Assembly: GCF_000934685.1 (NCBI RefSeq)
Contig: NZ_JYNQ01000001.1
Location: 3,261,501 to 3,325,500 of the forward strand
Length of the DNA stretch: 64,000 nt
From: Lacinutrix sp. Hel_I_90
GTDB taxonomy: Bacteria; Bacteroidota; Bacteroidia; Flavobacteriales; Flavobacteriaceae
Direction: 5' to 3'
The notes beneath the pieces are model-generated. The model was not told where the DNA came from. It was given only the letters and a program-made list of their open reading frames with translations, and ran no database searches. A program made the translations under genes and the position numbers. Shown in pieces: positions 1 through 64,000 of the stretch. How positions within the stretch are numbered: the stretch's first letter is position 1; every line of letters starts with the position of its first letter.

Positions 1-147
1 ACTTGGTATTTTAAAAACGACATTAGGTTGATGGTATCAATTTATAAAGAGCGACCAATTAAATTTAGCTTTAAATATTACAGCTTTTTTAGTTGGGATT
101 TAAGAATCGGTAAGCTACGGATTGACATAGACGAATTACCATTTTAA
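1..147 (+). CDS. C-terminal end of an unidentified phage protein (5' partial)
   Basis: Frame 1 is open from the first base and ends with TAA at 145-147, giving 48 residues that finish DIDELPF. The fragment is rich in aromatic and basic residues (F, Y, W, K). There is no recognisable domain in this tail. It continues the dense run of short + strand genes that follows, so it is probably the end of an early-region prophage gene. The stop codon lies inside the first copy of the TAACAGTAG intergenic motif. Confidence 0.6.
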   Translation, partial: TWYFKNDIRLMVSIYKERPIKFSFKYYSFFSWDLRIGKLRIDIDELPF

Positions 148-155
148 CAGTAGTT

Positions 156-344
156 ATGAGTATAAAATCAGCAATTAAACAAATCAATAAAGAAATTAAG
201 TCTTTAGAAGATGAGCGCACGAATTTGCAAAATCAATGCAACCACAAAAAATATTCTAATGTTGAATTTATGTGGAGAGTTGGAGCAACTGTAAAAGTTG
301 ATATGTGCAAGGATTGTAATAAAGTATTAGAGCCAATAATTTAA
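156..344 (+). CDS. small zinc-ribbon-like phage protein
   Basis: This 62-residue protein has a lysine- and glutamate-rich helical first half (about residues 1-26). It then shows a CNHK motif near residues 28-31 and a CKDC motif near 51-54, a spacing that suggests a single small zinc ribbon. It belongs to the early-type cluster of short genes and starts 8 bases after the preceding stop. I do not recognise a named family; metal binding is inferred from the cysteine and histidine pattern only. Confidence 0.7.
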   Translation: MSIKSAIKQINKEIKSLEDERTNLQNQCNHKKYSNVEFMWRVGATVKVDMCKDCNKVLEPII

Positions 345-405
345 TAACAGTAGATAAACCAACTACTCTAATTTCTCGAGTAGTTCAAATAAATAGTCAA
401 TAAAA

Positions 406-606
406 ATGGATGGAAATATAATCGTTACAAAGACAAATTTTAAAGCCTTTGAAAAAGTTTGCGAAGATAGATTCAATGGAGATTATGAAGTTTTTGAAGA
501 GCATGAATTAGCATATATAGTTAATGTTGTATTTACAGATATTCAAGACATATTTTCTTTAGGACAAATATTCGAACAAGAGAAGTTTAACAACCTTAAA
601 CAGTAG
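406..606 (+). CDS. hypothetical small phage protein
   Basis: The 66-residue product is acidic and soluble-looking, with no membrane segment and no recognisable motif. Its A-rich upstream sequence (AATAAAAATGG) is typical of translation starts in this phylum. The stop TAG at 604-606 is the end of an AACAGTAG motif copy, and the next gene starts 5 bases later. Gene reality rests on codon-like composition and tight packing with its neighbours; the function is unknown. Confidence 0.6.
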   Translation: MDGNIIVTKTNFKAFEKVCEDRFNGDYEVFEEHELAYIVNVVFTDIQDIFSLGQIFEQEKFNNLKQ

Positions 607-611
607 ATAAC

Positions 612-818
612 ATGCAAACGAAAAAACAATCATTTACTGAAGCACTATCAAATACTGCAGTTGGATTTATTATAAGTTATATATCAACTTTTTTAATATT
701 TCCATTGGTTGGATTTGAAAGCAGCCCAAGTAATAATTTAATAATAACCATATATTTTACCATCATATCAATTATAAGAAGCTATGTAATAAGAAGATGG
801 TTTAATAAAAATCAGTAA
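612..818 (+). CDS. small two-helix phage membrane protein (DUF7220-like)
   Basis: This 68-residue protein has two hydrophobic helices (about residues 16-33 and 42-58) and a basic C-terminus containing RSYVIRR. The pattern of a polar start with KKQSFTEALSNTAVG, a membrane segment ending FPLVGF, then a second helix followed by RSY..RR matches small phage and plasmid membrane proteins grouped as DUF7220. It acts in the inner membrane; its role in the phage cycle is not known. Confidence 0.75.
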   Translation: MQTKKQSFTEALSNTAVGFIISYISTFLIFPLVGFESSPSNNLIITIYFTIISIIRSYVIRRWFNKNQ

Positions 819-831
819 ATAAAAAACAATT

Positions 832-990
832 ATGACAAAAGAAGTAATAATAACAGTAACAGCTCCATGTGAATGTACAGACGAACAATTTACAGAATGG
901 ATTTATTACTCTACAGGATATTTGGGTTCAATAAGTATAGATAATCCATTACATGAGTATGATATGGATGCAGATGATGTAACAGTTTAA
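832..990 (+). CDS. hypothetical 52-residue acidic phage protein
   Basis: An ATG at 832, preceded by an A-rich stretch (AAAAAACAATT), opens a 52-residue frame ending TAA at 988-990. The product starts MTKEVIITVTAP and is acidic, with many D and E residues in its second half and one CEC motif at about 13-15. It fills the gap between two better supported genes in the same direction. The beta-strand-like start followed by an acidic tail resembles many small phage proteins of unknown function. Confidence 0.6.
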   Translation: MTKEVIITVTAPCECTDEQFTEWIYYSTGYLGSISIDNPLHEYDMDADDVTV

Positions 991-1029
991 AACATTAGTT
1001 AACGAATAACTACACAAAAACTTAAAAAC

Positions 1030-1596
1030 ATGAAAATAGGAACAAAATCAGTATTATTTGGAGCGCATTGCTTCTTTTTACATCCATTCTTTGTAGCAAG
1101 GGCATGGACAAAATTATATGGTTTTCCATTAGACCCAAGATTATGGATAGCATTTTTTGTGCATGATTTAGGTTATTTAGGAAAACCAAATATGGATGGT
1201 GAAGAAGGTGAAACGCACGTAGAATTAGGCGCAAAAATAATGCGAATATTTGGTAAAAAATGGGCAGATTTTTCAATGTATCATTCCAGATATTATGCAA
1301 AAAAACATGGCGCTAAACCTTCAAAACTTTGTTTCGCAGATAAATTATCTTTTTGTTACACACCAATGTGGTTATATCTGCCGATGGTTAATGCGACTGG
1401 TGAAATTAAAGAATATTTGAAAAACGCAAAAAAAGCCGAAACCGAACACTGGAAGCCAGTAGAAGGTCAAAAGATTTGGCATGCTCAATTATGCGAGTAT
1501 ATGCAAAAATGGGTTGAAGAACACAAAGATGGCAGTGAAGATACTTGGACTAATTCAGATAGACACGCTATAACAGATAGCGGTGTTACTTCTTAA
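1030..1596 (+). CDS. HD-domain family phage protein
   Basis: The 188-residue protein carries an HD-superfamily metal site pattern: an early His in GAHCFFLHPF, the HD pair in FFVHDLGYLG near residue 46, a later His in the MYHSRYYAKKHG segment (about 81-92), and an Asp in FADKLSF (about 100-106). HD proteins are usually phosphohydrolases acting on nucleotides or related phosphoesters; the substrate here cannot be told. It lies in the early-type cluster, where nucleotide metabolism or anti-defence roles are common. A repeated start context (AAAACTTAAAAACATG) precedes it. Confidence 0.8.
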   Translation: MKIGTKSVLFGAHCFFLHPFFVARAWTKLYGFPLDPRLWIAFFVHDLGYLGKPNMDGEEGETHVELGAKIMRIFGKKWADFSMYHSRYYAKKHGAKPSKLCFADKLSFCYTPMWLYLPMVNATGEIKEYLKNAKKAETEHWKPVEGQKIWHAQLCEYMQKWVEEHKDGSEDTWTNSDRHAITDSGVTS

Positions 1597-1639
1597 CTAA
1601 TAACAGTAGTTACTCTATAAATACATAAAACTTAAAATC

Positions 1640-1855
1640 ATGGATAAGCAAAAAGATGATAAAACCGCAGGTAATAAGCCTGAATTATATACCGTTTTAG
1701 AAAAGTATGTTAGGTATGTGAAGGATGTAGAAGGAACTGACTATATAAGCATCCAAGACAGTAGGCGGCACATGAGCTATGTTAAATTCACAAAAAAAGC
1801 CTGGGAAATATTAGAAAAAATATCTGAAAAGGTAAATAACCCAAATGCCACATAA
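1640..1855 (+). CDS. hypothetical small phage protein
   Basis: This 71-residue hydrophilic protein is rich in lysine and acidic residues and has no membrane segment. The central part (YVRYVKDVEGTDYISI) suggests a short strand-helix fold, but I recognise no family. Its start is preceded by AAAACTTAAAATCATGG, almost the same as the sequence before the next gene, so the two are probably translated in the same way and cotranscribed. Confidence 0.6.
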   Translation: MDKQKDDKTAGNKPELYTVLEKYVRYVKDVEGTDYISIQDSRRHMSYVKFTKKAWEILEKISEKVNNPNAT

Positions 1856-1866
1856 AACTCAAAATC

Positions 1867-2148
1867 ATGGAATTAAAAGAAGCTCTTATTATATTAGGTA
1901 TAGAAGAATTTTCAGATCGCATAATTAATAGCAATTCTCAAGGAGAACTATTTCACTTAGTACAATATTTTGTAATAGCAGAAGCTCTAGGCGAAACAGA
2001 CTGGTTTGCTAATTGGTTTAAAGAAATAGTAACGTTTGCTGAAGCGGAATGGGAAAGACCCGAAAGTGTGTTTCAACATATTCATAAACTTCTAATAGAA
2101 AACTTTAAAAATCAGATATCTCACCCCACACCCCAAGCAAAAACATAA
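1867..2148 (+). CDS. hypothetical phage protein
   Basis: The 93-residue product is predicted to be all-helical and acidic, with several Trp residues (ETDWFANWFKEI, AEWERPESV). It starts 11 bases after the preceding gene in the same AAAACTCAAAATCATGG context. The 3' end overlaps by 28 bases with a likely convergent gene on the other strand. I do not recognise the family. Confidence 0.6.
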   Translation: MELKEALIILGIEEFSDRIINSNSQGELFHLVQYFVIAEALGETDWFANWFKEIVTFAEAEWERPESVFQHIHKLLIENFKNQISHPTPQAKT

Positions 2149-2300
2149 TCCGAAGCCTCAAGCACATACTCCGTAAGAGTAAACTCCGCACCACCCCATG
2201 AGGCTTCTGTAATTAACACCTCTTTGTTTTCGCGCTGTACTTTAACCTTGTAAAACCCTATTTTGGTAGGTTTATCGTCCTCTAAGTCTATATATTCCAT
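2121..2300 (-). CDS. hypothetical small phage protein on the minus strand
   Basis: The minus-strand frame from an ATG at 2300 gives 59 residues with a credible beta-rich composition (GFYKVKVQRE, EASWGGAEFTL, ASDYVFAWGVG), much like small phage proteins of the WxG-F type. A GTG nine codons upstream (2327) is possible but less likely. It converges on the preceding + strand gene, overlapping its last 28 bases. It would be the only minus-strand gene in this cluster, so I hold it with moderate confidence. Confidence 0.5.
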   Translation of the reverse strand: MEYIDLEDDKPTKIGFYKVKVQRENKEVLITEASWGGAEFTLTEYVLEASDYVFAWGVG

Positions 2301-2808
2301 AGCATTCACACTAAAAATATTAATCACTCTCCAGGTCTTACAATCGTAAGGCCTTTTTTGTATTCATAATCTACTTTAAAATCAAATCTCAAACTCTCAA
2401 AAACTCCAAAATTCTCATTTTCTCAAAAAACAAAAACCCCACACCCCAAAGATAAAAAACGTTTATAGAAAAAAGTGTCAGATTTTGCGTTCAACAGTTC
2501 AACAATTCCAACACTTATACTATATTTTTATTTAAGTTATTGATATATAGTTAGTTAACTACCTATTTACGCTATATAATTAACCTTGGTTTTGTTGGAA
2601 AATGTTGAACGGGGTTTTTAAGAGTCCAACATTTCGGGGGGTCGTTCAACATTTTCCAACACGCCTTAAAATGCTAAACATCTAATAATCAATTAAATAT
2701 CTATTTTGTTGGAATTGTTGAACAATTTTCCAACAAAAATACAAAGCTTTCTCTCAAGCGGTGTTTTTACATTTTTAAACAGGAAAAAGTTTGTTTTTTG
2801 GTTTTTTC
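2301..2808. other. non-coding region with GTTGAAC/TTCCAAC repeats
   Basis: About 500 bases carry no credible gene. The stretch holds GTTCAAC at 2489-2495 and 2497-2503 and TTCCAAC at 2506-2512. A perfect 17 bp inverted repeat, GTTGGAAAATGTTGAAC at 2594-2610, pairs with its complement at 2644-2660. A near-palindrome, TTTTGTTGGAA to TTCCAACAAAA, lies at 2704-2738 with GTTGAAC in its centre. Repeated half-sites in an AT-rich stretch between the early-type and late gene blocks suggest an operator region or replication origin; this is inference. Confidence 0.65.
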
Positions 2809-2843
2809 GTCCTTTTCATGGCCTTATTCAATAGTTAATATTG
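2809..2843 (+). promoter_or_regulatory. prophage late promoter P1
   Basis: GTCCTTTT at 2809-2816 is followed after exactly 19 bases by TAATATTG at 2836-2843, which resembles the host -7 element TAnnTTTG. The same pair occurs in front of four other prophage operons. The ATG of the next gene is at 2848, only 4 bases after the -7 element, so the transcript probably begins at or next to the start codon. Confidence 0.7.
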
Positions 2844-2847
2844 TAGT

Positions 2848-3306
2848 ATGGAGTTTAACAAAAATTCAGAATTACTGCAACGTATTTGCTTGGCACAAAT
2901 AAAAAGTGTCGATGCTACGGTTTCAATACCAGAATTTCTGCAAATATTCTCTACACCATCTAAAATTACTTTTAGAAACCGCACCAGTTTAAGTCCATCA
3001 GGAGTTATGCACACCAAACAGCTCTCTCTTTTCTATCCAGGATTAAGTGATCAAGACTTCAATAAGTTTCACGAATTAGTAAAAGGCAATTACCAGGTAT
3101 TAGTAAAGCTAAATAATAATGCGATATATGAAATAGCATCATTACAAATACCTATGGAGTGTAACACCTCTTTTACTTTAGGAGATGGCCATGCATTAAC
3201 CTTTGAAAGCACATCGCCCATTGCTGTAAAATATCGAGACACTCAAGAAACAGATGGTATAACCGTAGATGGTTTTAATTATGATTTTAATTTTTACTTA
3301 GAATAA
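2848..3306 (+). CDS. hypothetical phage structural protein (tail region)
   Basis: First gene of the operon driven by P1. The 152-residue protein is soluble and beta-rich in its second half, with a segment LVKLNNNAIYEIASLQIPM that looks like a tail-completion or baseplate-type fold, though no family is certain. Its stop overlaps the ATG of the next gene (ATAATGG), showing translational coupling with the fibre-like proteins downstream. The start is fixed by the promoter spacing. A role in tail-tip or fibre attachment is inferred from position only. Confidence 0.7.
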   Translation: MEFNKNSELLQRICLAQIKSVDATVSIPEFLQIFSTPSKITFRNRTSLSPSGVMHTKQLSLFYPGLSDQDFNKFHELVKGNYQVLVKLNNNAIYEIASLQIPMECNTSFTLGDGHALTFESTSPIAVKYRDTQETDGITVDGFNYDFNFYLE

Positions 3307-4562
3307 TGGAAATACAAAGAATAGCATACCCAGATAAATCTAGCGACATTAATTCTGAAGAAGCAATCAGAAAGTTTTACGATCAAGATGCTAACGAATT
3401 AAAAAACGTTATAAATAATAATGCAGATATTTTAGAAACCCTAGAAGCTGCAGCACAATCACCAAATCCATACTATAACCGTTGGACCTCATTAGCATTA
3501 TTAATAGCCGCACACTCAACAGCAGAAATAAACGCTTATGCAATTATAGATGCTGGAGCAGGACAAACACCGCAAATAGCAGCATGGGATGATGTGGAGC
3601 AGTTGTGGGAAATAGCCGGAGCAATAGCAGATAAAGTATACGTTAATAATTTTAGCGCTCTGCCTGCTCCAGGAGTAGAAAATGTATTTTATATAACTAC
3701 AGATAATTATTTTACTTACATCTGGAAAAACAACCAATACAATCTATTAAACTCACAAACCACAACAACTTTTAATACTATTTATGTTAGAGGAAAAAGT
3801 ACTACCCCTGTAACTAGTGCGGCTGCTATAGCAGTTGTATTTATTTACGATATTATAACAACTAAGATTACAGGTGCTGTATTTAACGCTAATTATTCAA
3901 ATTATTTAACTGAAATTAAATTATTATTACCCAATAAATCTTTTCAGTTATCCTTTTATAATGAAACAAAAAAAACAACGTCTATTGCTAAAATAACGGC
4001 AATAGATTACACAGATGGTACCAATCAATTCTACAACGTAACTTTAGAACCTATAATAGATCAATCTAAGTTTGATGTTTCAGATAAAATAATTGTTAAT
4101 ATTAGTGTTTATGATGAATTATATAAGCCAACAGAAATAGCAAACACAGGAGCCTTACTTTCTTTATCTAGCGAGGGTGGATTTATTTGTAACATGGCTT
4201 CTCCAAATGCAAATACTAAAATAAAATATCAAAATGAAGTTCTTGGCGGTACTGGCATTGTTTTAATAAATGCAGCATCTGAGCCTTATGTTACAAATAG
4301 TGTAAGTACAGCGGCAGGTAGTTTTGTAGTAGGGGAATCTTACACTATTGAGGTGGTTGGTGATACAGATTTTACAGCAATTGGAGCATCTGCAAATACG
4401 GTTGATGTTCGATTTACTGCAACAGGAATTGGTGCAGGAACTGGTGAAGCATCATTAGATGCTACAAAAATAAAAGGCAGTGATTTTATAATTAGTACAG
4501 ACATGGAGTTATATGTAAGGTATAACGGTGTGGTTGTACAATATTTCTTTTTAGAGTTATGA
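3306..4562 (+). CDS. tail-fibre or receptor-binding appendage protein
   Basis: The 418-residue protein begins with a polar phage-connecting region. At about residues 112-140 it has a segment VNNFSALPAPGVENVFYI followed by a YIW motif that is common in fibre proteins of Bacteroidota phages. Near residues 343-380 it has a repeat-type domain with SFVVGESYTIEVVGDTDFT and FTATGIGAGTG, a module widely shared among phage fibres. It probably forms part of the host-recognition apparatus outside the cell. It overlaps the next gene by 4 bases. Confidence 0.75.
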   Translation: MEIQRIAYPDKSSDINSEEAIRKFYDQDANELKNVINNNADILETLEAAAQSPNPYYNRWTSLALLIAAHSTAEINAYAIIDAGAGQTPQIAAWDDVEQLWEIAGAIADKVYVNNFSALPAPGVENVFYITTDNYFTYIWKNNQYNLLNSQTTTTFNTIYVRGKSTTPVTSAAAIAVVFIYDIITTKITGAVFNANYSNYLTEIKLLLPNKSFQLSFYNETKKTTSIAKITAIDYTDGTNQFYNVTLEPIIDQSKFDVSDKIIVNISVYDELYKPTEIANTGALLSLSSEGGFICNMASPNANTKIKYQNEVLGGTGIVLINAASEPYVTNSVSTAAGSFVVGESYTIEVVGDTDFTAIGASANTVDVRFTATGIGAGTGEASLDATKIKGSDFIISTDMELYVRYNGVVVQYFFLEL

Positions 4563-5362
4563 GTTTTAATTTCAACATAGCTAGGCGTAATGCAATATCA
4601 AGTGCTTCATCTGTAACAGACGCGGATGCACAAATATATATAGACGTCATTAAAACTCATATATCTGTTTCTGTAGCGCATCAAACAATTATAGATAATC
4701 TTTTTATTTCTTTAAAATCAAATGGTCTTTACAGTAAATCTATAGCTTTTTATCCTATATATGGGAGTGTTGGAGATTCGCAAAAATATAATGCTAAAAA
4801 CCCACTAAACACTGATACCGCATATAGACTTGGTTTTACAAGCTCAGTATCACATTCTTTTAATAGTTTATCTGTTCCTAATTTAATATCGGAATATGCT
4901 GAAACATATATAAATCAGCTTAATAATACAGTTTTAAATGATTTTAGCTTTTGTTTTTATTCAAAAACAGAGTCTCAGATAAACTCCGCAGACGTTGGTT
5001 GTGGGGGATTACAGTTATTTTCAAGAAGAACAGGGGATTTATATTTGTCGGACGTGTATTTAACAACTGGAGCTTCAAGAGTAACATCTACAGCCACAAC
5101 TTCAATAGGGTCTTTCGGTCTTTCATTATTACCTTCTCCTGTTAAACATTCAATTTACCAAAATGGAACTTTGAAAAACTCAAGAAATGACACAACTGGA
5201 ACAAGATCAGATAGTAATATATTGATAGGAAACAGAAACGGAGCGTCTACAGGAACAGGTAGAATCTATGCATTTGCTTTCTTTGGCTCTGGACTTACTG
5301 ATTCAGAAATGAGCGTTTTAAACTCGATTATCCAAACCTATGTAACTAACATTAATGCTTAA
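4559..5362 (+). CDS. tail-fibre protein with a LamG/concanavalin-like C-terminal domain
   Basis: In this 267-residue protein, residues 130-260 form a probable jelly-roll lectin-like domain. The segments SFCFYSKTES, KHSIYQNGTLKNSRND, NILIGNRNG and GRIYAFAFFGSGLTDSEM follow the order seen in LamG/concanavalin-A-like domains, where the last motif is the typical closing strand before a helix. Such domains bind glycans, which fits receptor recognition on the cell surface. It is translationally coupled to the fibre gene upstream. Confidence 0.75.
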   Translation: MSFNFNIARRNAISSASSVTDADAQIYIDVIKTHISVSVAHQTIIDNLFISLKSNGLYSKSIAFYPIYGSVGDSQKYNAKNPLNTDTAYRLGFTSSVSHSFNSLSVPNLISEYAETYINQLNNTVLNDFSFCFYSKTESQINSADVGCGGLQLFSRRTGDLYLSDVYLTTGASRVTSTATTSIGSFGLSLLPSPVKHSIYQNGTLKNSRNDTTGTRSDSNILIGNRNGASTGTGRIYAFAFFGSGLTDSEMSVLNSIIQTYVTNINA

Positions 5363-5378
5363 TACAAACCCTTATAAA

Positions 5379-5885
5379 ATGAACAAAATAGTTTTACAAA
5401 CAAAAGAAGATATATCTCACGACAGGTGGCAGGCACAATCAAAACGTTTTACCAAAGGAGATACAAGGTTAATTTATGAAAGTCTGCCAGAAAATAGACT
5501 AACGAGTAGCAAGGCGCGTATTGAAGTTGTTTTAAATAAACCTTTACTTGGTGGTCTTACAGATTTTGACGCCACAGTAACCTATGTTCAAACATATACC
5601 ATTGATATTGAAAACCCAATACTTGATCCGGTTACAAATGAGCCTACTGGACAAACTCAGATGGTTACACAGATAGTTAGAAAAGACATATTAAAGTACT
5701 TTCATAAAGACCTTTTTGGTAATATATCTGCTTTGTTATTAGCAGTAGACCATTTAGTTCCTGTTGAATATACTGGAATAACCAGAGTAAGGTATCAACT
5801 TGGTTATGCTTACCGAGAAAACGCTGTAAAATTCTTCACTTTCGATGCTTTAACGGCAGATGATTACGATATAATTTTAGAATAA
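5379..5885 (+). CDS. hypothetical phage protein
   Basis: The 168-residue product from ATG 5379 is soluble, with segments RWQAQSKRFTKGD and RVRYQLGYAYRENAVKFFTF. An alternative ATG at 5355 would overlap the previous gene and add 8 residues; I prefer 5379 because of its A-rich context (TATAAAATG). I recognise no family. It lies between the fibre genes and the lysis module, and its stop overlaps the next start, so it is likely a virion or assembly protein. Confidence 0.65.
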   Translation: MNKIVLQTKEDISHDRWQAQSKRFTKGDTRLIYESLPENRLTSSKARIEVVLNKPLLGGLTDFDATVTYVQTYTIDIENPILDPVTNEPTGQTQMVTQIVRKDILKYFHKDLFGNISALLLAVDHLVPVEYTGITRVRYQLGYAYRENAVKFFTFDALTADDYDIILE

Positions 5886-6250
5886 TGGGGTTTATAGCAT
5901 CAATAATAGCGTATTTACTTTTTGCCTTAGTAGCAATAGCGGCCTTTATAGTTGTCATGTATAAAAACGCAAAGGTTAATGGCTTCTTTAAAACAATGAA
6001 TAGTTATTGGTATGTAAACGCTTATGAATTAGATGTATTTGCTAACCATCACTTTGCAGACTTCTGGAATGTGGTTATGCGAACTAAAGGCGGTTACAGA
6101 TTTGGAGAACCAAAAGAAACAATTAGTAGCGCAATTGGTAAAAACCAACGAGACAAAACCCTTAGTTGGTTTGTAATGGCTATTCTTTATATAATAGATT
6201 ATAAATATTGGGGTAAAGGTGGGCATTGTTTAAACGCGATAAATAATTAG
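5885..6250 (+). CDS. phage membrane protein upstream of the endolysin
   Basis: The 121-residue protein has one strong N-terminal membrane helix (about residues 4-26) and a second, weaker hydrophobic segment near 93-105. The middle part is aromatic-rich and polar (YWYVNAYELDVFANHHFADFW). Its gene is separated by only 2 bases from the muramidase gene, so it probably works in lysis, for example as a holin-like or regulator protein. That function is inferred from position, not from homology. Confidence 0.65.
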   Translation: MGFIASIIAYLLFALVAIAAFIVVMYKNAKVNGFFKTMNSYWYVNAYELDVFANHHFADFWNVVMRTKGGYRFGEPKETISSAIGKNQRDKTLSWFVMAILYIIDYKYWGKGGHCLNAINN

Positions 6251-6252
6251 TT

Positions 6253-6798
6253 ATGGACTTAAGATTTTACAAAGAAATAGCAGGAAGGTATCACAGAGAA
6301 TTTAAACTATTTAGAGATAGTTTTTTCCCGATTGTTATGAAGTGGGAAGGTGGCGGAAAATTACACAATGTAAAAGGTGATTCTGGTGGGTGGACTGTTT
6401 GGGGTGTTGCATACAATTACAATAAGCGACTGTTTACAGATTTTAACGACTTTAAAGACACTACACAAGAGGAAGCTAGTTATATCGCATTTGTTAAGTA
6501 TTACTTAGCGGCTAAAGCCGAGTTAATGCCAAGAGAAGCAAAGCTATATTATTTTGATATGGCTTATAACATGGGTACAAATAGAGCGATTAAGATAATG
6601 CAAAAATGCGCAGGCGTTAAACAAGATGGAATAATTGGAGTTATAACAGAATCGAAAATGCAAAACGTCACCGAGTGTTGTTTAATGATGGAAAGGAATA
6701 GTTTTTATAACCGATTAGCCGAAAAAGCATATAGATATAAGAAATTTTTAAAAGGTTGGTTAAATCGTAGTAAATCAATTTATGACTTTCAGTATTAA
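6253..6798 (+). CDS. GH108-type N-acetylmuramidase (endolysin)
   Basis: The 181-residue protein shows the features of glycoside hydrolase family 108 phage lysozymes. These are a KWEGGGKLHN motif near residue 30 containing the catalytic Glu, the WTVWGVAYNYN segment, a YFDMAYNMG motif, and a C-terminal peptidoglycan-binding-like stretch GVKQDGIIGVITESKM. The length is normal for the family. It cleaves peptidoglycan during host lysis. There is no signal peptide, so release needs a holin, and several membrane proteins follow directly. Confidence 0.9.
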   Translation: MDLRFYKEIAGRYHREFKLFRDSFFPIVMKWEGGGKLHNVKGDSGGWTVWGVAYNYNKRLFTDFNDFKDTTQEEASYIAFVKYYLAAKAELMPREAKLYYFDMAYNMGTNRAIKIMQKCAGVKQDGIIGVITESKMQNVTECCLMMERNSFYNRLAEKAYRYKKFLKGWLNRSKSIYDFQY

Positions 6799-6911
6799 GC
6801 GAAAATAAAATACACCTGTAGAGTTCTCCCATCTGCAAATTGAGCCGAAACAATTAAAAACGGAGAAGAATGTAAGTGTTTAAATCCTAACGTTAAACAT
6901 ATTTTTAAAAG

Positions 6912-7358
6912 ATGAAGAATTATATAGAAATTAGTATCGCTGGCATTGTAGCGCTTTTTAGTACGTTTCAATTAACCTACAAACATTATAGCGAAAATGC
7001 TGGATTATTAGACATGGATTTTACTAAAAACGATATAACCATATTGTTATTAGTAACCACGTGTTGGATTATAAAACTATTGTTAGACAGGAAGAATCCG
7101 TTGCGTAAAAACCCTAATTTTTTAGACTATATAGGCAGTTTTTTAATCACTTACATATTGACAGCAAGTACGTATGCATACGTGATTGTTAAAAATATAG
7201 AGCTTGGTATTGTGTTGTTTTTAATGTCATTATTTGCAATATTCTCAACAGATTTTTTAAATATTTTAATGGAGAAAGAAACACGAGATCAATTTAAAAA
7301 ATCAATAATATCAATAATAAAAACACTAACAGAAAAACTTAATAAAATACTTTCTTAA
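6912..7358 (+). CDS. four-helix phage membrane protein (holin candidate)
   Basis: The 148-residue protein has four predicted membrane helices (about residues 5-22, 42-58, 75-95 and 100-118) and a basic C-terminal tail. It follows the endolysin gene after a 113-base gap with no obvious gene. Holins are usually small multi-helix membrane proteins beside endolysins, so this is a candidate, but two more membrane genes follow and I cannot decide which is the holin. Confidence 0.65.
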   Translation: MKNYIEISIAGIVALFSTFQLTYKHYSENAGLLDMDFTKNDITILLLVTTCWIIKLLLDRKNPLRKNPNFLDYIGSFLITYILTASTYAYVIVKNIELGIVLFLMSLFAIFSTDFLNILMEKETRDQFKKSIISIIKTLTEKLNKILS

Positions 7359-7360
7359 TC

Positions 7361-7825
7361 ATGGAAAATCAAACCGTTTCAAGTTACATAGGCTTTGTGC
7401 TCTTAATTATAATGTATGCGCTTTTGCTTTATGTTTGGTCTAATGCTAAGAGGCATTTAACACCACTTATTAGATATATTATTTTTTTCGGAATCATTTA
7501 TATAGGCACTAAAATAAGTATCGATTTCTCGAATGGTATAAACCTTTTTGGCATGGATTTGCTAACACATGTTTTCACAGCGTTAATGGTCTATTTCATA
7601 CTCATAGGCTTTCAATTTCACAATAAGGTAAGTTACGCCTGGAGAGTTACAAAACTTAAAAACATATTTAGGTGGGAACGCTGCAGAATATCTTTTAAAC
7701 TCATGAGGCAGATGGCACGAGAAAAAGACCTTCAGGATAAAAAGTGTAAAAGCTGCAACACCGATTGTAAAAAATTAAGAGATAAAACCTTAAATAATAC
7801 TAGATATGAAAATACGTGCCATTAA
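7361..7825 (+). CDS. phage membrane protein with a cysteine-containing tail
   Basis: Three predicted membrane helices (about residues 8-26, 36-52 and 64-84) are followed by a strongly basic cytoplasmic tail with KCKSCNTDCKK near residues 127-137, a possible metal-binding or disulphide motif. The gene starts 2 bases after its neighbour and overlaps the next gene by 20 bases. It belongs to the lysis module by position; I do not recognise a family. Confidence 0.65.
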   Translation: MENQTVSSYIGFVLLIIMYALLLYVWSNAKRHLTPLIRYIIFFGIIYIGTKISIDFSNGINLFGMDLLTHVFTALMVYFILIGFQFHNKVSYAWRVTKLKNIFRWERCRISFKLMRQMAREKDLQDKKCKSCNTDCKKLRDKTLNNTRYENTCH

Positions 7826-8051
7826 AAAGAACCCAAAATTAACCTTTAGCGTAATAATTTCAATCGCTACAACGCTATTAACGGTGTTAAGTGGTAATGC
7901 CGAATTACTAGGTATTAACGCTAAAACAATAATGATTATTAGTTTAATCGTTTCAACAGCTTCTCTGGTTTACGATAAGTACTTTGATAGCGAACAAAGT
8001 TTATTTAGTAAGGCCAGTGATAGAATAGAACAATCTCGAAAATGGTTTTAA
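7806..8051 (+). CDS. small phage membrane protein (holin-like)
   Basis: The 81-residue protein has two membrane helices (about residues 11-29 and 36-53), a basic N-terminus (MKIRAIKKNPK) and a charged C-terminal tail. This two-helix design with charged ends is that of many class II holins. It overlaps the upstream gene and is 1 base from the next. It is the most holin-like of the three membrane proteins here, on size and topology alone. Confidence 0.65.
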   Translation: MKIRAIKKNPKLTFSVIISIATTLLTVLSGNAELLGINAKTIMIISLIVSTASLVYDKYFDSEQSLFSKASDRIEQSRKWF

Positions 8052-8052
8052 A

Positions 8053-8670
8053 ATGATGGCGCTTTTAAATATAAATAACCTAAAAATTTACGCTATTGTA
8101 ATTGCTATAATAGGCGCAGTTTGGTACTATAAAGATGCTGAGAAAGCAAAGGCTGATTTAAAGGTTCAGGAATCAAATAGTGAAATGATACGCAAATATG
8201 ATAGTCTTAAATTCGCTTCTGTTACTTATGACAAAAAAGAGCTTGATGAGTATTTGGAATATCAGCGTAAGGACCTGAAACAGTTTTTGAATGAAAATAA
8301 AATTTCATCTCGTAAAATTGAACAAATCATTACTCAAAAATTAGAGTATTTAGATCAAGTGGATCGCTCTACAGATTTACAACCAATATTAGATGCTATA
8401 AAACGAAAAACAAACATTCGTGTTCCGGTTATAGATAGCACAAAATGCTTAGTGATTAAAGGTTTTGTGGTTTTTGAAAACGACACACTCACGCTTGATA
8501 TTACAGACCGTAAATTTAAAAACCGTAGTGATGTTGTTAGTTATTGGGAGCGCAACCAATGGAGCTTCCTAGGTATTAAAACACGTTTATTTGGACGTAA
8601 AAAAGCGACTGTAATTATAAAAGATGATTGTGGTAATACAGAAACTTTTGTTATAGATAAGAGAAAGTAG
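8053..8670 (+). CDS. membrane-anchored phage protein with coiled coil
   Basis: The 205-residue protein has a single N-terminal membrane helix (about residues 8-25), then a charged helical stretch likely to form a coiled coil (residues 30-110), then a beta-rich C-terminal domain containing DSTKCLVIKGFVVFEND and IIKDDCGN. Being anchored in the inner membrane with a long periplasmic part, it could act like a spanin in disrupting the outer membrane, but no family was recognised. It is the last gene before the palindrome-controlled gene at 8738. A second in-frame ATG follows the first directly. Confidence 0.65.
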   Translation: MMALLNINNLKIYAIVIAIIGAVWYYKDAEKAKADLKVQESNSEMIRKYDSLKFASVTYDKKELDEYLEYQRKDLKQFLNENKISSRKIEQIITQKLEYLDQVDRSTDLQPILDAIKRKTNIRVPVIDSTKCLVIKGFVVFENDTLTLDITDRKFKNRSDVVSYWERNQWSFLGIKTRLFGRKKATVIIKDDCGNTETFVIDKRK

Positions 8671-8681
8671 ATATTAATTAA

Positions 8682-8722
8682 ACAAACATGTTTGTATTAT
8701 AGCGCGATAAAAGTTATATTTG
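8682..8722 (+). promoter_or_regulatory. operator-promoter for the 8738 gene
   Basis: A perfect 14-base palindrome, ACAAACATGTTTGT, spans 8682-8695. It covers a TTTG -33 element (8691-8694), which is 20 bases from a perfect -7 element TATATTTG (8715-8722). Binding of a protein to the palindrome would block this host-type promoter. A closely related palindrome lies downstream of the gene at 9307-9320. Confidence 0.6.
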
Positions 8723-8737
8723 GTTAATCCTCTAAAC

Positions 8738-9292
8738 ATGTCTAGAAACAATTACCAGTTAGTCGCGCTACCCCTAAAGCCTCATTTGGTAGAATTCCTT
8801 TGTTCTAAAATAAAAACCCCTTATTGCATTTTAGAGTCTGGATCCATAGCAACCACTTTACCAATTAGTAAACGGTCTTTTTTTGGTGAGTTAATTTATA
8901 CAGGACTCAAACCTTCTAAGAGTTTTAATAAAGCACAGTCTAATTTTTACATTGCTATTTCAGATCATGCATACCGTTATAAAAAGTCTTTGCCAGATAC
9001 CAGAAATAATATTGTAAAATTACCACCAGAAAACATAAACTTAATAGAAAAATTACTTCGCGAGTTTTTAGAAGTAGAATTAGTGTCTTATGTTAACGGA
9101 GCTATTTTTTCTAATTATAAAATTAAAGGAACTAAAAAGGGAATTCAACACAAAGCAATTGAAGAGTTTATGTTCCAAAACATCATTACAATCAACGAAT
9201 CGACGTTCGAAATGCTCAGAAAGATCTACGACAGAGCAAACAAAACCCCGAAACCCTTGAAATTACTACAGGTAACAGAACATTTGCGTTAA
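8738..9292 (+). CDS. hypothetical phage protein flanked by operator-like palindromes
   Basis: From ATG 8738 the product is 184 residues; a TTG six codons upstream is the alternative. It is basic and soluble, with a predicted mixed fold and a helical C-terminal part (INESTFEMLRKIYDRANK). The gene has its own promoter with an overlapping palindrome, a second related palindrome behind it, and the late promoter P2 shortly downstream. That setting suggests a regulatory protein, perhaps controlling itself, but the sequence shows no clear helix-turn-helix and I do not name a family. Confidence 0.65.
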   Translation: MSRNNYQLVALPLKPHLVEFLCSKIKTPYCILESGSIATTLPISKRSFFGELIYTGLKPSKSFNKAQSNFYIAISDHAYRYKKSLPDTRNNIVKLPPENINLIEKLLREFLEVELVSYVNGAIFSNYKIKGTKKGIQHKAIEEFMFQNIITINESTFEMLRKIYDRANKTPKPLKLLQVTEHLR

Positions 9293-9296
9293 ACAG

Positions 9297-9334
9297 TACC
9301 GTAAATACAAACAAGTTTGTTAAAATTTACGGTA
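9297..9334 (+). terminator. hairpin with embedded palindrome after the 8738 gene
   Basis: TACCGTAAAT and ATTTACGGTA form an outer stem. The loop contains ACAAACAAGTTTGT (9307-9320), a near copy of the palindrome at 8682. It starts 4 bases after the stop codon. There is no long T tract, so it may end transcription weakly, serve as an operator, or do both. Confidence 0.5.
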
Positions 9335-9402
9335 TTTATCAAAAAGATTTATAGTTAAAAACTCATCTTAAAAATTTTACAAAAGTTCTCGCGCTTTTAC
9401 CT

Positions 9403-9437
9403 GTCCTTTTAAGACTTAATAAACCGTTATATCATTG
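9403..9437 (+). promoter_or_regulatory. prophage late promoter P2
   Basis: GTCCTTTT at 9403-9410 and TATCATTG at 9430-9437, 19 bases apart. It opens the head-gene operon. The ATG at 9466 lies 28 bases after the -7 element, so this transcript should carry a short leader, unlike those from P1, P4 and P5. Confidence 0.7.
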
Positions 9438-9465
9438 CTTTAATAATACTCATTAATACAATGTA

Positions 9466-10350
9466 ATGACGCATTCACATACTTCAAGCGAAATACAAAA
9501 AGGCCTTTGGCTAGTTTCTCCACACATGGCTTCGCGCTATTTGCATAATGCAAGTAAAATTGTAGAAGGAAACACCACACTTATTAATGGTAAAGAATTA
9601 GAAGCCAATTCAATTAGAGAAGTTATAGATCCTTCTGGTCGTGTAGTAAACACAAGAGAAGAAGAAACGCCTGCAGGCTCAATTGGTATTGTACGCTGTA
9701 TTGGTTCTATGTATAAATACGGTGGTTGGTTTAATTGGGGAAGCGATGAGCTCGTGGCCATGATGCAAGACTTCGAGAACAACCCTAATATTATAGGACA
9801 AATTCATCATGACGATTCAGGAGGTGGTACAGTAAGCAGTGTTGGCCCTTATAAAGACTTTCACCAAAACCGAAAAAAACCAGTAGTCTCTTTATTAGAT
9901 ACTTCAGCCAGTGCAAATTATTGGAAAAATGCACAAAGCGATTTCTTAATGGCAGAGAACGACATAAGCGCCATGTTTGGCAGTATAGGTGTTATGCTAT
10001 CGTTTTACGATTACACTAAAATGCTTACAGAAATGGGTATTGTAGAACATATTATTGAAGCAGATGAAAGTGAAGACAAAAACAAAGCCTTTAAACTGGC
10101 ATTAGAAGGTAAATACGAATTAATTAAAAAGGAGCTCCTGAGTCCTTTAGCCATAAAATTTCAGGACCACGTAAAAGCAGCACGCCCAGGTTTAAAGTTA
10201 AACACGCCAGGCATCTTATCTGGTAAAATGTTTTATGCCGAAGAAGCTCAAGAAATTGGGTTAATAGATGGTATTGGCAACATGGATGCTGCTATAGAAA
10301 AAGTAAAGTTTCTTGCTTCTGCAAGGTCTTTTATATCGTCAAATTATTAA
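9466..10350 (+). CDS. S49 (SppA/ClpP-fold) prohead protease
   Basis: The 294-residue protein has the order of motifs seen in phage S49 head-maturation peptidases. A GIVRCIGSMYKYGG strand region is followed by a DDSGGG turn, then DTSASANYW with the likely nucleophile Ser. Next comes the AMFGSIGVMLSFYD segment (compare GSIGV in SppA), and the C-terminal GKMFYAEEAQEIGLIDGIG is typical of the family. It would cleave the scaffold domain of the capsid protein encoded next. First gene of the P2 operon. Confidence 0.85.
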   Translation: MTHSHTSSEIQKGLWLVSPHMASRYLHNASKIVEGNTTLINGKELEANSIREVIDPSGRVVNTREEETPAGSIGIVRCIGSMYKYGGWFNWGSDELVAMMQDFENNPNIIGQIHHDDSGGGTVSSVGPYKDFHQNRKKPVVSLLDTSASANYWKNAQSDFLMAENDISAMFGSIGVMLSFYDYTKMLTEMGIVEHIIEADESEDKNKAFKLALEGKYELIKKELLSPLAIKFQDHVKAARPGLKLNTPGILSGKMFYAEEAQEIGLIDGIGNMDAAIEKVKFLASARSFISSNY

Positions 10351-10373
10351 TTATTAATCTAAAATCCACAAAA

Positions 10374-12572
10374 ATGAACAAATGGAATTTAATTAAAGCT
10401 AGTATTCTAGTCGCCTTAGGTTTAAAGGCAGACCATGGTACTAAACTAGATCTTTCTGCAGAAGAAAAGACAAAAGTCAACAAACTGGCTTCTGGCGGAA
10501 AGGAACCCGAAGGAGATATGGCAAAATTTGCCGATGTCTTTGCCGAAAAGTTTAACAAAGAAATTGAAGCAGTCGCAGACAATGCCAATGCTCAAAAAAT
10601 TTACGAAGACTTTTTAGCAGAACACAAAATCGATGCTGCACCAAAAGCAGGCAAAGATGATGATGGCAATGTACCTGATGCAATTGTGCCAGATACAGAT
10701 GCAAAAACACTTACCCAAGCAATGCAGCAGTTAGTAAAAACCAATGCGAGCTTAACAAAAAAGAATCAAAAATTAGCAGCCGATAACGAGAAGTTAAAGG
10801 ACCTACCAGAAGAAGATGTTCCGGAAGCTATTATTGAGGTAAACCCAAACAATTTAAAAGCCGTGAAACACAGTAAAACTCACTTATTTGCCTCTAATGC
10901 ATCTTATGATTCTTTAGAGCGCCCTTGGAACAAAAATGTAGTAGATGCACAAGCAGGAATATTAAAGCCTAGCGCTGCTACAACATGGGATAAAATTAAT
11001 ATTGATAAGTTAAACACAGACCTTGGTGCCTACGCTAGACGTAACAGCAACGAGATTATGGATTTACTTATGGATGGTTACGACATCCCTGAACACTGGA
11101 GTGTCGTAAGTAATATCCAAGACCAATATGTCTTCACTTCTATTGTAAGCGGTCAAATTACACAAGCCTTTAAAAAAGCGTTTTTGCCTAAAAATAATCA
11201 ACGTTTTATTCCGGTAGTAAATAAAATATTTGATAAGCAAATAGATGGAGAATGGCAAGCAAGTGAATTAAAAAGTATTGAGAAGTCTTGGTTAAACATG
11301 TTCTTTAATGAAGGTTCTACACCTTATAAAGATAGTTTTGCAAAATATTTAATTGAGCGCTTATTGCGTCAAGCACGTAAAGAGGATAAGATATCTATTT
11401 TTAAGGGTGTTTATAGTAATCCAGACTTACAACCAACAGTCGCTGGTGATTATTTAAATTCTATGGATGGTTATTTAAAAATTGTTTCCAAACATATTAA
11501 TGTAGATTACTTGCCTCACAACTTAGCAGAATTAACACCAATAAACACATATGATACTATTCAAGATTGGATTGAAAACAAGATCCCTATTGATTTTAGA
11601 AATATGCCTGGTTTAAAACTAACATGTGGAAACGATGTTCACCGTTGGTATGTTGAAGGTCGCGAAACTAGCAAAGGTTTAATGCCTACTTACAAAGAAG
11701 ATTCTCTGCATGTTGAAGATTTTATGAATATTACATTTGATAAAAGACCTCAATTGGAAGGTTCTGGCTTTATTGCCTTAACATTAGAGGATAATACTGG
11801 CTTAATGGTAGACGTTCCAGGAGAGGAATCGTTATTAGTTGTTGAGAAAAAAGACAGAGGAATACGTTTCTTTGGAGATTGGAAACTTGGAGTTTTCTTT
11901 AAAGCCTTTGGTGGTGCTGTAGATCCAACTGCTCCATTAAATTTCGATAATCAAATTTTCTTTTCTAACAATGTAGATGTTTTAACAGATGTTTATGTAC
12001 CTGTATCTGCAAACGATGCAACTCCTAGTGTTTCAGAACACAACGCTTTAAAAATTGGAGCAAATAACACTAGCGCGACAGACATTACAAAGTTAGATGA
12101 TGTTGTAGAAGGAGTTACTTACCATTTAATTGGTGACGCGAGTACTAATTTATCTACAGTTAAAAACAATGCAAACATTATTTTAAGTGATGGTGATTTT
12201 GTTTTAGCAAAAGGCAATAAAATTAGTTTACTAGCTCTAGCAGGAGGTAAAGTTATTGAGTTTTCAAGAACTGATGCTTCTAGTGTTCCACAACCAACAA
12301 AAGTTGTTTTAGCAGCAGATGCTACGACAGCAGATGCGGCAGATGGTAATTACTTTATTACTCAAGCGAACACTGTAGCAACATCATTTACAAACATCGA
12401 TAATGCTATTGTAAATGAGATTTACACTTTAGAAGGTGGTTCTGCTACAAATGCTACTACTGTGGCCTCTGGTGGAAACTTCTTATTGTCTGCATCCTTC
12501 ACAGCGACAGCAGGAGCGATTCTTAAAGTTAAGTACAACGGCAGCAAGTTCGTAGAAATTTCTAGAGCATAA
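10374..12572 (+). CDS. scaffold-major capsid fusion protein with C-terminal decoration repeats
   Basis: The 732-residue protein appears to be built in three parts. Residues 1-150 are charged, helical and coiled-coil-like, as in scaffold domains. Residues 170-530 form the probable capsid domain, with a conserved region DIPEHWSVVSNIQDQYVF and a GLKLTCGNDVHRWYVEGRE segment. The C-terminal 200 residues hold two related beta domains that also occur in the next gene. The protease gene directly upstream supports processing of the scaffold part. Usual capsid proteins are 300-400 residues, so the length is explained by fused modules. No HK97 fold can be proven from sequence alone. Confidence 0.8.
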   Translation: MNKWNLIKASILVALGLKADHGTKLDLSAEEKTKVNKLASGGKEPEGDMAKFADVFAEKFNKEIEAVADNANAQKIYEDFLAEHKIDAAPKAGKDDDGNVPDAIVPDTDAKTLTQAMQQLVKTNASLTKKNQKLAADNEKLKDLPEEDVPEAIIEVNPNNLKAVKHSKTHLFASNASYDSLERPWNKNVVDAQAGILKPSAATTWDKINIDKLNTDLGAYARRNSNEIMDLLMDGYDIPEHWSVVSNIQDQYVFTSIVSGQITQAFKKAFLPKNNQRFIPVVNKIFDKQIDGEWQASELKSIEKSWLNMFFNEGSTPYKDSFAKYLIERLLRQARKEDKISIFKGVYSNPDLQPTVAGDYLNSMDGYLKIVSKHINVDYLPHNLAELTPINTYDTIQDWIENKIPIDFRNMPGLKLTCGNDVHRWYVEGRETSKGLMPTYKEDSLHVEDFMNITFDKRPQLEGSGFIALTLEDNTGLMVDVPGEESLLVVEKKDRGIRFFGDWKLGVFFKAFGGAVDPTAPLNFDNQIFFSNNVDVLTDVYVPVSANDATPSVSEHNALKIGANNTSATDITKLDDVVEGVTYHLIGDASTNLSTVKNNANIILSDGDFVLAKGNKISLLALAGGKVIEFSRTDASSVPQPTKVVLAADATTADAADGNYFITQANTVATSFTNIDNAIVNEIYTLEGGSATNATTVASGGNFLLSASFTATAGAILKVKYNGSKFVEISRA

Positions 12573-12577
12573 AATAG

Positions 12578-12612
12578 TTGAAGCCTTAGCGATGGTTAAG
12601 GCTTCAATTTTT
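12578..12612 (+). terminator. terminator after the capsid gene
   Basis: TTGAAGCCTTA (12578-12588) pairs with TAAGGCTTCAA (12597-12607), and TTTTT follows. This gives an 11 bp stem with an 8-base loop, probably a partial terminator that lets the capsid be made in excess of the next gene. Confidence 0.75.
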
Positions 12613-12637
12613 GTTTAATTTTTAATACATAGTAAAA

Positions 12638-13456
12638 ATGTATACAACACCAAGTTTAATAGTAAAGGGAAAAGGTGCTGCCGAAAGTAAAAATTTCGAA
12701 ATCGTTGTTATAGATATTAACGACTTAGCACAACACCCAACTCGAAACACCAATGGCGTGGTAATGATCACAGATTATGTGACAAAGCCCGGAAAGTACT
12801 GGACCAAGATTCAAGTAACCAGTTCTAAAACAAGTTTACCAGTTACCAGTGAAGGAGAAGAAGACAATGTAAGCATTAGTGCATTACCAGAGTTTTCTAT
12901 TCCAGGAAGCACATTAACAGCCGAAGAGTTTGTTCAAAACTACACAAACAGAAGTTTAGTAGTAGGTCAAGAAGTAGGCGGTTGTGGTGGCGGTTCGCCA
13001 TTTTACAGAATGTTTGGTAGCCGTTGCGCACCATTAAGTTTAATTGTAGAAGGTCAGAATAATAACGATGCCACCATGTGGTTGTTAAAATTCCAGCAAT
13101 TTGCAAAGACAGATGTTTTACCAGGGCGTTACACTGGTAACTTCACGTTTGATACAGCGACCACAGTAGCAGCAGATGCTACAACGGTAGATGTAGATAA
13201 CGGTAGTGGAGAATACCAATTAACAGATAATACTGTGCCAACGGTTATAACAGACCTTACAAACGCAGTAGTAGGAGAAGTTTACACCTTATTAGGAAGC
13301 GGCGGTACCAACCCTGCAACTATAGAGGCAAGTAATGCTAAGTTCTTCTTATCTGGCGCTGTAGATTGGCAAGGCTTAAGCGGCTCACGTTTAACGTTAG
13401 AAGCGTTAGATGCTGGCGGTGGAACCTTCCTATTTATGGAAAAAAGCAGAGTATAG
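12638..13456 (+). CDS. phage structural protein sharing the capsid decoration domain
   Basis: The first 170 residues of this 272-residue protein are a beta-rich structural domain with a glycine- and cysteine-containing stretch (GQEVGGCGGGSPFYRMFG). The last 90 residues repeat the module found twice at the end of the capsid protein, with VVGEVYTLLGSGGTN, a FFLSG strand and a final SR. It could be a head decoration or tail tube protein; the shared module argues for a surface-exposed virion protein. It is the last gene before a strong terminator in the head operon. Confidence 0.7.
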   Translation: MYTTPSLIVKGKGAAESKNFEIVVIDINDLAQHPTRNTNGVVMITDYVTKPGKYWTKIQVTSSKTSLPVTSEGEEDNVSISALPEFSIPGSTLTAEEFVQNYTNRSLVVGQEVGGCGGGSPFYRMFGSRCAPLSLIVEGQNNNDATMWLLKFQQFAKTDVLPGRYTGNFTFDTATTVAADATTVDVDNGSGEYQLTDNTVPTVITDLTNAVVGEVYTLLGSGGTNPATIEASNAKFFLSGAVDWQGLSGSRLTLEALDAGGGTFLFMEKSRV

Positions 13457-13488
13457 TTAGTTGTTTTTTATATTTTTGGTTAGTTAGT

Positions 13489-13524
13489 AAAAAGCCTGTA
13501 ATGTTATGTTACAGGCTTTTTTTT
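13489..13524 (+). terminator. strong Rho-independent terminator
   Basis: AAAAAGCCTGTAA pairs with TTACAGGCTTTTT around a TGTTATG loop, and the T run continues to 13524. It ends the head-gene operon; the two cargo genes behind it must have their own promoter or depend on read-through. Confidence 0.9.
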
Positions 13525-13556
13525 GTATGTTTACGTAACTAACTAATCAATAGATC

Positions 13557-14081
13557 ATGGTATACTTCTGGTTTTTAACAACTTTTATATTGTTGTTTAT
13601 TCTTATAAATAAGTCAACCTCTTTGCGGTTATACAAGAAAAAAGTTAAGTCTCTGGATAAGGAATTGCAGATTCTTAAATCTGAAAAAGAAACTTTGTCT
13701 ATAAAGAAAACTAAAAAGAAAAGTAAAAAAGCGCAATCCGATACCGAAGACAATTCATACAAGGTAGACTATATGGAAGCGCTTTATTTATCTGAAAGAT
13801 ATATTGATTCTAAATACATGTATCCAATAAAGGATTTAGAAGATAAGTCTAATTTCTTTTATGCAAAGAAAGTAGTTATTACTGGAGTGTATGATGATTA
13901 CCCAGACAGGAATGATTTAGCGAAATTATTTTGGGAGTGCGGTGCAGATATTGATAGGGGTATTGGTGTTAAAACCGAATTTTTAATCGTTGGGGATGAA
14001 GCAGGGCCCAAGAAGCTTTTACAAGCAAAAGAGCAAGGAATAACTATTATAGATCAAAAAAAACTAAATAAATACTTTTAA
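13557..14081 (+). CDS. membrane-anchored BRCT-domain protein (prophage cargo)
   Basis: The 174-residue protein has a short N-terminal membrane helix (about residues 2-17), then a lysine-rich charged helix (18-62). The C-terminal BRCT domain (about 98-174) contains KKVVITGVYDDYPDR, a FWECGADID segment matching the conserved GG/GA turn region, KTEFLIVGDEAG and a closing ITIIDQKKLNKYF. BRCT domains bind DNA ends, NAD ligase or phosphoproteins, and one fused to a membrane anchor is unusual. It sits between terminators, outside the late-promoter series. Confidence 0.8.
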   Translation: MVYFWFLTTFILLFILINKSTSLRLYKKKVKSLDKELQILKSEKETLSIKKTKKKSKKAQSDTEDNSYKVDYMEALYLSERYIDSKYMYPIKDLEDKSNFFYAKKVVITGVYDDYPDRNDLAKLFWECGADIDRGIGVKTEFLIVGDEAGPKKLLQAKEQGITIIDQKKLNKYF

Positions 14082-14086
14082 AAACC

Positions 14087-14497
14087 ATGAAAAAAATAAT
14101 CTATTTTATTATAATACTACTCGTTTCAGCATGTTCCAGTGATAAAGAAGATATAAAGCACATTATAGATAATTCTTATTTCGGAATGCATAAGATGAAA
14201 AAAATGGAAGATATTAAGAAGCTCAAAGAAAACATCTATAGTCTTCCGGTATATTATTCTTTTTTAGAGAAGTATGTAGAAGCTTATCCGGATAATGACT
14301 ATAGAATTACTAGATATATTTACAAGACAGAGAAGGGGGCTTACAGGATGTTCTATTTAATTGATGTTACCAATAAAAAGGTTCTATTAAAGTCAAATGA
14401 CGTAAAAGACTTTTTCGAGCCACTAGCAATTGAAATTCTGGGGGAAAGAGTTGGTGACTTAGAAGGAAATAATTTAATGGATATTATGGCTTATTAA
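14087..14497 (+). CDS. small lipoprotein (prophage cargo)
   Basis: The 136-residue protein starts MKKIIYFIIILLVSACSS, a lipoprotein signal peptide with the acylated Cys near residue 16. The mature part is soluble, with a possible strand region YRITRYIYKTEKGAYRMFYL. It starts 5 bases after the BRCT gene, so the two are cotranscribed. A surface or periplasmic lipoprotein carried by a prophage could alter the lysogen, for example by superinfection exclusion. That role is inference; no family was recognised. Confidence 0.75.
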   Translation: MKKIIYFIIILLVSACSSDKEDIKHIIDNSYFGMHKMKKMEDIKKLKENIYSLPVYYSFLEKYVEAYPDNDYRITRYIYKTEKGAYRMFYLIDVTNKKVLLKSNDVKDFFEPLAIEILGERVGDLEGNNLMDIMAY

Positions 14498-14536
14498 GAC
14501 TGTTATTTATAATACATAAACCCCATTGCACACAAT

Positions 14537-14572
14537 AAACCAATACTCTAATTTTGAGTATTGGTTTTTTTT
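14537..14572 (+). terminator. Rho-independent terminator
   Basis: AAACCAATACTC (14537-14548) pairs with GAGTATTGGTTT (14556-14567) around a TAATTTT loop and runs into T residues. It ends the BRCT-lipoprotein unit. Its loop also carries the TTTG that can serve as the -33 element of the next promoter. Confidence 0.9.
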
Positions 14573-14581
14573 GTATATTTG
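14553..14581 (+). promoter_or_regulatory. host-type promoter of structured leader 1
   Basis: TTTG at 14553-14556 and TATATTTG at 14574-14581 are separated by 17 bases, matching the flavobacterial TTTG/TAnnTTTG promoter. Transcription would start near 14586-14588, that is, inside the first arm of the structured leader. Confidence 0.6.
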
Positions 14582-14583
14582 TC

Positions 14584-14728
14584 TTGCGAGACATTACTAT
14601 TATGATAATACAAAAACTTAAAACTAATTTAATCCCACGTAAGACAAGCCTTATGGCTTGTAATCTTCAATCTAGTATTGTTTGTATTGTCTCGCAACCT
14701 TACGTGGGTATTTATAATCTTTTTTATT
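14584..14728 (+). ncRNA. structured leader RNA 1 (pseudoknot topology)
   Basis: Arm A TTGCGAGACA (14584-14593) is perfectly complementary to A' (14688-14697). Arm B CCCACGTAAG (14634-14643) is complementary to B' (14699-14708). Between B and A' lies hairpin C: ACAAGCC-TTAT-GGCTTGT (14644-14661). The order A-B-C-C'-A'-B' is a pseudoknot. A 12-base stretch covering most of A' (14684-14695) is also complementary to GCGAGACAATAC (14731-14742), directly after the start codon of the 51-residue gene, so two exclusive pairings are possible. A second leader with the same layout but different arm sequences lies at 24286. Confidence 0.65.
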
Positions 14729-14884
14729 ATGCGAGACAATACAGAAGAAAAAAAAACAAAATCCTCTTTTTACGATTTATTACAACGCTTTTCGGCTTTA
14801 AGCCAGAACGCTAAAAACTACTCCACAGACGAGTATCATTTTTTATTCGAAAGCCTTAAGCAAGACTATTATAGCATGCTCTAA
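14729..14884 (+). CDS. 51-residue protein downstream of structured leader 1
   Basis: From ATG 14729 the product is a charged, helical 51-residue protein containing SSFYDLLQRFSAL and YSTDEYHFLFESLKQD. It is clearly related to the 53-residue protein at 24424: both share the spaced pattern S-x-F-x-L-L, a later L, Y-S-x-D-E-Y, L and D. Both are preceded at 20 bases by the B' arm of a structured leader. I do not know the family. The gene ends 8 bases before late promoter P3. Confidence 0.65.
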   Translation: MRDNTEEKKTKSSFYDLLQRFSALSQNAKNYSTDEYHFLFESLKQDYYSML

Positions 14885-14892
14885 TAGTATCT

Positions 14893-14927
14893 GTCCTTTT
14901 ACAGCCTTAATACTGTGTATACATTAG
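14893..14927 (+). promoter_or_regulatory. prophage late promoter P3
   Basis: GTCCTTTT at 14893-14900, then 19 bases, then TACATTAG at 14920-14927, the weakest -7 match of the five. The ATG of the next gene is 32 bases downstream. It drives the packaging operon. Confidence 0.65.
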
Positions 14928-14959
14928 TACTTTAATTACTAAAATGTTAATACACCATT

Positions 14960-15859
14960 ATGGCAACACCTAAACAACAAGTAGAACAGTATTTAAAGCA
15001 CGACCGCTCGTTAATGGGTGGTCGTAACCTTTATAATAAACTACCAAACAAAAGTCTAGCAGTGCAAAACACCTTGTCAAGACTCACAAACAACCCTAAA
15101 AACATACAAATTGTATGTTACGAGTTGGCAAAACTAGCAGGCATTAAAGAGCGTATGTTAACCATACTTACTCAAAAACCTGTAGTAGCTTCAACGGCAA
15201 AACAAAAGCCAGAAAAAGAAGAAGCAAAACCATTATCTCCAGAAGATAAACTTCTTGCCTTCAATCCAGAGAATGTAGATTATAAAGCTGCCAAAGCATT
15301 GGTAAAAGCATTAGGCTTAAAACCTAAAAACAAAAAGCAGGATACCATTGTTAAGGCATTAGTTAACAGCAGAGCTACTTTAGTTTCTAAAAAGCTAGTA
15401 GAGTTACCACAAGAGGTAAAAGCCTCTATAAAGCTTCGTGATCAGTTTCCTTTTTTAAGAGAAACAGACTGTCCAAATGTTTTAAAACTATTGGTTAACG
15501 ATTTAATTACCACTTACGAAACCTTTAAAACCAACCAGCCTAAACTACATGAGTTACTAAGCGATGAAGCAGCGCAGGTATTGGTAGATACTGTAAAAGA
15601 TAATTACATTGAAAACAAGCAAGCCTATGCAGAGCTAGAGCATTATAAAAAAAACAAAGCAGTTTTGGGAGAGCACCCTATGTTTGAGCGTATCGCGTTA
15701 AAGGAAGAGGTTACAAAAATGAGTACACCAGATTTAACAAAGAAAATACACAGCCTCACCACAAACATTAATAGAAACAGCAGTAAAGGTAATGAGCCAT
15801 TAGTAGCGCGTGACGAAGATTTAAAAGCGCATGCCGAAGCTGAGTTAGCAAAACGATAG
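14960..15859 (+). CDS. hypothetical phage protein at the head of the packaging operon
   Basis: The 299-residue protein is helical and charged. Residues 1-65 may form a small alpha-helical domain (QVEQYLKHDRSLMGGRNLYN), then comes a lysine/glutamate linker near 70-90. A repeat-like region with YKAAKALVKALGLKPKNKKQ near 107-126 resembles a SAP-type helix pair. The C-terminal half is all-helical. No family is certain. Its place directly before the small terminase-like genes suggests a role in DNA packaging or regulation. Confidence 0.7.
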   Translation: MATPKQQVEQYLKHDRSLMGGRNLYNKLPNKSLAVQNTLSRLTNNPKNIQIVCYELAKLAGIKERMLTILTQKPVVASTAKQKPEKEEAKPLSPEDKLLAFNPENVDYKAAKALVKALGLKPKNKKQDTIVKALVNSRATLVSKKLVELPQEVKASIKLRDQFPFLRETDCPNVLKLLVNDLITTYETFKTNQPKLHELLSDEAAQVLVDTVKDNYIENKQAYAELEHYKKNKAVLGEHPMFERIALKEEVTKMSTPDLTKKIHSLTTNINRNSSKGNEPLVARDEDLKAHAEAELAKR

Positions 15860-15862
15860 ATC

Positions 15863-16186
15863 ATGTCTAAAGTTAAGGAAATAAAAGACATGCTTTCTGG
15901 TTCAGACTATGAAACTATAGAGGATCTAGCCTCTAAAAACTATGCGCCAAGCGATATTGCTTTGGCGCTTAGTGTTTCTAAACGCACTTTTAAACACATC
16001 TGGAAAGATAAAAACAGCCAAATACGTGAAGCCTACGAGTGTGGCCGTTTAGATATTGCAATCGCCAAGGCAGATGCATTAGAGGCTATGATAAATGAGG
16101 GCAATGTTACCGCTTACCAAATACACGATAAAAACGCTAAAGCACAAGCATTCGAAGACTTTAAGAATGAAATCTTTGGCTTCTAA
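15863..16186 (+). CDS. helix-turn-helix protein, possible small terminase subunit
   Basis: This 107-residue protein carries a clear helix-turn-helix at about residues 26-50 (YAPSDIALALSVSKRTFKHIW), followed by helices. It starts 3 bases after the preceding gene, and the next gene starts 3 bases after its stop. Small terminase subunits often have such an N-terminal HTH and bind the packaging site, so this is the best candidate, but a transcription regulator is also possible. Confidence 0.7.
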   Translation: MSKVKEIKDMLSGSDYETIEDLASKNYAPSDIALALSVSKRTFKHIWKDKNSQIREAYECGRLDIAIAKADALEAMINEGNVTAYQIHDKNAKAQAFEDFKNEIFGF

Positions 16187-16189
16187 ATT

Positions 16190-16816
16190 ATGGCAAAAAG
16201 CAAATTAAATAAAAGCGAGCTCGAAGGTTTGCACTATGATATCTTAGAAGATTTTATTGCTAATGGTACCAGTGACGACATGGACGACGACATGATGCTT
16301 TACCTAGAGCAACTAAAGTTTGTACACTCACGACTGCACCGTGTAGAGTCTCCTGGTAACGTGGTAAAATCTTTACGTGTTTTTTATAGTCTAGATCCTA
16401 AAACAGCATTAAGCCGTTTTAACGATGCACTAAAATTCTTTTACCTAGACAAAGAAGTAAGCAACGACATCTATAGAAGTATTTTGTTTGAAATAGCAAT
16501 GAAAGCCATACAGTTAGCAGTAAAAACAGCAGACTCACCAGAGGTTTCTTTAAAAATTGTAGACGCTGTTAAAAAAGCAGGGGAGATTAAAGGCCTTCAT
16601 TTACCAGACAAAGAAGAAATACCAGAGGGTTTACTGGAAGAAAAGGTGGAAATCTTCACTTTAACACCAGGAGATTTAGGTTTAACAGAAGCCAATCGTA
16701 AACAATTAGCCGCACAAATAGACCAAATGCCTCTTAAAGAAGAGCAGAAGCTACGTATTAAACAAGATGCTAGTGTAGAACCTAGAGAATTTTTTAGACC
16801 AAATGAGCAAACCTAA
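16190..16816 (+). CDS. hypothetical phage protein next to the large terminase
   Basis: The 208-residue all-helical protein has an acidic stretch near residues 27-36 (DDMDDDMM) and a C-terminal acidic and lysine-rich tail. It overlaps the large terminase gene by 14 bases, which suggests a packaging partner, perhaps the true small subunit with the preceding HTH protein as a helper. No family was recognised, and its helical content and length fit either role. Confidence 0.7.
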   Translation: MAKSKLNKSELEGLHYDILEDFIANGTSDDMDDDMMLYLEQLKFVHSRLHRVESPGNVVKSLRVFYSLDPKTALSRFNDALKFFYLDKEVSNDIYRSILFEIAMKAIQLAVKTADSPEVSLKIVDAVKKAGEIKGLHLPDKEEIPEGLLEEKVEIFTLTPGDLGLTEANRKQLAAQIDQMPLKEEQKLRIKQDASVEPREFFRPNEQT

Positions 16817-18533
16817 AATAGACAAGCACCAATATGATGTTGCTTTGCGCTTTATGCATTGGTTGGCACAGCTAATAGCATTAATTAAACCCACCAACTT
16901 ATATGTAATATTAGGTAGGGCAGGAGCCAAAACCGTTAGTATTCTTTCGCCTAGATTTAAAGATATTAGTAAAGAGATGCCCGGTGCATTTGTTTCTATT
17001 TCTTCAGATACTTATATGAATGCAATTAAAAACGTTATTCCTAACATTCTGCAAGGGTGGCAATTGCTTGGTTGGGTTGAAGGTATTCATTATGTAGTAG
17101 ACCAGAGGCCCCCAAAACATTTTAAGAAACCTCACAAAACGGTATTAAGTTGGAAACATACCATAACAACCCATCATGGTACACACTTTAAAATTATAAG
17201 TCAAGACAGACCAAGTGCAGGAGCTGGTGATTCTTATCAGGCAGATGGTGGTGATGAAGCCAAGTATTTAAACGAAAAAAAACTAAACAAGATTAAGCAG
17301 GCCACACGTGGCGAGTCTGTAAAATATAGCAAAAGCCCATACTATTTAGGCTCTACTTATACAACAGATATGCCTAACACTAATTTGGGTGAACACGATT
17401 GGATTTTAAGCATGGAAGAAAACATGGACTTAAAGCAAATCGAATTAATTGTGCAAGTCGCATTCGTTTTAAATGACGAAAAAATAAAGCTCGTAAAAAA
17501 GCAACGTGAAATAAAAGCTAATCCTGCAAACCTTAAATTAAAAAAGCAATTACGAAACATTAAGAAAAATATAGAACGATGGAATGAGCGCTACATTAAA
17601 GCACGCATGGATTCTACGTTTTTCTATATAGGAAGCTCTTATGTAAACGCAGATATTTTAACAGAGAAATATTTTCACACGCAATTCGAAAAAGGAAACT
17701 TTAAGGAGCTAATGACGGCGTTGCTTTCAATACCGCCACAGCTAGAAAAAGGCTTAATGTTTTATCCAAATCTTACAGAGAGTAATTTTTATAGTGATGG
17801 CTTTACCTATAAACGAGTAGATCAATCCAGTTACGCACAGATTGTAACAGAGCAGGAAAGCTGTTTAGATCTTAAATATTTAAATACAAATACACATTTA
17901 GAAGCTGGTTTCGACAGCGGTAACATGTGTAGTTTGGTAATTGGACAAAGCAGTCCAGGGTTAATAAGAGGCTTAAAAGAGTTCTGGACCATACCTGAAG
18001 ACTTTATTCCAGAATTGGGAGCTCAATTTGTAGAGTACTTCAAGTATCATAAACGTAAAGAGTTATTGCTTTGGCATGATCGCGCCACAAATAAATGGCA
18101 AAGTGTAGGAGAAGACCACGCCTCTAAATTAAAAAAAGCAATAGAGTTTAATGCAGACGGAACACCAACAGGCTGGATGGTTTCGCTACAAAGTAGAAAC
18201 CAGGCAAACATTACGCATCAAAGTGAATATGAATTAATGTTACAAATGCATTCTGGCAGTAACCCTAAACTCCCAAAGCTTTTAATTGACAAACACAACT
18301 GCCCTTGTTGGAAGAGCTCTATGGAGCGCACCGAGAAAATCATTAAAACAAAAGAGAACGGTAACAAGTCAACCCACAAAGATAAATCGAGTGAGAAATT
18401 ACCGTTTCATCGTTTGCCATTAGAGTCTACAAACATGAGTGATGCAGGTAAGTATTTTTTATGTAGACCAGAACACATTAGAGAAATCTCAGGAAAAGAG
18501 ATATTATTTTCGTCGGATCCTACGATTAAATAA
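16803..18533 (+). CDS. terL: terminase large subunit
   Basis: The 576-residue protein has an ATPase part with a Walker A-like YVILGRAGAKT near residues 34-44 (K followed by T, with A in place of the usual S/G) and a Walker B-like GGDEAKY near 150. A probable RNase H-fold nuclease part includes HLEAGFDSGNMCSLVIGQ near 363 and LLWHDRATN near 421. It cuts and pumps DNA into the prohead through the portal. The length is at the upper end of the usual range. The start overlaps the preceding gene. Confidence 0.85.
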   Translation: MSKPKIDKHQYDVALRFMHWLAQLIALIKPTNLYVILGRAGAKTVSILSPRFKDISKEMPGAFVSISSDTYMNAIKNVIPNILQGWQLLGWVEGIHYVVDQRPPKHFKKPHKTVLSWKHTITTHHGTHFKIISQDRPSAGAGDSYQADGGDEAKYLNEKKLNKIKQATRGESVKYSKSPYYLGSTYTTDMPNTNLGEHDWILSMEENMDLKQIELIVQVAFVLNDEKIKLVKKQREIKANPANLKLKKQLRNIKKNIERWNERYIKARMDSTFFYIGSSYVNADILTEKYFHTQFEKGNFKELMTALLSIPPQLEKGLMFYPNLTESNFYSDGFTYKRVDQSSYAQIVTEQESCLDLKYLNTNTHLEAGFDSGNMCSLVIGQSSPGLIRGLKEFWTIPEDFIPELGAQFVEYFKYHKRKELLLWHDRATNKWQSVGEDHASKLKKAIEFNADGTPTGWMVSLQSRNQANITHQSEYELMLQMHSGSNPKLPKLLIDKHNCPCWKSSMERTEKIIKTKENGNKSTHKDKSSEKLPFHRLPLESTNMSDAGKYFLCRPEHIREISGKEILFSSDPTIK

Positions 18534-18740
18534 GGTCTTTGTTTGTTTAAACTAGGTCTTTTTATATAAAAACAACATTTATAATTGTGTAAACAATTGA
18601 TTTTCAGTAATAAAACCATGCAAAAAATCAAAAACAAAAAAAGGTGTCACGAAAAATACCGCCACGCTAAGCCTAGAATGTGTTTATACACGCAAATATT
18701 GATTTGAGATATATGACGGCTCTATATTTCGGTCGCTTTT
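18534..18740 (+). other. intergenic region before P4
   Basis: About 200 bases without a gene. It holds short hairpins: AATTGT-GTAA-ACAATT near 18585-18600 and GTGT-TTAT-ACAC near 18680. I looked for the A-B-C-A'-B' layout seen at 14584 and 24286 and did not find it here. It probably contains the 3' end of the packaging transcript. Confidence 0.4.
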
Positions 18741-18775
18741 GTCCTTTTGTTAGCTTTCTAATAAGATTAATATTG
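18741..18775 (+). promoter_or_regulatory. prophage late promoter P4
   Basis: GTCCTTTT at 18741-18748, 19 bases, TAATATTG at 18768-18775 (same -7 element as P1). The ATG at 18780 is 4 bases downstream, the same spacing as P1 and P5, pointing to a leaderless transcript. It drives the portal operon. Confidence 0.75.
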
Positions 18776-18779
18776 TTAT

Positions 18780-19052
18780 ATGTTAGATAATAAAGTATAC
18801 AGCAACTATGCCGATGCATTCAATGATATGCATCGCTTAACAGAGTTGAACACACCGTTTAAGCTGTCATACAGACGTGTTAACGGCACTATAAGAATTG
18901 TGCCTTCAGCATTACTGCGTAAACAAACACCTAAGCACAAGGATGCAATGGCTCCTTATAAGTTTAATTATATCGATCAACAAAACGATCAGCTTGGCAC
19001 CGCATACATACCGCTGCTTATTGCTGTGAATGATAAACAAATACAAATATAA
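18780..19052 (+). CDS. hypothetical small phage protein before the portal
   Basis: First gene of the P4 operon. The 90-residue product is basic and soluble, beta-rich, with segments PFKLSYRRVNGTIRIV and YIPLLIAVNDKQIQI. Its stop overlaps the portal start (TAATG). The start codon is set by the 4-base distance from the -7 element. Function unknown; a small virion or connector accessory role is possible from position. Confidence 0.65.
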   Translation: MLDNKVYSNYADAFNDMHRLTELNTPFKLSYRRVNGTIRIVPSALLRKQTPKHKDAMAPYKFNYIDQQNDQLGTAYIPLLIAVNDKQIQI

Positions 19053-20431
19053 TGAGCAACACCCACAGACTAAGTAAAGACTCTTATCTCTCGCTATCAG
19101 GAAACAATCTTAATTACTATGAGGTGACAGGTCGTGGTGCATCTGGTGAAGAGTCAGGAGGCAAGGAAACCTTTTCAGATTGGAGTGAGAACACTTTAGA
19201 TATAGGAGAGTTCAAGGTTATACCCTTTGGTAAGGCTAATGATATACCTAACCAAATACAGGATGCTGTACTACCTAACTCTTTTGCGCAAAGATCTCTT
19301 AAGAGAAAGGTGGAGTTACTTATTGAGCAGGGGCCATACTTGTACGAATTAAAGCAAGACGGTACAAAATACCTTAGAGAGCCTGTAGAAGACCAGAAGC
19401 TTCAGGATTGGCTTGAGAACATCAATCATGAAGAGTTATTGCATGCTAATTCTATAGATTATTATTTTCAAGAGTCTACATTTAATAAAATCTTTAGATC
19501 TAAACAGGGTAGACTTAACACGTCTTCACCTGCAGCAATTGAGCACGTTTCAGCATTTAGTTGTCGTTTAGCTTATAAAAAGAATGATAAAAGAAAAAAA
19601 CCAACACATGTAATCGTTGGTGATTGGGTTAAGCAAGATAAAAAGGAGATGGTGGTTTATCCATTGTACGACCCTAAAGAACCAGGAAAATATCCAGTGT
19701 CTATATTTTATAAAAAGTTCGCCACATACGGCATGCTTGATTATCCTTTACCAGACATCTATGGTAGTTTAGAGTGGATAAAAAACACAACAAACACCCC
19801 TAGAATCTTTAATGCATTTATAGAAAATTCTTTAAATATTAAATGGCACATACAGTCTCCATCTAAGTATTGGGATGAAAAAAGAGACATTTTAAAGCAA
19901 AATTGCCAAGCAGAAAACAAAATTTATAAGGAGCAAATGCTTGAGGACTTAAAGACCGAAATACTGGACAGTTTATCAAGTCTTTTATCTGGCGTGGACA
20001 ACGTTGGTAAGTTTTGGCATAATGAATACGTTATCACCCTAATTGGAGCGAATGCTGTAGAACTAGGCTGGAAGATTACCCCTATTGAACAAAAAACAAA
20101 GGAATGGGTAGAAAGTCAAATTAAAATGTACGATACGGCAAAATTTGCCATGCAAGCAGGTGTTGGGCTTCATGCATCACTTTTAATGGTTGGAGCAGAT
20201 GGTAAAAGCGACTCGGGAAGCGAGCAATTAAATGCGTATATCATTCACCAAAAAACGGCAACATCTATACCTGAATATTATGTTTGCAACCCTATAAACC
20301 ACCTGTTAAAAGTCATTTTTAAAACAAATGTAAAAGTTGGTTTTTATAGGACCACTCCAGAGCGTCAACAAGACATCACAAATGGACAAAGATTAATACC
20401 AACCACAGCAGCTAAAACCCCACAGGAATAA
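19052..20431 (+). CDS. phage portal protein
   Basis: The 459-residue protein has the general make-up of portal proteins in Bacteroidota phages. It has an N-terminal clip/wing region with FGKANDIPNQIQDAV and SFAQRSLKRKVELLIEQGPYLY, a long helical stem region (about residues 295-335), and a C-terminal helix region with TAKFAMQAGVGLHASL. It forms the dodecameric channel at one head vertex through which DNA enters. The position in the operon after the terminase unit agrees. The assignment rests on architecture and context rather than a strict motif. Confidence 0.75.
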   Translation: MSNTHRLSKDSYLSLSGNNLNYYEVTGRGASGEESGGKETFSDWSENTLDIGEFKVIPFGKANDIPNQIQDAVLPNSFAQRSLKRKVELLIEQGPYLYELKQDGTKYLREPVEDQKLQDWLENINHEELLHANSIDYYFQESTFNKIFRSKQGRLNTSSPAAIEHVSAFSCRLAYKKNDKRKKPTHVIVGDWVKQDKKEMVVYPLYDPKEPGKYPVSIFYKKFATYGMLDYPLPDIYGSLEWIKNTTNTPRIFNAFIENSLNIKWHIQSPSKYWDEKRDILKQNCQAENKIYKEQMLEDLKTEILDSLSSLLSGVDNVGKFWHNEYVITLIGANAVELGWKITPIEQKTKEWVESQIKMYDTAKFAMQAGVGLHASLLMVGADGKSDSGSEQLNAYIIHQKTATSIPEYYVCNPINHLLKVIFKTNVKVGFYRTTPERQQDITNGQRLIPTTAAKTPQE

Positions 20432-21369
20432 TGAAGTTACTTTTTAATAACGAAAATAAAGGTCAGGCAGAACTTAAAGAGATATTAGGTTTTTTAGATG
20501 CAGATTTCACTTATTCTAAATTGGAGTCAGACATTACGATAAACACGCCTTACTTAATTGATCTTATAAGTGAAGCCGTTTATAATAAGATTCATGTATT
20601 TTATTTAGATAGAACCACGCAAACAGGCGAAGCCCTAATTAATTACAACACGGCGCTTAAATATGTTCAAATTTATATAGCCTCAATGGCTTATCTTGAT
20701 TTTGCACCAAATAACGATTTGTCGCATTCAAATACTGGACGAAAAAACAGTACTGAAGACTCAGAAAAATTGGCTTGGGAATGGCAGATTAACATGGATG
20801 CTTCTAACACTAAGAAGCGTGCTTATAAATCACTCGATTTGCTCTTTATATTATTAGATAAACTAGAGTGGCCAGAATGGACAGCCAGTGATGCCTACAA
20901 AACGGCAAACAAACTATTCATTAAAAACACTAACCAATTCGATAAAGTATTCCCTATTAATAAGTCTGGGCAGTTGTACTACCGTTTAGTGCCGTTCATG
21001 GAAGATTTTGAGAATGACGATATAAACGCAATCATTTCAGAAACCGAGTCTATTGCTTTAAAAGCAGCAGCAGCACCAAACGAAACACAAAAAAAGCTAT
21101 TAATAATTATTCGAAAAGCGATTGGTTATTTAACGCTTGCAAAGGCATTTAAAACGTTTCCTGTAGAGATGTTTGCAGAAGGCATGTTGTTTAATGAAAA
21201 CACGCGCATGAAGTCTCAAGCAAGAGCAGAAGTAATGCTGTTTCTTGAAGAAGAAGGTAAAAAACATCTTAAAAAATTAGAATACGAGTACAACCAACAA
21301 AATCAAACATTCGAAACTATTAACACAACGTCAGGATTAGAAGCTGACAAAAAATACGTAAATCTATAA
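20431..21369 (+). CDS. hypothetical phage protein following the portal
   Basis: The 312-residue protein is mostly helical and soluble, with two tryptophan-rich segments (LAWEWQINMDASNTKKRAY and LEWPEWTASDAY). It overlaps the portal stop (ATAATGA) and the next gene, showing tight coupling. Proteins of this size after the portal are usually head-completion or connector proteins, but I recognise no named family. Confidence 0.7.
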   Translation: MKLLFNNENKGQAELKEILGFLDADFTYSKLESDITINTPYLIDLISEAVYNKIHVFYLDRTTQTGEALINYNTALKYVQIYIASMAYLDFAPNNDLSHSNTGRKNSTEDSEKLAWEWQINMDASNTKKRAYKSLDLLFILLDKLEWPEWTASDAYKTANKLFIKNTNQFDKVFPINKSGQLYYRLVPFMEDFENDDINAIISETESIALKAAAAPNETQKKLLIIIRKAIGYLTLAKAFKTFPVEMFAEGMLFNENTRMKSQARAEVMLFLEEEGKKHLKKLEYEYNQQNQTFETINTTSGLEADKKYVNL

Positions 21370-21689
21370 TGATAAAAGCAATCAAAAAGTTCTTCAAATT
21401 TATTTACTGGGTATTATACACTCAAACACCAAAAGGTAAAAAGGAAAATATAATGGACACCGCTTTCCAAAATATTAGCGCATCTAATAGCGCCAAGTTT
21501 TCAGTTATAGGCACGGCGAACAAATTGCTACGCTCAAAAAAAATATTAGCCTTCCATAAAGGCAAATCTATATCCAAATCGAAGCGATCAAACTACGAAG
21601 TGATAAAGCAGTCTAAAACAAAACATGATGCAGAATTAGACAATGTAGGTGTTAAATTATCTAAATCAGGAAAGTTTCAAAATGCATAA
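21369..21689 (+). CDS. hypothetical basic phage protein
   Basis: The 106-residue product is strongly basic. A short hydrophobic or amphipathic N-terminal segment (FFKFIYWVLYT) is followed by lysine- and serine-rich sequence (SKSKRSNYEVIKQSKTKHD). Its 3' end overlaps the next gene's start by 8 bases. It has no recognised domain; nucleic acid contact is possible from its charge. The tight overlaps on both sides support it as a real gene. Confidence 0.6.
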   Translation: MIKAIKKFFKFIYWVLYTQTPKGKKENIMDTAFQNISASNSAKFSVIGTANKLLRSKKILAFHKGKSISKSKRSNYEVIKQSKTKHDAELDNVGVKLSKSGKFQNA

Positions 21690-22590
21690 AATAGAATTCA
21701 TAGAAAACAAAACCGTTTTACATTTCCCTGAGAGCGCTCTAGAGTTTTCTAGCGATCAATTAATTGCGTTTTCTAAAAATCTATTGCTGTACCAAGGCGA
21801 GCACATAGCCTATACACAATTTTGCACCAGTATTACCTATTCGTTTTTAAACCTGGTTAGAACCGCAGATTTAGAGAAGGAAGAAAACCTTCCGGTTATA
21901 GAAAATGTAAACACGATATCAAGATTGGTAAATGGGTATTTTACAACAAAAACCGAAAACCGTAAAGAAACAAAAGTGATCAATATGGATTTTTACGTAC
22001 AAAAACTTCCATTAATTGAAATAGATGGACATAAATTCTACGGACCATCAGATGCGCTGTTTAATACTACCTATGGCGAGTACTTAAAGCTAATACATCA
22101 CTTTAATGCTTTTGCATCTACAGCAGACGAAAACGAACTCAATAATTTAATAGCAACCATCTATAGGCCAGAAAAGGAGAATTATAAATCCGTTAAGACA
22201 AAAATTGATTACGATGGTGATAGGCGAAGAAAATACAACCCTAACCTAACACCAATTTATGCCGATATCCTTTCAGCTTTAAATTACGAAACCAAATACG
22301 CTATTTTCTTATTCGTGTCTTCATGTCAAAATTATATTGCCAACTGTAGCAGTTTAGATATTGGCTCAGGCAACACAGTAGACCTGTCTATACTTTTTAA
22401 TAGCACTAGCACAGAAACTAACAATAATAGTATTGGCATGTTAGGAACGCTTTATTCGTTGGCAGAAACTAAAGTATTTGGACCCATAAAAGAGGTGGCA
22501 GAGCAAAACACTTACGACATTTTAGTTTACCTGGTAAACCAAACACACGAATTCAATAAACTTAAAACCAAAAGCAATGCTACTACTTAG
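21682..22590 (+). CDS. hypothetical phage structural protein
   Basis: I start this gene at ATG 21682 rather than at an upstream ATG (21649), because the later start keeps the overlap with the previous gene to 8 bases. The 302-residue product is mixed alpha-beta, with LIEIDGHKFYGPSDALFN and a region of Asn/Thr-rich loops near its C-terminus (SILFNSTSTETNNNS). It overlaps the next gene by 14 bases. No family recognised; a virion connector protein is likely from context. Confidence 0.65.
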   Translation: MHKIEFIENKTVLHFPESALEFSSDQLIAFSKNLLLYQGEHIAYTQFCTSITYSFLNLVRTADLEKEENLPVIENVNTISRLVNGYFTTKTENRKETKVINMDFYVQKLPLIEIDGHKFYGPSDALFNTTYGEYLKLIHHFNAFASTADENELNNLIATIYRPEKENYKSVKTKIDYDGDRRRKYNPNLTPIYADILSALNYETKYAIFLFVSSCQNYIANCSSLDIGSGNTVDLSILFNSTSTETNNNSIGMLGTLYSLAETKVFGPIKEVAEQNTYDILVYLVNQTHEFNKLKTKSNATT

Positions 22591-23038
22591 TGATTTAAGA
22601 GCGTTTGTAGATAATTACATTACTACAAGACCAAATTTGGAACCAGAAGTTATCGTTGTTGCAAGTGATGACGAGGCAAGTAAAATGTATAAAGAGCATG
22701 TAAATGCAAACGATAGTTGCACTTTAATAACGGTAATACCATCGCACGACTCAGACAGTAATGATGAAGACACGGCAGCTTTTAAAAACAACCTCTCATT
22801 TATAATAGTAAAAAAAACAGATGCCACAGGTGGTAATGATCTTAAGCTAGATAATTATCAATTATGCCAATTAGAAATGCTGGCATTGTCACTTAAAATA
22901 AAGGCGCTTATTAATCAATTTGGAGAAGACTGCGTATTTAAGGACTTAGACATTAACTCCATACAAATAACACCGGTAAACAATTACTTTAGTGGTAATG
23001 GCTACATCATGGATGTTACTAATAAAACAGATTTTTAA
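22577..23038 (+). CDS. hypothetical phage protein (tail-completion candidate)
   Basis: Last gene of the P4 operon. The 153-residue product has an acidic loop (SHDSDSNDEDTA) between predicted strands and helices, in the pattern of small tail-terminator or completion proteins, for which no strict motif exists. Its stop codon lies inside a strong inverted repeat that ends the operon. Function is inferred from size and position. Confidence 0.6.
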   Translation: MLLLSDLRAFVDNYITTRPNLEPEVIVVASDDEASKMYKEHVNANDSCTLITVIPSHDSDSNDEDTAAFKNNLSFIIVKKTDATGGNDLKLDNYQLCQLEMLALSLKIKALINQFGEDCVFKDLDINSIQITPVNNYFSGNGYIMDVTNKTDF

Positions 23039-23075
23039 TTATGAACGGACGCTAATTGGCGTCCGTTCATAATTA
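23036..23075. terminator. perfect 17 bp hairpin ending the portal operon
   Basis: TAATTATGAACGGACGC (23036-23052) is perfectly complementary to 23059-23075 with a 6-base TAATTG loop. It overlaps the stop codon of the last gene. The following bases are A-rich rather than T-rich on the + strand, so the minus strand carries the T tract. It could work in both directions. Confidence 0.75.
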
Positions 23076-23379
23076 AAAAATATAACATAAAAGCTTCTTT
23101 ATTAATATTCAATTTACTCCAAAAAGAGTAAATTGAATTGCAAAAAAAATATTAAATATTTAGAAGAAGAAATTATTCCCCTCTATTTAGAGGGGGAATA
23201 ATTGATAATAAGAGGAAGAAATGGGATTTATTTTAATAGACTTTTATCCACCCCGTATGGGGGGAATAAACTAGTTTTTTCATTTAGAATTTCGTGTAAC
23301 CTCAATATGATATTCTTCATATTCATACTTGGTCAGTTATATACCCTGAGGGTTATAACTGGATATCATATTACTCTAT
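23076..23379. other. non-coding stretch with four further consecutive hairpins
   Basis: No credible gene. Four inverted repeats follow one another. A perfect 13 bp stem ATTCAATTTACTC lies at 23107-23138. A 15 bp stem AATTATTCCCC/TCTA with a single bulged G lies at 23171-23203. A CCCC/GGGG stem flanked by TTTAT lies at 23243-23270. A two-level stem spans 23304-23372, with CAGTTATA/ACCC around TGA in its core. With the terminator at 23036 this makes five hairpins in about 340 bases. Their purpose is unknown. Confidence 0.65.
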
Positions 23380-23595
23380 TTATTTAGCTTTGGTTATTTG
23401 AATATGATATTGTTTATCTTCTACTTCAAAAACAACTTTATTAGTTTTCTTCATTTTTGGATATAATTTATAATAGTGCCAAAAAGAAGGCTCTATTGCT
23501 GCGAAATTATCTCTAAAACTCTTCAAATTAGTATCTGCATAAATAACCTCGTTATTTAAAACCGCTGTTATTATTTGTGATGTTTGTTTATTCAT
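23380..23595 (-). CDS. hypothetical small prophage protein, likely leaderless
   Basis: The minus-strand frame encodes 71 residues with a credible fold: helical start, then NKVVFEVEDKQYHIQITKAK forming two strands. A perfect -7 element TATATTTG (minus strand, 23607-23600) ends 4 bases before the ATG, so the mRNA is probably leaderless. It is divergent from the antirepressor gene, like a switch pair. Function unknown; the pairing suggests it may be a repressor or accessory factor, but there is no clear DNA-binding motif. Confidence 0.6.
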   Translation of the reverse strand: MNKQTSQIITAVLNNEVIYADTNLKSFRDNFAAIEPSFWHYYKLYPKMKKTNKVVFEVEDKQYHIQITKAK

Positions 23596-23692
23596 ATTCC
23601 AAATATATACATGATATTACAATATTAATAGAATAATCGCGAATATTTTATTAAAAAACATTGTTTAATAAAATAATCTTTATATATTTGGT

Positions 23693-23700
23693 AAATATTA
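23693..23700 (+). promoter_or_regulatory. -7 element of the antirepressor gene
   Basis: TATATTTG at 23693-23700 lies 17 bases before the antirepressor ATG, a normal leader length. I see no good TTTG at the -33 distance, so the promoter may need an activator. Confidence 0.45.
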
Positions 23701-23717
23701 ATTCAATAAATAATATT

Positions 23718-24260
23718 ATGACTGATCAAACAATTACAGTAAACGAAAAAGAAATTATTATTTCAACAAATGGAATCGAAAAGTATGTTGCAATTAAACC
23801 AATTTGTGAAGCAATAGGAGTTGATTATTCTTCTCAATTAAAGAAGATAAAAGAAGACCCTATTTTAGGTTCAACTGTGGTGCTGACCACCACAGTTGGA
23901 GCAGATGAAAACAAAAGAAAAATGCAAACTTTACCATTGAGATATATTTTTGGCTGGTTGTTTAGAATTGATTCTAGGAACGTAAAAGAAGACATTAGAG
24001 ATAATGTTGAAAAATATCAAAAAGAATGTTATGATGTGCTTTTTGATACTTTTACAAAACGTAATTCTATTTTAAAGGAAAAAACGAATTATCAAATACA
24101 AATAGAGCAATTAGAATCTAATTGGAAGTTAACCGATGATTACAAAAAAATAGAAGAATTGAAAAAGCTTCAAAAAAATGCTTCAAAACGCTTAAATAGT
24201 CTAGACAAGAATGTAGTTGAAGAGCAACTAGATTTATTTAAAAAAGAAGAATCAATTTAA
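23718..24260 (+). CDS. P22-type antirepressor (P22_AR_N domain)
   Basis: From ATG 23718 the product has 180 residues. Residues 8-115 follow the P22 antirepressor N-terminal pattern: a short strand pair, YVAIKPICEAIGVDYSSQ, a KKIKEDPILGS stretch, LPLRYIFGWLFRIDS, and NVEKYQKECYDVLFDTF. The C-terminal part is a lysine- and glutamate-rich coiled coil. Such proteins inactivate phage repressors or act as phage regulators. Here it lies alone among late operons with its own promoter and a divergent neighbour, so it may be a cargo regulatory cassette rather than part of the main switch. Confidence 0.8.
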   Translation: MTDQTITVNEKEIIISTNGIEKYVAIKPICEAIGVDYSSQLKKIKEDPILGSTVVLTTTVGADENKRKMQTLPLRYIFGWLFRIDSRNVKEDIRDNVEKYQKECYDVLFDTFTKRNSILKEKTNYQIQIEQLESNWKLTDDYKKIEELKKLQKNASKRLNSLDKNVVEEQLDLFKKEESI

Positions 24261-24267
24261 ATTTTCA

Positions 24268-24275
24268 TATATTTA
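24268..24275 (+). promoter_or_regulatory. possible -7 element of structured leader 2
   Basis: TATATTTA at 24268-24275 is one base from the TAnnTTTG consensus and lies a few bases before arm A of the second leader. No -33 element is obvious. Confidence 0.35.
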
Positions 24276-24285
24276 CAATTCCAAA

Positions 24286-24423
24286 ACAAGAATACAATGA
24301 TTTTCAAAAACAAAATTTTAACAATACGGCAGGAGTTCGGCAACGGTAACGTTCCGACAGTTTCTTTTAATACTTCGGTATTCTTGTACTGGGAAACTCC
24401 TGCTTTTTTTAATCTTCATAATT
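24286..24423 (+). ncRNA. structured leader RNA 2 (same topology as leader 1)
   Basis: Arm A ACAAGAATAC (24286-24295) pairs with A' GTATTCTTGT (24378-24387). B GCAGGAGTT (24329-24337) pairs with B' AACTCCTGC (24395-24403), which runs into seven T residues. Hairpin C at 24337-24357 is TCGG/AACG-GTAA-CGTT/CCGA. A small TTCG hairpin AATAC-TTCG-GTATT (24369-24382) competes for A'. The 12-mer CCAAAACAAGAA occurs both at arm A (24281-24292) and just inside the following gene (24430-24441). B' ends 20 bases before the ATG, exactly as in leader 1. Confidence 0.65.
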
Positions 24424-24585
24424 ATGAATCCAAAACAAGAAAAAAACGAAGAAAACAAAAAGAAGCCATCAGCATTCAATCTCCTTATGCAATTAGGCAC
24501 GCTAAACAAGTACAAAGATTTTTATTCAAATGATGAATATGTATATCTAATGTCCTCATTCCGTCATGATTTAAAATTTTTATAA
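24424..24585 (+). CDS. 53-residue protein downstream of structured leader 2
   Basis: The 53-residue protein has a lysine/glutamate-rich start, then PSAFNLLMQLGTL and YSNDEYVYLMSSFRHD. It is a paralogue of the 51-residue protein at 14729, sharing the S-x-F-x-L-L and Y-S-x-D-E-Y core. A terminator follows at 24596, and late promoter P5 lies directly behind. Both paralogues thus sit just in front of a late promoter. Function unknown. Confidence 0.65.
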   Translation: MNPKQEKNEENKKKPSAFNLLMQLGTLNKYKDFYSNDEYVYLMSSFRHDLKFL

Positions 24586-24595
24586 CAAATTTCAC

Positions 24596-24627
24596 AACCC
24601 ACTAAACACACTTAGTGGGTTTTTTTA
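24596..24627 (+). terminator. Rho-independent terminator before P5
   Basis: AACCCACTAA (24596-24605) pairs with TTAGTGGGTT (24612-24621) and is followed by a T run. It isolates the small leader-controlled gene from the tail operon. Confidence 0.9.
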
Positions 24628-24628
24628 T

Positions 24629-24663
24629 GTCCTTTTAGCAAGCTATATATAGTGGTAAAATTG
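24629..24663 (+). promoter_or_regulatory. prophage late promoter P5
   Basis: GTCCTTTT at 24629-24636, 19 bases, TAAAATTG at 24656-24663. The ATG at 24668 is 4 bases downstream, predicting a leaderless transcript. It drives the tape measure and tail operon. Confidence 0.75.
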
Positions 24664-24667
24664 CTAT

Positions 24668-25045
24668 ATGGAGATTATAGGCAACTCAACCAACGCTAAA
24701 ATTATAGAGCAAAAATATATAGACCGTGTGCTTAAAGACGAGGCTAGAAATATTTTTAAAGCTCAAAAACAACTTACAGAGAGATCTAAAGCGTCACCAG
24801 AAACTAAAAAACTTATAAATTCCAAACGCCGTTTTCAAGTTTCCAATTCATCTTTAGAAGGTAGTCATGCAATGTTACAACGTTTCATAGACATGCGTAA
24901 CATTCGTGGACTAAAGCGTAAACCTATTCCTGTACATAATAAAATAATCTATTACCATTTTAATAGCATCATTAATAAGCTCGCTTTTGGCTTAACAGAC
25001 GACGTTCGAAACCTTATTGCTAAAGAATATAAAATAGAAAACTAA
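24668..25045 (+). CDS. hypothetical phage protein before the tape measure
   Basis: First gene of the P5 operon, whose start is fixed by the promoter spacing. The 125-residue product is basic and mostly helical (KQLTERSKASPETKKLI). Its stop overlaps the tape measure start. Genes in this position often encode tail assembly chaperones or connector proteins, but no motif confirms that. I saw no obvious slippery-site overlap of the lambda G/GT type within it. Confidence 0.65.
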   Translation: MEIIGNSTNAKIIEQKYIDRVLKDEARNIFKAQKQLTERSKASPETKKLINSKRRFQVSNSSLEGSHAMLQRFIDMRNIRGLKRKPIPVHNKIIYYHFNSIINKLAFGLTDDVRNLIAKEYKIEN

Positions 25046-28000
25046 TGGCTAAAAAAATTGTAGACGAAACACTCAAATTTACCGTAGTCATTAACGGCGA
25101 TTCTGCTCAAAAGGAGTATGGCCAACTGGAGCGTGCTAATAAAAAGATAATTGAATCCATTAAAGATTACGAAAAGGAACTAAAAAAACTTTCCAGAGCT
25201 AAAAAAGCGAATGCTGCAGAAATTGAAGCTCTTACTAAAAAGCAGCAAGAGAACAATAAGACCTTAACAGCAAATAAGGCTAGAATGTCTGATCTCACTA
25301 AAGAAATAGGGATAAACAATCTTACTACAAAGCAGTTAGCCGCGACAAATAGGAAGTTGCAATTGCAAATGAAAGAACTAGACCCTAACACCTCTGAGTG
25401 GAAGGCGTTAAATTCACAGCTAACAAGTGTGAAGTCTAGACAAGGCGAACTTCGTTCTGCAATGTCTGGTACATCTAAAGCTATGGGGCAGCAGACTGGG
25501 TTTATTTCTAAACTAAAAAATGGTTTTAAATCTATAGTTTTCCCTATTTCTGGAGCATTACTATTTGCAGATGCTTTAAAATCTGGACTCCAGTTTACAA
25601 AGCAGTTTATTCAAGATTCTGTAAAATTAGCTATAGAGGCTAAGGGTGTGGAGTTTGCTTTTAAAGCATTAGGCAAAGAAGGAGAACTCGCTTTTAATAA
25701 AGTAAAGGCATCTACACGTGGATTATTAAGTGATCTAGAGATTAAAAAGTCTTTAGTAGAGTTCAATAATTTCAATATAAGTCTAGAAGAAACAGACACT
25801 TTGTTTGAATTTCTAGCAGTTAGAGCAACACAAACAGGGCAAAGTGTAGATAAGTTAAAGGCTTCATTAGTAGAAGGGCTTTCTAAAGAATCAAAGCTAC
25901 GTATAGATAACTTGGGTATATCTACTGCAGCTCTTAACGAAGAGCTAAGTAGAACCCCAAATTTTGTGCAAGCTGTTGCTAATATTGCTAAATCAGAAGT
26001 TGCAAAAGCAGGAAGTATATTAGATGATGCCGCTAGTAGTTCTCAAAGATGGAACGCAACTTTAGAAAACACAAAACTTCAAATTGGTAACATAATAACA
26101 GGTAGTGGTGCTATTACTTTTTTTCAAAAACTTGGAGCATCAGTTTTACAAACCGTTTTCCCTTTAGAAAAAGCGAGCGAAGCTACAGAGAAGCAGAGAA
26201 TGAACTTACTATTGTTAAACTCTAAAGTAAAAGACGTAAACACTTCTCAAGAAGAGCGCCTAAAAATAATTAGAGAGTTTAAGGAAAAATACCCTTCATT
26301 TTTAGCGAATATTGATGCTGAAAAAGTTACGAATGAACAACTAACTACAGCTATAAGGGCGGTTAACAACCAATTAATAAATAAGATTGTTTTATTAGAA
26401 AAGGAAGAAGAGCTCAAAAAGCAAAATAAAAAAGAAGGGGAACAAGAGCTAAGAGCTATTAAACAAGAGGATAAGTTAAGAAGACAATTAACAAAAGTAG
26501 CAGACAAATATAACTTTTCTCTAAAAGAAGGAGCTACACTAGCTGAGCAAACACAGGATTTTATAGATAAACATATCGATAACACCGAAAGGATGGTCAG
26601 GGTTAATATTAGGAGTCTAAGTTTTGAACTAAACAGTTTAAAAAATAACGCTGCTTTTTTAAAAAATCAACAGACTGAAACAGCTAGAATATTATCCGAA
26701 AGAGAAGCTCTTAAAAAGCGATTAGGTATTAGCGATGAAATACTTAATGGTCCAGTAACGGAAGATAAAGACCCGAAGAAACCAGAACTTACAGATGAGG
26801 AAAAAGAGAAAGCATTAGCGGCCTTAAAAGACTTTGAAAGAAGAAAGCTTGACTTTCAAAACGAAGCGGCATTAAAAGCTGCAGCAGATGATTTTGCACG
26901 TAAAGAATTAAAAATACAGCAGGATGCTATTGCCAGTCAAAAAGAAATAGACGCGCTAAAAATAAGCTCAGCAAAAAAACAAGAGCTAACAACTTTATTG
27001 GAAGCAGATAAGAACACTAAGCTTAATGAATTAAATTCGGAACGAGAGGCTAAAGAACTTGAGAGACTGCAATCTTTTGAAAATCAAAAACGAGAATTAG
27101 AAAATCAAATAGCATTATCTAAAGCCAATAGCAATCTTGAAAGGGAGCTTTTAAAAGCTGAACAAGATGCAGAGAAAGAGGCTTTAGAAATTGAAAGATT
27201 AACTTTTAACGAAGAGCAAAAAGCATCTTTATTGGCAGATTTAGAAACCCAAAAACTGCTTAATATACAAGCTATAAAAGAAAAATTTAGGTTAGAAGAT
27301 TTAAAAAAACAGGAAGAGTACAACCAAAAACAAATTGAAGCAGAGCAAAATCTTGAAGAAGCAAGACAAAAATCTTTACAAGCAGGCGTTTCTGCTTTAG
27401 CTGATGCTTTCGATAAAAAAACCGTAATTGGTAAACTTGCCTTTCTTTTTCAAAAAGGAATGGCTATTCAGGAAATTGTTATAGCTACAGCTAAAGCAAA
27501 TGCAATAATTGCATCATCGCTAGCTGCTGCAAATACAGCTGCTTTAGTTTATGGACCAGTAGTAGCACCATTAATAATTGGAGCAAACACAGCGATTGCT
27601 GCTAAAAACACAACCGCTAATAATCTAATCGCTGGCGTGCAAATAGCAGCAATTGTAGGATCTGCAATTCAAGGCTTTGAAGAAGGCCTCTATCCAATCA
27701 CCAGAAAGCAAGATGGTAAAGTATATAATTCTAGAATTAGCACTAATACAGGTACTCAAATAGCAAACCAACCAACGGTTTTAGTTGGGGAGCGTCCAGA
27801 AATGGTAATAGATCCAAATACTTTTAAGCGTATGGATCCTAAGATTATAGATTACATCATGGCTTTAGCTGGAAAACCAACTATGGGTTATGAGAAAGGT
27901 CTATATAATACCAACAACTCACAATCAACGCAACCTATTAATAACGATAAAATGAGTGGGGTTTTAGAAATGGTTATGGCTACCATGAGCAGCTTAAACC

Positions 28001-28113
28001 AAACGCTACAAGGCGGCATAAAAGCCACAACCCTATATGGACCAGAAGAAGAGATTAAGCGCCGTAATGTCTCTAAGACTATAGATAATTTAATTAAAGA
28101 ATCAAAAAACTAA
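25045..28113 (+). CDS. tail tape measure protein
   Basis: This is the longest gene of the prophage (1022 residues). Residues 20-115 and 560-775 are long charged coiled coils. A membrane-like segment lies near residues 168-182 and a larger hydrophobic, alanine-rich region at about 815-880. The C-terminal part has GFEEGLYPITRKQDG and a PTVLVGERPEMVIDPNTF motif that is frequent in tape measure proteins of Bacteroidota phages. The protein sets tail length; at roughly 1.5 angstrom per residue the tail would be about 150 nm. Confidence 0.88.
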   Translation: MAKKIVDETLKFTVVINGDSAQKEYGQLERANKKIIESIKDYEKELKKLSRAKKANAAEIEALTKKQQENNKTLTANKARMSDLTKEIGINNLTTKQLAATNRKLQLQMKELDPNTSEWKALNSQLTSVKSRQGELRSAMSGTSKAMGQQTGFISKLKNGFKSIVFPISGALLFADALKSGLQFTKQFIQDSVKLAIEAKGVEFAFKALGKEGELAFNKVKASTRGLLSDLEIKKSLVEFNNFNISLEETDTLFEFLAVRATQTGQSVDKLKASLVEGLSKESKLRIDNLGISTAALNEELSRTPNFVQAVANIAKSEVAKAGSILDDAASSSQRWNATLENTKLQIGNIITGSGAITFFQKLGASVLQTVFPLEKASEATEKQRMNLLLLNSKVKDVNTSQEERLKIIREFKEKYPSFLANIDAEKVTNEQLTTAIRAVNNQLINKIVLLEKEEELKKQNKKEGEQELRAIKQEDKLRRQLTKVADKYNFSLKEGATLAEQTQDFIDKHIDNTERMVRVNIRSLSFELNSLKNNAAFLKNQQTETARILSEREALKKRLGISDEILNGPVTEDKDPKKPELTDEEKEKALAALKDFERRKLDFQNEAALKAAADDFARKELKIQQDAIASQKEIDALKISSAKKQELTTLLEADKNTKLNELNSEREAKELERLQSFENQKRELENQIALSKANSNLERELLKAEQDAEKEALEIERLTFNEEQKASLLADLETQKLLNIQAIKEKFRLEDLKKQEEYNQKQIEAEQNLEEARQKSLQAGVSALADAFDKKTVIGKLAFLFQKGMAIQEIVIATAKANAIIASSLAAANTAALVYGPVVAPLIIGANTAIAAKNTTANNLIAGVQIAAIVGSAIQGFEEGLYPITRKQDGKVYNSRISTNTGTQIANQPTVLVGERPEMVIDPNTFKRMDPKIIDYIMALAGKPTMGYEKGLYNTNNSQSTQPINNDKMSGVLEMVMATMSSLNQTLQGGIKATTLYGPEEEIKRRNVSKTIDNLIKESKN

Positions 28114-28117
28114 CACT

Positions 28118-30016
28118 ATGTCATTTAATCCAGCAAGACCATACGCTTTTAATTTTGTACAAGGCCAGACACCTTACCCTACAACGGTTGTTTATACTCA
28201 TAATCAATCGATACTAAATGGTACAATTCAATTATACGGTTTCCCTCAATGGCTTACTTATGAGAATTTAATTTTTGATTCCACAGCAAAAACGATAACA
28301 TTTACATTAAAAGTTATTGAGTCGTATGCAAATAGCATGGCGCCTGGTGATTATTCTGGAATAATCATCTTAAAGTTTAGAGAAGGTTTAATTACTGTTA
28401 GAAGATCTGCTGGTGTTACTTTAAACGTTCAGCAGGTAACATTGCTAACTATAAACCCTAGTGTATTTTCTTTTTCTTATATAATTGGAGGGTCTTTACC
28501 GCTATTACAAACCATGCAAATACAGTCAGGTGCGAGTTGGAGTATAGAAAATAATGCTTCATGGTTAACACTTTCTTCTATAAACGGTTTTCAAAATGGT
28601 AGTTCACAAATAGGGGTTAACCCAATAGGCTTAACGGTTGGAGAATATTCAACAATACTAGAAATTGCAGACGGCCAATTCACAAAACAAGCAACTGTTC
28701 TTCTTAGCGTTAGCCAGGGCAATACACCTACAGACTTTTTATATGTTACTCCAGAGGCAATACAGTTTGTTTCAGAGTTAGCTGTTGCAAACACAACCCA
28801 AAAGACTATTAGCCTAGAAACCTCTCACGCTTGGACAACGGTTGTTTCTCAATCTTGGTTAGTATTATCCGCATCGTCTGGCACTTCAGGAAATACAACC
28901 CTTAATTTAAGTGTTGATAGTGCAGCGTTAACCAATACAGAAATCCCTTATTTGGGCACCATTACCTTTAATTGTCAAGACATAGAGAAAACCATTTATG
29001 TGCAACTTTATATCGTAGATTTAATTGTTTCAGGACTGCAAACAGGAGACTTTTTATATGCAGACGATAGAAACGAACTATTGGTAACAAATATTTTGGC
29101 TAATAATTTTTTAATCTTAGAATCTGTAGCATATAATGGGTTTACTAATACCTTGTTTAATTTAAGAGCACCCTACCAAAACGGTAGTGCTAAGGTTTTG
29201 CTTGGCCAAGAGGCTAATAACCTTTTAAAATCTGTTTCGCCACCAAGTGTTTTAAGTACTGGTGTTAATAGTAAGGTAAAACCATTAAGTGTAGACTATA
29301 AGGCGATAAACAAAAACCGAATTACAGACAGTACTGTGTTGGTCCAAGAGTTTCAAAACATTAAATTTTTAAAAGGAAAAACGCCAGAAGTAGTCGATAA
29401 GCTTTGTTATGCACCTAATGAGATTAACTTGAGTAAAAAAGGCGTTTTAAGTTTAAGTGTATTAGCAAATGAGGCGCCTTCAGATATAGTAATTAGTGGA
29501 GCTCATGATTTAACTTTTACAACAGCTATAGCAAATGATCTATATGTGTATAATGCCATAATAAATATGGCAGACATACCCTTAGTCTCTGGCGAGCAAA
29601 TAACAGTGTCTTGGGGCGGTTTACAAGTAGTCGTTAATATTATAGATAACACCGTTGAAAGTAACATGATTGCTTTCGAAAACGAATGGGGTGAATATGA
29701 ATTTTTTGAGTGCACAGGGTTTATACAAGAAGCTGTACCGGTCGATAAATTAGAAACCGAATTACAAGTTGAAGGAAAAAAACACACCAAAGTGGTTAGT
29801 ATAGATGTTGGTAAAGAGTACATTTTAAACACAGGTTGGGTATTATCTCAATTAGAAATAGATTGGTTGGTTAAAATTTTGAGTTCAAAACGCCTCTTTT
29901 TATACAGAGATGGTTTACCTAACGAAATAATTTTAGAAACAAAAAGTCTTGATAAATACAAAACCAGAGAATACTACAGATCATATAGTTTAAACTTTAA
30001 AAAAGCAATTATATGA
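28118..30016 (+). CDS. tail protein with BACON-like domains
   Basis: The 632-residue protein has three Ig-like repeats in its first 310 residues. The motif of a Trp at the start of a strand, then SWLTLSS or SWLVLSASSG, a glycine turn and a closing strand of the type VGEYSTILEI is that of BACON domains, which bind glycans or mucin. The C-terminal half has a separate fold with a last segment on the tail-hub side. It lies between tape measure and a hub-like protein, so it probably forms the distal tail and may contact cell-surface sugars. It overlaps the next gene by 4 bases. Confidence 0.75.
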   Translation: MSFNPARPYAFNFVQGQTPYPTTVVYTHNQSILNGTIQLYGFPQWLTYENLIFDSTAKTITFTLKVIESYANSMAPGDYSGIIILKFREGLITVRRSAGVTLNVQQVTLLTINPSVFSFSYIIGGSLPLLQTMQIQSGASWSIENNASWLTLSSINGFQNGSSQIGVNPIGLTVGEYSTILEIADGQFTKQATVLLSVSQGNTPTDFLYVTPEAIQFVSELAVANTTQKTISLETSHAWTTVVSQSWLVLSASSGTSGNTTLNLSVDSAALTNTEIPYLGTITFNCQDIEKTIYVQLYIVDLIVSGLQTGDFLYADDRNELLVTNILANNFLILESVAYNGFTNTLFNLRAPYQNGSAKVLLGQEANNLLKSVSPPSVLSTGVNSKVKPLSVDYKAINKNRITDSTVLVQEFQNIKFLKGKTPEVVDKLCYAPNEINLSKKGVLSLSVLANEAPSDIVISGAHDLTFTTAIANDLYVYNAIINMADIPLVSGEQITVSWGGLQVVVNIIDNTVESNMIAFENEWGEYEFFECTGFIQEAVPVDKLETELQVEGKKHTKVVSIDVGKEYILNTGWVLSQLEIDWLVKILSSKRLFLYRDGLPNEIILETKSLDKYKTREYYRSYSLNFKKAII

Positions 30017-31803
30017 TAGTTTTTACCACAAGTCTTTGGAGTTGGGATATCACTAATAAAGGATTAACTTTTAATGAATCTAGCGAGTTCTTTTCTAGCG
30101 AACAAAGTAAAAGCTTCAGTTTTCCTATAAGTGTAACAATAAACGAAGACACAGCTAATAAATTAGGATTAATAAACATAGAAGGTATTTATTATTACAA
30201 AACTAAAATTTATGGCACCTTAAAAATATCGTCTAACTTTTATGATGCTTATCTCTCAATAAATAGTGCAGTAGGAGATACTGCAAACATCACTTTTTTT
30301 TATGGCAAAGAGGTCTTAGGTGTTTTTGATAAAGAATTAAAAAACTTAAACTTTCCTGTAATAGACTCGCCTTTAGGTTTACCGGCAAAAGCCAAATCAT
30401 TATTAGATTTACAATGGCCTAATACGACTCACCAGTTTGTAAAAATTTTAAGAGATGAGCTAAAGACAAAAACGAATTATAAATATTTCGAAAATTTCCT
30501 GAATAATTACAACACAGTAACCGAAGAGTTCCCTGTAAACTCATCAGAAACTATTACTAACGAGAACGAAGATCTGGAAGTTGTTGCATTCAACAGGAAC
30601 CTTATGGTGCCAATGCCTTACTTAATAGAAATGTTAAGAGTGCTTTTTGCTTCAGAAGGATTAGAAATTAGAGGCGATTTTGTAAACGATGTATTTAATC
30701 ACAAAATTGTTTATGTTCCTAAAAATTATTTCGAACGTTTTTCTACAACACAATACTTAGCCTATAGCTTTGGAGAATACTCGTTTCAAGAAACATTAAA
30801 CGGCCAAACAATTAATGTGTATCAAAAAACGCACACCCCAGTTAATATTGGTTCTTTTTCGCTTAAAATGAAAGTTAACATGAGTAACGCCATGGCTCAG
30901 TTTTTTCAGTTAAAAGTAACCCAAAACGGAAACATACTTTATTTGGCAAACTCTATTAATACTCAGGTAAATATAAACGAGACTTTAAATATCAATATTT
31001 TAAACAATACCGTTTTTTTTGATATTGAGGTAGAACTGAAGTTAGCACAACAAACAGATTCAATAGTGAATTTCAACAGTTTCGTTTACGAATACAAAGA
31101 AGGATCTATAAATGTTTTTCCAGAAAAATACACTTTGGCAGATTTTATGCCAGACATGAAATGTCGTGAGTTTTTAAACAAAGTAAGAGAATGGTTTAAT
31201 TTAAAACTGGACTATACAGACAATGCTGTTTATATTAATTATCTAGAAAAACACCTAGAAACAATAACTTTTGAAGATAAATCCCATTTACAACAGGTAG
31301 ATACAAAAAGAGAGTTTAATAAAAACAACCTCTTTAAGCTTAAATATGCCAATGGTGAAGAAGTTATGGTTAACAGATTAGGCCAAACCTTTAGTGATGA
31401 TGATTATACAAGTGATGAAACAGAGATTATAGATATTGAAGCTCTGCCGTTAGAGGTAAGAGAAAACTATGGTACCGTAACAGCCGTGTACCCAAAAGAA
31501 GAAAAGGACTTAATGTTTGTGCTTTATGATGGCAAACAGTTTGGTGATAACGTTGCTGTTAACCTTATTAATAATCGCTCTCTCAAGCTTATTGATATTT
31601 ACAGTAAGCATTTTAAAAACTGGCTAAAGTTTAGATCTAACTCTGAGTCTTATAGCGATTCATTTGTAATGCACCATACCGAAACGCTAAACATAAGGGA
31701 AGGAATCTTTAAATACAACAAACAACACCTTATGGTTAGCATTAGAAAGAAACGCATTAACGAACAATATTGGCAGGTAGACGTAGAAGCCGAGTCATTA
31801 TAA
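30013..31803 (+). CDS. tail hub or baseplate-like protein
   Basis: The 596-residue protein begins with a beta-rich domain (FTTSLWSWDITNKGLTFNES) and has a region MPDMKCREFLNKVREWFNLKLDY near 376-398 typical of proteins following the distal tail gene in Bacteroidota phages. It then has mixed strands to the end. It is coupled to the BACON-like protein and ends the large tail genes. A hub or tail-tip role is inferred from gene order; no enzymatic motif is visible. Confidence 0.7.
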   Translation: MIVFTTSLWSWDITNKGLTFNESSEFFSSEQSKSFSFPISVTINEDTANKLGLINIEGIYYYKTKIYGTLKISSNFYDAYLSINSAVGDTANITFFYGKEVLGVFDKELKNLNFPVIDSPLGLPAKAKSLLDLQWPNTTHQFVKILRDELKTKTNYKYFENFLNNYNTVTEEFPVNSSETITNENEDLEVVAFNRNLMVPMPYLIEMLRVLFASEGLEIRGDFVNDVFNHKIVYVPKNYFERFSTTQYLAYSFGEYSFQETLNGQTINVYQKTHTPVNIGSFSLKMKVNMSNAMAQFFQLKVTQNGNILYLANSINTQVNINETLNINILNNTVFFDIEVELKLAQQTDSIVNFNSFVYEYKEGSINVFPEKYTLADFMPDMKCREFLNKVREWFNLKLDYTDNAVYINYLEKHLETITFEDKSHLQQVDTKREFNKNNLFKLKYANGEEVMVNRLGQTFSDDDYTSDETEIIDIEALPLEVRENYGTVTAVYPKEEKDLMFVLYDGKQFGDNVAVNLINNRSLKLIDIYSKHFKNWLKFRSNSESYSDSFVMHHTETLNIREGIFKYNKQHLMVSIRKKRINEQYWQVDVEAESL

Positions 31804-31857
31804 CGTGCCGCGTGTATGCCACGTTGCGACTTTGAATAATTAAACAACTTAATAAAA

Positions 31858-32013
31858 ATGGAAAAAGAAAGAGGAATAACAATAACCAATGTAGACAAGC
31901 AAAGATTGATTAAAGAACTTTTTGTTGGGAAAGTATCTGATGTATTAGGAATTGAAAAAACAACTAAATTATTAAAAGAAGCAACAGATGCTATAAACGG
32001 ATCAGATGTATAG
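31858..32013 (+). CDS. hypothetical 51-residue phage protein
   Basis: ATG 31858 in an A-rich context opens a frame of 51 residues ending TAG at 32011-32013. The product starts MEKERGITITNVDK and is helical and charged, with KVSDVLGIEKTTKLLKEA. It follows the hub gene after 54 bases that include a small AACGTG/CACGTT hairpin. Function unknown. Confidence 0.55.
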   Translation: MEKERGITITNVDKQRLIKELFVGKVSDVLGIEKTTKLLKEATDAINGSDV

Positions 32014-32053
32014 TAAAAATTAATTTATAATTGAGTAATAGCCATTAAAAAGA

Positions 32054-32092
32054 CACTACAACAAGCTATTCTTTTTATATCGTGTTGTAGTG
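32054..32092 (+). terminator. hairpin after the tail operon
   Basis: CACTACAACA (32054-32063) pairs with TGTTGTAGTG (32083-32092), a perfect 10 bp stem with a 19-base loop. There is no clean T tract behind it, so termination is likely but not certain. Confidence 0.55.
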
Positions 32093-32119
32093 CGTTAATT
32101 GTTTATGCATTTAGTTAAT

Positions 32120-32332
32120 ATGCCTAAAGTTAGGGTTAAGAAATACTCTAGAGGCTGGGTTGTTGAAAGACAGTTTAAAACTTGGTATGGAAAAAAATAT
32201 TGGAAACACATAGAATCTGTTTCTGGAATAGATGACCAACCTTGGTATTATAAGAACATGGGTTTTGCAATAGATGAAGCAAAAAAGCACTTTGGGTGGG
32301 ATTTATACCAAGGACAATCAAGACATACCTAA
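32120..32332 (+). CDS. hypothetical small phage protein
   Basis: From ATG 32120 the protein has 70 residues; an ATG seven codons upstream is possible. It is basic and very aromatic (GWVVERQFKTWYGKKYWKHI, QPWYYKNMGFAIDEAKKHFGW), which suggests a small nucleic-acid-binding or strand-helix fold. It is the last + strand gene of the prophage and converges with the integrase. Function unknown. Confidence 0.6.
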   Translation: MPKVRVKKYSRGWVVERQFKTWYGKKYWKHIESVSGIDDQPWYYKNMGFAIDEAKKHFGWDLYQGQSRHT

Positions 32333-32350
32333 CGCATTATACCATCTCCA

Positions 32351-33517
32351 TTAAAACGAAACTTTAGAGTTTTTTATATTCTCGTCGCTTGACCTCATTT
32401 CTCTTGGTGTATAACTGTCTGTTTGCATAGAGCTGTGGTGTCTTGCTTGATCTCTAACACTTATTAAAGGCACGCCATCTAATAGCAAATCTGTTATGCC
32501 GGTATCTTTTAAAGAGTACCAATGTATATTTTTAGGGAGTTCTAGTTTTTCACGCATAAAACGCCATTTTCTAGAGATGAGATCTGGGTTTATTTTTGTT
32601 GGTCCTGGTACATATCCTTTATTTGAAAACAAATAGTAATCAGCACTAAAGCCAGAAACGTGATCTTTAAGTTTTTCTAGTAATTGATTTGGTATCGTTA
32701 CAAAAGCACTTTTACGGTTTTTAGAGTCTGAAGAATCTATAAATAAGGTTTGTTTTTCAAAGTTTAAATCCTTCACTTTAATTTTGGTGAGCTCTGTACG
32801 TCTTATTAAGCAGTAGTAGCAACTCAAACATAAAATTAAGAACGCTTCATCATTGAACGCGAAATACTCAAATATTTCAAGTCTTTGGGCTTCACTAATA
32901 ACAGTTCTTTGCTTTGTTTTTTTATTAATCCGTTGAAACACATCAGTCGGATTATGAGAAATATATTTCTTAGATAATAAGAATTTGCAAAACGTGGTCA
33001 TAAAGCCTAAATAATTGTCGCGAGTTCTGGCAGATCTGCCTTTGGTATATCTCACATAGTCCAGATAATTGCCAATAAATTCATTATCTATTTTATAACA
33101 TAGCAATTCAGGTTTGCAAATAACATCTTCCAGATATTCCAGGAGTAAATTAATTTGAGATCTATAAGTTTTTAACGAGTCAAATCTAAGGTTGTCATCG
33201 TCGAATTCTATTTGAGCACGGTTTAGATAATCTTTACAAGCCACATTAACCTGAACTAATTCTTTTGTGGTCTTGTTTTCGTAGTAAGGATTCCAGCCAC
33301 CTTTTAAACGCTCATTAAGCCTATTAACCATAACAATGGCCAGCTTCTTTCTGTAGGTTTTATTCTTTAAAGGTTTTACACGTTTACGTTTACGCTCAAG
33401 TTTTCCTGTGTTGGGATTTATTACATAATAAACAATCTCCCATATTTTATTTTCTCGAAGTTCGGCAGGAATGTAGTCTAGGAATATAACGACGTTAGGT
33501 CTTTCAGTTTTTTGCAT
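32351..33517 (-). CDS. int: tyrosine-family site-specific integrase
   Basis: From ATG 33517 the protein has 388 residues; a GTG at 33571 would add 18 residues towards the att site. It has an N-terminal arm-type region, a SAM-like core-binding domain near 90-190, and a catalytic domain. The catalytic domain carries RRTELTKIKVKDL (Arg I), a Lys in SSDSKNRKSAFVTIP, HWYSLKDTG (His, with Lys at the usual Arg II place), RHHSSMQTDSY (His and the Tyr nucleophile). The Lys replacement is common in integrases of this phylum. It lies directly beside ssrA, its presumed target. Confidence 0.92.
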   Translation of the reverse strand: MQKTERPNVVIFLDYIPAELRENKIWEIVYYVINPNTGKLERKRKRVKPLKNKTYRKKLAIVMVNRLNERLKGGWNPYYENKTTKELVQVNVACKDYLNRAQIEFDDDNLRFDSLKTYRSQINLLLEYLEDVICKPELLCYKIDNEFIGNYLDYVRYTKGRSARTRDNYLGFMTTFCKFLLSKKYISHNPTDVFQRINKKTKQRTVISEAQRLEIFEYFAFNDEAFLILCLSCYYCLIRRTELTKIKVKDLNFEKQTLFIDSSDSKNRKSAFVTIPNQLLEKLKDHVSGFSADYYLFSNKGYVPGPTKINPDLISRKWRFMREKLELPKNIHWYSLKDTGITDLLLDGVPLISVRDQARHHSSMQTDSYTPREMRSSDENIKNSKVSF

Positions 33518-33595
33518 TATTTTTTTTGCATCAAGAATTATCTTGTTGCAAAAGGTTATACAATTTGACACGCTTTTGACGCGCTCTTTTTATAA

Positions 33596-33628
33596 AAACA
33601 CCTGAAACATCAGTGTTTACAGGTGTTT
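33596..33628 (-). terminator. terminator of ssrA
   Basis: Read on the minus strand, AAACACCTG-T-AAACA-CTGA-TGTTT-CAGGTGTTT forms a long stem with one bulged T, followed by more T residues. It lies 6 bases after the tmRNA 3' end and on the prophage side of the junction, so the prophage brings a terminator with it. Confidence 0.8.
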
Positions 33629-33634
33629 TCCTTG

Positions 33635-33665
33635 TGGAGTCGGAGAGAATCGAACTCTCGTCCAA
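33635..33665. other. putative attachment site core (attL/attR) in the 3' end of ssrA
   Basis: The T-arm and acceptor end of tmRNA (minus strand GAGAGTTCGATTCTCTC then CGACTCCA) meets the integrase side here. Integration into the 3' end of ssrA with regeneration of that end is a known phage habit. The exact core cannot be fixed because the other copy is outside the window. Confidence 0.5.
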
Positions 33666-34026
33666 ACAAGTAATCAAATAGCTTTCTACACGTTTATTCT
33701 TTTCTTGGGTTTTCGATTTAAAGCTGGTTAAAGACAACCTACTTTAAACTTATCTTCTTTAGTTTCGAAAAGGAATCGAAGCGCTACCCTTTCTATATTG
33801 ACATTTACGATATCTCAAATGGAACGCCGTCAATCAAGGCTTTCCGGAGACATAAAGCTTGCTCACCTTGTGAGCCGAGGCTTAATCCTACTATAATTCG
33901 GATTAGGCAGCTAAAGCGTAGTTATTCTCGCCGTTTAAAAAGTTGAAATAAGTATTTACGAGTATAATCTCATTACTCGACGTGCTTACTACTTCATTAA
34001 TCTCGCTGTCAAAACCAGTCGACCCC
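33635..34026 (-). ncRNA. ssrA: transfer-messenger RNA
   Basis: The 5' end GGGGTCGACTGG (minus strand from 34026) pairs with the 3' acceptor strand CGACTCC before the discriminator A at 33635. The T-arm GAGAG-TTCGATT-CTCTC is intact. The reading frame at 33932-33903 encodes the tag GENNYALAA followed by TAA, the tag known from Flavobacteria and relatives. CCA is not encoded and would be added. Length about 392 nt. It rescues stalled ribosomes with SmpB. The prophage lies directly at its 3' end. Confidence 0.96.
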
Positions 34027-34358
34027 ATTAAATGAAATAGCAAATTTTTAATTTGCGAAATTGAATTTATCCCAAACTTGTTTTGGGATCTTATCAATAA
34101 TTTACTATCGAAAAGACAGTAAATTTTTATTGTGTTACCTAAAGTTCAGACCGTCAAGACTCTCTTTTTTTGAATATATCGAAAAAAGAGGGCAAACATA
34201 CCGTTCCTTTCGTAACACGCACACCAAGAAACAATACTCTTTGTTTCATGCTGTGCGAAATTACTAAAAATATTAACTCAAATGCTATGCCAAGCCCGTT
34301 TTAAATAAAGTTTAAGATAAAATAAGGGGAGGAAATAGTATTTTACTGACAAAAAAGC
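34027..34358. other. intergenic region upstream of ssrA with small hairpins
   Basis: No gene. It must hold the ssrA promoter (minus strand). Inverted repeats lie at 34040-34056 (GCAAAT/ATTTGC), 34069-34089 (ATCCCAAA/TTTGGGAT), 34099-34125 (AATTTACT/AGTAAATT), 34162-34190 (CTCTTTTTT/AAAAAAGAG) and 34228-34247 (GAAACAA/TTGTTTC). Whether they are transcribed is unknown. Confidence 0.5.
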
Positions 34359-34571
34359 ATGATTAGAACAGGAACTAAAGTAAAATGGACATGGGGAAAC
34401 GGTACTGCAACTGGGCAGGTGAAGCAAACCTATACTAAGCGTGTTACCAAAACCATTAAACGGACTCAAGTAACCAGACATGGTGAACGTGGCAATAAAG
34501 CATTATATATTAAGCAAGCCGACGGTGCTTACGTTTTAAAACTGGAAAGTGAAGTTTCAAGAGTGGAGTAA
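34359..34571 (+). CDS. DUF2945 / hypervirulence-associated TUDOR-domain protein
   Basis: The 70-residue protein is the usual length for this family and shows its pattern: GTKVKWTWGNGTATGQVKQ at the start, a central TKTIKRTQVTRHG stretch, and NKALYIKQADGAYVLKLESE at the end. It forms a small SH3/TUDOR-like barrel of unknown cellular role. It is the first host gene beyond tmRNA, on the opposite strand, and stands alone. Confidence 0.82.
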   Translation: MIRTGTKVKWTWGNGTATGQVKQTYTKRVTKTIKRTQVTRHGERGNKALYIKQADGAYVLKLESEVSRVE

Positions 34572-34654
34572 CTTTATTTGCGAAACGCTGTTAATAAAAG
34601 TATTTTAGCCAAAAAATAAGGCTTTCTACTTAGCAGAAACAAATATACTTTTCA

Positions 34655-35863
34655 ATGAAATTTGCCATAATAAAAGAACGTAAAAACCCGCCAGACCGTC
34701 GCGTAGTATTTTCACCACAAGAATTGAAAATAGTAAAAGAGCGCTATCCGCAAGCAGAAATTGTGGTAGAATCCTCAGACATTCGTATTTTTAAAGATTC
34801 AGACTATCAGGATTTGGGTATTACCGTTTCTCAAGATGTGTCAGACGCCGATGTCTTATTTGGTGTGAAAGAAGTGCCTATAGCGGCCTTGATTCCGAAT
34901 AAAAAATATTTTTTCTTCAGCCATACCATAAAAAAACAACCCTATAACCGTGAATTACTAAAGGTCATTTTAGATAAAAAAATTGAGCTTTATGATCATG
35001 AAACCATTGTGAAAAAAAATGGCGCACGATTAATAGGTTTTGGGCGTTATGCTGGATTAGTAGGTGCTTATAATGGGTTTAGAGCCTTAGGGTTACGTGA
35101 CGGACTCTATAATTTACCTAAAGTAGAAGGCCTAAAAGATTTAGAAGAAGTTAAGCGTGAGCTGGACAAAATCAAACTCCCAAACCTTAAAATTTTACTT
35201 ACCGGAACAGGTAAAGTGGCCCATGGCGCAAAAGAAATACTGGACTATTTAAAAATCAAACAGGTGAATGATGCGTTATATTTAACGACAGATTTTAATG
35301 AGCCTGTATATTGTATGGCCGATGTTATGGAATACGCCAAGCGTAAAGATGGTAAAGTAGGCGATAAGCTTGCTTTTTATAAAGACCCCAGTGCTTATGA
35401 AAGTAATTTTATGCCCTACGCAAAGGAAACCGATTTCTTTATCGCGGGACATTTTTATGGTAATAATGCCCCGTATCTGTTTACAAGAGCAGATGCCAAG
35501 CACCCAGATTTTAGAATTAATTTAGTTGCAGATGTTTCCTGTGATGTTGATGGCCCTGTAGCTTCTACGTTGAGAGCCTCTACCATAGCAGATCCGTTTT
35601 ATGGCTACGATGCACAAACGGAAAAGGAAGTGCCTTTTAATGCTAAAAATGCCATTACTGTTATGGCCGTCGATAATTTACCGTGCGAATTACCAAAAGA
35701 TGCGAGCGAAGGTTTTGGAACCATGTTCTTGGAACATGTAATTCCTGCTTTTTTTAATGCCGATGCTACTGGTATTTTAGAACGTGCACGAATGACCACA
35801 CACGAGGGTAAGCTAACAGATCGTTTTGCGTATTTACAAGATTTTGTAGACGGAAAAGCGTAA
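34655..35863 (+). CDS. saccharopine dehydrogenase-like NAD(P)-dependent oxidoreductase
   Basis: The 402-residue protein has an N-terminal alanine-dehydrogenase/transhydrogenase-like domain, starting KFAIIKERKNPPDRRVVFSP and containing LFGVKEVP, FFFSHTIKKQPYN and HETIVKKNG. A Rossmann part has LKILLTGTGKVAHGAKEIL. The His-containing FFFSHT segment and the RLIGFGRYAG motif are typical of lysine-forming saccharopine dehydrogenases. It probably oxidises a saccharopine-like or amino-acid-derived substrate with NAD(P) in the cytoplasm. The SDR gene follows 14 bases later, so they likely form an operon. Confidence 0.8.
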   Translation: MKFAIIKERKNPPDRRVVFSPQELKIVKERYPQAEIVVESSDIRIFKDSDYQDLGITVSQDVSDADVLFGVKEVPIAALIPNKKYFFFSHTIKKQPYNRELLKVILDKKIELYDHETIVKKNGARLIGFGRYAGLVGAYNGFRALGLRDGLYNLPKVEGLKDLEEVKRELDKIKLPNLKILLTGTGKVAHGAKEILDYLKIKQVNDALYLTTDFNEPVYCMADVMEYAKRKDGKVGDKLAFYKDPSAYESNFMPYAKETDFFIAGHFYGNNAPYLFTRADAKHPDFRINLVADVSCDVDGPVASTLRASTIADPFYGYDAQTEKEVPFNAKNAITVMAVDNLPCELPKDASEGFGTMFLEHVIPAFFNADATGILERARMTTHEGKLTDRFAYLQDFVDGKA

Positions 35864-35877
35864 TTTAAATTAAAAAT

Positions 35878-36708
35878 ATGTCTCAACTAGCAGTAGTAAC
35901 CGGAGCAGCCTCTGGATTAGGATATGAGTTAATGCTTTTGCTAGTAGCAGATCACTACGATTTAGTTTTAATAGATGTTGACGAAAAGAAATTAAATGAA
36001 GTAAAATCTGAAATTGAAACCAAATACGACTGTAAAGTAAGTATTATCGTTACCGATTTAAGTGATTTGAATAGTGCCACAGTCGTTTATGATCAAATTA
36101 AAAACAGAAAAATAGACATCCTCATAAACAATGCAGGGTTTGGGGTTTTTGGTTCTTTTATCAATACCTCTTGGGAGAAAGAATCACGCATGCTACATCT
36201 GCATATTTTAACGGTGACTCATTTGACCAAGTTGGTACTTCAGGATATGGTCTCTCATAATTCTGGTAAAATACTAAATGTATCTTCTTTGGCAGCTTTT
36301 ATGCCAGGGCCTATGATGGCCTTATATTATGCCTCTAAATCGTATTTGCTTTCATTTTCTGAGGCGATAGCCAATGAGCTTAAAGGCACTGGGGTTTCAG
36401 TAACCGTTTTATGCCCCGGACAAACAAATACCGGATTTCAAAAAGTAGTGTCTAACGCGACCTCCGAAAATAAAATTAGCTTTAATATCGCTTGTCCGAA
36501 ACAAGTGGCAGCTTACGGTTATAAAGCACTATTACAAGGAAAAGTTATTGCTGTTCCTGGGTTTTTTAATAAGTTCTTATCTAATTTACCCAGAGTTCTA
36601 ACTAGAAATAGGGTTCGGACTATAGTAAGAAGTATTCAAAATAAAAACAGAGAGACAGACTGTCCTGATCATTTAATAGAAAAGAGCCTCTCAAGCGGGA
36701 AAATTTAA
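35878..36708 (+). CDS. short-chain dehydrogenase/reductase
   Basis: The 276-residue protein shows the classical SDR signature: TGAASGLG at about residues 8-15 for cofactor binding, NNAGFGVFG near 88, the catalytic Ser in ILNVSSLAAF and YYASKSYLLSFSEA with the Tyr and Lys. The variant resembles the DltE/YkvO type found in membrane lipid or fatty acid contexts. An Asp at the end of the second strand (LIDVDE) favours NAD over NADP. It shares a unit with the dehydrogenase upstream. The substrate is unknown. Confidence 0.85.
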   Translation: MSQLAVVTGAASGLGYELMLLLVADHYDLVLIDVDEKKLNEVKSEIETKYDCKVSIIVTDLSDLNSATVVYDQIKNRKIDILINNAGFGVFGSFINTSWEKESRMLHLHILTVTHLTKLVLQDMVSHNSGKILNVSSLAAFMPGPMMALYYASKSYLLSFSEAIANELKGTGVSVTVLCPGQTNTGFQKVVSNATSENKISFNIACPKQVAAYGYKALLQGKVIAVPGFFNKFLSNLPRVLTRNRVRTIVRSIQNKNRETDCPDHLIEKSLSSGKI

Positions 36709-36779
36709 AAGAATTAAAAGTGAGCTTATCACCGTTTTAGAAACGCGCATTTTTATAATATATAACCAAATCAAAACCT

Positions 36780-38849
36780 ATGAAAGCAATAAAACATTTA
36801 ATTGCATCACTACTTATAATGGCTTTAGTGGCCTGCGATAGTGATAATAATATCCCTGTTAATGAAAATACGAATAGCGGTGAAGAGAGCGCATTTTTAG
36901 AAAATTTTGGGAACGCCATACAGGCTCGTTTTATTGGCACAGTAGTGAACGAGGATAATGATCCTATTGCTGGTGTTACGATAACAATAGGTTCTGCTTT
37001 TGCAATCACAGATAGTAACGGTGTTTTTTCTATTACAGGAGCGACGGTCTATGAGAAGTTTGCTTATATCAAAGCACAGAAGTCTGGTTTTATAGACGGC
37101 TCCAGAGCCTTAGTGCCAACCAACGGTATTAATAAAGTAAAGATTATGCTCTTAGATAGTGCGCCCACAGCTGTAATTACAAGTGGTCAGGCAGAAACTG
37201 TAGCACTTCCCGGAGGAACAGAAGTTGATTTGCCAGCAGCATTTGAAACCGAATTTGGTTTTGTTTATCAGGGTGACGTGAGTGTAACAGTCAAGTTATT
37301 AAGTCCCGATGATGAAAAGATGTCATTGCAAATGCCAGGAGCGTTACTGGCTGAGAATACCGATGGTGATTTAAGAATACTGGAAACCTTAGGTATGATT
37401 GCTGTACTCCTTAAAGGTGAAAATGGAGAAAAATTAAATATAGCTTCTGGATCTACTGCTACCATTAGAATACCCGTAGCGAGCTCAATTACCAATCCAC
37501 CAGCGACTATTCCACTATGGTTTTTTAATGAAGAATTTGGATACTGGCAGGAAGAAGGTGTTGGTACTTTAGAGGGGTCAAGTTTTGTTGCTGAAGTGAC
37601 GCATTTCTCCTTTTGGAATTGGGATTTTCAGTACCCTTCAGTAAACGTCTGCATTACCCTTGAGGATGCCAATGGAAATGCAGTACCCAATACGGCTTTA
37701 GATTTGTATTCACCGGCGTTAAACGCTACAGGAATGTATGGTTATACTAATGGTAGTGGTGAAGCCTGTGGTTTGGTGCCTCAAGATGATACCTTAACTT
37801 TAATTGTGCCTGATTATGGATGTGTTGGTGAAGATTTTACGACGACAATAGGTCCCTTTTCTTCAGATGAAAATATAACGATTACGGTAACTAATACAAA
37901 TGCTTTAACCACTAGTTTTATAGCGACAATAAATGATTGCGAAGGTAATGCGATGACAAATGGTTATTTGCAATTGGTTTATAATAATGAAGCACATACT
38001 TATCCTATTGATGGTGGAACGTTAAATTTAGCAATTGATTATTGTGCGGTAAACACGACCTATTCTGCTCAAGTTATTGATGTGGTAAATAGCCAGTCAA
38101 CAATTGTTTTTAATGGAAACTTTAGCTCGCCAACCACAGACTTAAGCTCTCAAATGTCTTGCGTAGATTTAACAGATACAGACGGCGATGGTGTTTTAGA
38201 TATTGATGAAGACCTAAATAATAATAATGATTTGGAAGATGATGATACCGATGGTGATTCCATACCTAATTATCAAGATGAAGACGATGACGGTGATGGT
38301 ATAAATACAGCGGATGAAGATTATGATAATGATGGTAATCCAATGAATGATGATACAGATGGTGATACGATACCAGATTATTTAGATGATCTGGATAGCA
38401 GTGGTAATATGTTCGATTCGGGAATTTATGAAATAGGTTGTGATATGAGTTCATTTACCTATGACTTTTCAGTATACTATGAAAGCGGTAATTTCCCAAA
38501 TTATACGTTTGCTTATTATGAAACTTTGGCTGATGCTCAAAACGAGACCAATGTGCTAATTATGCCATATACAACTGGTTTTTCACAAACAACAGCTTAT
38601 GTTCGAGTGACCAGCATAAATACAAATCAGAATTTAATTGCATCGATTACCTTGTTAGGTTACGAAGATGGAGATCAAGATGGTTTGTTTGATTGTGAAG
38701 AAATTTCAGGCACCGATTTCTCTCAGTCAGCTTGTAGTCCATACGGTAATATTACAGATCCAAACAATGCAGACAGCGATGGGGATTCTGTTAACGATTG
38801 TGAGGAAGCCACTAACGGAACAAATCCTAACGATCCACTGGATTTTTAA
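36780..38849 (+). CDS. surface lipoprotein with carboxypeptidase-regulatory-like and thrombospondin-3-like repeats
   Basis: The 689-residue protein starts with a lipoprotein signal peptide (LIMALVACDSDNN, acylated Cys near residue 19). At about 56-110 it has a regulatory-like beta domain with AGVTITIGSAFAITDSNGVFS. Large beta regions follow. From about 465 to 540 there are several Ca-binding aspartate repeats (DTDGDGVLD, DDDTDGDSIPNYQDEDDDG), and at the end a last DSDGDSVNDCEE repeat. It is probably exported to the outer membrane surface; these repeats often stiffen adhesins. Function unknown. Confidence 0.82.
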   Translation: MKAIKHLIASLLIMALVACDSDNNIPVNENTNSGEESAFLENFGNAIQARFIGTVVNEDNDPIAGVTITIGSAFAITDSNGVFSITGATVYEKFAYIKAQKSGFIDGSRALVPTNGINKVKIMLLDSAPTAVITSGQAETVALPGGTEVDLPAAFETEFGFVYQGDVSVTVKLLSPDDEKMSLQMPGALLAENTDGDLRILETLGMIAVLLKGENGEKLNIASGSTATIRIPVASSITNPPATIPLWFFNEEFGYWQEEGVGTLEGSSFVAEVTHFSFWNWDFQYPSVNVCITLEDANGNAVPNTALDLYSPALNATGMYGYTNGSGEACGLVPQDDTLTLIVPDYGCVGEDFTTTIGPFSSDENITITVTNTNALTTSFIATINDCEGNAMTNGYLQLVYNNEAHTYPIDGGTLNLAIDYCAVNTTYSAQVIDVVNSQSTIVFNGNFSSPTTDLSSQMSCVDLTDTDGDGVLDIDEDLNNNNDLEDDDTDGDSIPNYQDEDDDGDGINTADEDYDNDGNPMNDDTDGDTIPDYLDDLDSSGNMFDSGIYEIGCDMSSFTYDFSVYYESGNFPNYTFAYYETLADAQNETNVLIMPYTTGFSQTTAYVRVTSINTNQNLIASITLLGYEDGDQDGLFDCEEISGTDFSQSACSPYGNITDPNNADSDGDSVNDCEEATNGTNPNDPLDF

Positions 38850-38867
38850 AGGCATAGACCTTGTCAT

Positions 38868-38905
38868 AAAAAAAAAGGAAAGCGATTCGCTTTCCTTTTT
38901 TTTCT
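38868..38905. terminator. bidirectional terminator between convergent genes
   Basis: A run of nine A residues then GGAAAGCG pairs across ATT with CGCTTTCC and a run of T residues. It is placed between the surface lipoprotein gene (+) and the thioredoxin-fold gene (-), and is T-tailed on both strands. Confidence 0.92.
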
Positions 38906-38924
38906 TCTTAAGATTCTAATTGAT

Positions 38925-40805
38925 TTATGGTTTCAACAACGTGATCATTAAGTCCATCTCTTCTTTAAGCTTATCGATTTGACCGCCAAAACCTACCGAC
39001 TTAAATTTTATGCGTCCACTAGGACCAATAATAATTTTGGTAGGAATACCTGTAATACCATATTTGTCTGCCACCTGGTATTTGTCACTGTCTTTTATTT
39101 TATTATCAATTAAGACATGAAAATCGTATTTATTATCTTTTATAAACTGAGCGACATCCTTTTCTCTGTTATGACCATCTTCAAACGTATCTACAAATAA
39201 TAATACGACGTTTTCATCTCCTTCATATTTTTCAACCACTTCTTGCATCCCAGGGAAAGAGGCTTTACAGGGACCACACCAGGTCGCCCAGAAATCTAAA
39301 ATCACCGTCTTGCCTTTTAAAGAAGCTAAAGAAATAGTGTCCCCTTTTAAGTTTTTCAGTTCGAACTGTGGTGCTGCTTCATCAAGCATCTCTTTTTTAA
39401 GTTCAGCTAGTGCTTTATCGCGAGACCTTTGTTTTATGTCTGCAATAATGCTATCAAAATCATTAGCGTCTGGGTGGACTTGCGCATATGATTTTCTATA
39501 GAGTTCCGTCATTTTTTCAGTGCCATGCCCTTCGTTTAAAAAAGTATTGGCTTTAGCATTGGCTAATTTATACTGCTTATCTGCTACTAGAAATTCTACA
39601 TAACGCTCGTTAATATCAGCATTATTACCATCACCAACCGCTAGTGCCTGATGGGTAATTGCTTCTTTAGTATTTCCTAACTTGTATTGAATTAAGGCAT
39701 ACGTATCGGCATACATTTTATAAGAACTTTCTAAGTTCTTTTTGTACTGCTTTTCAGAATAGTATTCAGGTTTCTTCTCTAAGTTATTTTGTTGCGCTTT
39801 CATTAAATCTAATGACGCTTTAGAAATTTGTGATGCCACCTCCAGGTTTTCTCCTTTTTCAGCTAATGGCCAGGCGACACTGTTATACATTCCTGCTTTA
39901 TCACTAGGGCTTTCTATTTTGTCTGCAAACGCTCTAAAGGCTTCCATATCGCCGGCTTTAAAATGCTGAGAAGCTATATTACTAGCCGCATAAGATAAAG
40001 AAGGTGCCATATCAAAGTTAGCGTGAAGTTCATTAAAAACTGCTTCTTTTTTTTCTAAGGTTTCGGCATCATAAAATTTATTCATTAAAATCTGTTTCTT
40101 AATCTTTCCTTTTGGATATTGAGCAACCGCGATAGCAGCGATGGAATCTGCAAGCTTGCTTTTTCTAGTCATTAAATAGATGCTATGTAATTGATTATAG
40201 TCTTCTTCATTTAGCGCTTCTTTGCCTGTAATTTCAATGATCATATCGTCGGCAACGGCCTCCCCCTTTTCTCTGTCATTTCTTAATAATACATTTAAAT
40301 ACATGTCTTTCCATTGTTCTCTCACTTCAGGATCACTATTCACTTCTTCCATAAGCGTAGTAATGAAAACATCAGAATCGGCTTCTAGTTCGTATTGTTC
40401 TCCATATCTCATTTTATAATATTCTAAAGAGGACTGACTTCCAGCTATTGGTTTTCCTTCTTGGTCCTGTACCGCAAATAGATACCCTTTTTTATCATTG
40501 TTTAAATAGTCACCATCTACTTTAAAGTTAAAAGCAACCGCAGCTATAGAATCTGGAATAACGATAGTGGCTGTTTTATCTTCAAAATTTAAGTCTACAG
40601 GATAGGCTTTATAACCTTTTAAAAGATAGTAAAACGCCTCCATATCTTCGTTATTACCAGTGTAGGTAATGGTAATAGGTTCGTTATGCACTAAGGTTTC
40701 TTGCGACATTTCAAAATCACCTAAAATTAATGGTTTTTCTTTTTCTTCTGTTTTGCAGGAAAAAATACAGGCCATAAGAAGTAAGCCAATTAGCGTGTGT
40801 TTCAT
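38925..40805 (-). CDS. thioredoxin-fold lipoprotein (TlpA/ResA-like)
   Basis: This 626-residue protein has a lipoprotein signal peptide (LLLMACIFSC). The middle part is helical and repeat-like (about 180-450), and the C-terminal thioredoxin domain (about 478-620) has FWATWCGPCKASFPGM as active site and a cis-Pro segment YGITGIPTKIIIG. The CXXC pair is WCGPC. It works in the periplasm or at the outer membrane in thiol-disulphide exchange. The large N-terminal extension is usual in Bacteroidota. Confidence 0.88.
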   Translation of the reverse strand: MKHTLIGLLLMACIFSCKTEEKEKPLILGDFEMSQETLVHNEPITITYTGNNEDMEAFYYLLKGYKAYPVDLNFEDKTATIVIPDSIAAVAFNFKVDGDYLNNDKKGYLFAVQDQEGKPIAGSQSSLEYYKMRYGEQYELEADSDVFITTLMEEVNSDPEVREQWKDMYLNVLLRNDREKGEAVADDMIIEITGKEALNEEDYNQLHSIYLMTRKSKLADSIAAIAVAQYPKGKIKKQILMNKFYDAETLEKKEAVFNELHANFDMAPSLSYAASNIASQHFKAGDMEAFRAFADKIESPSDKAGMYNSVAWPLAEKGENLEVASQISKASLDLMKAQQNNLEKKPEYYSEKQYKKNLESSYKMYADTYALIQYKLGNTKEAITHQALAVGDGNNADINERYVEFLVADKQYKLANAKANTFLNEGHGTEKMTELYRKSYAQVHPDANDFDSIIADIKQRSRDKALAELKKEMLDEAAPQFELKNLKGDTISLASLKGKTVILDFWATWCGPCKASFPGMQEVVEKYEGDENVVLLFVDTFEDGHNREKDVAQFIKDNKYDFHVLIDNKIKDSDKYQVADKYGITGIPTKIIIGPSGRIKFKSVGFGGQIDKLKEEMDLMITLLKP

Positions 40806-40865
40806 TTTTAATTGTTTTGATTGGTAAGTTTTAAATTTAAGAAAACAATATTAAATGAACCAAAA

Positions 40866-41528
40866 TTATTGTTTTTTTAATGTTAAGTGTTTGAAAATAA
40901 AATGCCCTAAGCTTAAAAACAAGCCGAATAAAATAGTGAATAACCACGCTTTACTATTTACTTTTGGCTGTAAAAGGATCCCGAGAATATCAATCCCCAA
41001 CGGTTTGGGATTACTTAATAATTCCCATGAATTATAACGTAAATACCGCCCAATGTAAATACCGAAAGCCGATAAGAAACAGAGGAGCATCACTATTATT
41101 TTTTCCTGTTTTATATTGTAATGTTTCTTAATGATTTTCAGCATTTTGTTTAAAGAACAATAAAACAAGGCGATCCCTGTCATTGCGAATGTTATAATGA
41201 CTAAAGTGTCTAGCCAGATAAGATGCGGTGTGCTTCTTTTTAAATGGTATAAATCTGTAATAATGTACGGCGCATTGGGTAAAAATAATCGCCAAACGAT
41301 AAAAGCAAACACTTGTCCTGCTTTTCGCAGGTCTTTCTTTTCTGAAAGATACATCGTAATGGCATAGGGGATACTGGCTAAAAAGACATTCCAGACTAAA
41401 AAAAGGAAATAGCCGGTTTTAGTGAGGACTATTCTGGTAGATAGCAAAAAGAAACTAAATAACAAAAGACCGAGTAGGACCAGATTCTGTTGTTGATTTT
41501 TTGAAAGGATACATTTTATAGTCTTCAT
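40866..41528 (-). CDS. DUF1361 membrane protein
   Basis: From ATG 41528 the protein has 220 residues; an upstream start (41573) would overlap the neighbour more deeply. It has about six membrane helices. The motifs WRLFLPNAPYIITDLYHL and IGRYLRYNSWELL match the DUF1361 pattern of conserved NAPY and R-x-NSWD/E. It overlaps the upstream gene by 4 bases (ATGA) and ends the long leftward operon. Family members have no assigned function. Confidence 0.8.
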   Translation of the reverse strand: MKTIKCILSKNQQQNLVLLGLLLFSFFLLSTRIVLTKTGYFLFLVWNVFLASIPYAITMYLSEKKDLRKAGQVFAFIVWRLFLPNAPYIITDLYHLKRSTPHLIWLDTLVIITFAMTGIALFYCSLNKMLKIIKKHYNIKQEKIIVMLLCFLSAFGIYIGRYLRYNSWELLSNPKPLGIDILGILLQPKVNSKAWLFTILFGLFLSLGHFIFKHLTLKKQ

Positions 41529-41908
41529 TTTTGGCGTGTTTTTGATTTTTTTAAATCGATAAAAGCAATGCAAATGATGCCTAAAGTATAGGCGACTAAA
41601 TCTGGAATACTAAAAGACGTACCAAGTATTAAGCCTGCCAGTGTATTTCCGCGTAGATTTAAATAGGTTAAAATATTATATAGCTGAAGAAACTCTATGG
41701 TATAAGCAATAAACAGCACCGAGAGTGCGGTGTAGATTATTTTGAGATCTAAAAAGCTTTTTATAAAACAGTAGAGGAGTATAACGACTAAAAAGTCGCC
41801 AACAGTGTGCCTTATAAAACCCGTTTTTAGTAGTAAAGCAATAGCGATTTCTACTAATAATAAGGTGTAGAAGGCTGCGAAAAAGTAGGGTTGGAATTTG
41901 TAGTTCAT
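41525..41908 (-). CDS. DUF2809 membrane protein
   Basis: The 127-residue protein has four predicted membrane helices. The segments IRHTVGDFLVVILLYC and FLQLYN...LRGNTLAGLILGTSFSIPDLVAYTLG match the DUF2809 pattern. It is often found beside VanZ-like and DUF1361 proteins. It starts 3 bases after the SanA-like gene and overlaps the DUF1361 gene by the ATGA type, so these three are coupled. Inner-membrane location; function unknown. Confidence 0.82.
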   Translation of the reverse strand: MNYKFQPYFFAAFYTLLLVEIAIALLLKTGFIRHTVGDFLVVILLYCFIKSFLDLKIIYTALSVLFIAYTIEFLQLYNILTYLNLRGNTLAGLILGTSFSIPDLVAYTLGIICIAFIDLKKSKTRQK

Positions 41909-41911
41909 TTG

Positions 41912-42553
41912 TTATTCTATTTTTATTTTCTCTCCTAAAAATTTGGGCTTTATATTAAAATAAACATCAAATACGGCTTTAGTTTTTGCTAGCTGTTCTC
42001 GTAAATTTGTTTTTAGACTATAGCGACCGCGAAGTTCTTTCGCATTAAAACCAATGGCTTCAATCGAATGCTGCCGTGCTAAATAAATGGCGCGCTCATT
42101 GTGGAATTTTTGAGAAATAATGATAAGATGAGTTAAGCCAAAAATTTCTTTTGCTCTAACGATAGAGTCTAAGGTTCTAAATCCAGCATAATCCAGAAAG
42201 ATCTTATTTTCAGGTATGCCTTTTTTGATGAGGTCTTCTTTAAAGGTAGAAGGTTCATCGTATAATGTATTCCCGTTATCTCCGCTAACTAAAATAAATT
42301 CAATTTTATTCGCTTTAAATAAAGCCACAGTGGCATCCACTCTATATTTGTAATACAGGTTTATGCTCCCGTTTGATAGGGTTTTTATGGTTCCTAATAC
42401 GAGTCCGACTTTATGTTTCGGAATGTCATTAACAGAGTCATACGTTCTACCTTTTGAAGCCTCTTTTATTAGTAAATGTGATGTTAATATTATGATGAGT
42501 ACTAATAGTGCTGGTCTGAGACTAATTCTAAATATTTGTTTTAAGTATTTCAT
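41912..42553 (-). CDS. SanA/YdcF-type DUF218 protein
   Basis: The 213-residue protein has one N-terminal membrane helix (about residues 9-27), then a DUF218 domain. VGLVLGTIKTLSNGSIN, FILVSGDNGNTLYDEPSTF, FLDYAGFRTLDSIVRAKEIF and LIIISQKFHNERAIYLAR follow the SanA order. SanA-like proteins take part in envelope barrier function in E. coli. The start overlaps the 3' end of the Coq4-like gene by 26 bases. Confidence 0.88.
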   Translation of the reverse strand: MKYLKQIFRISLRPALLVLIIILTSHLLIKEASKGRTYDSVNDIPKHKVGLVLGTIKTLSNGSINLYYKYRVDATVALFKANKIEFILVSGDNGNTLYDEPSTFKEDLIKKGIPENKIFLDYAGFRTLDSIVRAKEIFGLTHLIIISQKFHNERAIYLARQHSIEAIGFNAKELRGRYSLKTNLREQLAKTKAVFDVYFNIKPKFLGEKIKIE

Positions 42554-43070
42554 TATTTTTTAGTGTTTCTTGGATAGTTTTAGCTTGCTCATAGCATGAA
42601 ATGGTGTGATTTAAAAAGAGACACGCTCTGAAATCTTGAAGAGAAACTTTTAATAATTTTTTAAAATTTAGGTGATGAAAACTATTGGCAGTCTTTCCAA
42701 TATGATAGGAGTTTAAATAGTACTTTATATAGTCTGGTAAAATAAGAGTCCCTAGAAGTATGGCACCGTATAGGTACAGACTTCTTTTTCCGTTTCCAAA
42801 ACTTAAAAATTGTAAAGCTATTTCGTCTTCGACTTTTGTTCCATAACCGGTTAGAACATGATACGCGTCATGGCGTTCTACTTTGGGGATTAACTCAAAA
42901 TTGTTTTCATCTAAAAACAAGCCTAAATGTTTACCAAAGGAACCTTTTGGATAAGTAAGCAATTCTTTTTTATAGATCCCCCAAGGGGCATGACTTTTAA
43001 AAATGTATGTGTATAGCTCCTTTGAAATCTCGAATAACCAAGTGATTAATTTTTTTCTAAGTCTTCTCAT
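42528..43070 (-). CDS. Coq4-like protein
   Basis: The 180-residue protein contains ERHDAYHVLTGYGTKVEDEIAL near residues 66-87, which fits the HDxxH-x11-E metal motif of the Coq4 family. An N-terminal helix region and PKGSFGKHLGLFLDENNF precede it. Eukaryotic Coq4 takes part in ubiquinone biosynthesis; bacterial relatives are poorly known, and flavobacteria mainly use menaquinone, so the role here is open. It is in the leftward membrane-protein operon. Confidence 0.7.
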   Translation of the reverse strand: MRRLRKKLITWLFEISKELYTYIFKSHAPWGIYKKELLTYPKGSFGKHLGLFLDENNFELIPKVERHDAYHVLTGYGTKVEDEIALQFLSFGNGKRSLYLYGAILLGTLILPDYIKYYLNSYHIGKTANSFHHLNFKKLLKVSLQDFRACLFLNHTISCYEQAKTIQETLKNNEILKTNI

Positions 43071-43073
43071 AGA

Positions 43074-43439
43074 TTATTCTTTTGAAAACCACATCCAGGA
43101 ATGCGACGTTGTTATAAATGCTGAAGCGAAAAAGCCTATGACAAATAATTCAAAATTGCTGGCTATAATAGCAAGCATACTTCCGCAAAAAGAGACAATA
43201 GCATAATAGGGAAAATAGGTCTTGAAAATATATGAATTGGTTCTTGTATCGTTACTTATAATCCAATAAAAGGGATAAATAGTAATTAAGATAGTAACCA
43301 AACAACTTAAAAATATGGGGAGTAGTGACAAGAATATGTATACTAAAATAGCGCCATCTCCAACGTACTTGTAGATTATGAGCCAAAAAAAAGTAGTCGC
43401 TATAAGCGTACTTCTAATGATGTTTTTTATAATAGTCAT
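43074..43439 (-). CDS. small membrane protein of the leftward operon
   Basis: The 121-residue protein has four predicted membrane helices and little polar sequence between them. It starts with the last base of the upstream stop region and ends 3 bases before the Coq4-like gene. No family was recognised. Its strict packing in the operon shows that it is a real gene. It probably works with the neighbouring membrane proteins in the inner membrane. Confidence 0.65.
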   Translation of the reverse strand: MTIIKNIIRSTLIATTFFWLIIYKYVGDGAILVYIFLSLLPIFLSCLVTILITIYPFYWIISNDTRTNSYIFKTYFPYYAIVSFCGSMLAIIASNFELFVIGFFASAFITTSHSWMWFSKE

Positions 43440-44845
43440 TAGTGCGTGTTCGTTTTTAAATGTAAGTCCTCTTTGAAATTTATAAGCGTGAATTCCTGCC
43501 AGTTTCGGGCCTCAATGGCTTCAGTATAGTTTTTAAATTTTGTATTTATTCGAGTTTCAATAACTGTAGACAGTTTAGAGTGGCTTGCGTGTTCTTTTAA
43601 TATAATAGCATTGCTGTTAGAGAGATTTATGAGGTAATCCATGTCTAGTAGTACTGCATGATTGATGTTGAAGTTTGTAATGGTTTTATCCCAATTAACA
43701 GCGCTACATACTACTATCATAGCAAATGCTAGTTGTGTATTTATTCTAAATAAATACCACAAGTTTTTAATAGAAAAAACTTTGTAGAAAGTAGTTATTA
43801 AGCCAACAAGCGTGAGTACTAAATAAACAAGGACTCCAATCCTTTTATAAGTAAACCCAAAAGAAGTACTATAGTCTAAGTTTTTTATTGCGATTAATGC
43901 TACAAGAATGACATTAAGCAGGATCCATACATAGGTCAGACTTTTAATCATTTTATTCTTTTTGTAGAAATTTAAATCCCCTCTAAAAAAGAGGATAATA
44001 GTTATAATCGCGACAAGTATCGAAGCAATTAGAGCATTTATACCATTGTGTAACTGTATGGATAGATGTGCAGCAGTTGTTGTATTTGCTGCACTTAATA
44101 AATAACTTAGGTCAGTAATAATATAAAAGACAATGAGAATATTAAGTAAAGTGAGTAACACCGTTCCTAATTGTGATTCCTTATTTAGTTTTTCTTCTGA
44201 ACTATTTTCGGATGGAACTAAATTATTTTTAGTATTTAAGTCGGTTTGAGTTGCAGGTTCAATGGTAACTGGTTGAATGAGATTATTGAATAAATAAAAA
44301 CCTAAAACGGTTAATAGGATCCAATGTAAATTGATGAAACTAAAATCTATTTTTTCTATAATTTCACTAAAAATGGGATTTCCATTTTTATAGAGTAGAA
44401 TAAATGTAATGCTAAAAATTAGGGGAATACCAATGAGTTTTACCCAATGTAATACATCAATCTCTTTTTTTACTATCACCTGCTCTTTGTGTTCGTTAGG
44501 TTCTAAACGTCTATGAAAGTAACCGGCTACTGCCGTATAAATACCGTTTAACCACTGTATATAAATGGAGGTTTTATAAGAAGAAGTCGCACCTATTAAA
44601 GTGAAGAAAGAAATACAATTGGCAATTATTGCTAGAGAAGAACTGTTTATAAAAACGGCGATAGCGGTTATAAGATAAGTAGCGACAAAAAGCAGTGTTT
44701 TTGTTTGACTAATGGTGGATTTGTTTTGCCACCATAATATTAAGATTGTTATAATGCTAAAGAGAGATAGATTTAAACCAATCTGTTGCTGATAAAACAG
44801 TGTGCTAAAACTTAGCGATGCGATGATAAGGAGTAAGTGTTTCAT
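43439..44845 (-). CDS. DUF4153/DUF4173 multi-helix membrane protein
   Basis: From ATG 44845 the protein has 468 residues. An upstream frame start (44932) would run through the palindromic operator, so the later start is preferred. It has about 12 membrane helices. SIQLHNGINALIASILVAI, ILFFRGDLNFYKKNK and FGFTYKRIGVLVYLVL match the DUF4173 region of the DUF4153 family. The C-terminus is a soluble domain of about 70 residues. Function unknown; such proteins often lie beside a small winged-helix regulator, as here. Confidence 0.78.
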   Translation of the reverse strand: MKHLLLIIASLSFSTLFYQQQIGLNLSLFSIITILILWWQNKSTISQTKTLLFVATYLITAIAVFINSSSLAIIANCISFFTLIGATSSYKTSIYIQWLNGIYTAVAGYFHRRLEPNEHKEQVIVKKEIDVLHWVKLIGIPLIFSITFILLYKNGNPIFSEIIEKIDFSFINLHWILLTVLGFYLFNNLIQPVTIEPATQTDLNTKNNLVPSENSSEEKLNKESQLGTVLLTLLNILIVFYIITDLSYLLSAANTTTAAHLSIQLHNGINALIASILVAIITIILFFRGDLNFYKKNKMIKSLTYVWILLNVILVALIAIKNLDYSTSFGFTYKRIGVLVYLVLTLVGLITTFYKVFSIKNLWYLFRINTQLAFAMIVVCSAVNWDKTITNFNINHAVLLDMDYLINLSNSNAIILKEHASHSKLSTVIETRINTKFKNYTEAIEARNWQEFTLINFKEDLHLKTNTH

Positions 44846-44859
44846 AGTTGACTGTAAAG

Positions 44860-44878
44860 TACTTTGAATTTCAAAGTA
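44860..44878. promoter_or_regulatory. palindromic operator before the DUF4153 gene
   Basis: TACTTTGAATTTCAAAGTA has 9 bp arms around one central base. It lies between the winged-helix regulator gene and the DUF4153 gene. A close relative lies at 46201-46219 in front of the first gene of the operon. The regulator encoded between them is the natural candidate to bind both. Confidence 0.6.
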
Positions 44879-44931
44879 AATAGTTAAAAAAATTTTGATG
44901 TTCTTTTTGTGAGGTCCCCGCAGGAGGGACA

Positions 44932-45225
44932 TTAGTGTTTATGTATTAATTTTTCGAGCGCATTAATGTGTTTTTTAAATTCGGCCTTGCCTAATGGTGT
45001 TGTGCTATATCTTGTGTTGGGTTTTTTACCAATAAATTGTTTTTCAATTTTAATGTATTCTGCTTTTTCAAGTGCTTTAGTATGGCTTGCCAAATTACCA
45101 TCTGTTGCCCCAAGAAGTTCCTTGAGCATATTAAAATCGGCATACTCATTCACCATTAAAACAGACATTATGCCTAATCTAATGCGGTGGTCAAATAGTT
45201 TATTTATGTTTGTTATGATGCTCAT
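44932..45225 (-). CDS. winged-helix transcriptional regulator (HTH_34-like)
   Basis: The 97-residue protein is a single winged-helix domain. DHRIRLGIMSVLM begins the first helix, then comes FNMLKELLGATDGNLASHTKALE with the recognition helix. The wing region is IKIEKQFIGKKPNTRYSTTPLG, followed by a last helix. This matches small regulators that dimerise through helices and often control the membrane proteins beside them. No effector domain is present. Two palindromes of the type TACTTTG-N5-CAAAGTA flank its operon. Confidence 0.85.
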   Translation of the reverse strand: MSIITNINKLFDHRIRLGIMSVLMVNEYADFNMLKELLGATDGNLASHTKALEKAEYIKIEKQFIGKKPNTRYSTTPLGKAEFKKHINALEKLIHKH

Positions 45226-45254
45226 ACTTTTCCGGCGTAAGCAGGACTATTTTG

Positions 45255-45587
45255 CTATTTATTAGTATTCTTATAAAAAATGGCAGTCTCATTGGTGCGC
45301 TTGATTTTTCTAAAAAGAAAGGCGATACCAAAGACAAACAAACCAATAATTAAGGATACAGGAATGAGTACTAGGGCGCCTTGTTTAGTCGTTTTTCGTT
45401 TTGCTTGTTGCTTGGCAATACTGCTGGATTGTTTGTTTATTTCTGTATTATCAATTAATCCGTTTTTATCTAAATCGAAAACAGCAACCGCTTCTTGAAA
45501 CTGTTTATTAGAATAATAGGTGTAAGCTAAACCGCCAGTATACACCAAGAGCGTTGCTATTATAGCTATTTTTAAAACTGTTCTCAT
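45255..45587 (-). CDS. membrane protein with an EF-hand-like loop
   Basis: The 110-residue protein has an N-terminal membrane helix or signal anchor (about residues 5-24), then VFDLDKNGLIDNTEIN near 37-52 with the DxDxNG spacing of an EF-hand calcium loop. A basic stretch follows, then a second membrane helix (about 72-92). It overlaps the upstream gene by 4 bases. Only one EF-hand is present, which usually means weak or structural calcium binding. Function unknown. Confidence 0.7.
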   Translation of the reverse strand: MRTVLKIAIIATLLVYTGGLAYTYYSNKQFQEAVAVFDLDKNGLIDNTEINKQSSSIAKQQAKRKTTKQGALVLIPVSLIIGLFVFGIAFLFRKIKRTNETAIFYKNTNK

Positions 45588-46192
45588 TTTACATCATATT
45601 TAAAATGCATGATTGCACCATAGATTATATGCATGACGCCAAAACCTAAGACCCAAAGCCAAAAGCCATAACCTGGTAACCATGCAGCAATTAAACCTAA
45701 TACAATTTCTGTAAAACCCAAATAACGAATATCTCCAATACTGTACTTCGCGGCGTTTACTAAAGCCAAGCCATAAAAGATAAGCATTAAAGCACCGGTT
45801 TGTCCGTATTTTTGTTGTCCTAAAATGGTAAGAATATAAAAACCACCCACAGCCAAAGGAATTAAAAAATTAAGGATTAACCGCTTGGAGGAACTGTCCC
45901 AAATTTTCTCACCATTTTTTTTCGCTTTTTTCGTTGTAAGGTAAATACCAGTGAGTGCGCTCAAAGCAGCAACAGCCAATAAGATGGCGGCACAACTATA
46001 AAAAATATTTCCATCTAAAATTAAATAACCCCTAGCCGATGACGTTACAATATAGTAGGCTGCGGCTGCACCAATTAAGGCATAAACGCCAGCTAAGATA
46101 CCAGATAAACCACTCAACGAAATAAAGCGGGACGACTTATTCATTAAATTTTTAATCTCGCTGATGTCTTTTAGATAATCTTTTGTGCTCAT
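45584..46192 (-). CDS. multi-helix membrane protein, first gene of the leftward operon
   Basis: The 202-residue protein begins with a polar stretch MSTKDYLKDISEIKNLMNKS that looks cytoplasmic, then has six predicted membrane helices. It resembles membrane proteins that accompany the small winged-helix regulators in this phylum. A palindrome at 46201-46219 lies 8 bases in front of its start. No reaction can be assigned; a role in the inner membrane is all that can be said. Confidence 0.72.
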   Translation of the reverse strand: MSTKDYLKDISEIKNLMNKSSRFISLSGLSGILAGVYALIGAAAAYYIVTSSARGYLILDGNIFYSCAAILLAVAALSALTGIYLTTKKAKKNGEKIWDSSSKRLILNFLIPLAVGGFYILTILGQQKYGQTGALMLIFYGLALVNAAKYSIGDIRYLGFTEIVLGLIAAWLPGYGFWLWVLGFGVMHIIYGAIMHFKYDVK

Positions 46193-46200
46193 AATAAAAG

Positions 46201-46219
46201 TACTTTGAACTACAAAGTA
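46201..46219. promoter_or_regulatory. palindromic operator before the leftward operon
   Basis: TACTTTG-AACTA-CAAAGTA, with 7 bp perfect arms. It is directly upstream of the first gene of the leftward operon and matches the palindrome at 44860 except in the centre. Confidence 0.6.
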
Positions 46220-46266
46220 AAACTAAATTATTGAGTTGTACAAGTTAAATGTTTTATAATTTAGTG

Positions 46267-46654
46267 AAACCCTATTTTTAAAAGACGCAGTCGCATTTAA
46301 AATAGCTGGTTGAACTAATTCCGTTGCAAAACGGAATCTGTATCAGGTTCTATGATTTTTATAAAACCCTATTTTTAAAAGACGCAGTCGTATTTAAAAT
46401 AGCTGGTTGAACTAATTCCGTTGCAAAACGGAATCTGTATCAGGTTCTGTTATTTTTATGAAACCCTATTTTTAAAAGACGCAGTCGTATTTAAAATAGC
46501 TGGTTGAACTAATTCCGTTGCAAAACGGAATCTGTACCAGGTTTTGTGTTTTTTATAAAACCCTATTTTTAAAAGACGCAGTCGTATTTAAAATAGCTGG
46601 TTGAACTAATTCCGTTGTAAAACGGAATCAGTACCAGGTTTTGTGATTTTCATG
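46267..46654. repeat. 97 bp tandem repeat array (four units)
   Basis: Units beginning AAACCCTATTTTTAAAAGAC start at 46267, 46364, 46461 and 46558, exactly 97 bases apart, and a diverged fifth begins at 46655. Every unit holds a hairpin ATTCCGTT-GCAA-AACGGAAT; in the fourth the loop is GTAA, which keeps the GNRA form. A CTATTTT/AAAATAG stem with an inner GAC-GCA-GTC lies before it. No reading frame runs through. It lies between two divergent genes. Confidence 0.9.
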
Positions 46655-46866
46655 AAACCCTATTTTGAAAAGATACAGTTACATTCAAATGTGCTCGTTG
46701 AACTCAGCGAGTTGTTATAGCGAAATGTAATTAGTTTTTCGCAATACATTCGAACTACCGACTGATTGTTGATTCGTTATCCTTTTTAGCAACTTTAGTG
46801 TATTAGCATGTGGTATCGAAAACTAATTTTTGATTAAATTTATAAAATAACCAAAGACAAAAAAAT
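46655..46866. other. diverged fifth repeat unit and promoter region
   Basis: AAACCCTATTTTGAAAAGATACAGTT continues the array with many changes, including a new GCTCG/CGAGT hairpin near 46693-46712. The remaining 150 bases lead to the ATG at 46867 and hold no gene. I see no strong -33/-7 pair. Confidence 0.55.
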
Positions 46867-47241
46867 ATGATTGTTACGCTATTAACCCTGGCCAACCTTG
46901 CTGGCGGATTATTACTAGGTTTAGCAACACTAGATAAGTGGGATAAGGGACGTGGTTTTTTTTATAAGATAGCTGCTGTTTTGCCTCCTTTTCAAACCGT
47001 TATTGGTGGTGCATTAGTCGTTTTAGGTATGATACGATTATTAGGATACGGCGTGTGGCTCGCCAATATCGTGAGCATTCTGGGTGGTATTTTGTTCTTA
47101 ACGCATGTTCTGGGCAAAGCACCAGCTTTTGGAGATGCACTACTTAAATTATCACACAGGTTAATGCTTTTTAAAGCCACTATAGGCATTGCTTTAATTG
47201 TGATTGGGTTAAACCTTGTTTTAATGACAATTAATCTATGA
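46867..47241 (+). CDS. small membrane protein
   Basis: The 124-residue protein has four predicted membrane helices separated by short loops (LDKWDKGRG, LGKAPAFGD). It overlaps the following DUF1801 gene by 4 bases. I recognise no named family. The even spacing and glycine-rich helices (GGALVVLG, GGILFL) point to a small inner-membrane protein, function unknown. Confidence 0.7.
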   Translation: MIVTLLTLANLAGGLLLGLATLDKWDKGRGFFYKIAAVLPPFQTVIGGALVVLGMIRLLGYGVWLANIVSILGGILFLTHVLGKAPAFGDALLKLSHRLMLFKATIGIALIVIGLNLVLMTINL

Positions 47242-47585
47242 ACCCAGCGGAAGAATACATACTTAAACAACCAGAACCCTACCGTTCTATTTTAATGCAT
47301 TTACAAGTTCTTATAGAGCAAACGATTCCTGAAATAGAATTAAAGTATAAATGGCAGCTTCCCTTTTACTATTATAAAGGAAAACCCTTTTGTTATTTTA
47401 ATGCCAGTCATAAAAAAGAATTTGTAGATGTTGGTTTCGTAAAAGGAACATTAATAAAAAAACATCAAGAGTATCAAATTACCGAAAAACGCAAAAAGAT
47501 GATGTCGTTGCGTTATCAATCGCTTGAAATGATAGCGGATCTGGTTTTAATTGACGTATTGAATGATGCCGTTAGATTATATTAA
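47238..47585 (+). CDS. DUF1801 (YdhG-like) protein
   Basis: The 115-residue protein is the usual length for DUF1801 proteins and shows the family pattern: an initial helix with EEYILKQPEPYRSILMHLQ, the ELKYKWQLPFYYYKGKPFCYF segment with the conserved aromatic and basic residues, and a closing helix with LVLIDVLNDAV. It is a small cytoplasmic protein of unknown biochemical activity. It is coupled to the membrane protein gene upstream. Confidence 0.82.
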   Translation: MNPAEEYILKQPEPYRSILMHLQVLIEQTIPEIELKYKWQLPFYYYKGKPFCYFNASHKKEFVDVGFVKGTLIKKHQEYQITEKRKKMMSLRYQSLEMIADLVLIDVLNDAVRLY

Positions 47586-47840
47586 TGACGCGGGACCGAT
47601 TTTAAAATAGAATAAATAATTGCAAATAAAAAGGCTGGCAGTAATATAGAGAAGGCTATAGCTAAAGACTTCCCTGTTTATGACACACCAGCCGTATAAT
47701 AATTGTTATCGTAACGTGTCTTTAAAACTAATTTTTTTTTCGGGTATTCATTGAGTAGAAAGATATAGCCAATACAATAATAGAGGCGTCTACTCATAAT
47801 ATCTATTCATGGTGCCTAAAAACACGATTAATCATCGTAG

Positions 47841-48077
47841 CTATTTATGAGAGCCATCACAATAAGGTGGGTTCTTGGTCATTTTGCAGGTGCATAAAAA
47901 AGCAGTTTTGTTTTCTGCAATGGAAAAAATCATTGGTGGCGTAGCGCTTTCGGTTTTATGCTTTCCGTTACAAAACGGCTGATTTTCGCTATGTCCACAG
48001 GTACACCAAGCGTAGTTTTTATTCGCTTCTAATTCACATGGAACAGGTGCATCACCACCTTTTATATTGTTGTTCAT
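47841..48077 (-). CDS. CDGSH iron-sulphur domain protein
   Basis: The 78-residue protein has two CDGSH-type motifs. The first is YAWCTCGHSENQPFCNGKHK and the second FLCTCKMTKNPPYCDGSHK. Each has the C-x-C...C-x-G-x-H arrangement that binds a 2Fe-2S cluster with three Cys and one His. Tandem CDGSH proteins of this length are common in bacteria. It may serve in electron transfer or cluster handling. It starts just upstream of the kdsA 3' end, 2 bases away, so it is cotranscribed with kdsA. Confidence 0.92.
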   Translation of the reverse strand: MNNNIKGGDAPVPCELEANKNYAWCTCGHSENQPFCNGKHKTESATPPMIFSIAENKTAFLCTCKMTKNPPYCDGSHK

Positions 48078-48079
48078 TT

Positions 48080-48898
48080 TTATAAACTGTTTATGGTTTT
48101 TCTAATGGCAACTAAGTTAGTCAATAAACCTTCTAAATTATCTAAATGCAACATATTAGCACCATCACTTTTTGCATTAGCGGGGTCAAAGTGCGTTTCT
48201 ATAAACAAGCCATCTACATTATTTACAATTCCAGCTCTGGCAATAGTCTCAATCATATCTGGTCTGCCACCAGTCACACCAGCACTTTGATTAGGCTGTT
48301 GTAAAGAGTGTGTAACGTCTAACACTGTTGGCGCATATGCTCTCATGGTTGGAATACCACGGAAATCGACAATCATATCCTGATAGCCAAACATGGTACC
48401 ACGGTCTGTAATCCAAGCTTTATCACTACCAGCATCTTTTACTTTTTGAACCGCGTGTTTCATTGCTTCCGGACTCATAAACTGTCCTTTCTTTAAATTA
48501 ACGACTTTTCCTGTTTTTGCTGCGGCCACTACTAAATCGGTTTGGCGTACTAAGAATGCAGGAATTTGTAACACATCTACATAGTGCGCAGCTAAAGCAG
48601 CATCGCTGGTTTCATGGATGTCTGTCACCGTAGGAACATCAAATTTCTCTGATACTTTGGCTAATATTTCTAATGCTTTCTCATTACCAATACCCGTAAA
48701 ACTATCAATACGACTGCGGTTTGCTTTTTTAAAACTCCCTTTAAAGATATAAGGAATTTCTAGCTTAGTAGTAATTTCCAGCACACGCTCGGCAATACGA
48801 AAGGCCATTTCCTCGCCTTCAATAGCACAGGGTCCGCATAAAAGGAAGAAATTATTACTGTTGGTATGTTTTATTTTAGGAATGTCTTGCAATTTCAT
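48080..48898 (-). CDS. kdsA: 3-deoxy-D-manno-octulosonate 8-phosphate synthase
   Basis: From ATG 48898 the protein has 272 residues, near the family length (E. coli about 284). The motifs LLCGPCAIEG, PYIFKGSFKKANRSRI, VTDIHE, IPAFLVRQTDL, NLKKGQFMSPE and GVTGGRPDMIETIARA are those of KDO8P synthases. It joins phosphoenolpyruvate and arabinose 5-phosphate in the first committed step of Kdo synthesis for lipopolysaccharide. The Cys in LLCGPC is kept, but whether it is a metal-dependent form cannot be decided here. The upstream 15 codons of the open frame lack family similarity. Confidence 0.95.
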   Translation of the reverse strand: MKLQDIPKIKHTNSNNFFLLCGPCAIEGEEMAFRIAERVLEITTKLEIPYIFKGSFKKANRSRIDSFTGIGNEKALEILAKVSEKFDVPTVTDIHETSDAALAAHYVDVLQIPAFLVRQTDLVVAAAKTGKVVNLKKGQFMSPEAMKHAVQKVKDAGSDKAWITDRGTMFGYQDMIVDFRGIPTMRAYAPTVLDVTHSLQQPNQSAGVTGGRPDMIETIARAGIVNNVDGLFIETHFDPANAKSDGANMLHLDNLEGLLTNLVAIRKTINSL

Positions 48899-49408
48899 AA
48901 GTCGTAGTCTTAATTTAAGTTGTAAAGATAATTGATGCTGCATTTATTTTAGGCTTTTTTGTGCTGAATTTAGGGTGTTAGCTATTTTAAATGGAATAGG
49001 TGGCGCTAGGTTTGCCCTCTGACGGGTAAAGCATGAAGTGCTACCTTTGAAAAAGTAATGACTGCGACCATAATGAAATTCTTATTAGCACGCGTATTAA
49101 GCTGAAAGGAGGAGTTTTTTTTAGTAATAATCGGAAGGGGTTATGAAAAAGAGTATAGTAACTTTTAAAGTTATGAACCGCTATTCTAAAACCAAAACAC
49201 AAATGAGATTCCTAAAAATTAGCTTGCCATGCATTAGCGATAGTAGCGGCATCCTTTTTTGTGTGCGCTTAGGCACAAAAAAGATATAGCGGATAGCGCG
49301 ACCTTTTGTAGACCAGTGACTTAGCTTGTTTTTTGCACTGAATTTGAAGGGCTACAAAAGGAAATGCCCAAAAAAAACTTAAAACATTAAAAATCAATAA
49401 AAAATCAG
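48899..49408. other. intergenic region between kdsA and typA
   Basis: About 500 bases without a gene. At 49231-49312 there is a structured block with a CCTTTTTTGTG/CACAAAAAAG hairpin between GCGATAGTAGCGGCAT and GATATAGCGGATAGCGCG. I recognise this as similar to an intergenic hairpin element that recurs in flavobacterial genomes, but I cannot confirm it by search. The rest shows no conserved feature. Confidence 0.45.
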
Positions 49409-49416
49409 TACCTTTG
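49409..49416 (+). promoter_or_regulatory. -7 element of typA
   Basis: TACCTTTG at 49409-49416 matches the TAnnTTTG consensus and is 24 bases before the ATG, a normal leader. No clear TTTG is found at -33. Confidence 0.55.
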
Positions 49417-49440
49417 CACGCTTAAAATAAGGCACACATT

Positions 49441-51240
49441 ATGGCTAATATTAAAAATATCGCAATTATTGCGCACGTAGATCACGGGAAAACGACTTTG
49501 GTAGATAAGATTATGTACCACTGCCAACTGTTTCGTGATAATGAAAACACTGGGGATTTAATTCTTGATAATAACGATTTAGAGCGTGAGCGTGGTATTA
49601 CCATTACCTCTAAAAACGTGTCGGTTGTATACAAAGACACAAAAATTAATATTATTGACACACCTGGTCACGCCGATTTTGGTGGTGAAGTAGAGCGTGT
49701 TTTAAATATGGCTGATGGCGTTGTATTATTAGTAGATGCTTTTGAAGGCCCAATGCCTCAAACGCGTTTTGTATTACAAAAAGCGATTGACTTAGGATTA
49801 AAACCTTGTGTGGTTATTAATAAAGTCGATAAAGAAAACTGTACGCCTGATGAAGTACATGAAAAGGTATTCGATTTAATGTTCGAATTAGGTGCAGAAG
49901 AATGGCAATTAGACTTTCCAACGGTTTACGGTTCGGCTAAGAATAATTGGATGAGTGATGATTGGAAAAATGAAACCAACAATATCGAACCATTATTAGA
50001 TATGGTTATTGAGCATGTGCCTACGCCTGTTTTTAAGGAAGGTACTACGCAAATGTTGATTACTTCTTTAGATTTCTCTTCTTTTACTGGTCGTATCGCG
50101 ATTGGTCGTGTACAAAGAGGAAATATTGTAGAAGGACAACAGATTTCTTTAGTAAAAAGAGATGGTACGGTTACAAAAAGTAGAATAAAAGAAGTCTTTA
50201 TATTCGAAGGTTTAGGACGTAAGAAAGTACAAAGCGTTCAAACTGGTGATATTTGTGCCGTGGTAGGTGTAGAAGGTTTTGAGATTGGAGATACCATTTG
50301 TGATTTAGAAAATCCAGAAGGCTTGAAAGCGATTGCAATAGATGAACCTACAATGAGTATGTTATTTACGATTAACGATTCGCCTTTCTTTGGAAAAGAC
50401 GGAAAGTTTGTAACGTCTCGTCATATTAAAGACCGTTTAGAAAGAGAATTAGAAAAAAACTTAGCCCTTCGTTTAGGTGAAACGGGGAGTGCAGATAAGT
50501 TTATGGTTTTTGGTCGTGGAGTATTACACTTATCGGTTTTAATTGAAACGATGCGTCGTGAAGGCTATGAATTACAAATTGGACAACCACAAGTAATCAT
50601 TAAAGAAATTGATGGTGTAAAATGTGAGCCAATTGAAGAACTAACTATTGATCTTCCAGAAAGTGTGTCTGGTAGAGCTGTAGAATTTGTAACCATGCGT
50701 AAAGGGGAAATGCTAAGTATGGAAGCCAAAGGCGAACGTATGATTTGCGAATTCATGATTCCTTCTCGTGGTATTATTGGTTTACGTAACCAATTATTAA
50801 CGGCAACTGCTGGTGAAGCCATTATGGCACACCGATTTAAAGAATACCAACCTATAAAAGGTGCTATTCCAGGGCGTATTTCTGGATCTTTAGTGTCTAT
50901 GGAAAACGGAACAGCGATTCCTTATTCTATTGATAAATTACAAGATAGAGGGAAGTTCTTTGTTGAGCCAGGAGAGAGTATTTACGAAGGTCAAGTGATT
51001 GGTGAGAACTCTCGTCAAGACGATATGGCTGTGAATATTACAAAAGCTAAGAAGCAAAGTAATGTACGTTCTTCAGGAGCAGATGATAAAGCGAAAATTG
51101 TACCAGCAATTAAATTCTCTTTAGAAGAAGCTTTAGAATACATTCAAAAAGATGAGTATGTTGAAGTAACACCAAATCACTTACGTTTACGTAAAATCTG
51201 GTTAACTGAAACAGATCGTAAAAGAAATAAGATTGCCTAA
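49441..51240 (+). CDS. typA: ribosome-associated GTPase TypA/BipA
   Basis: The 599-residue protein is full length. G motifs are in order: AHVDHGKTTLVDK (G1), RGITIT (G2 region), DTPGHADF (G3), NKVDKE (G4) and GSAKNNW (G5). EF-G-like domains III and V follow, and the C-terminal BipA-specific domain holds SGRAVEFVTMRKGEM and TPNHLRLRKIWLTETDRKR. It binds the ribosome in a GTP-dependent way and supports 50S assembly and growth in stress or cold. It stands alone, with its own promoter and terminator. Confidence 0.97.
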   Translation: MANIKNIAIIAHVDHGKTTLVDKIMYHCQLFRDNENTGDLILDNNDLERERGITITSKNVSVVYKDTKINIIDTPGHADFGGEVERVLNMADGVVLLVDAFEGPMPQTRFVLQKAIDLGLKPCVVINKVDKENCTPDEVHEKVFDLMFELGAEEWQLDFPTVYGSAKNNWMSDDWKNETNNIEPLLDMVIEHVPTPVFKEGTTQMLITSLDFSSFTGRIAIGRVQRGNIVEGQQISLVKRDGTVTKSRIKEVFIFEGLGRKKVQSVQTGDICAVVGVEGFEIGDTICDLENPEGLKAIAIDEPTMSMLFTINDSPFFGKDGKFVTSRHIKDRLERELEKNLALRLGETGSADKFMVFGRGVLHLSVLIETMRREGYELQIGQPQVIIKEIDGVKCEPIEELTIDLPESVSGRAVEFVTMRKGEMLSMEAKGERMICEFMIPSRGIIGLRNQLLTATAGEAIMAHRFKEYQPIKGAIPGRISGSLVSMENGTAIPYSIDKLQDRGKFFVEPGESIYEGQVIGENSRQDDMAVNITKAKKQSNVRSSGADDKAKIVPAIKFSLEEALEYIQKDEYVEVTPNHLRLRKIWLTETDRKRNKIA

Positions 51241-51266
51241 AAGCAAATAGAAATTATAATGTTTTG

Positions 51267-51300
51267 AAAAGAGAAATACTGCAAAGTATTTCTCTTTTTT
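51267..51300 (+). terminator. terminator of typA
   Basis: AAAAGAGAAATACT-GCAA-AGTATTTCTCTTTT with a T tract; a 14 bp stem with GNRA-type loop 27 bases after the stop. Confidence 0.92.
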
Positions 51301-51465
51301 ATGACCTAAAGATAAAATAGCACTCCTACTTTAGGTCAAGCCAACCAAGTTTGGTTATATAAAATCCTCCTTATTTTTGCTATAGGAAGGCCTAAAAAGG
51401 AGTGGGTAACTAAAAGCAAGTTTTACGTTTAATTAAAGAAATTCCCGATTTAGTGGGAGATACAT

Positions 51466-51714
51466 ATGGAACTATTTGGAATTACAGTAACAGAATATGT
51501 GGGGTATTTAGCCTCAATAATGGTCTTGCTATCGTTCACTATGAAAGATGTGAAAAAACTAAGAATAGTTAATATGATTGGTTGTTTACTTTTTGTAGCT
51601 TATGGTTTTTTAATGCCAACGATTAGAATTGGTTTGCCCATTATCATTACTAATATTGCTATTTTTTGTGTCAATTTTTACTTTTCCTTTATTAAGAAAA
51701 CACCAGTAAATTAG
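51466..51714 (+). CDS. small three-helix membrane protein (YgjV/SemiSWEET-like)
   Basis: The 82-residue protein has three predicted membrane helices with a basic loop (MKDVKKLRIVNMIG) after the first. Its size and the order VGYLASIMVLLSFTMKDVKKLRIVN-IGCLLFVAYG are those of half-transporter-like proteins related to YgjV and SemiSWEET, which often dimerise. Transport of a small sugar is possible but not shown. The gene stands alone. Confidence 0.7.
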   Translation: MELFGITVTEYVGYLASIMVLLSFTMKDVKKLRIVNMIGCLLFVAYGFLMPTIRIGLPIIITNIAIFCVNFYFSFIKKTPVN

Positions 51715-52059
51715 TCTTAATTTACTAGTCCGAGAACGCTAAAGAATAAGCTAAATAAAACCATTTGTGTAGCAAGTTGAATACGTAAAACAGCGGGAAA
51801 GCTAAGGTGTAAAATAACATGCAGACTCAAAGGTTTAAAACTCAAGTCTTGCCAAGTGGTAAAAGCTTGAAAGCGAAATAAGACAAAAAAGCAGAACGAG
51901 TAACTCCCGATAGCGCTTAATTTTTGTTGTAATGCTTATTTAATCAGTTTTGCATATCTTTTTTTTCGATTTTAAATATGGAATATTGCACTTAAAGTCT
52001 TGGGAGAATTAACAAATATTGTATTTTGCTCTTTATAACCGTAACCAATAAAGACTGCT
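51715..52059. other. intergenic region before the polysaccharide locus
   Basis: About 345 bases without a recognisable gene, terminator or strong promoter. The stretch is a little richer in G than its surroundings and could contain remains of an older gene, but no frame is convincing. Confidence 0.4.
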
Positions 52060-53031
52060 ATTTTTTCAATTAAAAAATATACTGATAATCATAAGAAGCT
52101 TTGGGACGATTTTGTTTTAAAAGCTAAAAATGCTACGTTTTTATTTCAGCGTGACTTTATGGCGTATCATGGTGATAGATTTGAGGATTATTCACTACTA
52201 ATTTTCAAAGAGGACAAACTCATCGCTGTATTACCGGCTAATAAAGAAGGTGCGCTATTACATTCACATCAAGGGCTTACGTATGGAGGACTAGTTACTA
52301 GTGAAAAAATTAAACTTTATGAGACCGCACAGGTCTTAAAGCAAATAATGATTTTTCTTGCTTCAATAGATATAACACATATAAATATTAAATTATCTCC
52401 CGCATTTTACCACATAAAACCTAGTGATGAAATGCGTTTTTTATTGCATCATTTAGAGGCAAAAAAATACCGCTGTGACGCTCTAAGTGTTATCGATTTA
52501 AATGAAAAACTTTTATTTTCTAAAGACAGAATTGCCGGTGTAAAAAGGGGTGAAAAAAATGGTTTAATGGTGAAGGAAGTTAACGAGTTTACTAATTTCT
52601 GGGACCGTATTTTACTTCCAAACCTAAAATTAAAACACCAAGCAAAGCCTACACACTCACTAAAAGAAATCACACGACTTAAGGAGCGATTTCCCAAACA
52701 AATAAGGCAATTCAATGTTTATAAAGAGAACAACCTAGTGGCAGGAACAACTATTTTCGAAATGCAAAATGTGGCACATTCCCAATATATTTCTGGAGAT
52801 GCTAATAAAAACACCTTAGGTAGTTTAGACTTTTTACATGAGCATTTAATAACAAATGTATTTAAAGATAAACGTTATTTTGATTTTAGTACCTCTCATG
52901 AAAATCAAGGTCAGCATATAAACGACGGATTACTATATTGGAAAGAAGGATTTGGAGCCCGTACGCTAACTATGGATTTTTATTCCTTGCCTGTTGCTAA
53001 TCATGATGATATAGACCGCATTTTTATATGA
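52060..53031 (+). CDS. FemAB/GNAT-like acyltransferase of the polysaccharide locus (start uncertain)
   Basis: The frame holds a FemAB/GNAT-like protein with DRFEDYSLLIFKEDKLIAVLPAN, HQGLTYGGLV, and late motifs NNLVAGTTIFEMQNVAHSQYISG and FDFSTSHENQG. The first ATG (52159) would give 290 residues, but the codons before it encode IKKYTDNHKKLWDDFVLKA and NATFLFQRDF, which looks like the true family N-terminus. An ATT at 52060 or an ATA at 52048 would be needed as start. This protein may transfer an acyl or aminoacyl group to the amino sugar made by the neighbouring enzymes; it overlaps the aminotransferase gene by 4 bases. Confidence 0.78.
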   Translation: MFSIKKYTDNHKKLWDDFVLKAKNATFLFQRDFMAYHGDRFEDYSLLIFKEDKLIAVLPANKEGALLHSHQGLTYGGLVTSEKIKLYETAQVLKQIMIFLASIDITHINIKLSPAFYHIKPSDEMRFLLHHLEAKKYRCDALSVIDLNEKLLFSKDRIAGVKRGEKNGLMVKEVNEFTNFWDRILLPNLKLKHQAKPTHSLKEITRLKERFPKQIRQFNVYKENNLVAGTTIFEMQNVAHSQYISGDANKNTLGSLDFLHEHLITNVFKDKRYFDFSTSHENQGQHINDGLLYWKEGFGARTLTMDFYSLPVANHDDIDRIFI

Positions 53032-54128
53032 TAAATTTTCTAGATTTACATAAAATTAATAAACGCTTTGAAGATGAGTTTCAAAAACAGTTTGCGCTGT
53101 TTCTAAACTCAGGTTCTTATATATTAGGAACACAAGTTTTAAATTTTGAAAAGGATTTTGCAGAGTATTGTGGTACAAAATATTGCGTAGGCGTAAGTAA
53201 TGGCCTAGATGCTTTAATGTTGATTTTTGAAGCCTATAAAATTCTTGGAGATATAAAAGAAGGTGACGAAGTTATTTTGCCTGCCAATACCTACATTGCA
53301 ACCATATTGGCTGTTGTGAATTCTGGTTTGAAACCCATTTTTGTTGAGCCAAATGCACAAACTTTTAATATTGAACCAGAAGAAATAATTAAAAACATTT
53401 CTAATAATACAAAGGCAATATTAGGGGTGCATTTATATGGGCAACTTTACGATGTGGCCGAGTTAGAAGAAATTGCGAAGTCTTATAATTTACTATTGAT
53501 TGAAGATGCCGCTCAGGCTCAAGGCGCAGTTTATAAAGATGGGCGTAAATCTGGAAATGTTTCTAATGCCGGTGCTTTTAGTTTTTATCCTACTAAAAAT
53601 TTAGGTGCCTTAGGGGATGCAGGTGCGGTTACAACAAATAACAACAGTCTCTTTGAAATTATTAGTAAGCTTAAAAATTATGGACGTGTTTCTACATATG
53701 AGACTGATTACAAAGGGTATAATTGTAGGTTAGATGAAATACAGGCTGCATTTTTAAGTGTAAAATTAAAGCATCTTGATTCTGATAATCTTAAGCGACA
53801 GGAGATCGCTACTTTTTATCTGAATGCCATAAAAAATTCAAAAATAAAATTGCCTTTTTTTTCAGAAGCACAGGACCATGTCTTTCATCAATTTATAATC
53901 GAGGTAGAGCATAGAGAAGCGTTTATGGCATACATGAAAGCTAATAATATTGAAGTTTCAATTCATTATCCTAGAGCACCTCACAAACAGAAAGCATTGC
54001 GTGAATACAAAACAAAAGTATTACCTATTACTGAAAGAATTCATGATGTAGTAGTTAGTTTACCAATAAATCCTATTTTGACACAGCAGGAGATCACTAT
54101 AATAGCAGAAGTCATAAACAAGTATTAA
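53028..54128 (+). CDS. DegT/DnrJ/EryC1/StrS-family sugar aminotransferase (FdtB/QdtB-like)
   Basis: The 366-residue protein has the PLP-enzyme marks of this family: EVILPANTYIATILAVVNSG, VHLYGQLYDVAEL, LLIEDAAQAQGA with the cofactor Asp, FSFYPTKNLGALGDAGA with the Schiff-base Lys, NYGRVSTYETDYKGYNCRLDEIQAAFL. It aminates a keto-sugar, most likely a dTDP-3-keto-6-deoxyhexose, because a 3,4-ketoisomerase is encoded in the same locus at 58597. No rmlA/rmlB genes are in the window. Confidence 0.9.
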   Translation: MINFLDLHKINKRFEDEFQKQFALFLNSGSYILGTQVLNFEKDFAEYCGTKYCVGVSNGLDALMLIFEAYKILGDIKEGDEVILPANTYIATILAVVNSGLKPIFVEPNAQTFNIEPEEIIKNISNNTKAILGVHLYGQLYDVAELEEIAKSYNLLLIEDAAQAQGAVYKDGRKSGNVSNAGAFSFYPTKNLGALGDAGAVTTNNNSLFEIISKLKNYGRVSTYETDYKGYNCRLDEIQAAFLSVKLKHLDSDNLKRQEIATFYLNAIKNSKIKLPFFSEAQDHVFHQFIIEVEHREAFMAYMKANNIEVSIHYPRAPHKQKALREYKTKVLPITERIHDVVVSLPINPILTQQEITIIAEVINKY

Positions 54129-54182
54129 TAGATCAAAACGTAGGTGTTTTAAGCATAAAATCTTTAATGTTTATTTTCTTGA

Positions 54183-55661
54183 ATGGATAATAGTCAGAAA
54201 TCATACGGACAAATATTAAAAGCAACCTCTTTATTTGGTGGTGTACAAGTTATAAGTATACTGGCGGGAGTGTTACGTTCAAAGTTTGCGGCCGTATTTA
54301 TTGGAGTTGCAGGAATTGGTCTTTTAGGGATATTAAATTCTACTTTAAATTTAATTGTAGGCGTTTCAAAATTAGGTTTGGATGCAAGTTCAATAAAAGA
54401 AATTGCTTTCATTAATAAATCAAGTGACCTTAAAGCCGTTTCTAAAACGGTGTATGTGTTAAAACGCTTATTATGGCTTACAGGCCTTATAGGAACCTTA
54501 TTAACAATGGCTTTATCCCCAGTTTTAAGTGAAATCGCATTCGATTCTAAAGACTATACATTCTCCTTTATTTGGATTTCAATTGCTGTGCTTTTTAAAC
54601 AATTAACTTATGGTGAGTTAGCCATTTTACAAGGGTTAAGGCTATTAAGAAAACTGGCGCTAGTTAATTTATATGGTAGTTTGATTTCTGTGGTTATCGC
54701 TGTACCCTTGTATTATTTTTTTGGTATCGACGGTATCGTTCCTACAATTATTTTAAGTGCCTTTTTTGGGTATATTATTGCTAGATACTTCTCTGTTTTG
54801 TTTGCAAATGAAGGGTATAGTCTCTCATTAAAACAGATGCTTTCTGAAGGAAAACCCATGCTTAAATTAGGGGTGACATTAAGTATTTCAAGTTTAATAA
54901 CCTTATTAGTAGCGTATATAATTCAGTTGTATATTACAAATACAGGAGGCTTAACTGAGGTTGGATATTATAATGCTGGAATTATTATTATTAATTCTTA
55001 TATAGGGATCATTTTTCAGTCTATGAGTAAAGATTATTTCCCGAGGTTATCCGAGGTTGTTGATGATAACAATAAAGTAAGAGAAACCGTGACACAGCAG
55101 GCTACCATTGCAGTTTTATTAGTGACTCCAGTCGTTATTGTCTTTTTAGTATTTTCGAAATATGTGATAAAAATACTGTATTCGGCTGCTTTTTTACCAA
55201 CAGCCCTTTTTTTGAATTTTGCCATCATGGGCATACTATTTAAAGCAGTTTCTTGGTCAATGGGTTATGTTATTATTGCTAACGGCGATTCTAAAATTTT
55301 TATTAAGACAGCGATAGCTTTTAATTGTTTATTATTAGCAATTAATATGCTGGGGTATTCTAGTTATGGTTTAGAAGGTTTAGGGATGAGTTTTGTTGTT
55401 TATTATTTTATTCATTTAATTGTGATAGGCATAATAATGAAAAAATACTACGATTTTGTTTTCCCTAAGACGTCTCAAAAAACATTTTTTTTATGTTTAC
55501 TAATGATTTTTATAACTTTCGGAATTACCTATATTGAGCTTGAAGTGTTTAAAATAGTTTTATTAACATTGGCTGTTATAGCTTCTATTTCATTTACATT
55601 ATATAAATTAAACAAAGTAGCAGATTTAAAAACCATACTAAAGACTAAATTTAGAAAGTGA
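54183..55661 (+). CDS. polysaccharide flippase (Wzx-like)
   Basis: The 492-residue protein has about 13-14 predicted membrane helices and the loop pattern of Wzx/MOP-superfamily exporters: a start ILKATSLFGGVQVISILAGVLRSKFAAVFIG, a middle VGYYNAGIIIINSYIGIIFQSMSKDYFPRLSE, and a C-terminal bundle. It moves undecaprenyl-linked sugar units across the inner membrane. It overlaps the acyltransferase gene by 4 bases (GTG start inside its stop), so they are translated together. Confidence 0.88.
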   Translation: MDNSQKSYGQILKATSLFGGVQVISILAGVLRSKFAAVFIGVAGIGLLGILNSTLNLIVGVSKLGLDASSIKEIAFINKSSDLKAVSKTVYVLKRLLWLTGLIGTLLTMALSPVLSEIAFDSKDYTFSFIWISIAVLFKQLTYGELAILQGLRLLRKLALVNLYGSLISVVIAVPLYYFFGIDGIVPTIILSAFFGYIIARYFSVLFANEGYSLSLKQMLSEGKPMLKLGVTLSISSLITLLVAYIIQLYITNTGGLTEVGYYNAGIIIINSYIGIIFQSMSKDYFPRLSEVVDDNNKVRETVTQQATIAVLLVTPVVIVFLVFSKYVIKILYSAAFLPTALFLNFAIMGILFKAVSWSMGYVIIANGDSKIFIKTAIAFNCLLLAINMLGYSSYGLEGLGMSFVVYYFIHLIVIGIIMKKYYDFVFPKTSQKTFFLCLLMIFITFGITYIELEVFKIVLLTLAVIASISFTLYKLNKVADLKTILKTKFRK

Positions 55662-56410
55662 AAAAGCTTTACAGATTACTGGTAACACTATTGAGTAGCC
55701 TTAGGTTTTTTTTATCAATTAATTGGTATAAAACGCTACGCTTAAATTTTAAGAAGTTACCCTTTCATCAAGCGATGCAACTGCCTTTTTTTATCTACGG
55801 AAAAGCTCGTTTCACCTCAATTGCCGGAGATTTTATAATTGATGCCCCCATACAGAGGGGAATGATTGGGTTTGGGCAACCTTATGAAATTAATAAAGCA
55901 AGCATGGGTATTTCTGAGTTTAATGTGAATGGAACTTTAATTTTTAAAGGATATTTTCAGCTTGGAAAAGATTTTTTTGTTTTCACATCTAAGCACGCAG
56001 TTTGCGAATTCGGACACATGTCTTCCTTGGGTTGCCGCTCTAAAATCGTCTGCACATCTTCAATTAAGTTTGGTGAATTTGCTAGATTGGGACCAGAATG
56101 TCAGGTTATTGATACCAATTTTCATAACATGAAAAACACGATTACCCATGAAGTGTTTGAAAAGTCTAAACCCATAGATGTTGGAAGCTATAATTTTATT
56201 TCTAATAGAGTGACTCTTTTAAAAGGAAGTAGCACACCAAAGTATTGTACCATTGCCTCTAATTCTGTCTGTACTAGAGATTATACAGCACTTGGAAATA
56301 ATATATTGATAGGAGGTGCGCCTGCCAAATTAATAAAGGAGAATATTGCAAGAGATTGGAGTGGTGAGAAAGAGGGGCTTGAGTCATTGCTTATGATTTT
56401 CAAAAAGTAG
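55658..56410 (+). CDS. left-handed beta-helix acyltransferase
   Basis: The 250-residue protein begins with GTG at 55658. The middle and end show hexapeptide-like repeats: GISEFNVNGTLIFKG, GKDFFVFTSK, CEFGHMSSLG, KFGEFARLG. An active-site-like DTNFHNM segment follows, then GSYNFISNRV and LGNNILIGGAPAKLIKEN, the usual closing motif of LbH acetyltransferases. It probably acetylates a sugar in the locus. It converges with a glycosyltransferase gene and overlaps its end by 11 bases. Confidence 0.82.
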   Translation: MKKLYRLLVTLLSSLRFFLSINWYKTLRLNFKKLPFHQAMQLPFFIYGKARFTSIAGDFIIDAPIQRGMIGFGQPYEINKASMGISEFNVNGTLIFKGYFQLGKDFFVFTSKHAVCEFGHMSSLGCRSKIVCTSSIKFGEFARLGPECQVIDTNFHNMKNTITHEVFEKSKPIDVGSYNFISNRVTLLKGSSTPKYCTIASNSVCTRDYTALGNNILIGGAPAKLIKENIARDWSGEKEGLESLLMIFKK

Positions 56411-57317
56411 TGGTTTTAAAATGTCGCCGTATTAGTAGTATATTTAAAAGTAATACAGCGTATTTAAGAAGTAACTGGAGGTTTAGGATTTTTAAATTCA
56501 CTGTAATTTCCAATTGTATTTTACGCATAGTGGCTTGGTCTTCTTCTTTGTTTTTATTCATGGCTAACGTCTTTTTTACCGCCAGATACGTCGCTTGTTT
56601 AAACTTGTAATTTTTTTTGTCAATGCCCTTATAATTAAGGTTTCCTAAGGAATTCTCTAATTTTATACGGTTAACAAGCACCTCATCTATGTAAAGGATG
56701 TAATAGGTTCTGGCCAAACGCAGCCAAAAGTCATAATCTTCATAAATTAATCGTTCATCATAACCACCAAGGGCTATAAATGCGTTACGCTTAATCATGG
56801 CGCTTACAGAGCATATTGTATTGGAATGATCAATTAACTCTTTATAAATAAACCCATCTTTAGGGGAGGATGCCTTTTTTTCTTGTGAAAATCTATTAAA
56901 AAAAACATACTTCTCATCAGTACTTTTATTAATAACAGAAGCATTTCCATAAACAATGCCTATTTTTTCTGTTTTATATGCATTGAAAACAGATATTTGT
57001 AATGCAATGCAATGGGGTAGCAGCTCGTCGTCAGCAGATAAATCAATGAGATAATCACCTTTAGATTTTGAAACGGCGTTGTTGAATGATTTTGTTAACC
57101 CTAAATTGTTCTTATTTTTAATTAATGTGCCAAAATTATTGTTATCAATCCAATGTTTAATAATCTGTACAGAATCATCTTTACTGCAGTCATCAATGAT
57201 AAGTAGCTCTATGTTTTTGTAGCTTTGGTTCAATACAGAATCTAGTGCAATTTTTATAAAATTACGATGATTAAAGCATGTGCATATTACGGTTACTATC
57301 GGATTTGTTTTTTGCAT
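56400..57317 (-). CDS. glycosyltransferase family 2
   Basis: The 305-residue GT-A enzyme has the start VTVICTCFNHRNFIKIALDSVLNQSYKNIELLIIDDCSKDDS, a metal-binding region LIDLSADDELLP (DxD-like SADDE), and GGYDERLIYEDYDFWLRLA, typical of family 2. It adds a sugar from a nucleotide donor, on the cytoplasmic side. The first 230 residues are the catalytic domain; a hydrophobic segment lies near the C-terminus. It is on the opposite strand to the flippase and acyltransferase. Confidence 0.9.
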   Translation of the reverse strand: MQKTNPIVTVICTCFNHRNFIKIALDSVLNQSYKNIELLIIDDCSKDDSVQIIKHWIDNNNFGTLIKNKNNLGLTKSFNNAVSKSKGDYLIDLSADDELLPHCIALQISVFNAYKTEKIGIVYGNASVINKSTDEKYVFFNRFSQEKKASSPKDGFIYKELIDHSNTICSVSAMIKRNAFIALGGYDERLIYEDYDFWLRLARTYYILYIDEVLVNRIKLENSLGNLNYKGIDKKNYKFKQATYLAVKKTLAMNKNKEEDQATMRKIQLEITVNLKILNLQLLLKYAVLLLNILLIRRHFKTTTF

Positions 57318-57403
57318 TTAAAAGATTAAATTTAACACCATCAAATATACTATGAGTTTTCGCTATATAATTGTATTTTCAAGTAAATTTGCTCCATTTA
57401 GGT

Positions 57404-58495
57404 ATGTCTAGAGACTCTAAAAAGCACATTTGTATTCTTGTAGACTGTTTAACTGGCGGGGGTGCAGAAAAAGCTGCCGCCCTTTTGTCTGAGTCTCTTT
57501 ATGACGCTCACTATGAGGTCTCTATTATTGTCATGAAGGATTTGATTGATTATAGTTTTAAAGGGACTCTTTATAATATTAGGATGGTGAAGCATAGCTT
57601 TTTAAATTTTTCAAATTTAAAAAAGTTGTTTTGTTTAAGGCAAATTTATAAAAAAATAAATGCAGATGTGTACCTAGATTTTAGGGTAAGGTATCACACA
57701 ATAAACGAAGTCTTATTGCATTTGTTTGTGTTCAAAATAAGAAAAACAGTGTTCACTATTCACTCGTACAAAGTTCATAACTATTTACCTAAAAAGCGCT
57801 TTTTCTTCCATTTATATAATAAAGCAAAGGCAATTGTCGTGGTTTCTGAAGGTATTTTAGAAAAAACGAAAACTCTTTTCGATTTTGATAATTTAATTTG
57901 GATTCCTAATTTTTACAACAAATCTATTGTTAATCAAGGTAATAATGGGGGTGATTTTCATTTAGACTCCTATATTATAGCTGTGGGACGATTAAAAAAC
58001 GAAGTAAAACAATTTGATAAACTAATTCTAGCATATGCCAATACTATCCCAGCAAAAATGGGTATTCCTCTTGTGATTTTAGGAGAGGGAAAAGATTATC
58101 ATATACTCAAACGTTTGATTGAAGACCATCATTTAGAAAGTACCATAAAACTTTTAGGGTTTAAAAACAATCCATACCCCTATATTAAAAAGAGTCAATT
58201 TTTAATATTATCTAGTAAAGTGGAGGGGTTCCCAATGGTACTTGTAGAAGCTTTAGCACTTGAAACGGTTGTCGTATCTTTTAACTGTAAGTCTGGGCCT
58301 GCTGAGATTATCACACACGAAAAAAATGGATTATTGGTGGGAAATCAAGATTTTAATGCGCTTGAAATGGCTATTGATAGAATGTATACAGATTCAGAGC
58401 TTTACTTAAAATGTAAAAAAAACACTAAAAGCTCGGTATATAAGTTTTCAGATGAAGTTGTTTTTAACAGTTGGTTAATGTTAATTAATACTTAG
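57404..58495 (+). CDS. glycosyltransferase family 4
   Basis: From ATG 57404 the protein has 363 residues; an upstream TTG adds 11. It is a GT-B fold enzyme: N-terminal domain with CILVDCLTGGGAEKAAALLSE, and C-terminal domain with IIAVGRLKNEVKQFDKLILAY, LVILGEGKDYHILKRLIE and the donor-binding SKVEGFPMVLVEALALETVVVSFNCKSGPAEII containing an E-x7-E-like pattern. It probably adds a hexose or aminosugar to the repeat unit. A close relative is encoded at 59039. Confidence 0.9.
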   Translation: MSRDSKKHICILVDCLTGGGAEKAAALLSESLYDAHYEVSIIVMKDLIDYSFKGTLYNIRMVKHSFLNFSNLKKLFCLRQIYKKINADVYLDFRVRYHTINEVLLHLFVFKIRKTVFTIHSYKVHNYLPKKRFFFHLYNKAKAIVVVSEGILEKTKTLFDFDNLIWIPNFYNKSIVNQGNNGGDFHLDSYIIAVGRLKNEVKQFDKLILAYANTIPAKMGIPLVILGEGKDYHILKRLIEDHHLESTIKLLGFKNNPYPYIKKSQFLILSSKVEGFPMVLVEALALETVVVSFNCKSGPAEIITHEKNGLLVGNQDFNALEMAIDRMYTDSELYLKCKKNTKSSVYKFSDEVVFNSWLMLINT

Positions 58496-58596
58496 TAAAG
58501 TATCTTAAGGAAGACCTAGGTTGTAAAAGTATATTATACCTTGTCATCACATTAACGAGTAATAGGTAGAAAGAGCTAATTTATTTGAAAGAAAGT

Positions 58597-59010
58597 ATGA
58601 GTAAAACAACGATTGAAACGATAAAAATTATTGATATACCTAAAATTGAAGATACACGAGGCAACCTTTCTGTGATTGAAAAAAACACGATTCCTTTTGA
58701 GATAAAGAGAGTCTATTATTTATATGATGTACCTTCTACAGCTTATAGAGGAGGGCATGCACATAAAGAACAGTTAGAATTACTGGTTGCTTTAAGTGGA
58801 AGCTTTGAGGTGAAATTAAGGGATGGTGCCAACGAACTAAGTATCATGCTAAACAAGCCTAATAAAGGCTTGTTAATACCTACTGGTATTTGGAGAGAGT
58901 TAGAAAATTTTTCGTCTGGTTCAGTATGTTTGGTCTTGTCTTCAGATGTTTTTGATGAAAATGATTATATCTATGACTTCGAAGAGTTTATGAGATTTAA
59001 GACTTTATAA
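58597..59010 (+). CDS. dTDP-4-keto-6-deoxyhexose 3,4-ketoisomerase (FdtA/QdtA-like cupin)
   Basis: From ATG 58597 the protein has 137 residues, the usual length of FdtA and QdtA. The cupin pattern is DTRGNLSVIEKNTIPFEIKRVYYLYDVP, RGGHAHKEQLELLVALSGSFEV, and GLLIPTGIWRELENFSSGSVCLVLSS. The GGHAHKEQ motif carries the catalytic His pair. It moves the keto group from C4 to C3 of dTDP-4-keto-6-deoxyglucose, producing the substrate for the aminotransferase at 53028. A TTG four codons upstream is a less likely start. Confidence 0.88.
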   Translation: MSKTTIETIKIIDIPKIEDTRGNLSVIEKNTIPFEIKRVYYLYDVPSTAYRGGHAHKEQLELLVALSGSFEVKLRDGANELSIMLNKPNKGLLIPTGIWRELENFSSGSVCLVLSSDVFDENDYIYDFEEFMRFKTL

Positions 59011-59038
59011 TAATGCGTGCTAACACTTATATTTTAAT

Positions 59039-60121
59039 ATGAAAAAAATTTGTGTTGTTACAACTTCTCTCAGTAAAGGAGGGGCAGAAAAATCAAGTGC
59101 CATTCTCACACAATTGCTTGTTAAACTAAATTATGAGGTTCATATTTTAATGACAAAAGATGATTTGGATTATGACTTTTCAGGCACGCTTTTTAATTTA
59201 GAAAAAGAGTATGGAAATGAGTTGTCTCAGGTTCAAAAGAGCAAAATTTTAAGAACTTACTTTCAAAAACAACAGTTTGATGTGATCATCGATAATAGAA
59301 CGCGAGCTGGTTTTTTTAAAGAATTCATTTTATATCACTTTATATTCAAAGCAAAAGAAAAGATCGCGGTAGTACGTAGTTTTTATCTAAGAAACTATCT
59401 TCCTAGGCATAGATTCCAAGCAAAATTAATTTATGGTAATTCGACTACCCTCGTCGCCGTAAGCAAAGGTATTGAAAAGGCAATACACGAAAATTATAGC
59501 TTTAAAAATGTGAAGCAAATATATAATCCAGTTGACGTCAACATTATTTCTGAAAAGGCATATGATCCCATAGAGATGGATACCGATTTTATTTTATGGT
59601 ATGGAAGAATAGCAGAACAAGTTAAAAATTTGACCTTACTTTTAGAAGCATTTAAAACCTCTAATTTACCTGAAAACCACATAAAACTGTGTATCATCGG
59701 CCAGGGGGAAGATGTTGGTTATTTAAAGGAAAAAATAAGGACATTAGATCTTGAAGCTCATGTTCACTATATCCCATTCTTAAAAAATCCTTTTTCGTAT
59801 GTAATAAGGGCTAAATTTACGGTGCTCACGAGTTATTATGAAGGTTTTCCAAGGGTTTTAATAGAATCATTGGCTTGTGGTACTCCAGTTATTTCAGTGG
59901 ATTGTAATTCTGGACCGAACGAAATTATCATACATAAATACAATGGATTATTGGTTGAAAATCATGACATTAAAGCATTAGCTAACGCTTTTAATACTTT
60001 TATTCAGAATACTTCACTGTATAACTCGTGTAAAAGTCATACCACAAAAAGCATTGATAAATTTACATATAAAAAAATTGGGTCTCAGTGGCAAAAATTA
60101 ATAGACGCATTGAAGACTTAA
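59039..60121 (+). CDS. glycosyltransferase family 4
   Basis: The 360-residue GT-B enzyme has VTTSLSKGGAEKSSAILTQL at the start, ILWYGRIAEQVKNLTLLLEAF and LCIIGQGEDVGYLKEKIR in the C-terminal domain, and TSYYEGFPRVLIESLACGTPVISVDCNSGPNEI as donor site. It shares much sequence with the enzyme at 57404, pointing to a duplication with the ketoisomerase gene between the copies. It converges with a minus-strand glycosyltransferase and overlaps it by 4 bases. Confidence 0.9.
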   Translation: MKKICVVTTSLSKGGAEKSSAILTQLLVKLNYEVHILMTKDDLDYDFSGTLFNLEKEYGNELSQVQKSKILRTYFQKQQFDVIIDNRTRAGFFKEFILYHFIFKAKEKIAVVRSFYLRNYLPRHRFQAKLIYGNSTTLVAVSKGIEKAIHENYSFKNVKQIYNPVDVNIISEKAYDPIEMDTDFILWYGRIAEQVKNLTLLLEAFKTSNLPENHIKLCIIGQGEDVGYLKEKIRTLDLEAHVHYIPFLKNPFSYVIRAKFTVLTSYYEGFPRVLIESLACGTPVISVDCNSGPNEIIIHKYNGLLVENHDIKALANAFNTFIQNTSLYNSCKSHTTKSIDKFTYKKIGSQWQKLIDALKT

Positions 60122-61071
60122 CGATAAGCGGTCAGATAAACTTGCTTTTTTAATAAATAACTATGGCATTTTTTTACCCATGAAAGGATAAATTTTGGAC
60201 AACTTAAAAGACATCGTTGTTTAAAATTTAAATGACTGTATTCTATCTCAGATTTCAACTTTTTATACAGGTCTTGGTCGTTATGCAATTTGCATCTCAA
60301 CGCCACGGCATAACGGTTAATGTCTAAGTATCTTTTTAATGATGGGTTTGCTTGTTCTTCTTGAGAATAACTATTGATAAAGTCATAACGCACAGCGTTG
60401 TATTCATTTTTAAACAGGCTGTTTTCTACGTAAAATAAATAGGAAGCCGTAATTATTGGGTTAAAGGCGATCTCATGTTTTAATGCAAATCTAATCCATA
60501 AATCGGTGTCTTGTCCTGTGGTTAAATTGGGATTAAAGCCACCTAGTGCGTTAAATTTGTTTTTTTTGAAGCCCACAGCAGAAGTCCACGCCACCCCGTT
60601 AATAAGACTCGCCTTAAAAAAGTCGTCAAGCAGTAAGCACTCTTTGTTAAAATCAAAATTAAAACGCGCGGGACGAACCATAGATTGGGTGTGATAAATC
60701 TCGTAATTATTACAAAATAGCCCAGCATCAGGGAAAGTCTGCATTAGCTTTTTTAACTCAAACAAGTGGTTGGAGTGCCAGTAGTCATCGGCATCAAGTA
60801 GTGCTATATTGTTCGATTTTGCGAGGCTTATACCGTGATTTCTAGCGCTTGATGCGCCCTTGTTTTTTGTGGTGAATACTTTAATTCTTGAATCTTTTAT
60901 ACCCCTTACAAGAGATTCGCTTTTGTCAGTACTACCATCGTTTATAATTATAACTTCAAAATCTTGAAACGTTTGATTTAAAACACTACTAATCGCAGAC
61001 GCAATATAATTTTCCTTGTTATATAAAGGAATTACAACAGAAAAAAAAGCGTGTTTTACGGTGTCTTTCAT
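60118..61071 (-). CDS. glycosyltransferase family 2
   Basis: The 317-residue GT-A enzyme has FFSVVIPLYNKENYIASAISSVLNQTFQDFEVIIINDGSTD, then NIALLDADDYWHSNHL (DADD metal site) and GGFNPNLTTGQDTDLWIRFAL, a typical family 2 set. The C-terminal 80 residues are basic and may contact the membrane or the acceptor. It starts 1 base after the stop of the other minus-strand glycosyltransferase, so the two are cotranscribed. Confidence 0.92.
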   Translation of the reverse strand: MKDTVKHAFFSVVIPLYNKENYIASAISSVLNQTFQDFEVIIINDGSTDKSESLVRGIKDSRIKVFTTKNKGASSARNHGISLAKSNNIALLDADDYWHSNHLFELKKLMQTFPDAGLFCNNYEIYHTQSMVRPARFNFDFNKECLLLDDFFKASLINGVAWTSAVGFKKNKFNALGGFNPNLTTGQDTDLWIRFALKHEIAFNPIITASYLFYVENSLFKNEYNAVRYDFINSYSQEEQANPSLKRYLDINRYAVALRCKLHNDQDLYKKLKSEIEYSHLNFKQRCLLSCPKFILSWVKKCHSYLLKKQVYLTAYR

Positions 61072-61950
61072 TTATTTGTAAAGTGAAATAGTGTAAAATA
61101 GTTTAAATAATTGAAAGCTATTGGTATTACTTGTCTTGTTAGAAATAGTTTCAAATAACTTTGATAAGTTGTTTGCTATTAATCGTGTAATCTTAAATCT
61201 CAAAAACGTAGAGTTATTAATTAATTTTAATAATTTACTGTATTCCATAAACTCAGGATGTTTTGATTTTAATAAGATTAGGTTTTTTATACCATCTTTA
61301 GTTTTTTCTATAAAATCGCGATTAGTATCAAGGTCTAGGTGGATTACTGGATTGTCAACATGGATGATAGGAACAGCATTTTTTTTTAATTCATAAGCAA
61401 AAAAAGTGTCTTCGTGTCCATATTTCAAGAGTTCTTCATTGAAAAGTATTTTTTTTAAAGTGTTTTTTGTAACAATAAAATTGTTGGTCATAAAACGATG
61501 ATATGGCTTTCTTCTTCTTGCTAATGCTATTTTATCTTCAAATTGAACGCCATAATTGTACCTTAATTTTTTGGGTTTGTATTCAGTTTTAGGATGAATT
61601 CTTCCGCCATATATAATATTATTAGGATGTTTTTTAATCGTATTAATATACTTTAGAATAAAATTATTAGGAATACCCGAGTCACCGTCTAAAAACAACA
61701 GATGATGATAATTCGCTTTTTTAGCTAGTAGATTTCTAATCTTTGCGCGGCCTACATTTTTGTTTAGTTTTTCATAACTGTAAAAAGGATGCTTAAAGTT
61801 AGCTAATACATTTAGTTCTATCGTTGATGCATCATCAATTAGAAGAACTTCAGCTTGAATAGAAAGCTGTTCTATTTGTTTACACAAATCCATAACGGTT
61901 GCTATGCAATTATAATCGTATACAGGAATGCATATACTTAGTTCTACCAT
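61072..61950 (-). CDS. glycosyltransferase family 2-like protein
   Basis: The 292-residue protein has the GT-A start ELSICIPVYDYNCIATVMDLCKQ, LIDDAST, LNKNVGRAKIRNLLA, LLFLDGDSGIPNNF (the DGD metal motif) and a GHEDTFFAYELKK region in place of the more common ED acceptor motif. It is thus a diverged family 2 enzyme, probably active. It begins the minus-strand pair of glycosyltransferases. Confidence 0.85.
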   Translation of the reverse strand: MVELSICIPVYDYNCIATVMDLCKQIEQLSIQAEVLLIDDASTIELNVLANFKHPFYSYEKLNKNVGRAKIRNLLAKKANYHHLLFLDGDSGIPNNFILKYINTIKKHPNNIIYGGRIHPKTEYKPKKLRYNYGVQFEDKIALARRRKPYHRFMTNNFIVTKNTLKKILFNEELLKYGHEDTFFAYELKKNAVPIIHVDNPVIHLDLDTNRDFIEKTKDGIKNLILLKSKHPEFMEYSKLLKLINNSTFLRFKITRLIANNLSKLFETISNKTSNTNSFQLFKLFYTISLYK

Positions 61951-62058
61951 GCTTTAGCTTAGAATTGCGTTATTTTTTTGTTTTTAACAGTTTAGTTTCA
62001 AGCATGAACGACATTAAAGAAATAAAATTTGATATGTTATGAGTTACAAAAGTCATAA

Positions 62059-62742
62059 TTACCCTTTGCGCTGTACCACTTCAAAAACTTGATTATCATC
62101 GCACTTTAGTGTTTTACTAGGATATTTTAGTAGCAAGGCATAATCGTGTGTCGCCATTAAAATGGTGTTTCCATTTTTATTGATTTCCTGTAAGACTTCC
62201 ATGACTTCAATACTGGTTTGCGGATCTAGATTCCCTGTAGGCTCATCGGCTAAAATTAATTCAGGATCATTTAATAAAGCCCGAGCGATAGCGACACGTT
62301 GCTGTTCTCCTCCAGAGAGCTCGTGTGGAAACTTAAACCCTTTTGACGCCATGCCGACTTTGGTTAAAACCTCTTTCATTCGGGCAGCCATTTCTACTTT
62401 ATCTTTCCAGCCAGTCGCTTTTAAAACAAACTCTAAATTTGCATTTATTGTTCTATCGGTTAATAATTTGAAATCCTGAAAAACAACACCTAGTTTTCGT
62501 CTTAAAAAAGGAATATCATTTTCTTTTAGGGTTTTCAAATTGAAGTTCACAATGTGTCCTTCACCTACTTTTAAAGGTATATCGGCATACAATGTTTTCA
62601 TAAAACTACTTTTTCCAGAACCTGTTTTACCAATTAAATAGACAAAATCACCTTTGTTGATTTGTACATTAACATCGGAAAGGATAAGACTTAAACCTTG
62701 AAAAATAGAAGCCTCTTTAAATTCTAAAATGATATCTGACAT
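62059..62742 (-). CDS. ftsE: cell division ATP-binding protein FtsE
   Basis: From ATG 62742 the protein has 227 residues, as is usual. It has Walker A GKTGSGKSSF, Q-loop VFQDFKLL, the ABC signature LSGGEQQRVAIARALL, Walker B ELILADEPTGNLDP, and the switch His in MATHDYALL. The opening DIILEFKEASIFQGLSLILSDVNVQ is FtsE-like. With FtsX (not in the window) it controls peptidoglycan hydrolysis at the division site. It is divergent from the TPR gene. Confidence 0.9.
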   Translation of the reverse strand: MSDIILEFKEASIFQGLSLILSDVNVQINKGDFVYLIGKTGSGKSSFMKTLYADIPLKVGEGHIVNFNLKTLKENDIPFLRRKLGVVFQDFKLLTDRTINANLEFVLKATGWKDKVEMAARMKEVLTKVGMASKGFKFPHELSGGEQQRVAIARALLNDPELILADEPTGNLDPQTSIEVMEVLQEINKNGNTILMATHDYALLLKYPSKTLKCDDNQVFEVVQRKG

Positions 62743-62943
62743 AGTTAATTTTATTTTGTTCTGAAGTATTTTGTTTTTAAACGGAAAGAAAAACACAATG
62801 TTGTAAATGTATCATTTTAGTTGAAACTATAAAATAGCTGCTTCAATTTTCTTTTAAAATTCAGTATTCTTTATAATTTTATTTTTTAATCACTCGGTTT
62901 ATAATTATAACATAATTCTAACGTTATGGCTTTAGTAATAATT

Positions 62944-62951
62944 TATCTTTG
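62944..62951 (+). promoter_or_regulatory. -7 element of the TPR gene
   Basis: TATCTTTG at 62944-62951 matches TAnnTTTG and lies 25 bases before the ATG. No TTTG at -33 was seen. Confidence 0.5.
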
Positions 62952-62976
62952 ATTTCAAATTTTAAACCCATAGTCA

Positions 62977-64000
62977 ATGACTAAAAAACATAGCCTTTCA
63001 TTCCTCACCATTATCCTGTTTACAGTGGTTTCTTTTGCACAACAATCTGCTGCTTATACCAACGATTTTGTAGCGTATCAAAAAGCACTTCAACTGTATA
63101 ATAATCAGCAGTATTTAGCCTCTCAAACGGCGTTTAGGGAGATAAAAAAGACCACTCAAGAAGACAATATTAAATCAGATTGCACCTATTATATCGCTAA
63201 TTGTGCCGTGCGTTTAAACCAACAAAATGCAGATGATTTGATTGAGCGTTTTGTTGAAGAGTATCCAACGAGTACTAAAAAGAATTCTGCATTTGTTGAT
63301 GTTGCAGACTACTATTTTGAAAATGGAAAGTTTGCACATGCACAAAAATGGTATCAAAAGGTAGATGAGAACTCGCTAAGTAGATTAGAACGTGAGAAAT
63401 TTAATTTTAATAAGGGCTATGCTGCTTTTTATTCTAAGAATTATAAAGATGCCAAAACGTATTTAAGTCGGGTTGAAAACTCATTAAAATATGGTTCTCA
63501 AGCGAAATATTACATAGGTTTCATGGCTTATGAAGGCGATGATTACGATAAGGCGAATGTTTATTTCGAGCAGGTAAGTGATCAGGAAAAATATCAGGAA
63601 AAGTTATCTTACTATCAGGCCGATTTAAATTTTAAACTTGGAAAATTTGAGAAAGCGATTGCCTTAGCCAAAGCAAAATTAGAAACAGGCGATGGTAATG
63701 AAATTTCTGAACTCTCTAAAATAATAGGAGAGAGTTATTTCAATTTAGAACAATACCAAGAGGCGATTCCCTATTTAACTAAATATAAAGGTAAAAAGGG
63801 TAAGTGGAATAACACCGATTACTACCAGTTGGGTTATGCGTATTACAAGCAGAATGATTATGAAAAAGCAATTTCAGAATTCAACAAAATAATAGATGGC
63901 AATAATAGTGTTGCTCAAAACGCGTATTATCATTTAGGGGAAAGTTATGTAAAATTAGATAAAAAGCAAGAAGCGCTAAATGCATTTAGAAATGCCTCTC
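62977..64000 (+). CDS. tetratricopeptide repeat protein (3' partial)
   Basis: An ATG at 62977 opens a frame that runs off the end of the window (341 codons seen). It starts with a signal peptide (LTIILFTVVSFAQQS), then repeated helix pairs with the TPR pattern, such as FVDVADYYFENGKFAHAQKWYQKV, YYIGFMAYEGDDYDKANVYF and YYQLGYAYYKQNDYEKAISEFNKI. It is exported to the periplasm. Long TPR proteins beside ftsE are common in this family; the partner is unknown. Confidence 0.88.
   Translation, partial: MTKKHSLSFLTIILFTVVSFAQQSAAYTNDFVAYQKALQLYNNQQYLASQTAFREIKKTTQEDNIKSDCTYYIANCAVRLNQQNADDLIERFVEEYPTSTKKNSAFVDVADYYFENGKFAHAQKWYQKVDENSLSRLEREKFNFNKGYAAFYSKNYKDAKTYLSRVENSLKYGSQAKYYIGFMAYEGDDYDKANVYFEQVSDQEKYQEKLSYYQADLNFKLGKFEKAIALAKAKLETGDGNEISELSKIIGESYFNLEQYQEAIPYLTKYKGKKGKWNNTDYYQLGYAYYKQNDYEKAISEFNKIIDGNNSVAQNAYYHLGESYVKLDKKQEALNAFRNAS

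Follow-up and report, generated by a model that had tools for sequence, protein, structure and literature searches.

The two structured leaders of the window (64,000 nucleotides of Lacinutrix sp. Hel_I_90, contig NZ_JYNQ01000001.1, positions 3,261,501 to 3,325,500), each located ahead of a small prophage gene, are probably C4-type antisense RNAs that lie within the 5′ leader of the very gene they would control or silence. The layout of these leaders, their triple complementarity with its covariation, and the match to the Rfam c4-2 RNA (RF02944, clan CL00128) are established by the sequences. Judged in the same way, the element is in, or adjoining, the c4-2 family of the C4 antisense clan; the leader at locus 2 is c4-2-like and the leader at locus 1 is a more divergent relative. 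The original prediction had presented the pair as its main candidate for an undescribed system, a description that is not supported, given the c4-2 match of locus 2 (E 7.2e-5) and that of a relative in Flavobacterium phage 1H, which scores above the cut-off. The coordinates of the features are collected in Table 1.

Table 1. Features of the two leaders and of their surroundings (positions within the window)
Feature	Position	Strand	Basis and remarks
Locus 1, terminator-like hairpin ATAAACCAATACTC/GAGTATTGGTTTTT ahead of the locus	14535..14573	+	Hairpin scan, sequence
Locus 1, TTTG	14553-14556	+	Sequence; 17 nt 5′ of the −7 box
Locus 1, TATATTTG	14574..14581	+	2 nt 5′ of A; taken to be a Bacteroidota-type −7 box
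Locus 1, arm A	14584..14593	+	Sequence, detector; upstream copy, close to the predicted mRNA 5′ end
Locus 1, leader ORF	14602..14814	+	ORF list; 70 codons from ATG 14602, other frame than the overlapped small gene; predicted only
Locus 1, arm B	14634..14643	+	Sequence, detector; 5′ strand of the outer stem
Locus 1, hairpin C/C′	14644..14661	+	Sequence, folding; C 14644-14650, C′ 14655-14661
Locus 1, A′	14683..14697	+	Complementarity; candidate antisense segment, partner A (with 14688-14697) or gene codons 1-5
Locus 1, arm B′	14699..14708	+	Sequence, detector
Locus 1, small gene	14729..14884	+	ORF; 51 aa, ATG 14729; 14730-14743 complementary to 14683-14696 of A′ (14 nt)
Locus 2, imperfect −7 box TATATTTA	24268..24275	+	Sequence; 5′ of the locus, TANNTTTG not satisfied
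Locus 2, arm A	24286..24295	+	Sequence, first scanner
Locus 2, leader ORF	24297..24533	+	ORF list; 78 codons from ATG 24297, other frame than the overlapped small gene; predicted only
Locus 2, c4-2 RNA match (RF02944)	24325..24409	+	Covariance model; 30.6 bits, E 7.2e-5, gathering cut-off 41
Locus 2, arm B	24329-24337	+	Sequence
Locus 2, C/C′	24337-24340/24354-24357	+	Sequence
Locus 2, A′	24378..24387	+	Complementarity; 10 bp with A, 24381-24387 alternatively with gene 24435-24441
Locus 2, arm B′	24395-24403	+	Sequence
Locus 2, small gene	24424..24585	+	ORF; 53 aa, ATG 24424
Locus 2, terminator-like hairpin between the small gene and the tape-measure genes	24598..24626	+	By eye; the hairpin scan excluded locus 2

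The order A-B-C-C′-A′-B′ predicted for both loci was confirmed by the coordinates, and so were the distance of 127 nt between the leader ATG and the gene ATG (14602 to 14729; 24297 to 24424) and the gap of 20 nt between the end of B′ and the gene ATG. The two small proteins are related, as had been proposed, with 36% identity over 45 amino acids. Part of A is indeed repeated within the gene at both loci; the repeat at locus 1 is longer than claimed, at 14 nt, and the complementarity of the gene start to A′ at locus 2 amounts to only 7 nt. The A′ segment of locus 1 forms duplexes of −19.7 kcal/mol with A and −25.1 kcal/mol with gene codons 1-5. The nested fold of this locus is unusually stable compared to background (z −5.2), and its gene start is predicted to be paired (mean 0.84). 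The nested fold of locus 2 is only slightly more stable than expected (z −1.9), its gene start is predicted to be mostly open (0.21), and seven T residues directly follow B′.

The same layout, written with other letters, recurs in 43 distinct instances among relatives of the window prophage, in phages of Flavobacteriia and Bacteroidales. Related loci were gathered using the portal protein as an anchor, and 43 of the 159 loci scanned yielded a listed instance, five duplicates included. The 43 instances consist of 39 plus five that were added, less one (FPSV-D15, a duplicate gene start). A stricter detector produced 70 raw matches in the 159 loci (2.84 Mb), duplicates and unfiltered matches counted, versus seven, scoring 23-24, in a single copy of these loci shuffled with a first-order Markov model. 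When a TANNTTTG box was required within 25 nt of A, 36 distinct real matches were found versus none in the shuffled DNA. Because 36 of the 39 instances had been filtered for this box, its frequency in that set is no evidence. No instance came from Bacteroides phage BT-TP2 or from one of two Porphyromonas phages. Locus 2, listed by the first scanner, is omitted by the stricter one because 8 nt are demanded and 7 nt are present; the G143 copy at L234 is also missed, as is FPSV-D15 at default limits (it was recovered at looser ones).

Leaders were also gathered without using the arms, which gave 16 pattern regions, two of them not leaders; the resulting set has 14 members, three of which share one leader, and five different cores. 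In all 14, A′ complements the 7-mer at the gene start (codons 1-3) and likewise the core of which A holds a copy at the 5′ end. The alternative partner for A′ that the original prediction placed at the gene start is supported. The TANNTTTG box lies immediately 5′ of A in 13 of the 14 (by eye). Partners were then swapped among the 43 instances, most of them picked by a detector that itself demands such pairing: the mean energy of A:A′ was −24.1 kcal/mol with the leader's own partner and −10.6 kcal/mol after swapping, the own partner being best in 42, while start:A′ averaged −16.4 versus −7.3 kcal/mol, the own partner being best in only 20 because class I codes recur. Not one of 10,000 permutations reached the mean of the own A:A′ or start:A′ pairs. 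In a covariation set of 20 class I leaders, 18 of whose rows were picked by the detector, 100% of the cells are paired and both sides changed in 5/7 and 5/8 pairs. The compensatory change, with every pairing kept, that the original prediction had read from two loci is supported. The condition that it set for refutation did not hold: small genes of this kind in other phages also have complementary arms. Short arms and AT-rich DNA could suggest an artefact of chance or composition; this reading is refuted by the shuffles, the partner swaps and the arm-independent leaders, and we assign it practically no weight.

Comparisons by eye of closely related phages indicated that A, A′ and the start have all changed together between phage 1H and both 2A and FPSV-D15. 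2A and FPSV-D15 differ from each other in the outer portions of both A and A′, and the gene bodies of the three are near-identical in appearance. Two copies inside one phage cross-pair poorly. Letters that differ between close phages are what would be expected in heteroimmunity. They bear as well on a translational switch operating only in cis, in which A′ would pair with A in the fresh transcript (on) and with the gene start after A is lost or occupied (off), with no free RNA acting in trans. Such a switch agrees with A being transcribed first, near the predicted mRNA 5′ end, with the sequestered start in the locus 1 fold, and with the class I leaders, where A:A′ is far stronger than A′:start, so that A may hold A′ unless A is removed. 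However, it offers no reason for letters that differ between close phages or between the two copies of one phage, and the kinship with c4-2 and C4 points to an antisense RNA. We consider a purely cis-acting switch unlikely.

The c4-2 match at locus 2 aligns to model positions 1-79 of 79, with the outer stem, the inner hairpin and the second hairpin/loop present. It spans the outer stem B/B′, hairpin C and the start of the U-run (24404-24410), and its score, 30.6 of 41 bits, is below the gathering cut-off. At locus 1 no Rfam match was found at E≤1, and B/B′ and C were recognised by eye only. The two loci differ in this from c4-2 members, one scoring below the cut-off and the other having no score. 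The relative in phage 1H reaches 49.4 bits, and that in phage 2A has an E value of 3.2e-6. No c4-2 match was present at E≤10 in 21 of 31 instance records, and at this loose limit the model also matches two of 14 control genomes. Like the window leaders, c4-2 RNA is present in Flavobacteriaceae and has an outer stem with an internal loop, an inner hairpin, a second hairpin/loop and a U-run. Most of the examined members above the cut-off also share the upstream copy and the downstream target: in 11 of the 13 such c4-2 RNAs in Flavobacteriaceae genomes, the loop has one complement of at least 7 nt upstream and another that precedes or covers the start of a small gene. Among the 17 c4-2 matches examined, 13 have complements of at least 7 nt on both sides; no complement at the loop is present in L223 (above the cut-off) or in L230, the downstream one is absent from L224 (above the cut-off), and that of L229 is only 6 nt. 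The position of the target differs: it runs from the start codon in the tail-region phage loci and lies just 5′ of the ATG in 10 of the 11 c4-2 loci above the cut-off with both complements (by eye). In the literature searched, c4-2 RNA surfaced only as a table entry.

C4 antisense RNA (RF01695) is a processed, trans-acting RNA of about 77 nt; in P1 and P7 it is accompanied by an upstream copy of the target (a1/b1), and icd and ant are translationally coupled. In phage P4, one segment of the CI RNA (seqA-seqB-seqC) is complementary to flanking sequences on either side in the same transcript, an arrangement that resembles the window leaders, and this RNA acts on transcription termination. Three publications describe the C4 RNA of the P1/P7 immI operon as an antisense RNA processed out of a longer transcript, whose loops pair around the ribosome-binding site and in which a few changed letters abolish cross-reaction, resulting in heteroimmunity (PMC5320573, PMC12197685, PMC8201110). 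As in C4, A′ of the window leaders is complementary to the beginning of a gene further down its own transcript (over only 7 nt at locus 2). Arm A corresponds to a1b1 in being a second copy of the target located upstream. Unlike P1, with its loops a′ and b′, leaders of the window type have one longer or two-part A′, the host phylum is different, and the gene that follows does not encode an antirepressor. A P22_AR_N antirepressor is located 5′ of locus 2, not 3′ of it.

The original prediction had proposed a switch, an attenuator or a trans-acting RNA that would control a family of small phage proteins; the trans-acting RNA is supported as one option, and the cis switch and the attenuator become its rivals. 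We infer the following scheme, from the start site and expression to release, action in trans, silencing and immunity, along with the function of the small proteins: transcription would start beside A, and the B/B′ stem and hairpin C would present A′. This segment would pair either with the downstream translation start, blocking initiation, or with copy A at the 5′ end. By analogy with C4 of P1/P7, the stem-loop may be freed through processing of its precursor or through early termination; in that form it would silence its own prophage's small gene as well as those of incoming phages with matching letters. Related phages would escape through joint change of the pairing letters. The paired start predicted at locus 1 favours this scheme. 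Weighing against it are the mostly open start, the short start pairing and the imperfect box at locus 2, the strength of A:A′ in class I, the c4-2 scores of the two loci, the many instance records with no c4-2 match, and a target gene that differs from the antirepressor of P1. If the B/B′ stem and the U-run formed an intrinsic terminator modulated by A:A′, the leader would be a transcription attenuator; the seven T residues after B′ at locus 2 and the runs of at least six T ahead of the start in 9 of 21 class II leaders are in line with this. Such a run occurs in just one of the 22 class I leaders, though, and the match to the gene start is left unexplained, which makes an attenuator improbable. 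Termination at the U-run could also generate the short RNA of the antisense scheme.

A leader ATG is present at both loci of the window, as predicted, and is not a general trait. With the classes sorted by motif, and with L033 and L150 counted in class I although they look like class II, an open leader frame was counted in 10 of 21 instances of class II (1.5 expected) and in 1 of 22 of class I (0.9 expected). The leader ATG with an open frame is therefore a feature of a subset of leaders, and the idea that leaders generally carry an ORF was discarded for class I. The open, overlapping frame of class II, together with the overlap of ORF1 and ORF2 in several phages, would suit a unit similar to type I toxin-antitoxin systems (hok/mok), in which coupling would link the leader ORF to a small toxin. 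Against this, class I has no excess of leader ORFs, ORF1 is as short as 13-15 codons in some phages, and one ORF1 is modelled as an all-helical bundle (pLDDT 87). The small genes matched no toxin family above any cut-off in searches of Pfam and NCBIfam, and we regard a hok/mok-like unit as very improbable. The same databases gave no antirepressor match. When the small proteins alone were used as queries, the viral collection returned only the window's own phage, and 397 genomes of the family returned only the own genome and two weak matches. Matches of window proteins to phrog_17025 and phrog_18336 were not significant. ORF2, the coupled second gene, corresponds to phrog_38077 (14 of 14 members) and ORF1 to phrog_33690 (6 of 23 members), both families without known function. 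The confident model of ORF2 resembled no known fold significantly (best E 0.07 for PDB, 0.046 for BFVD).

We tentatively propose, at somewhat less than even confidence, that c4-2 RNA and its divergent tail-region relatives make up a heteroimmunity code that spans the phages of the phylum Bacteroidota. The antisense loop, the 5′ end of the mRNA and the small gene's second codon would change in step, and each prophage would silence only incoming phages with the same code. Under the antisense reading itself, the little-described c4-2 RNA gains targets and a testable function, and C4-type antisense control extends to phages of Flavobacteriia and Bacteroidales. With many differing yet matched pairing letters in one family, the rules of RNA-based superinfection immunity become directly testable. 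Two other readings of the leaders were dropped: an HDV-like ribozyme topology, because A′ and B′ of locus 1 are 1 nt apart with no space for another stem, and an intron-like guide, because one and the same stretch of A′ pairs with A and with the gene start. The comparison with Rfam that had been proposed, Flavo-1 included, uncovered the relation to c4-2; Flavo-1 itself matches a different part of the window, 49217-49307.

When the two window loci, each a structured leader followed by a small gene (51 aa at locus 1, 53 aa at locus 2), were read base by base, the arms, spacings and repeats named in the original prediction were all found at both. In this layout, B and B' form an outer stem, and A' can pair with either arm A or the start of the gene. 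The repeat of A inside the locus 1 gene was longer than predicted, consisting of 14 nt complementary to A'. Comparison of the two loci showed that their small proteins are related. The leaders cross-pair poorly; the A:A' pairings within each copy have energies of -19.7 and -17.1 kcal/mol, while those between copies reach -9.0 and -8.7 kcal/mol.

The window lies in a prophage whose portal protein shares 59% identity with its counterpart in Cellulophaga phage Ingeline (Duneviridae). A first scanner identified the same layout unprompted, preceding an unrelated gene of 86 aa in Ingeline and a gene of 135 aa in the G117 prophage; inspection by eye located it in the related phages laban6-1, 1H, 2A and FPSV-D15. 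A stricter detector, which required that one A' be able to pair both with a gene start and with an upstream A, next to a B/B' stem, was applied to 159 loci (2.84 Mb) chosen mainly through portal homology. At a score of at least 23 it returned 70 raw matches, duplicates and evident chance matches included, against 7 (score 23-24) in one Markov shuffle. A TANNTTTG box no more than 25 nt from A accompanied 36 distinct matches in the real sequences and none in the shuffled ones. Together with three matches lacking the box, these amount to 39 instances, drawn from 43 of the scanned 159 loci with five duplicate loci counted in; the stricter detector found no instance in the remaining scanned loci, many of which are fragments. 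Addition of window locus 2, loci L156 and L183, and a Porphyromonas phage (L176) gave a set of 43.

Since the detector itself demands pairing, its instances carry a selection bias. Control leaders were therefore gathered by a 16-nt pattern that overlaps none of A, A' and the start of the gene. Two of the 16 regions obtained were not leaders. In all 14 that were kept, three of which (1H, 6H and 23T) have one leader in common, a gene-start 7-mer was complementary to A' and the core was repeated in A, with five different cores represented.

The leaders are of two kinds. Class I genes open with ATG-NNN-AA, often encoding MxKEN, and here A' pairs with about 8 nt of the start, its pairing with A being far stronger. 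In class II the pairing with the start mostly spans 12-18 nt and is about as strong as that with A. When 20 leaders of class I (18 from the detector, two from the pattern) were aligned, pairing was 100% standard at seven A:A' and eight A':start pairs, with five double-changing pairs in each set; shuffles averaged 78-81% pairing and slid structures 22-54%. The second hairpin and the inner stem also covary (94.4% paired). The best partner of A' was its own A in 42 of the 43 instances and its own start in just 20, because class I codes recur.

A permissive Rfam search matched locus 2 to c4-2 (RF02944, in the clan of phage C4 antisense RNAs) along the entire length of the model (30.6 bits, E 7.2e-5), and it was the sole c4-2 match at E≤1 in the 3.8-Mb host genome. 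The c4-2 family was reportedly defined in a 2017 paper. The leader of 2A also matched (35.3 bits, E 3.2e-6), and that of 1H exceeded the gathering cut-off (49.4 bits). Among 31 instance records, c4-2 was found in 10 at E≤10 and in eight at E≤5e-5, one being over the cut-off; the 14 controls gave two matches at E≤10 and none over it. Locus 1 had no Rfam match at E≤1, class II leader L154 had no C4-clan match at E≤10, and a search of five whole loci yielded no family at its gathering score. Genome surveys located c4-2 over the cut-off in 7 of 397 Flavobacteriaceae and 9 of 375 phylum-sampled genomes, the latter nine all from one genus with 2-6 copies each, and none of the 14 controls in either survey matched c4-2. 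In 13 of the 17 c4-2 matches examined, including 11 of 13 that exceeded the cut-off, complementary stretches of 7 nt or more lie on the upstream side as well as at the small gene downstream; therefore, the covarying triple appears to be a property of c4-2 generally. Where 1.5 of the 21 class II leaders would be expected to have an open frame between A and the start of the gene, 10 do; for class I the count is 1 of 22, against an expectation of 0.9. In several c4-2 loci (e.g., L222, L231 and L233) the start context recurs, with an ATG, in the upstream copy; the leader ATG may thus be no more than a piece of the duplicated target. Toxin-antitoxin-like genes were seen by eye after the small gene of c4-2 copies in L226 and L227.

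Inspection of the next five ORFs showed one of at least 650 aa within 2.5 kb downstream in at least 24 of the 39 instances, a tape-measure gene wherever annotated. Window locus 1 and the elements of Ingeline and L234 lie upstream of a gene of about 300 aa that precedes terminase. Terminator-like hairpins, some possibly spurious, occur within 200 nt upstream of 17 of the 39 instances and within 1.5 kb downstream of 32; the same scan found none after locus 1. The hairpins on both sides suggest that elements and genes form small, independently transcribed cassettes. ORF1, the small gene behind the element, is highly variable and as short as 13-15 codons, and is often followed and overlapped by a second gene (ORF2) of about 134 aa, absent at both window loci. 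AlphaFold modeled one ORF1 as a helical bundle and ORF2 as a confident alpha/beta fold with no significant structural match. The deposited genomes of 6H and 23T, the latter also containing Ns, switch to apparent internal tape-measure sequence shortly past the opening codons that follow the element, which looks like a deletion or mis-assembly at that junction. In Flavobacterium phages, a membrane-peptide-like ORF of 31-34 aa precedes the terminator upstream of the element. The gene directly upstream of locus 2, on its strand, encodes a protein with a P22 antirepressor N-terminal domain (P22_AR_N, E 1.9e-32), and no antirepressor gene was seen downstream of the element. A BRCT-domain protein gene and the adjoining lipoprotein-like gene look like moron cargo before locus 1.

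Coordinates of features in the window and in the compared loci
Feature	Sequence	Position	Strand	Remark
BRCT-domain protein	window	13557-14081	+	174 aa; resembles DNA ligase families
Lipoprotein-like gene	window	14087-14497		
P22_AR_N protein	window	23718-24257	+	
tmRNA gene	window	33634-34026	-	
Flavo-1 RNA	window	49217-49307	+	
Very short membrane-peptide-like ORF	L034	13320-13422		
Very short membrane-peptide-like ORF	L033	15537-15632		
Pseudoknot-like stretch	L012	~213-100	-	arms A CGTCCAAAACA / TGTTTTGGACG, B GCCCCGGTT / AACCGGGGC

PMC5320573 describes C4 RNA of P1/P7 as an RNase P cleavage product of a longer transcript; its loops pair with target mRNA in the region of the ribosome-binding site, and a difference of 4 nt is enough to stop cross-reaction. 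Other articles state that C4 represses antirepressor synthesis and underlies P1/P7 heteroimmunity (PMC12197685, PMC8546580), and that ant expression apparently needs icd (PMC8201110). By analogy, A would correspond to the upstream copy, A' to the antisense loop, the gene start to the target and ORF1-ORF2 to the coupled genes, a logic that fits the leaders described here. Between 1H on one side and 2A and FPSV-D15 on the other, A, A' and the start differ while the gene bodies look near-identical by eye. These differences between close phages, together with the poor complementarity between two copies within one phage, argue that the leaders may act in trans with specificity.

Among the matches listed in a search of the C4, c4-2 and Flavobacterium phage antisense literature, no description of the element was found, and its novelty is claimed relative to that search only; PMC2864571 lists C4 for Proteobacteria and phages. 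Locus L012 holds a further pseudoknot-like stretch with a T-run after it, apparently unrelated to the leader element.
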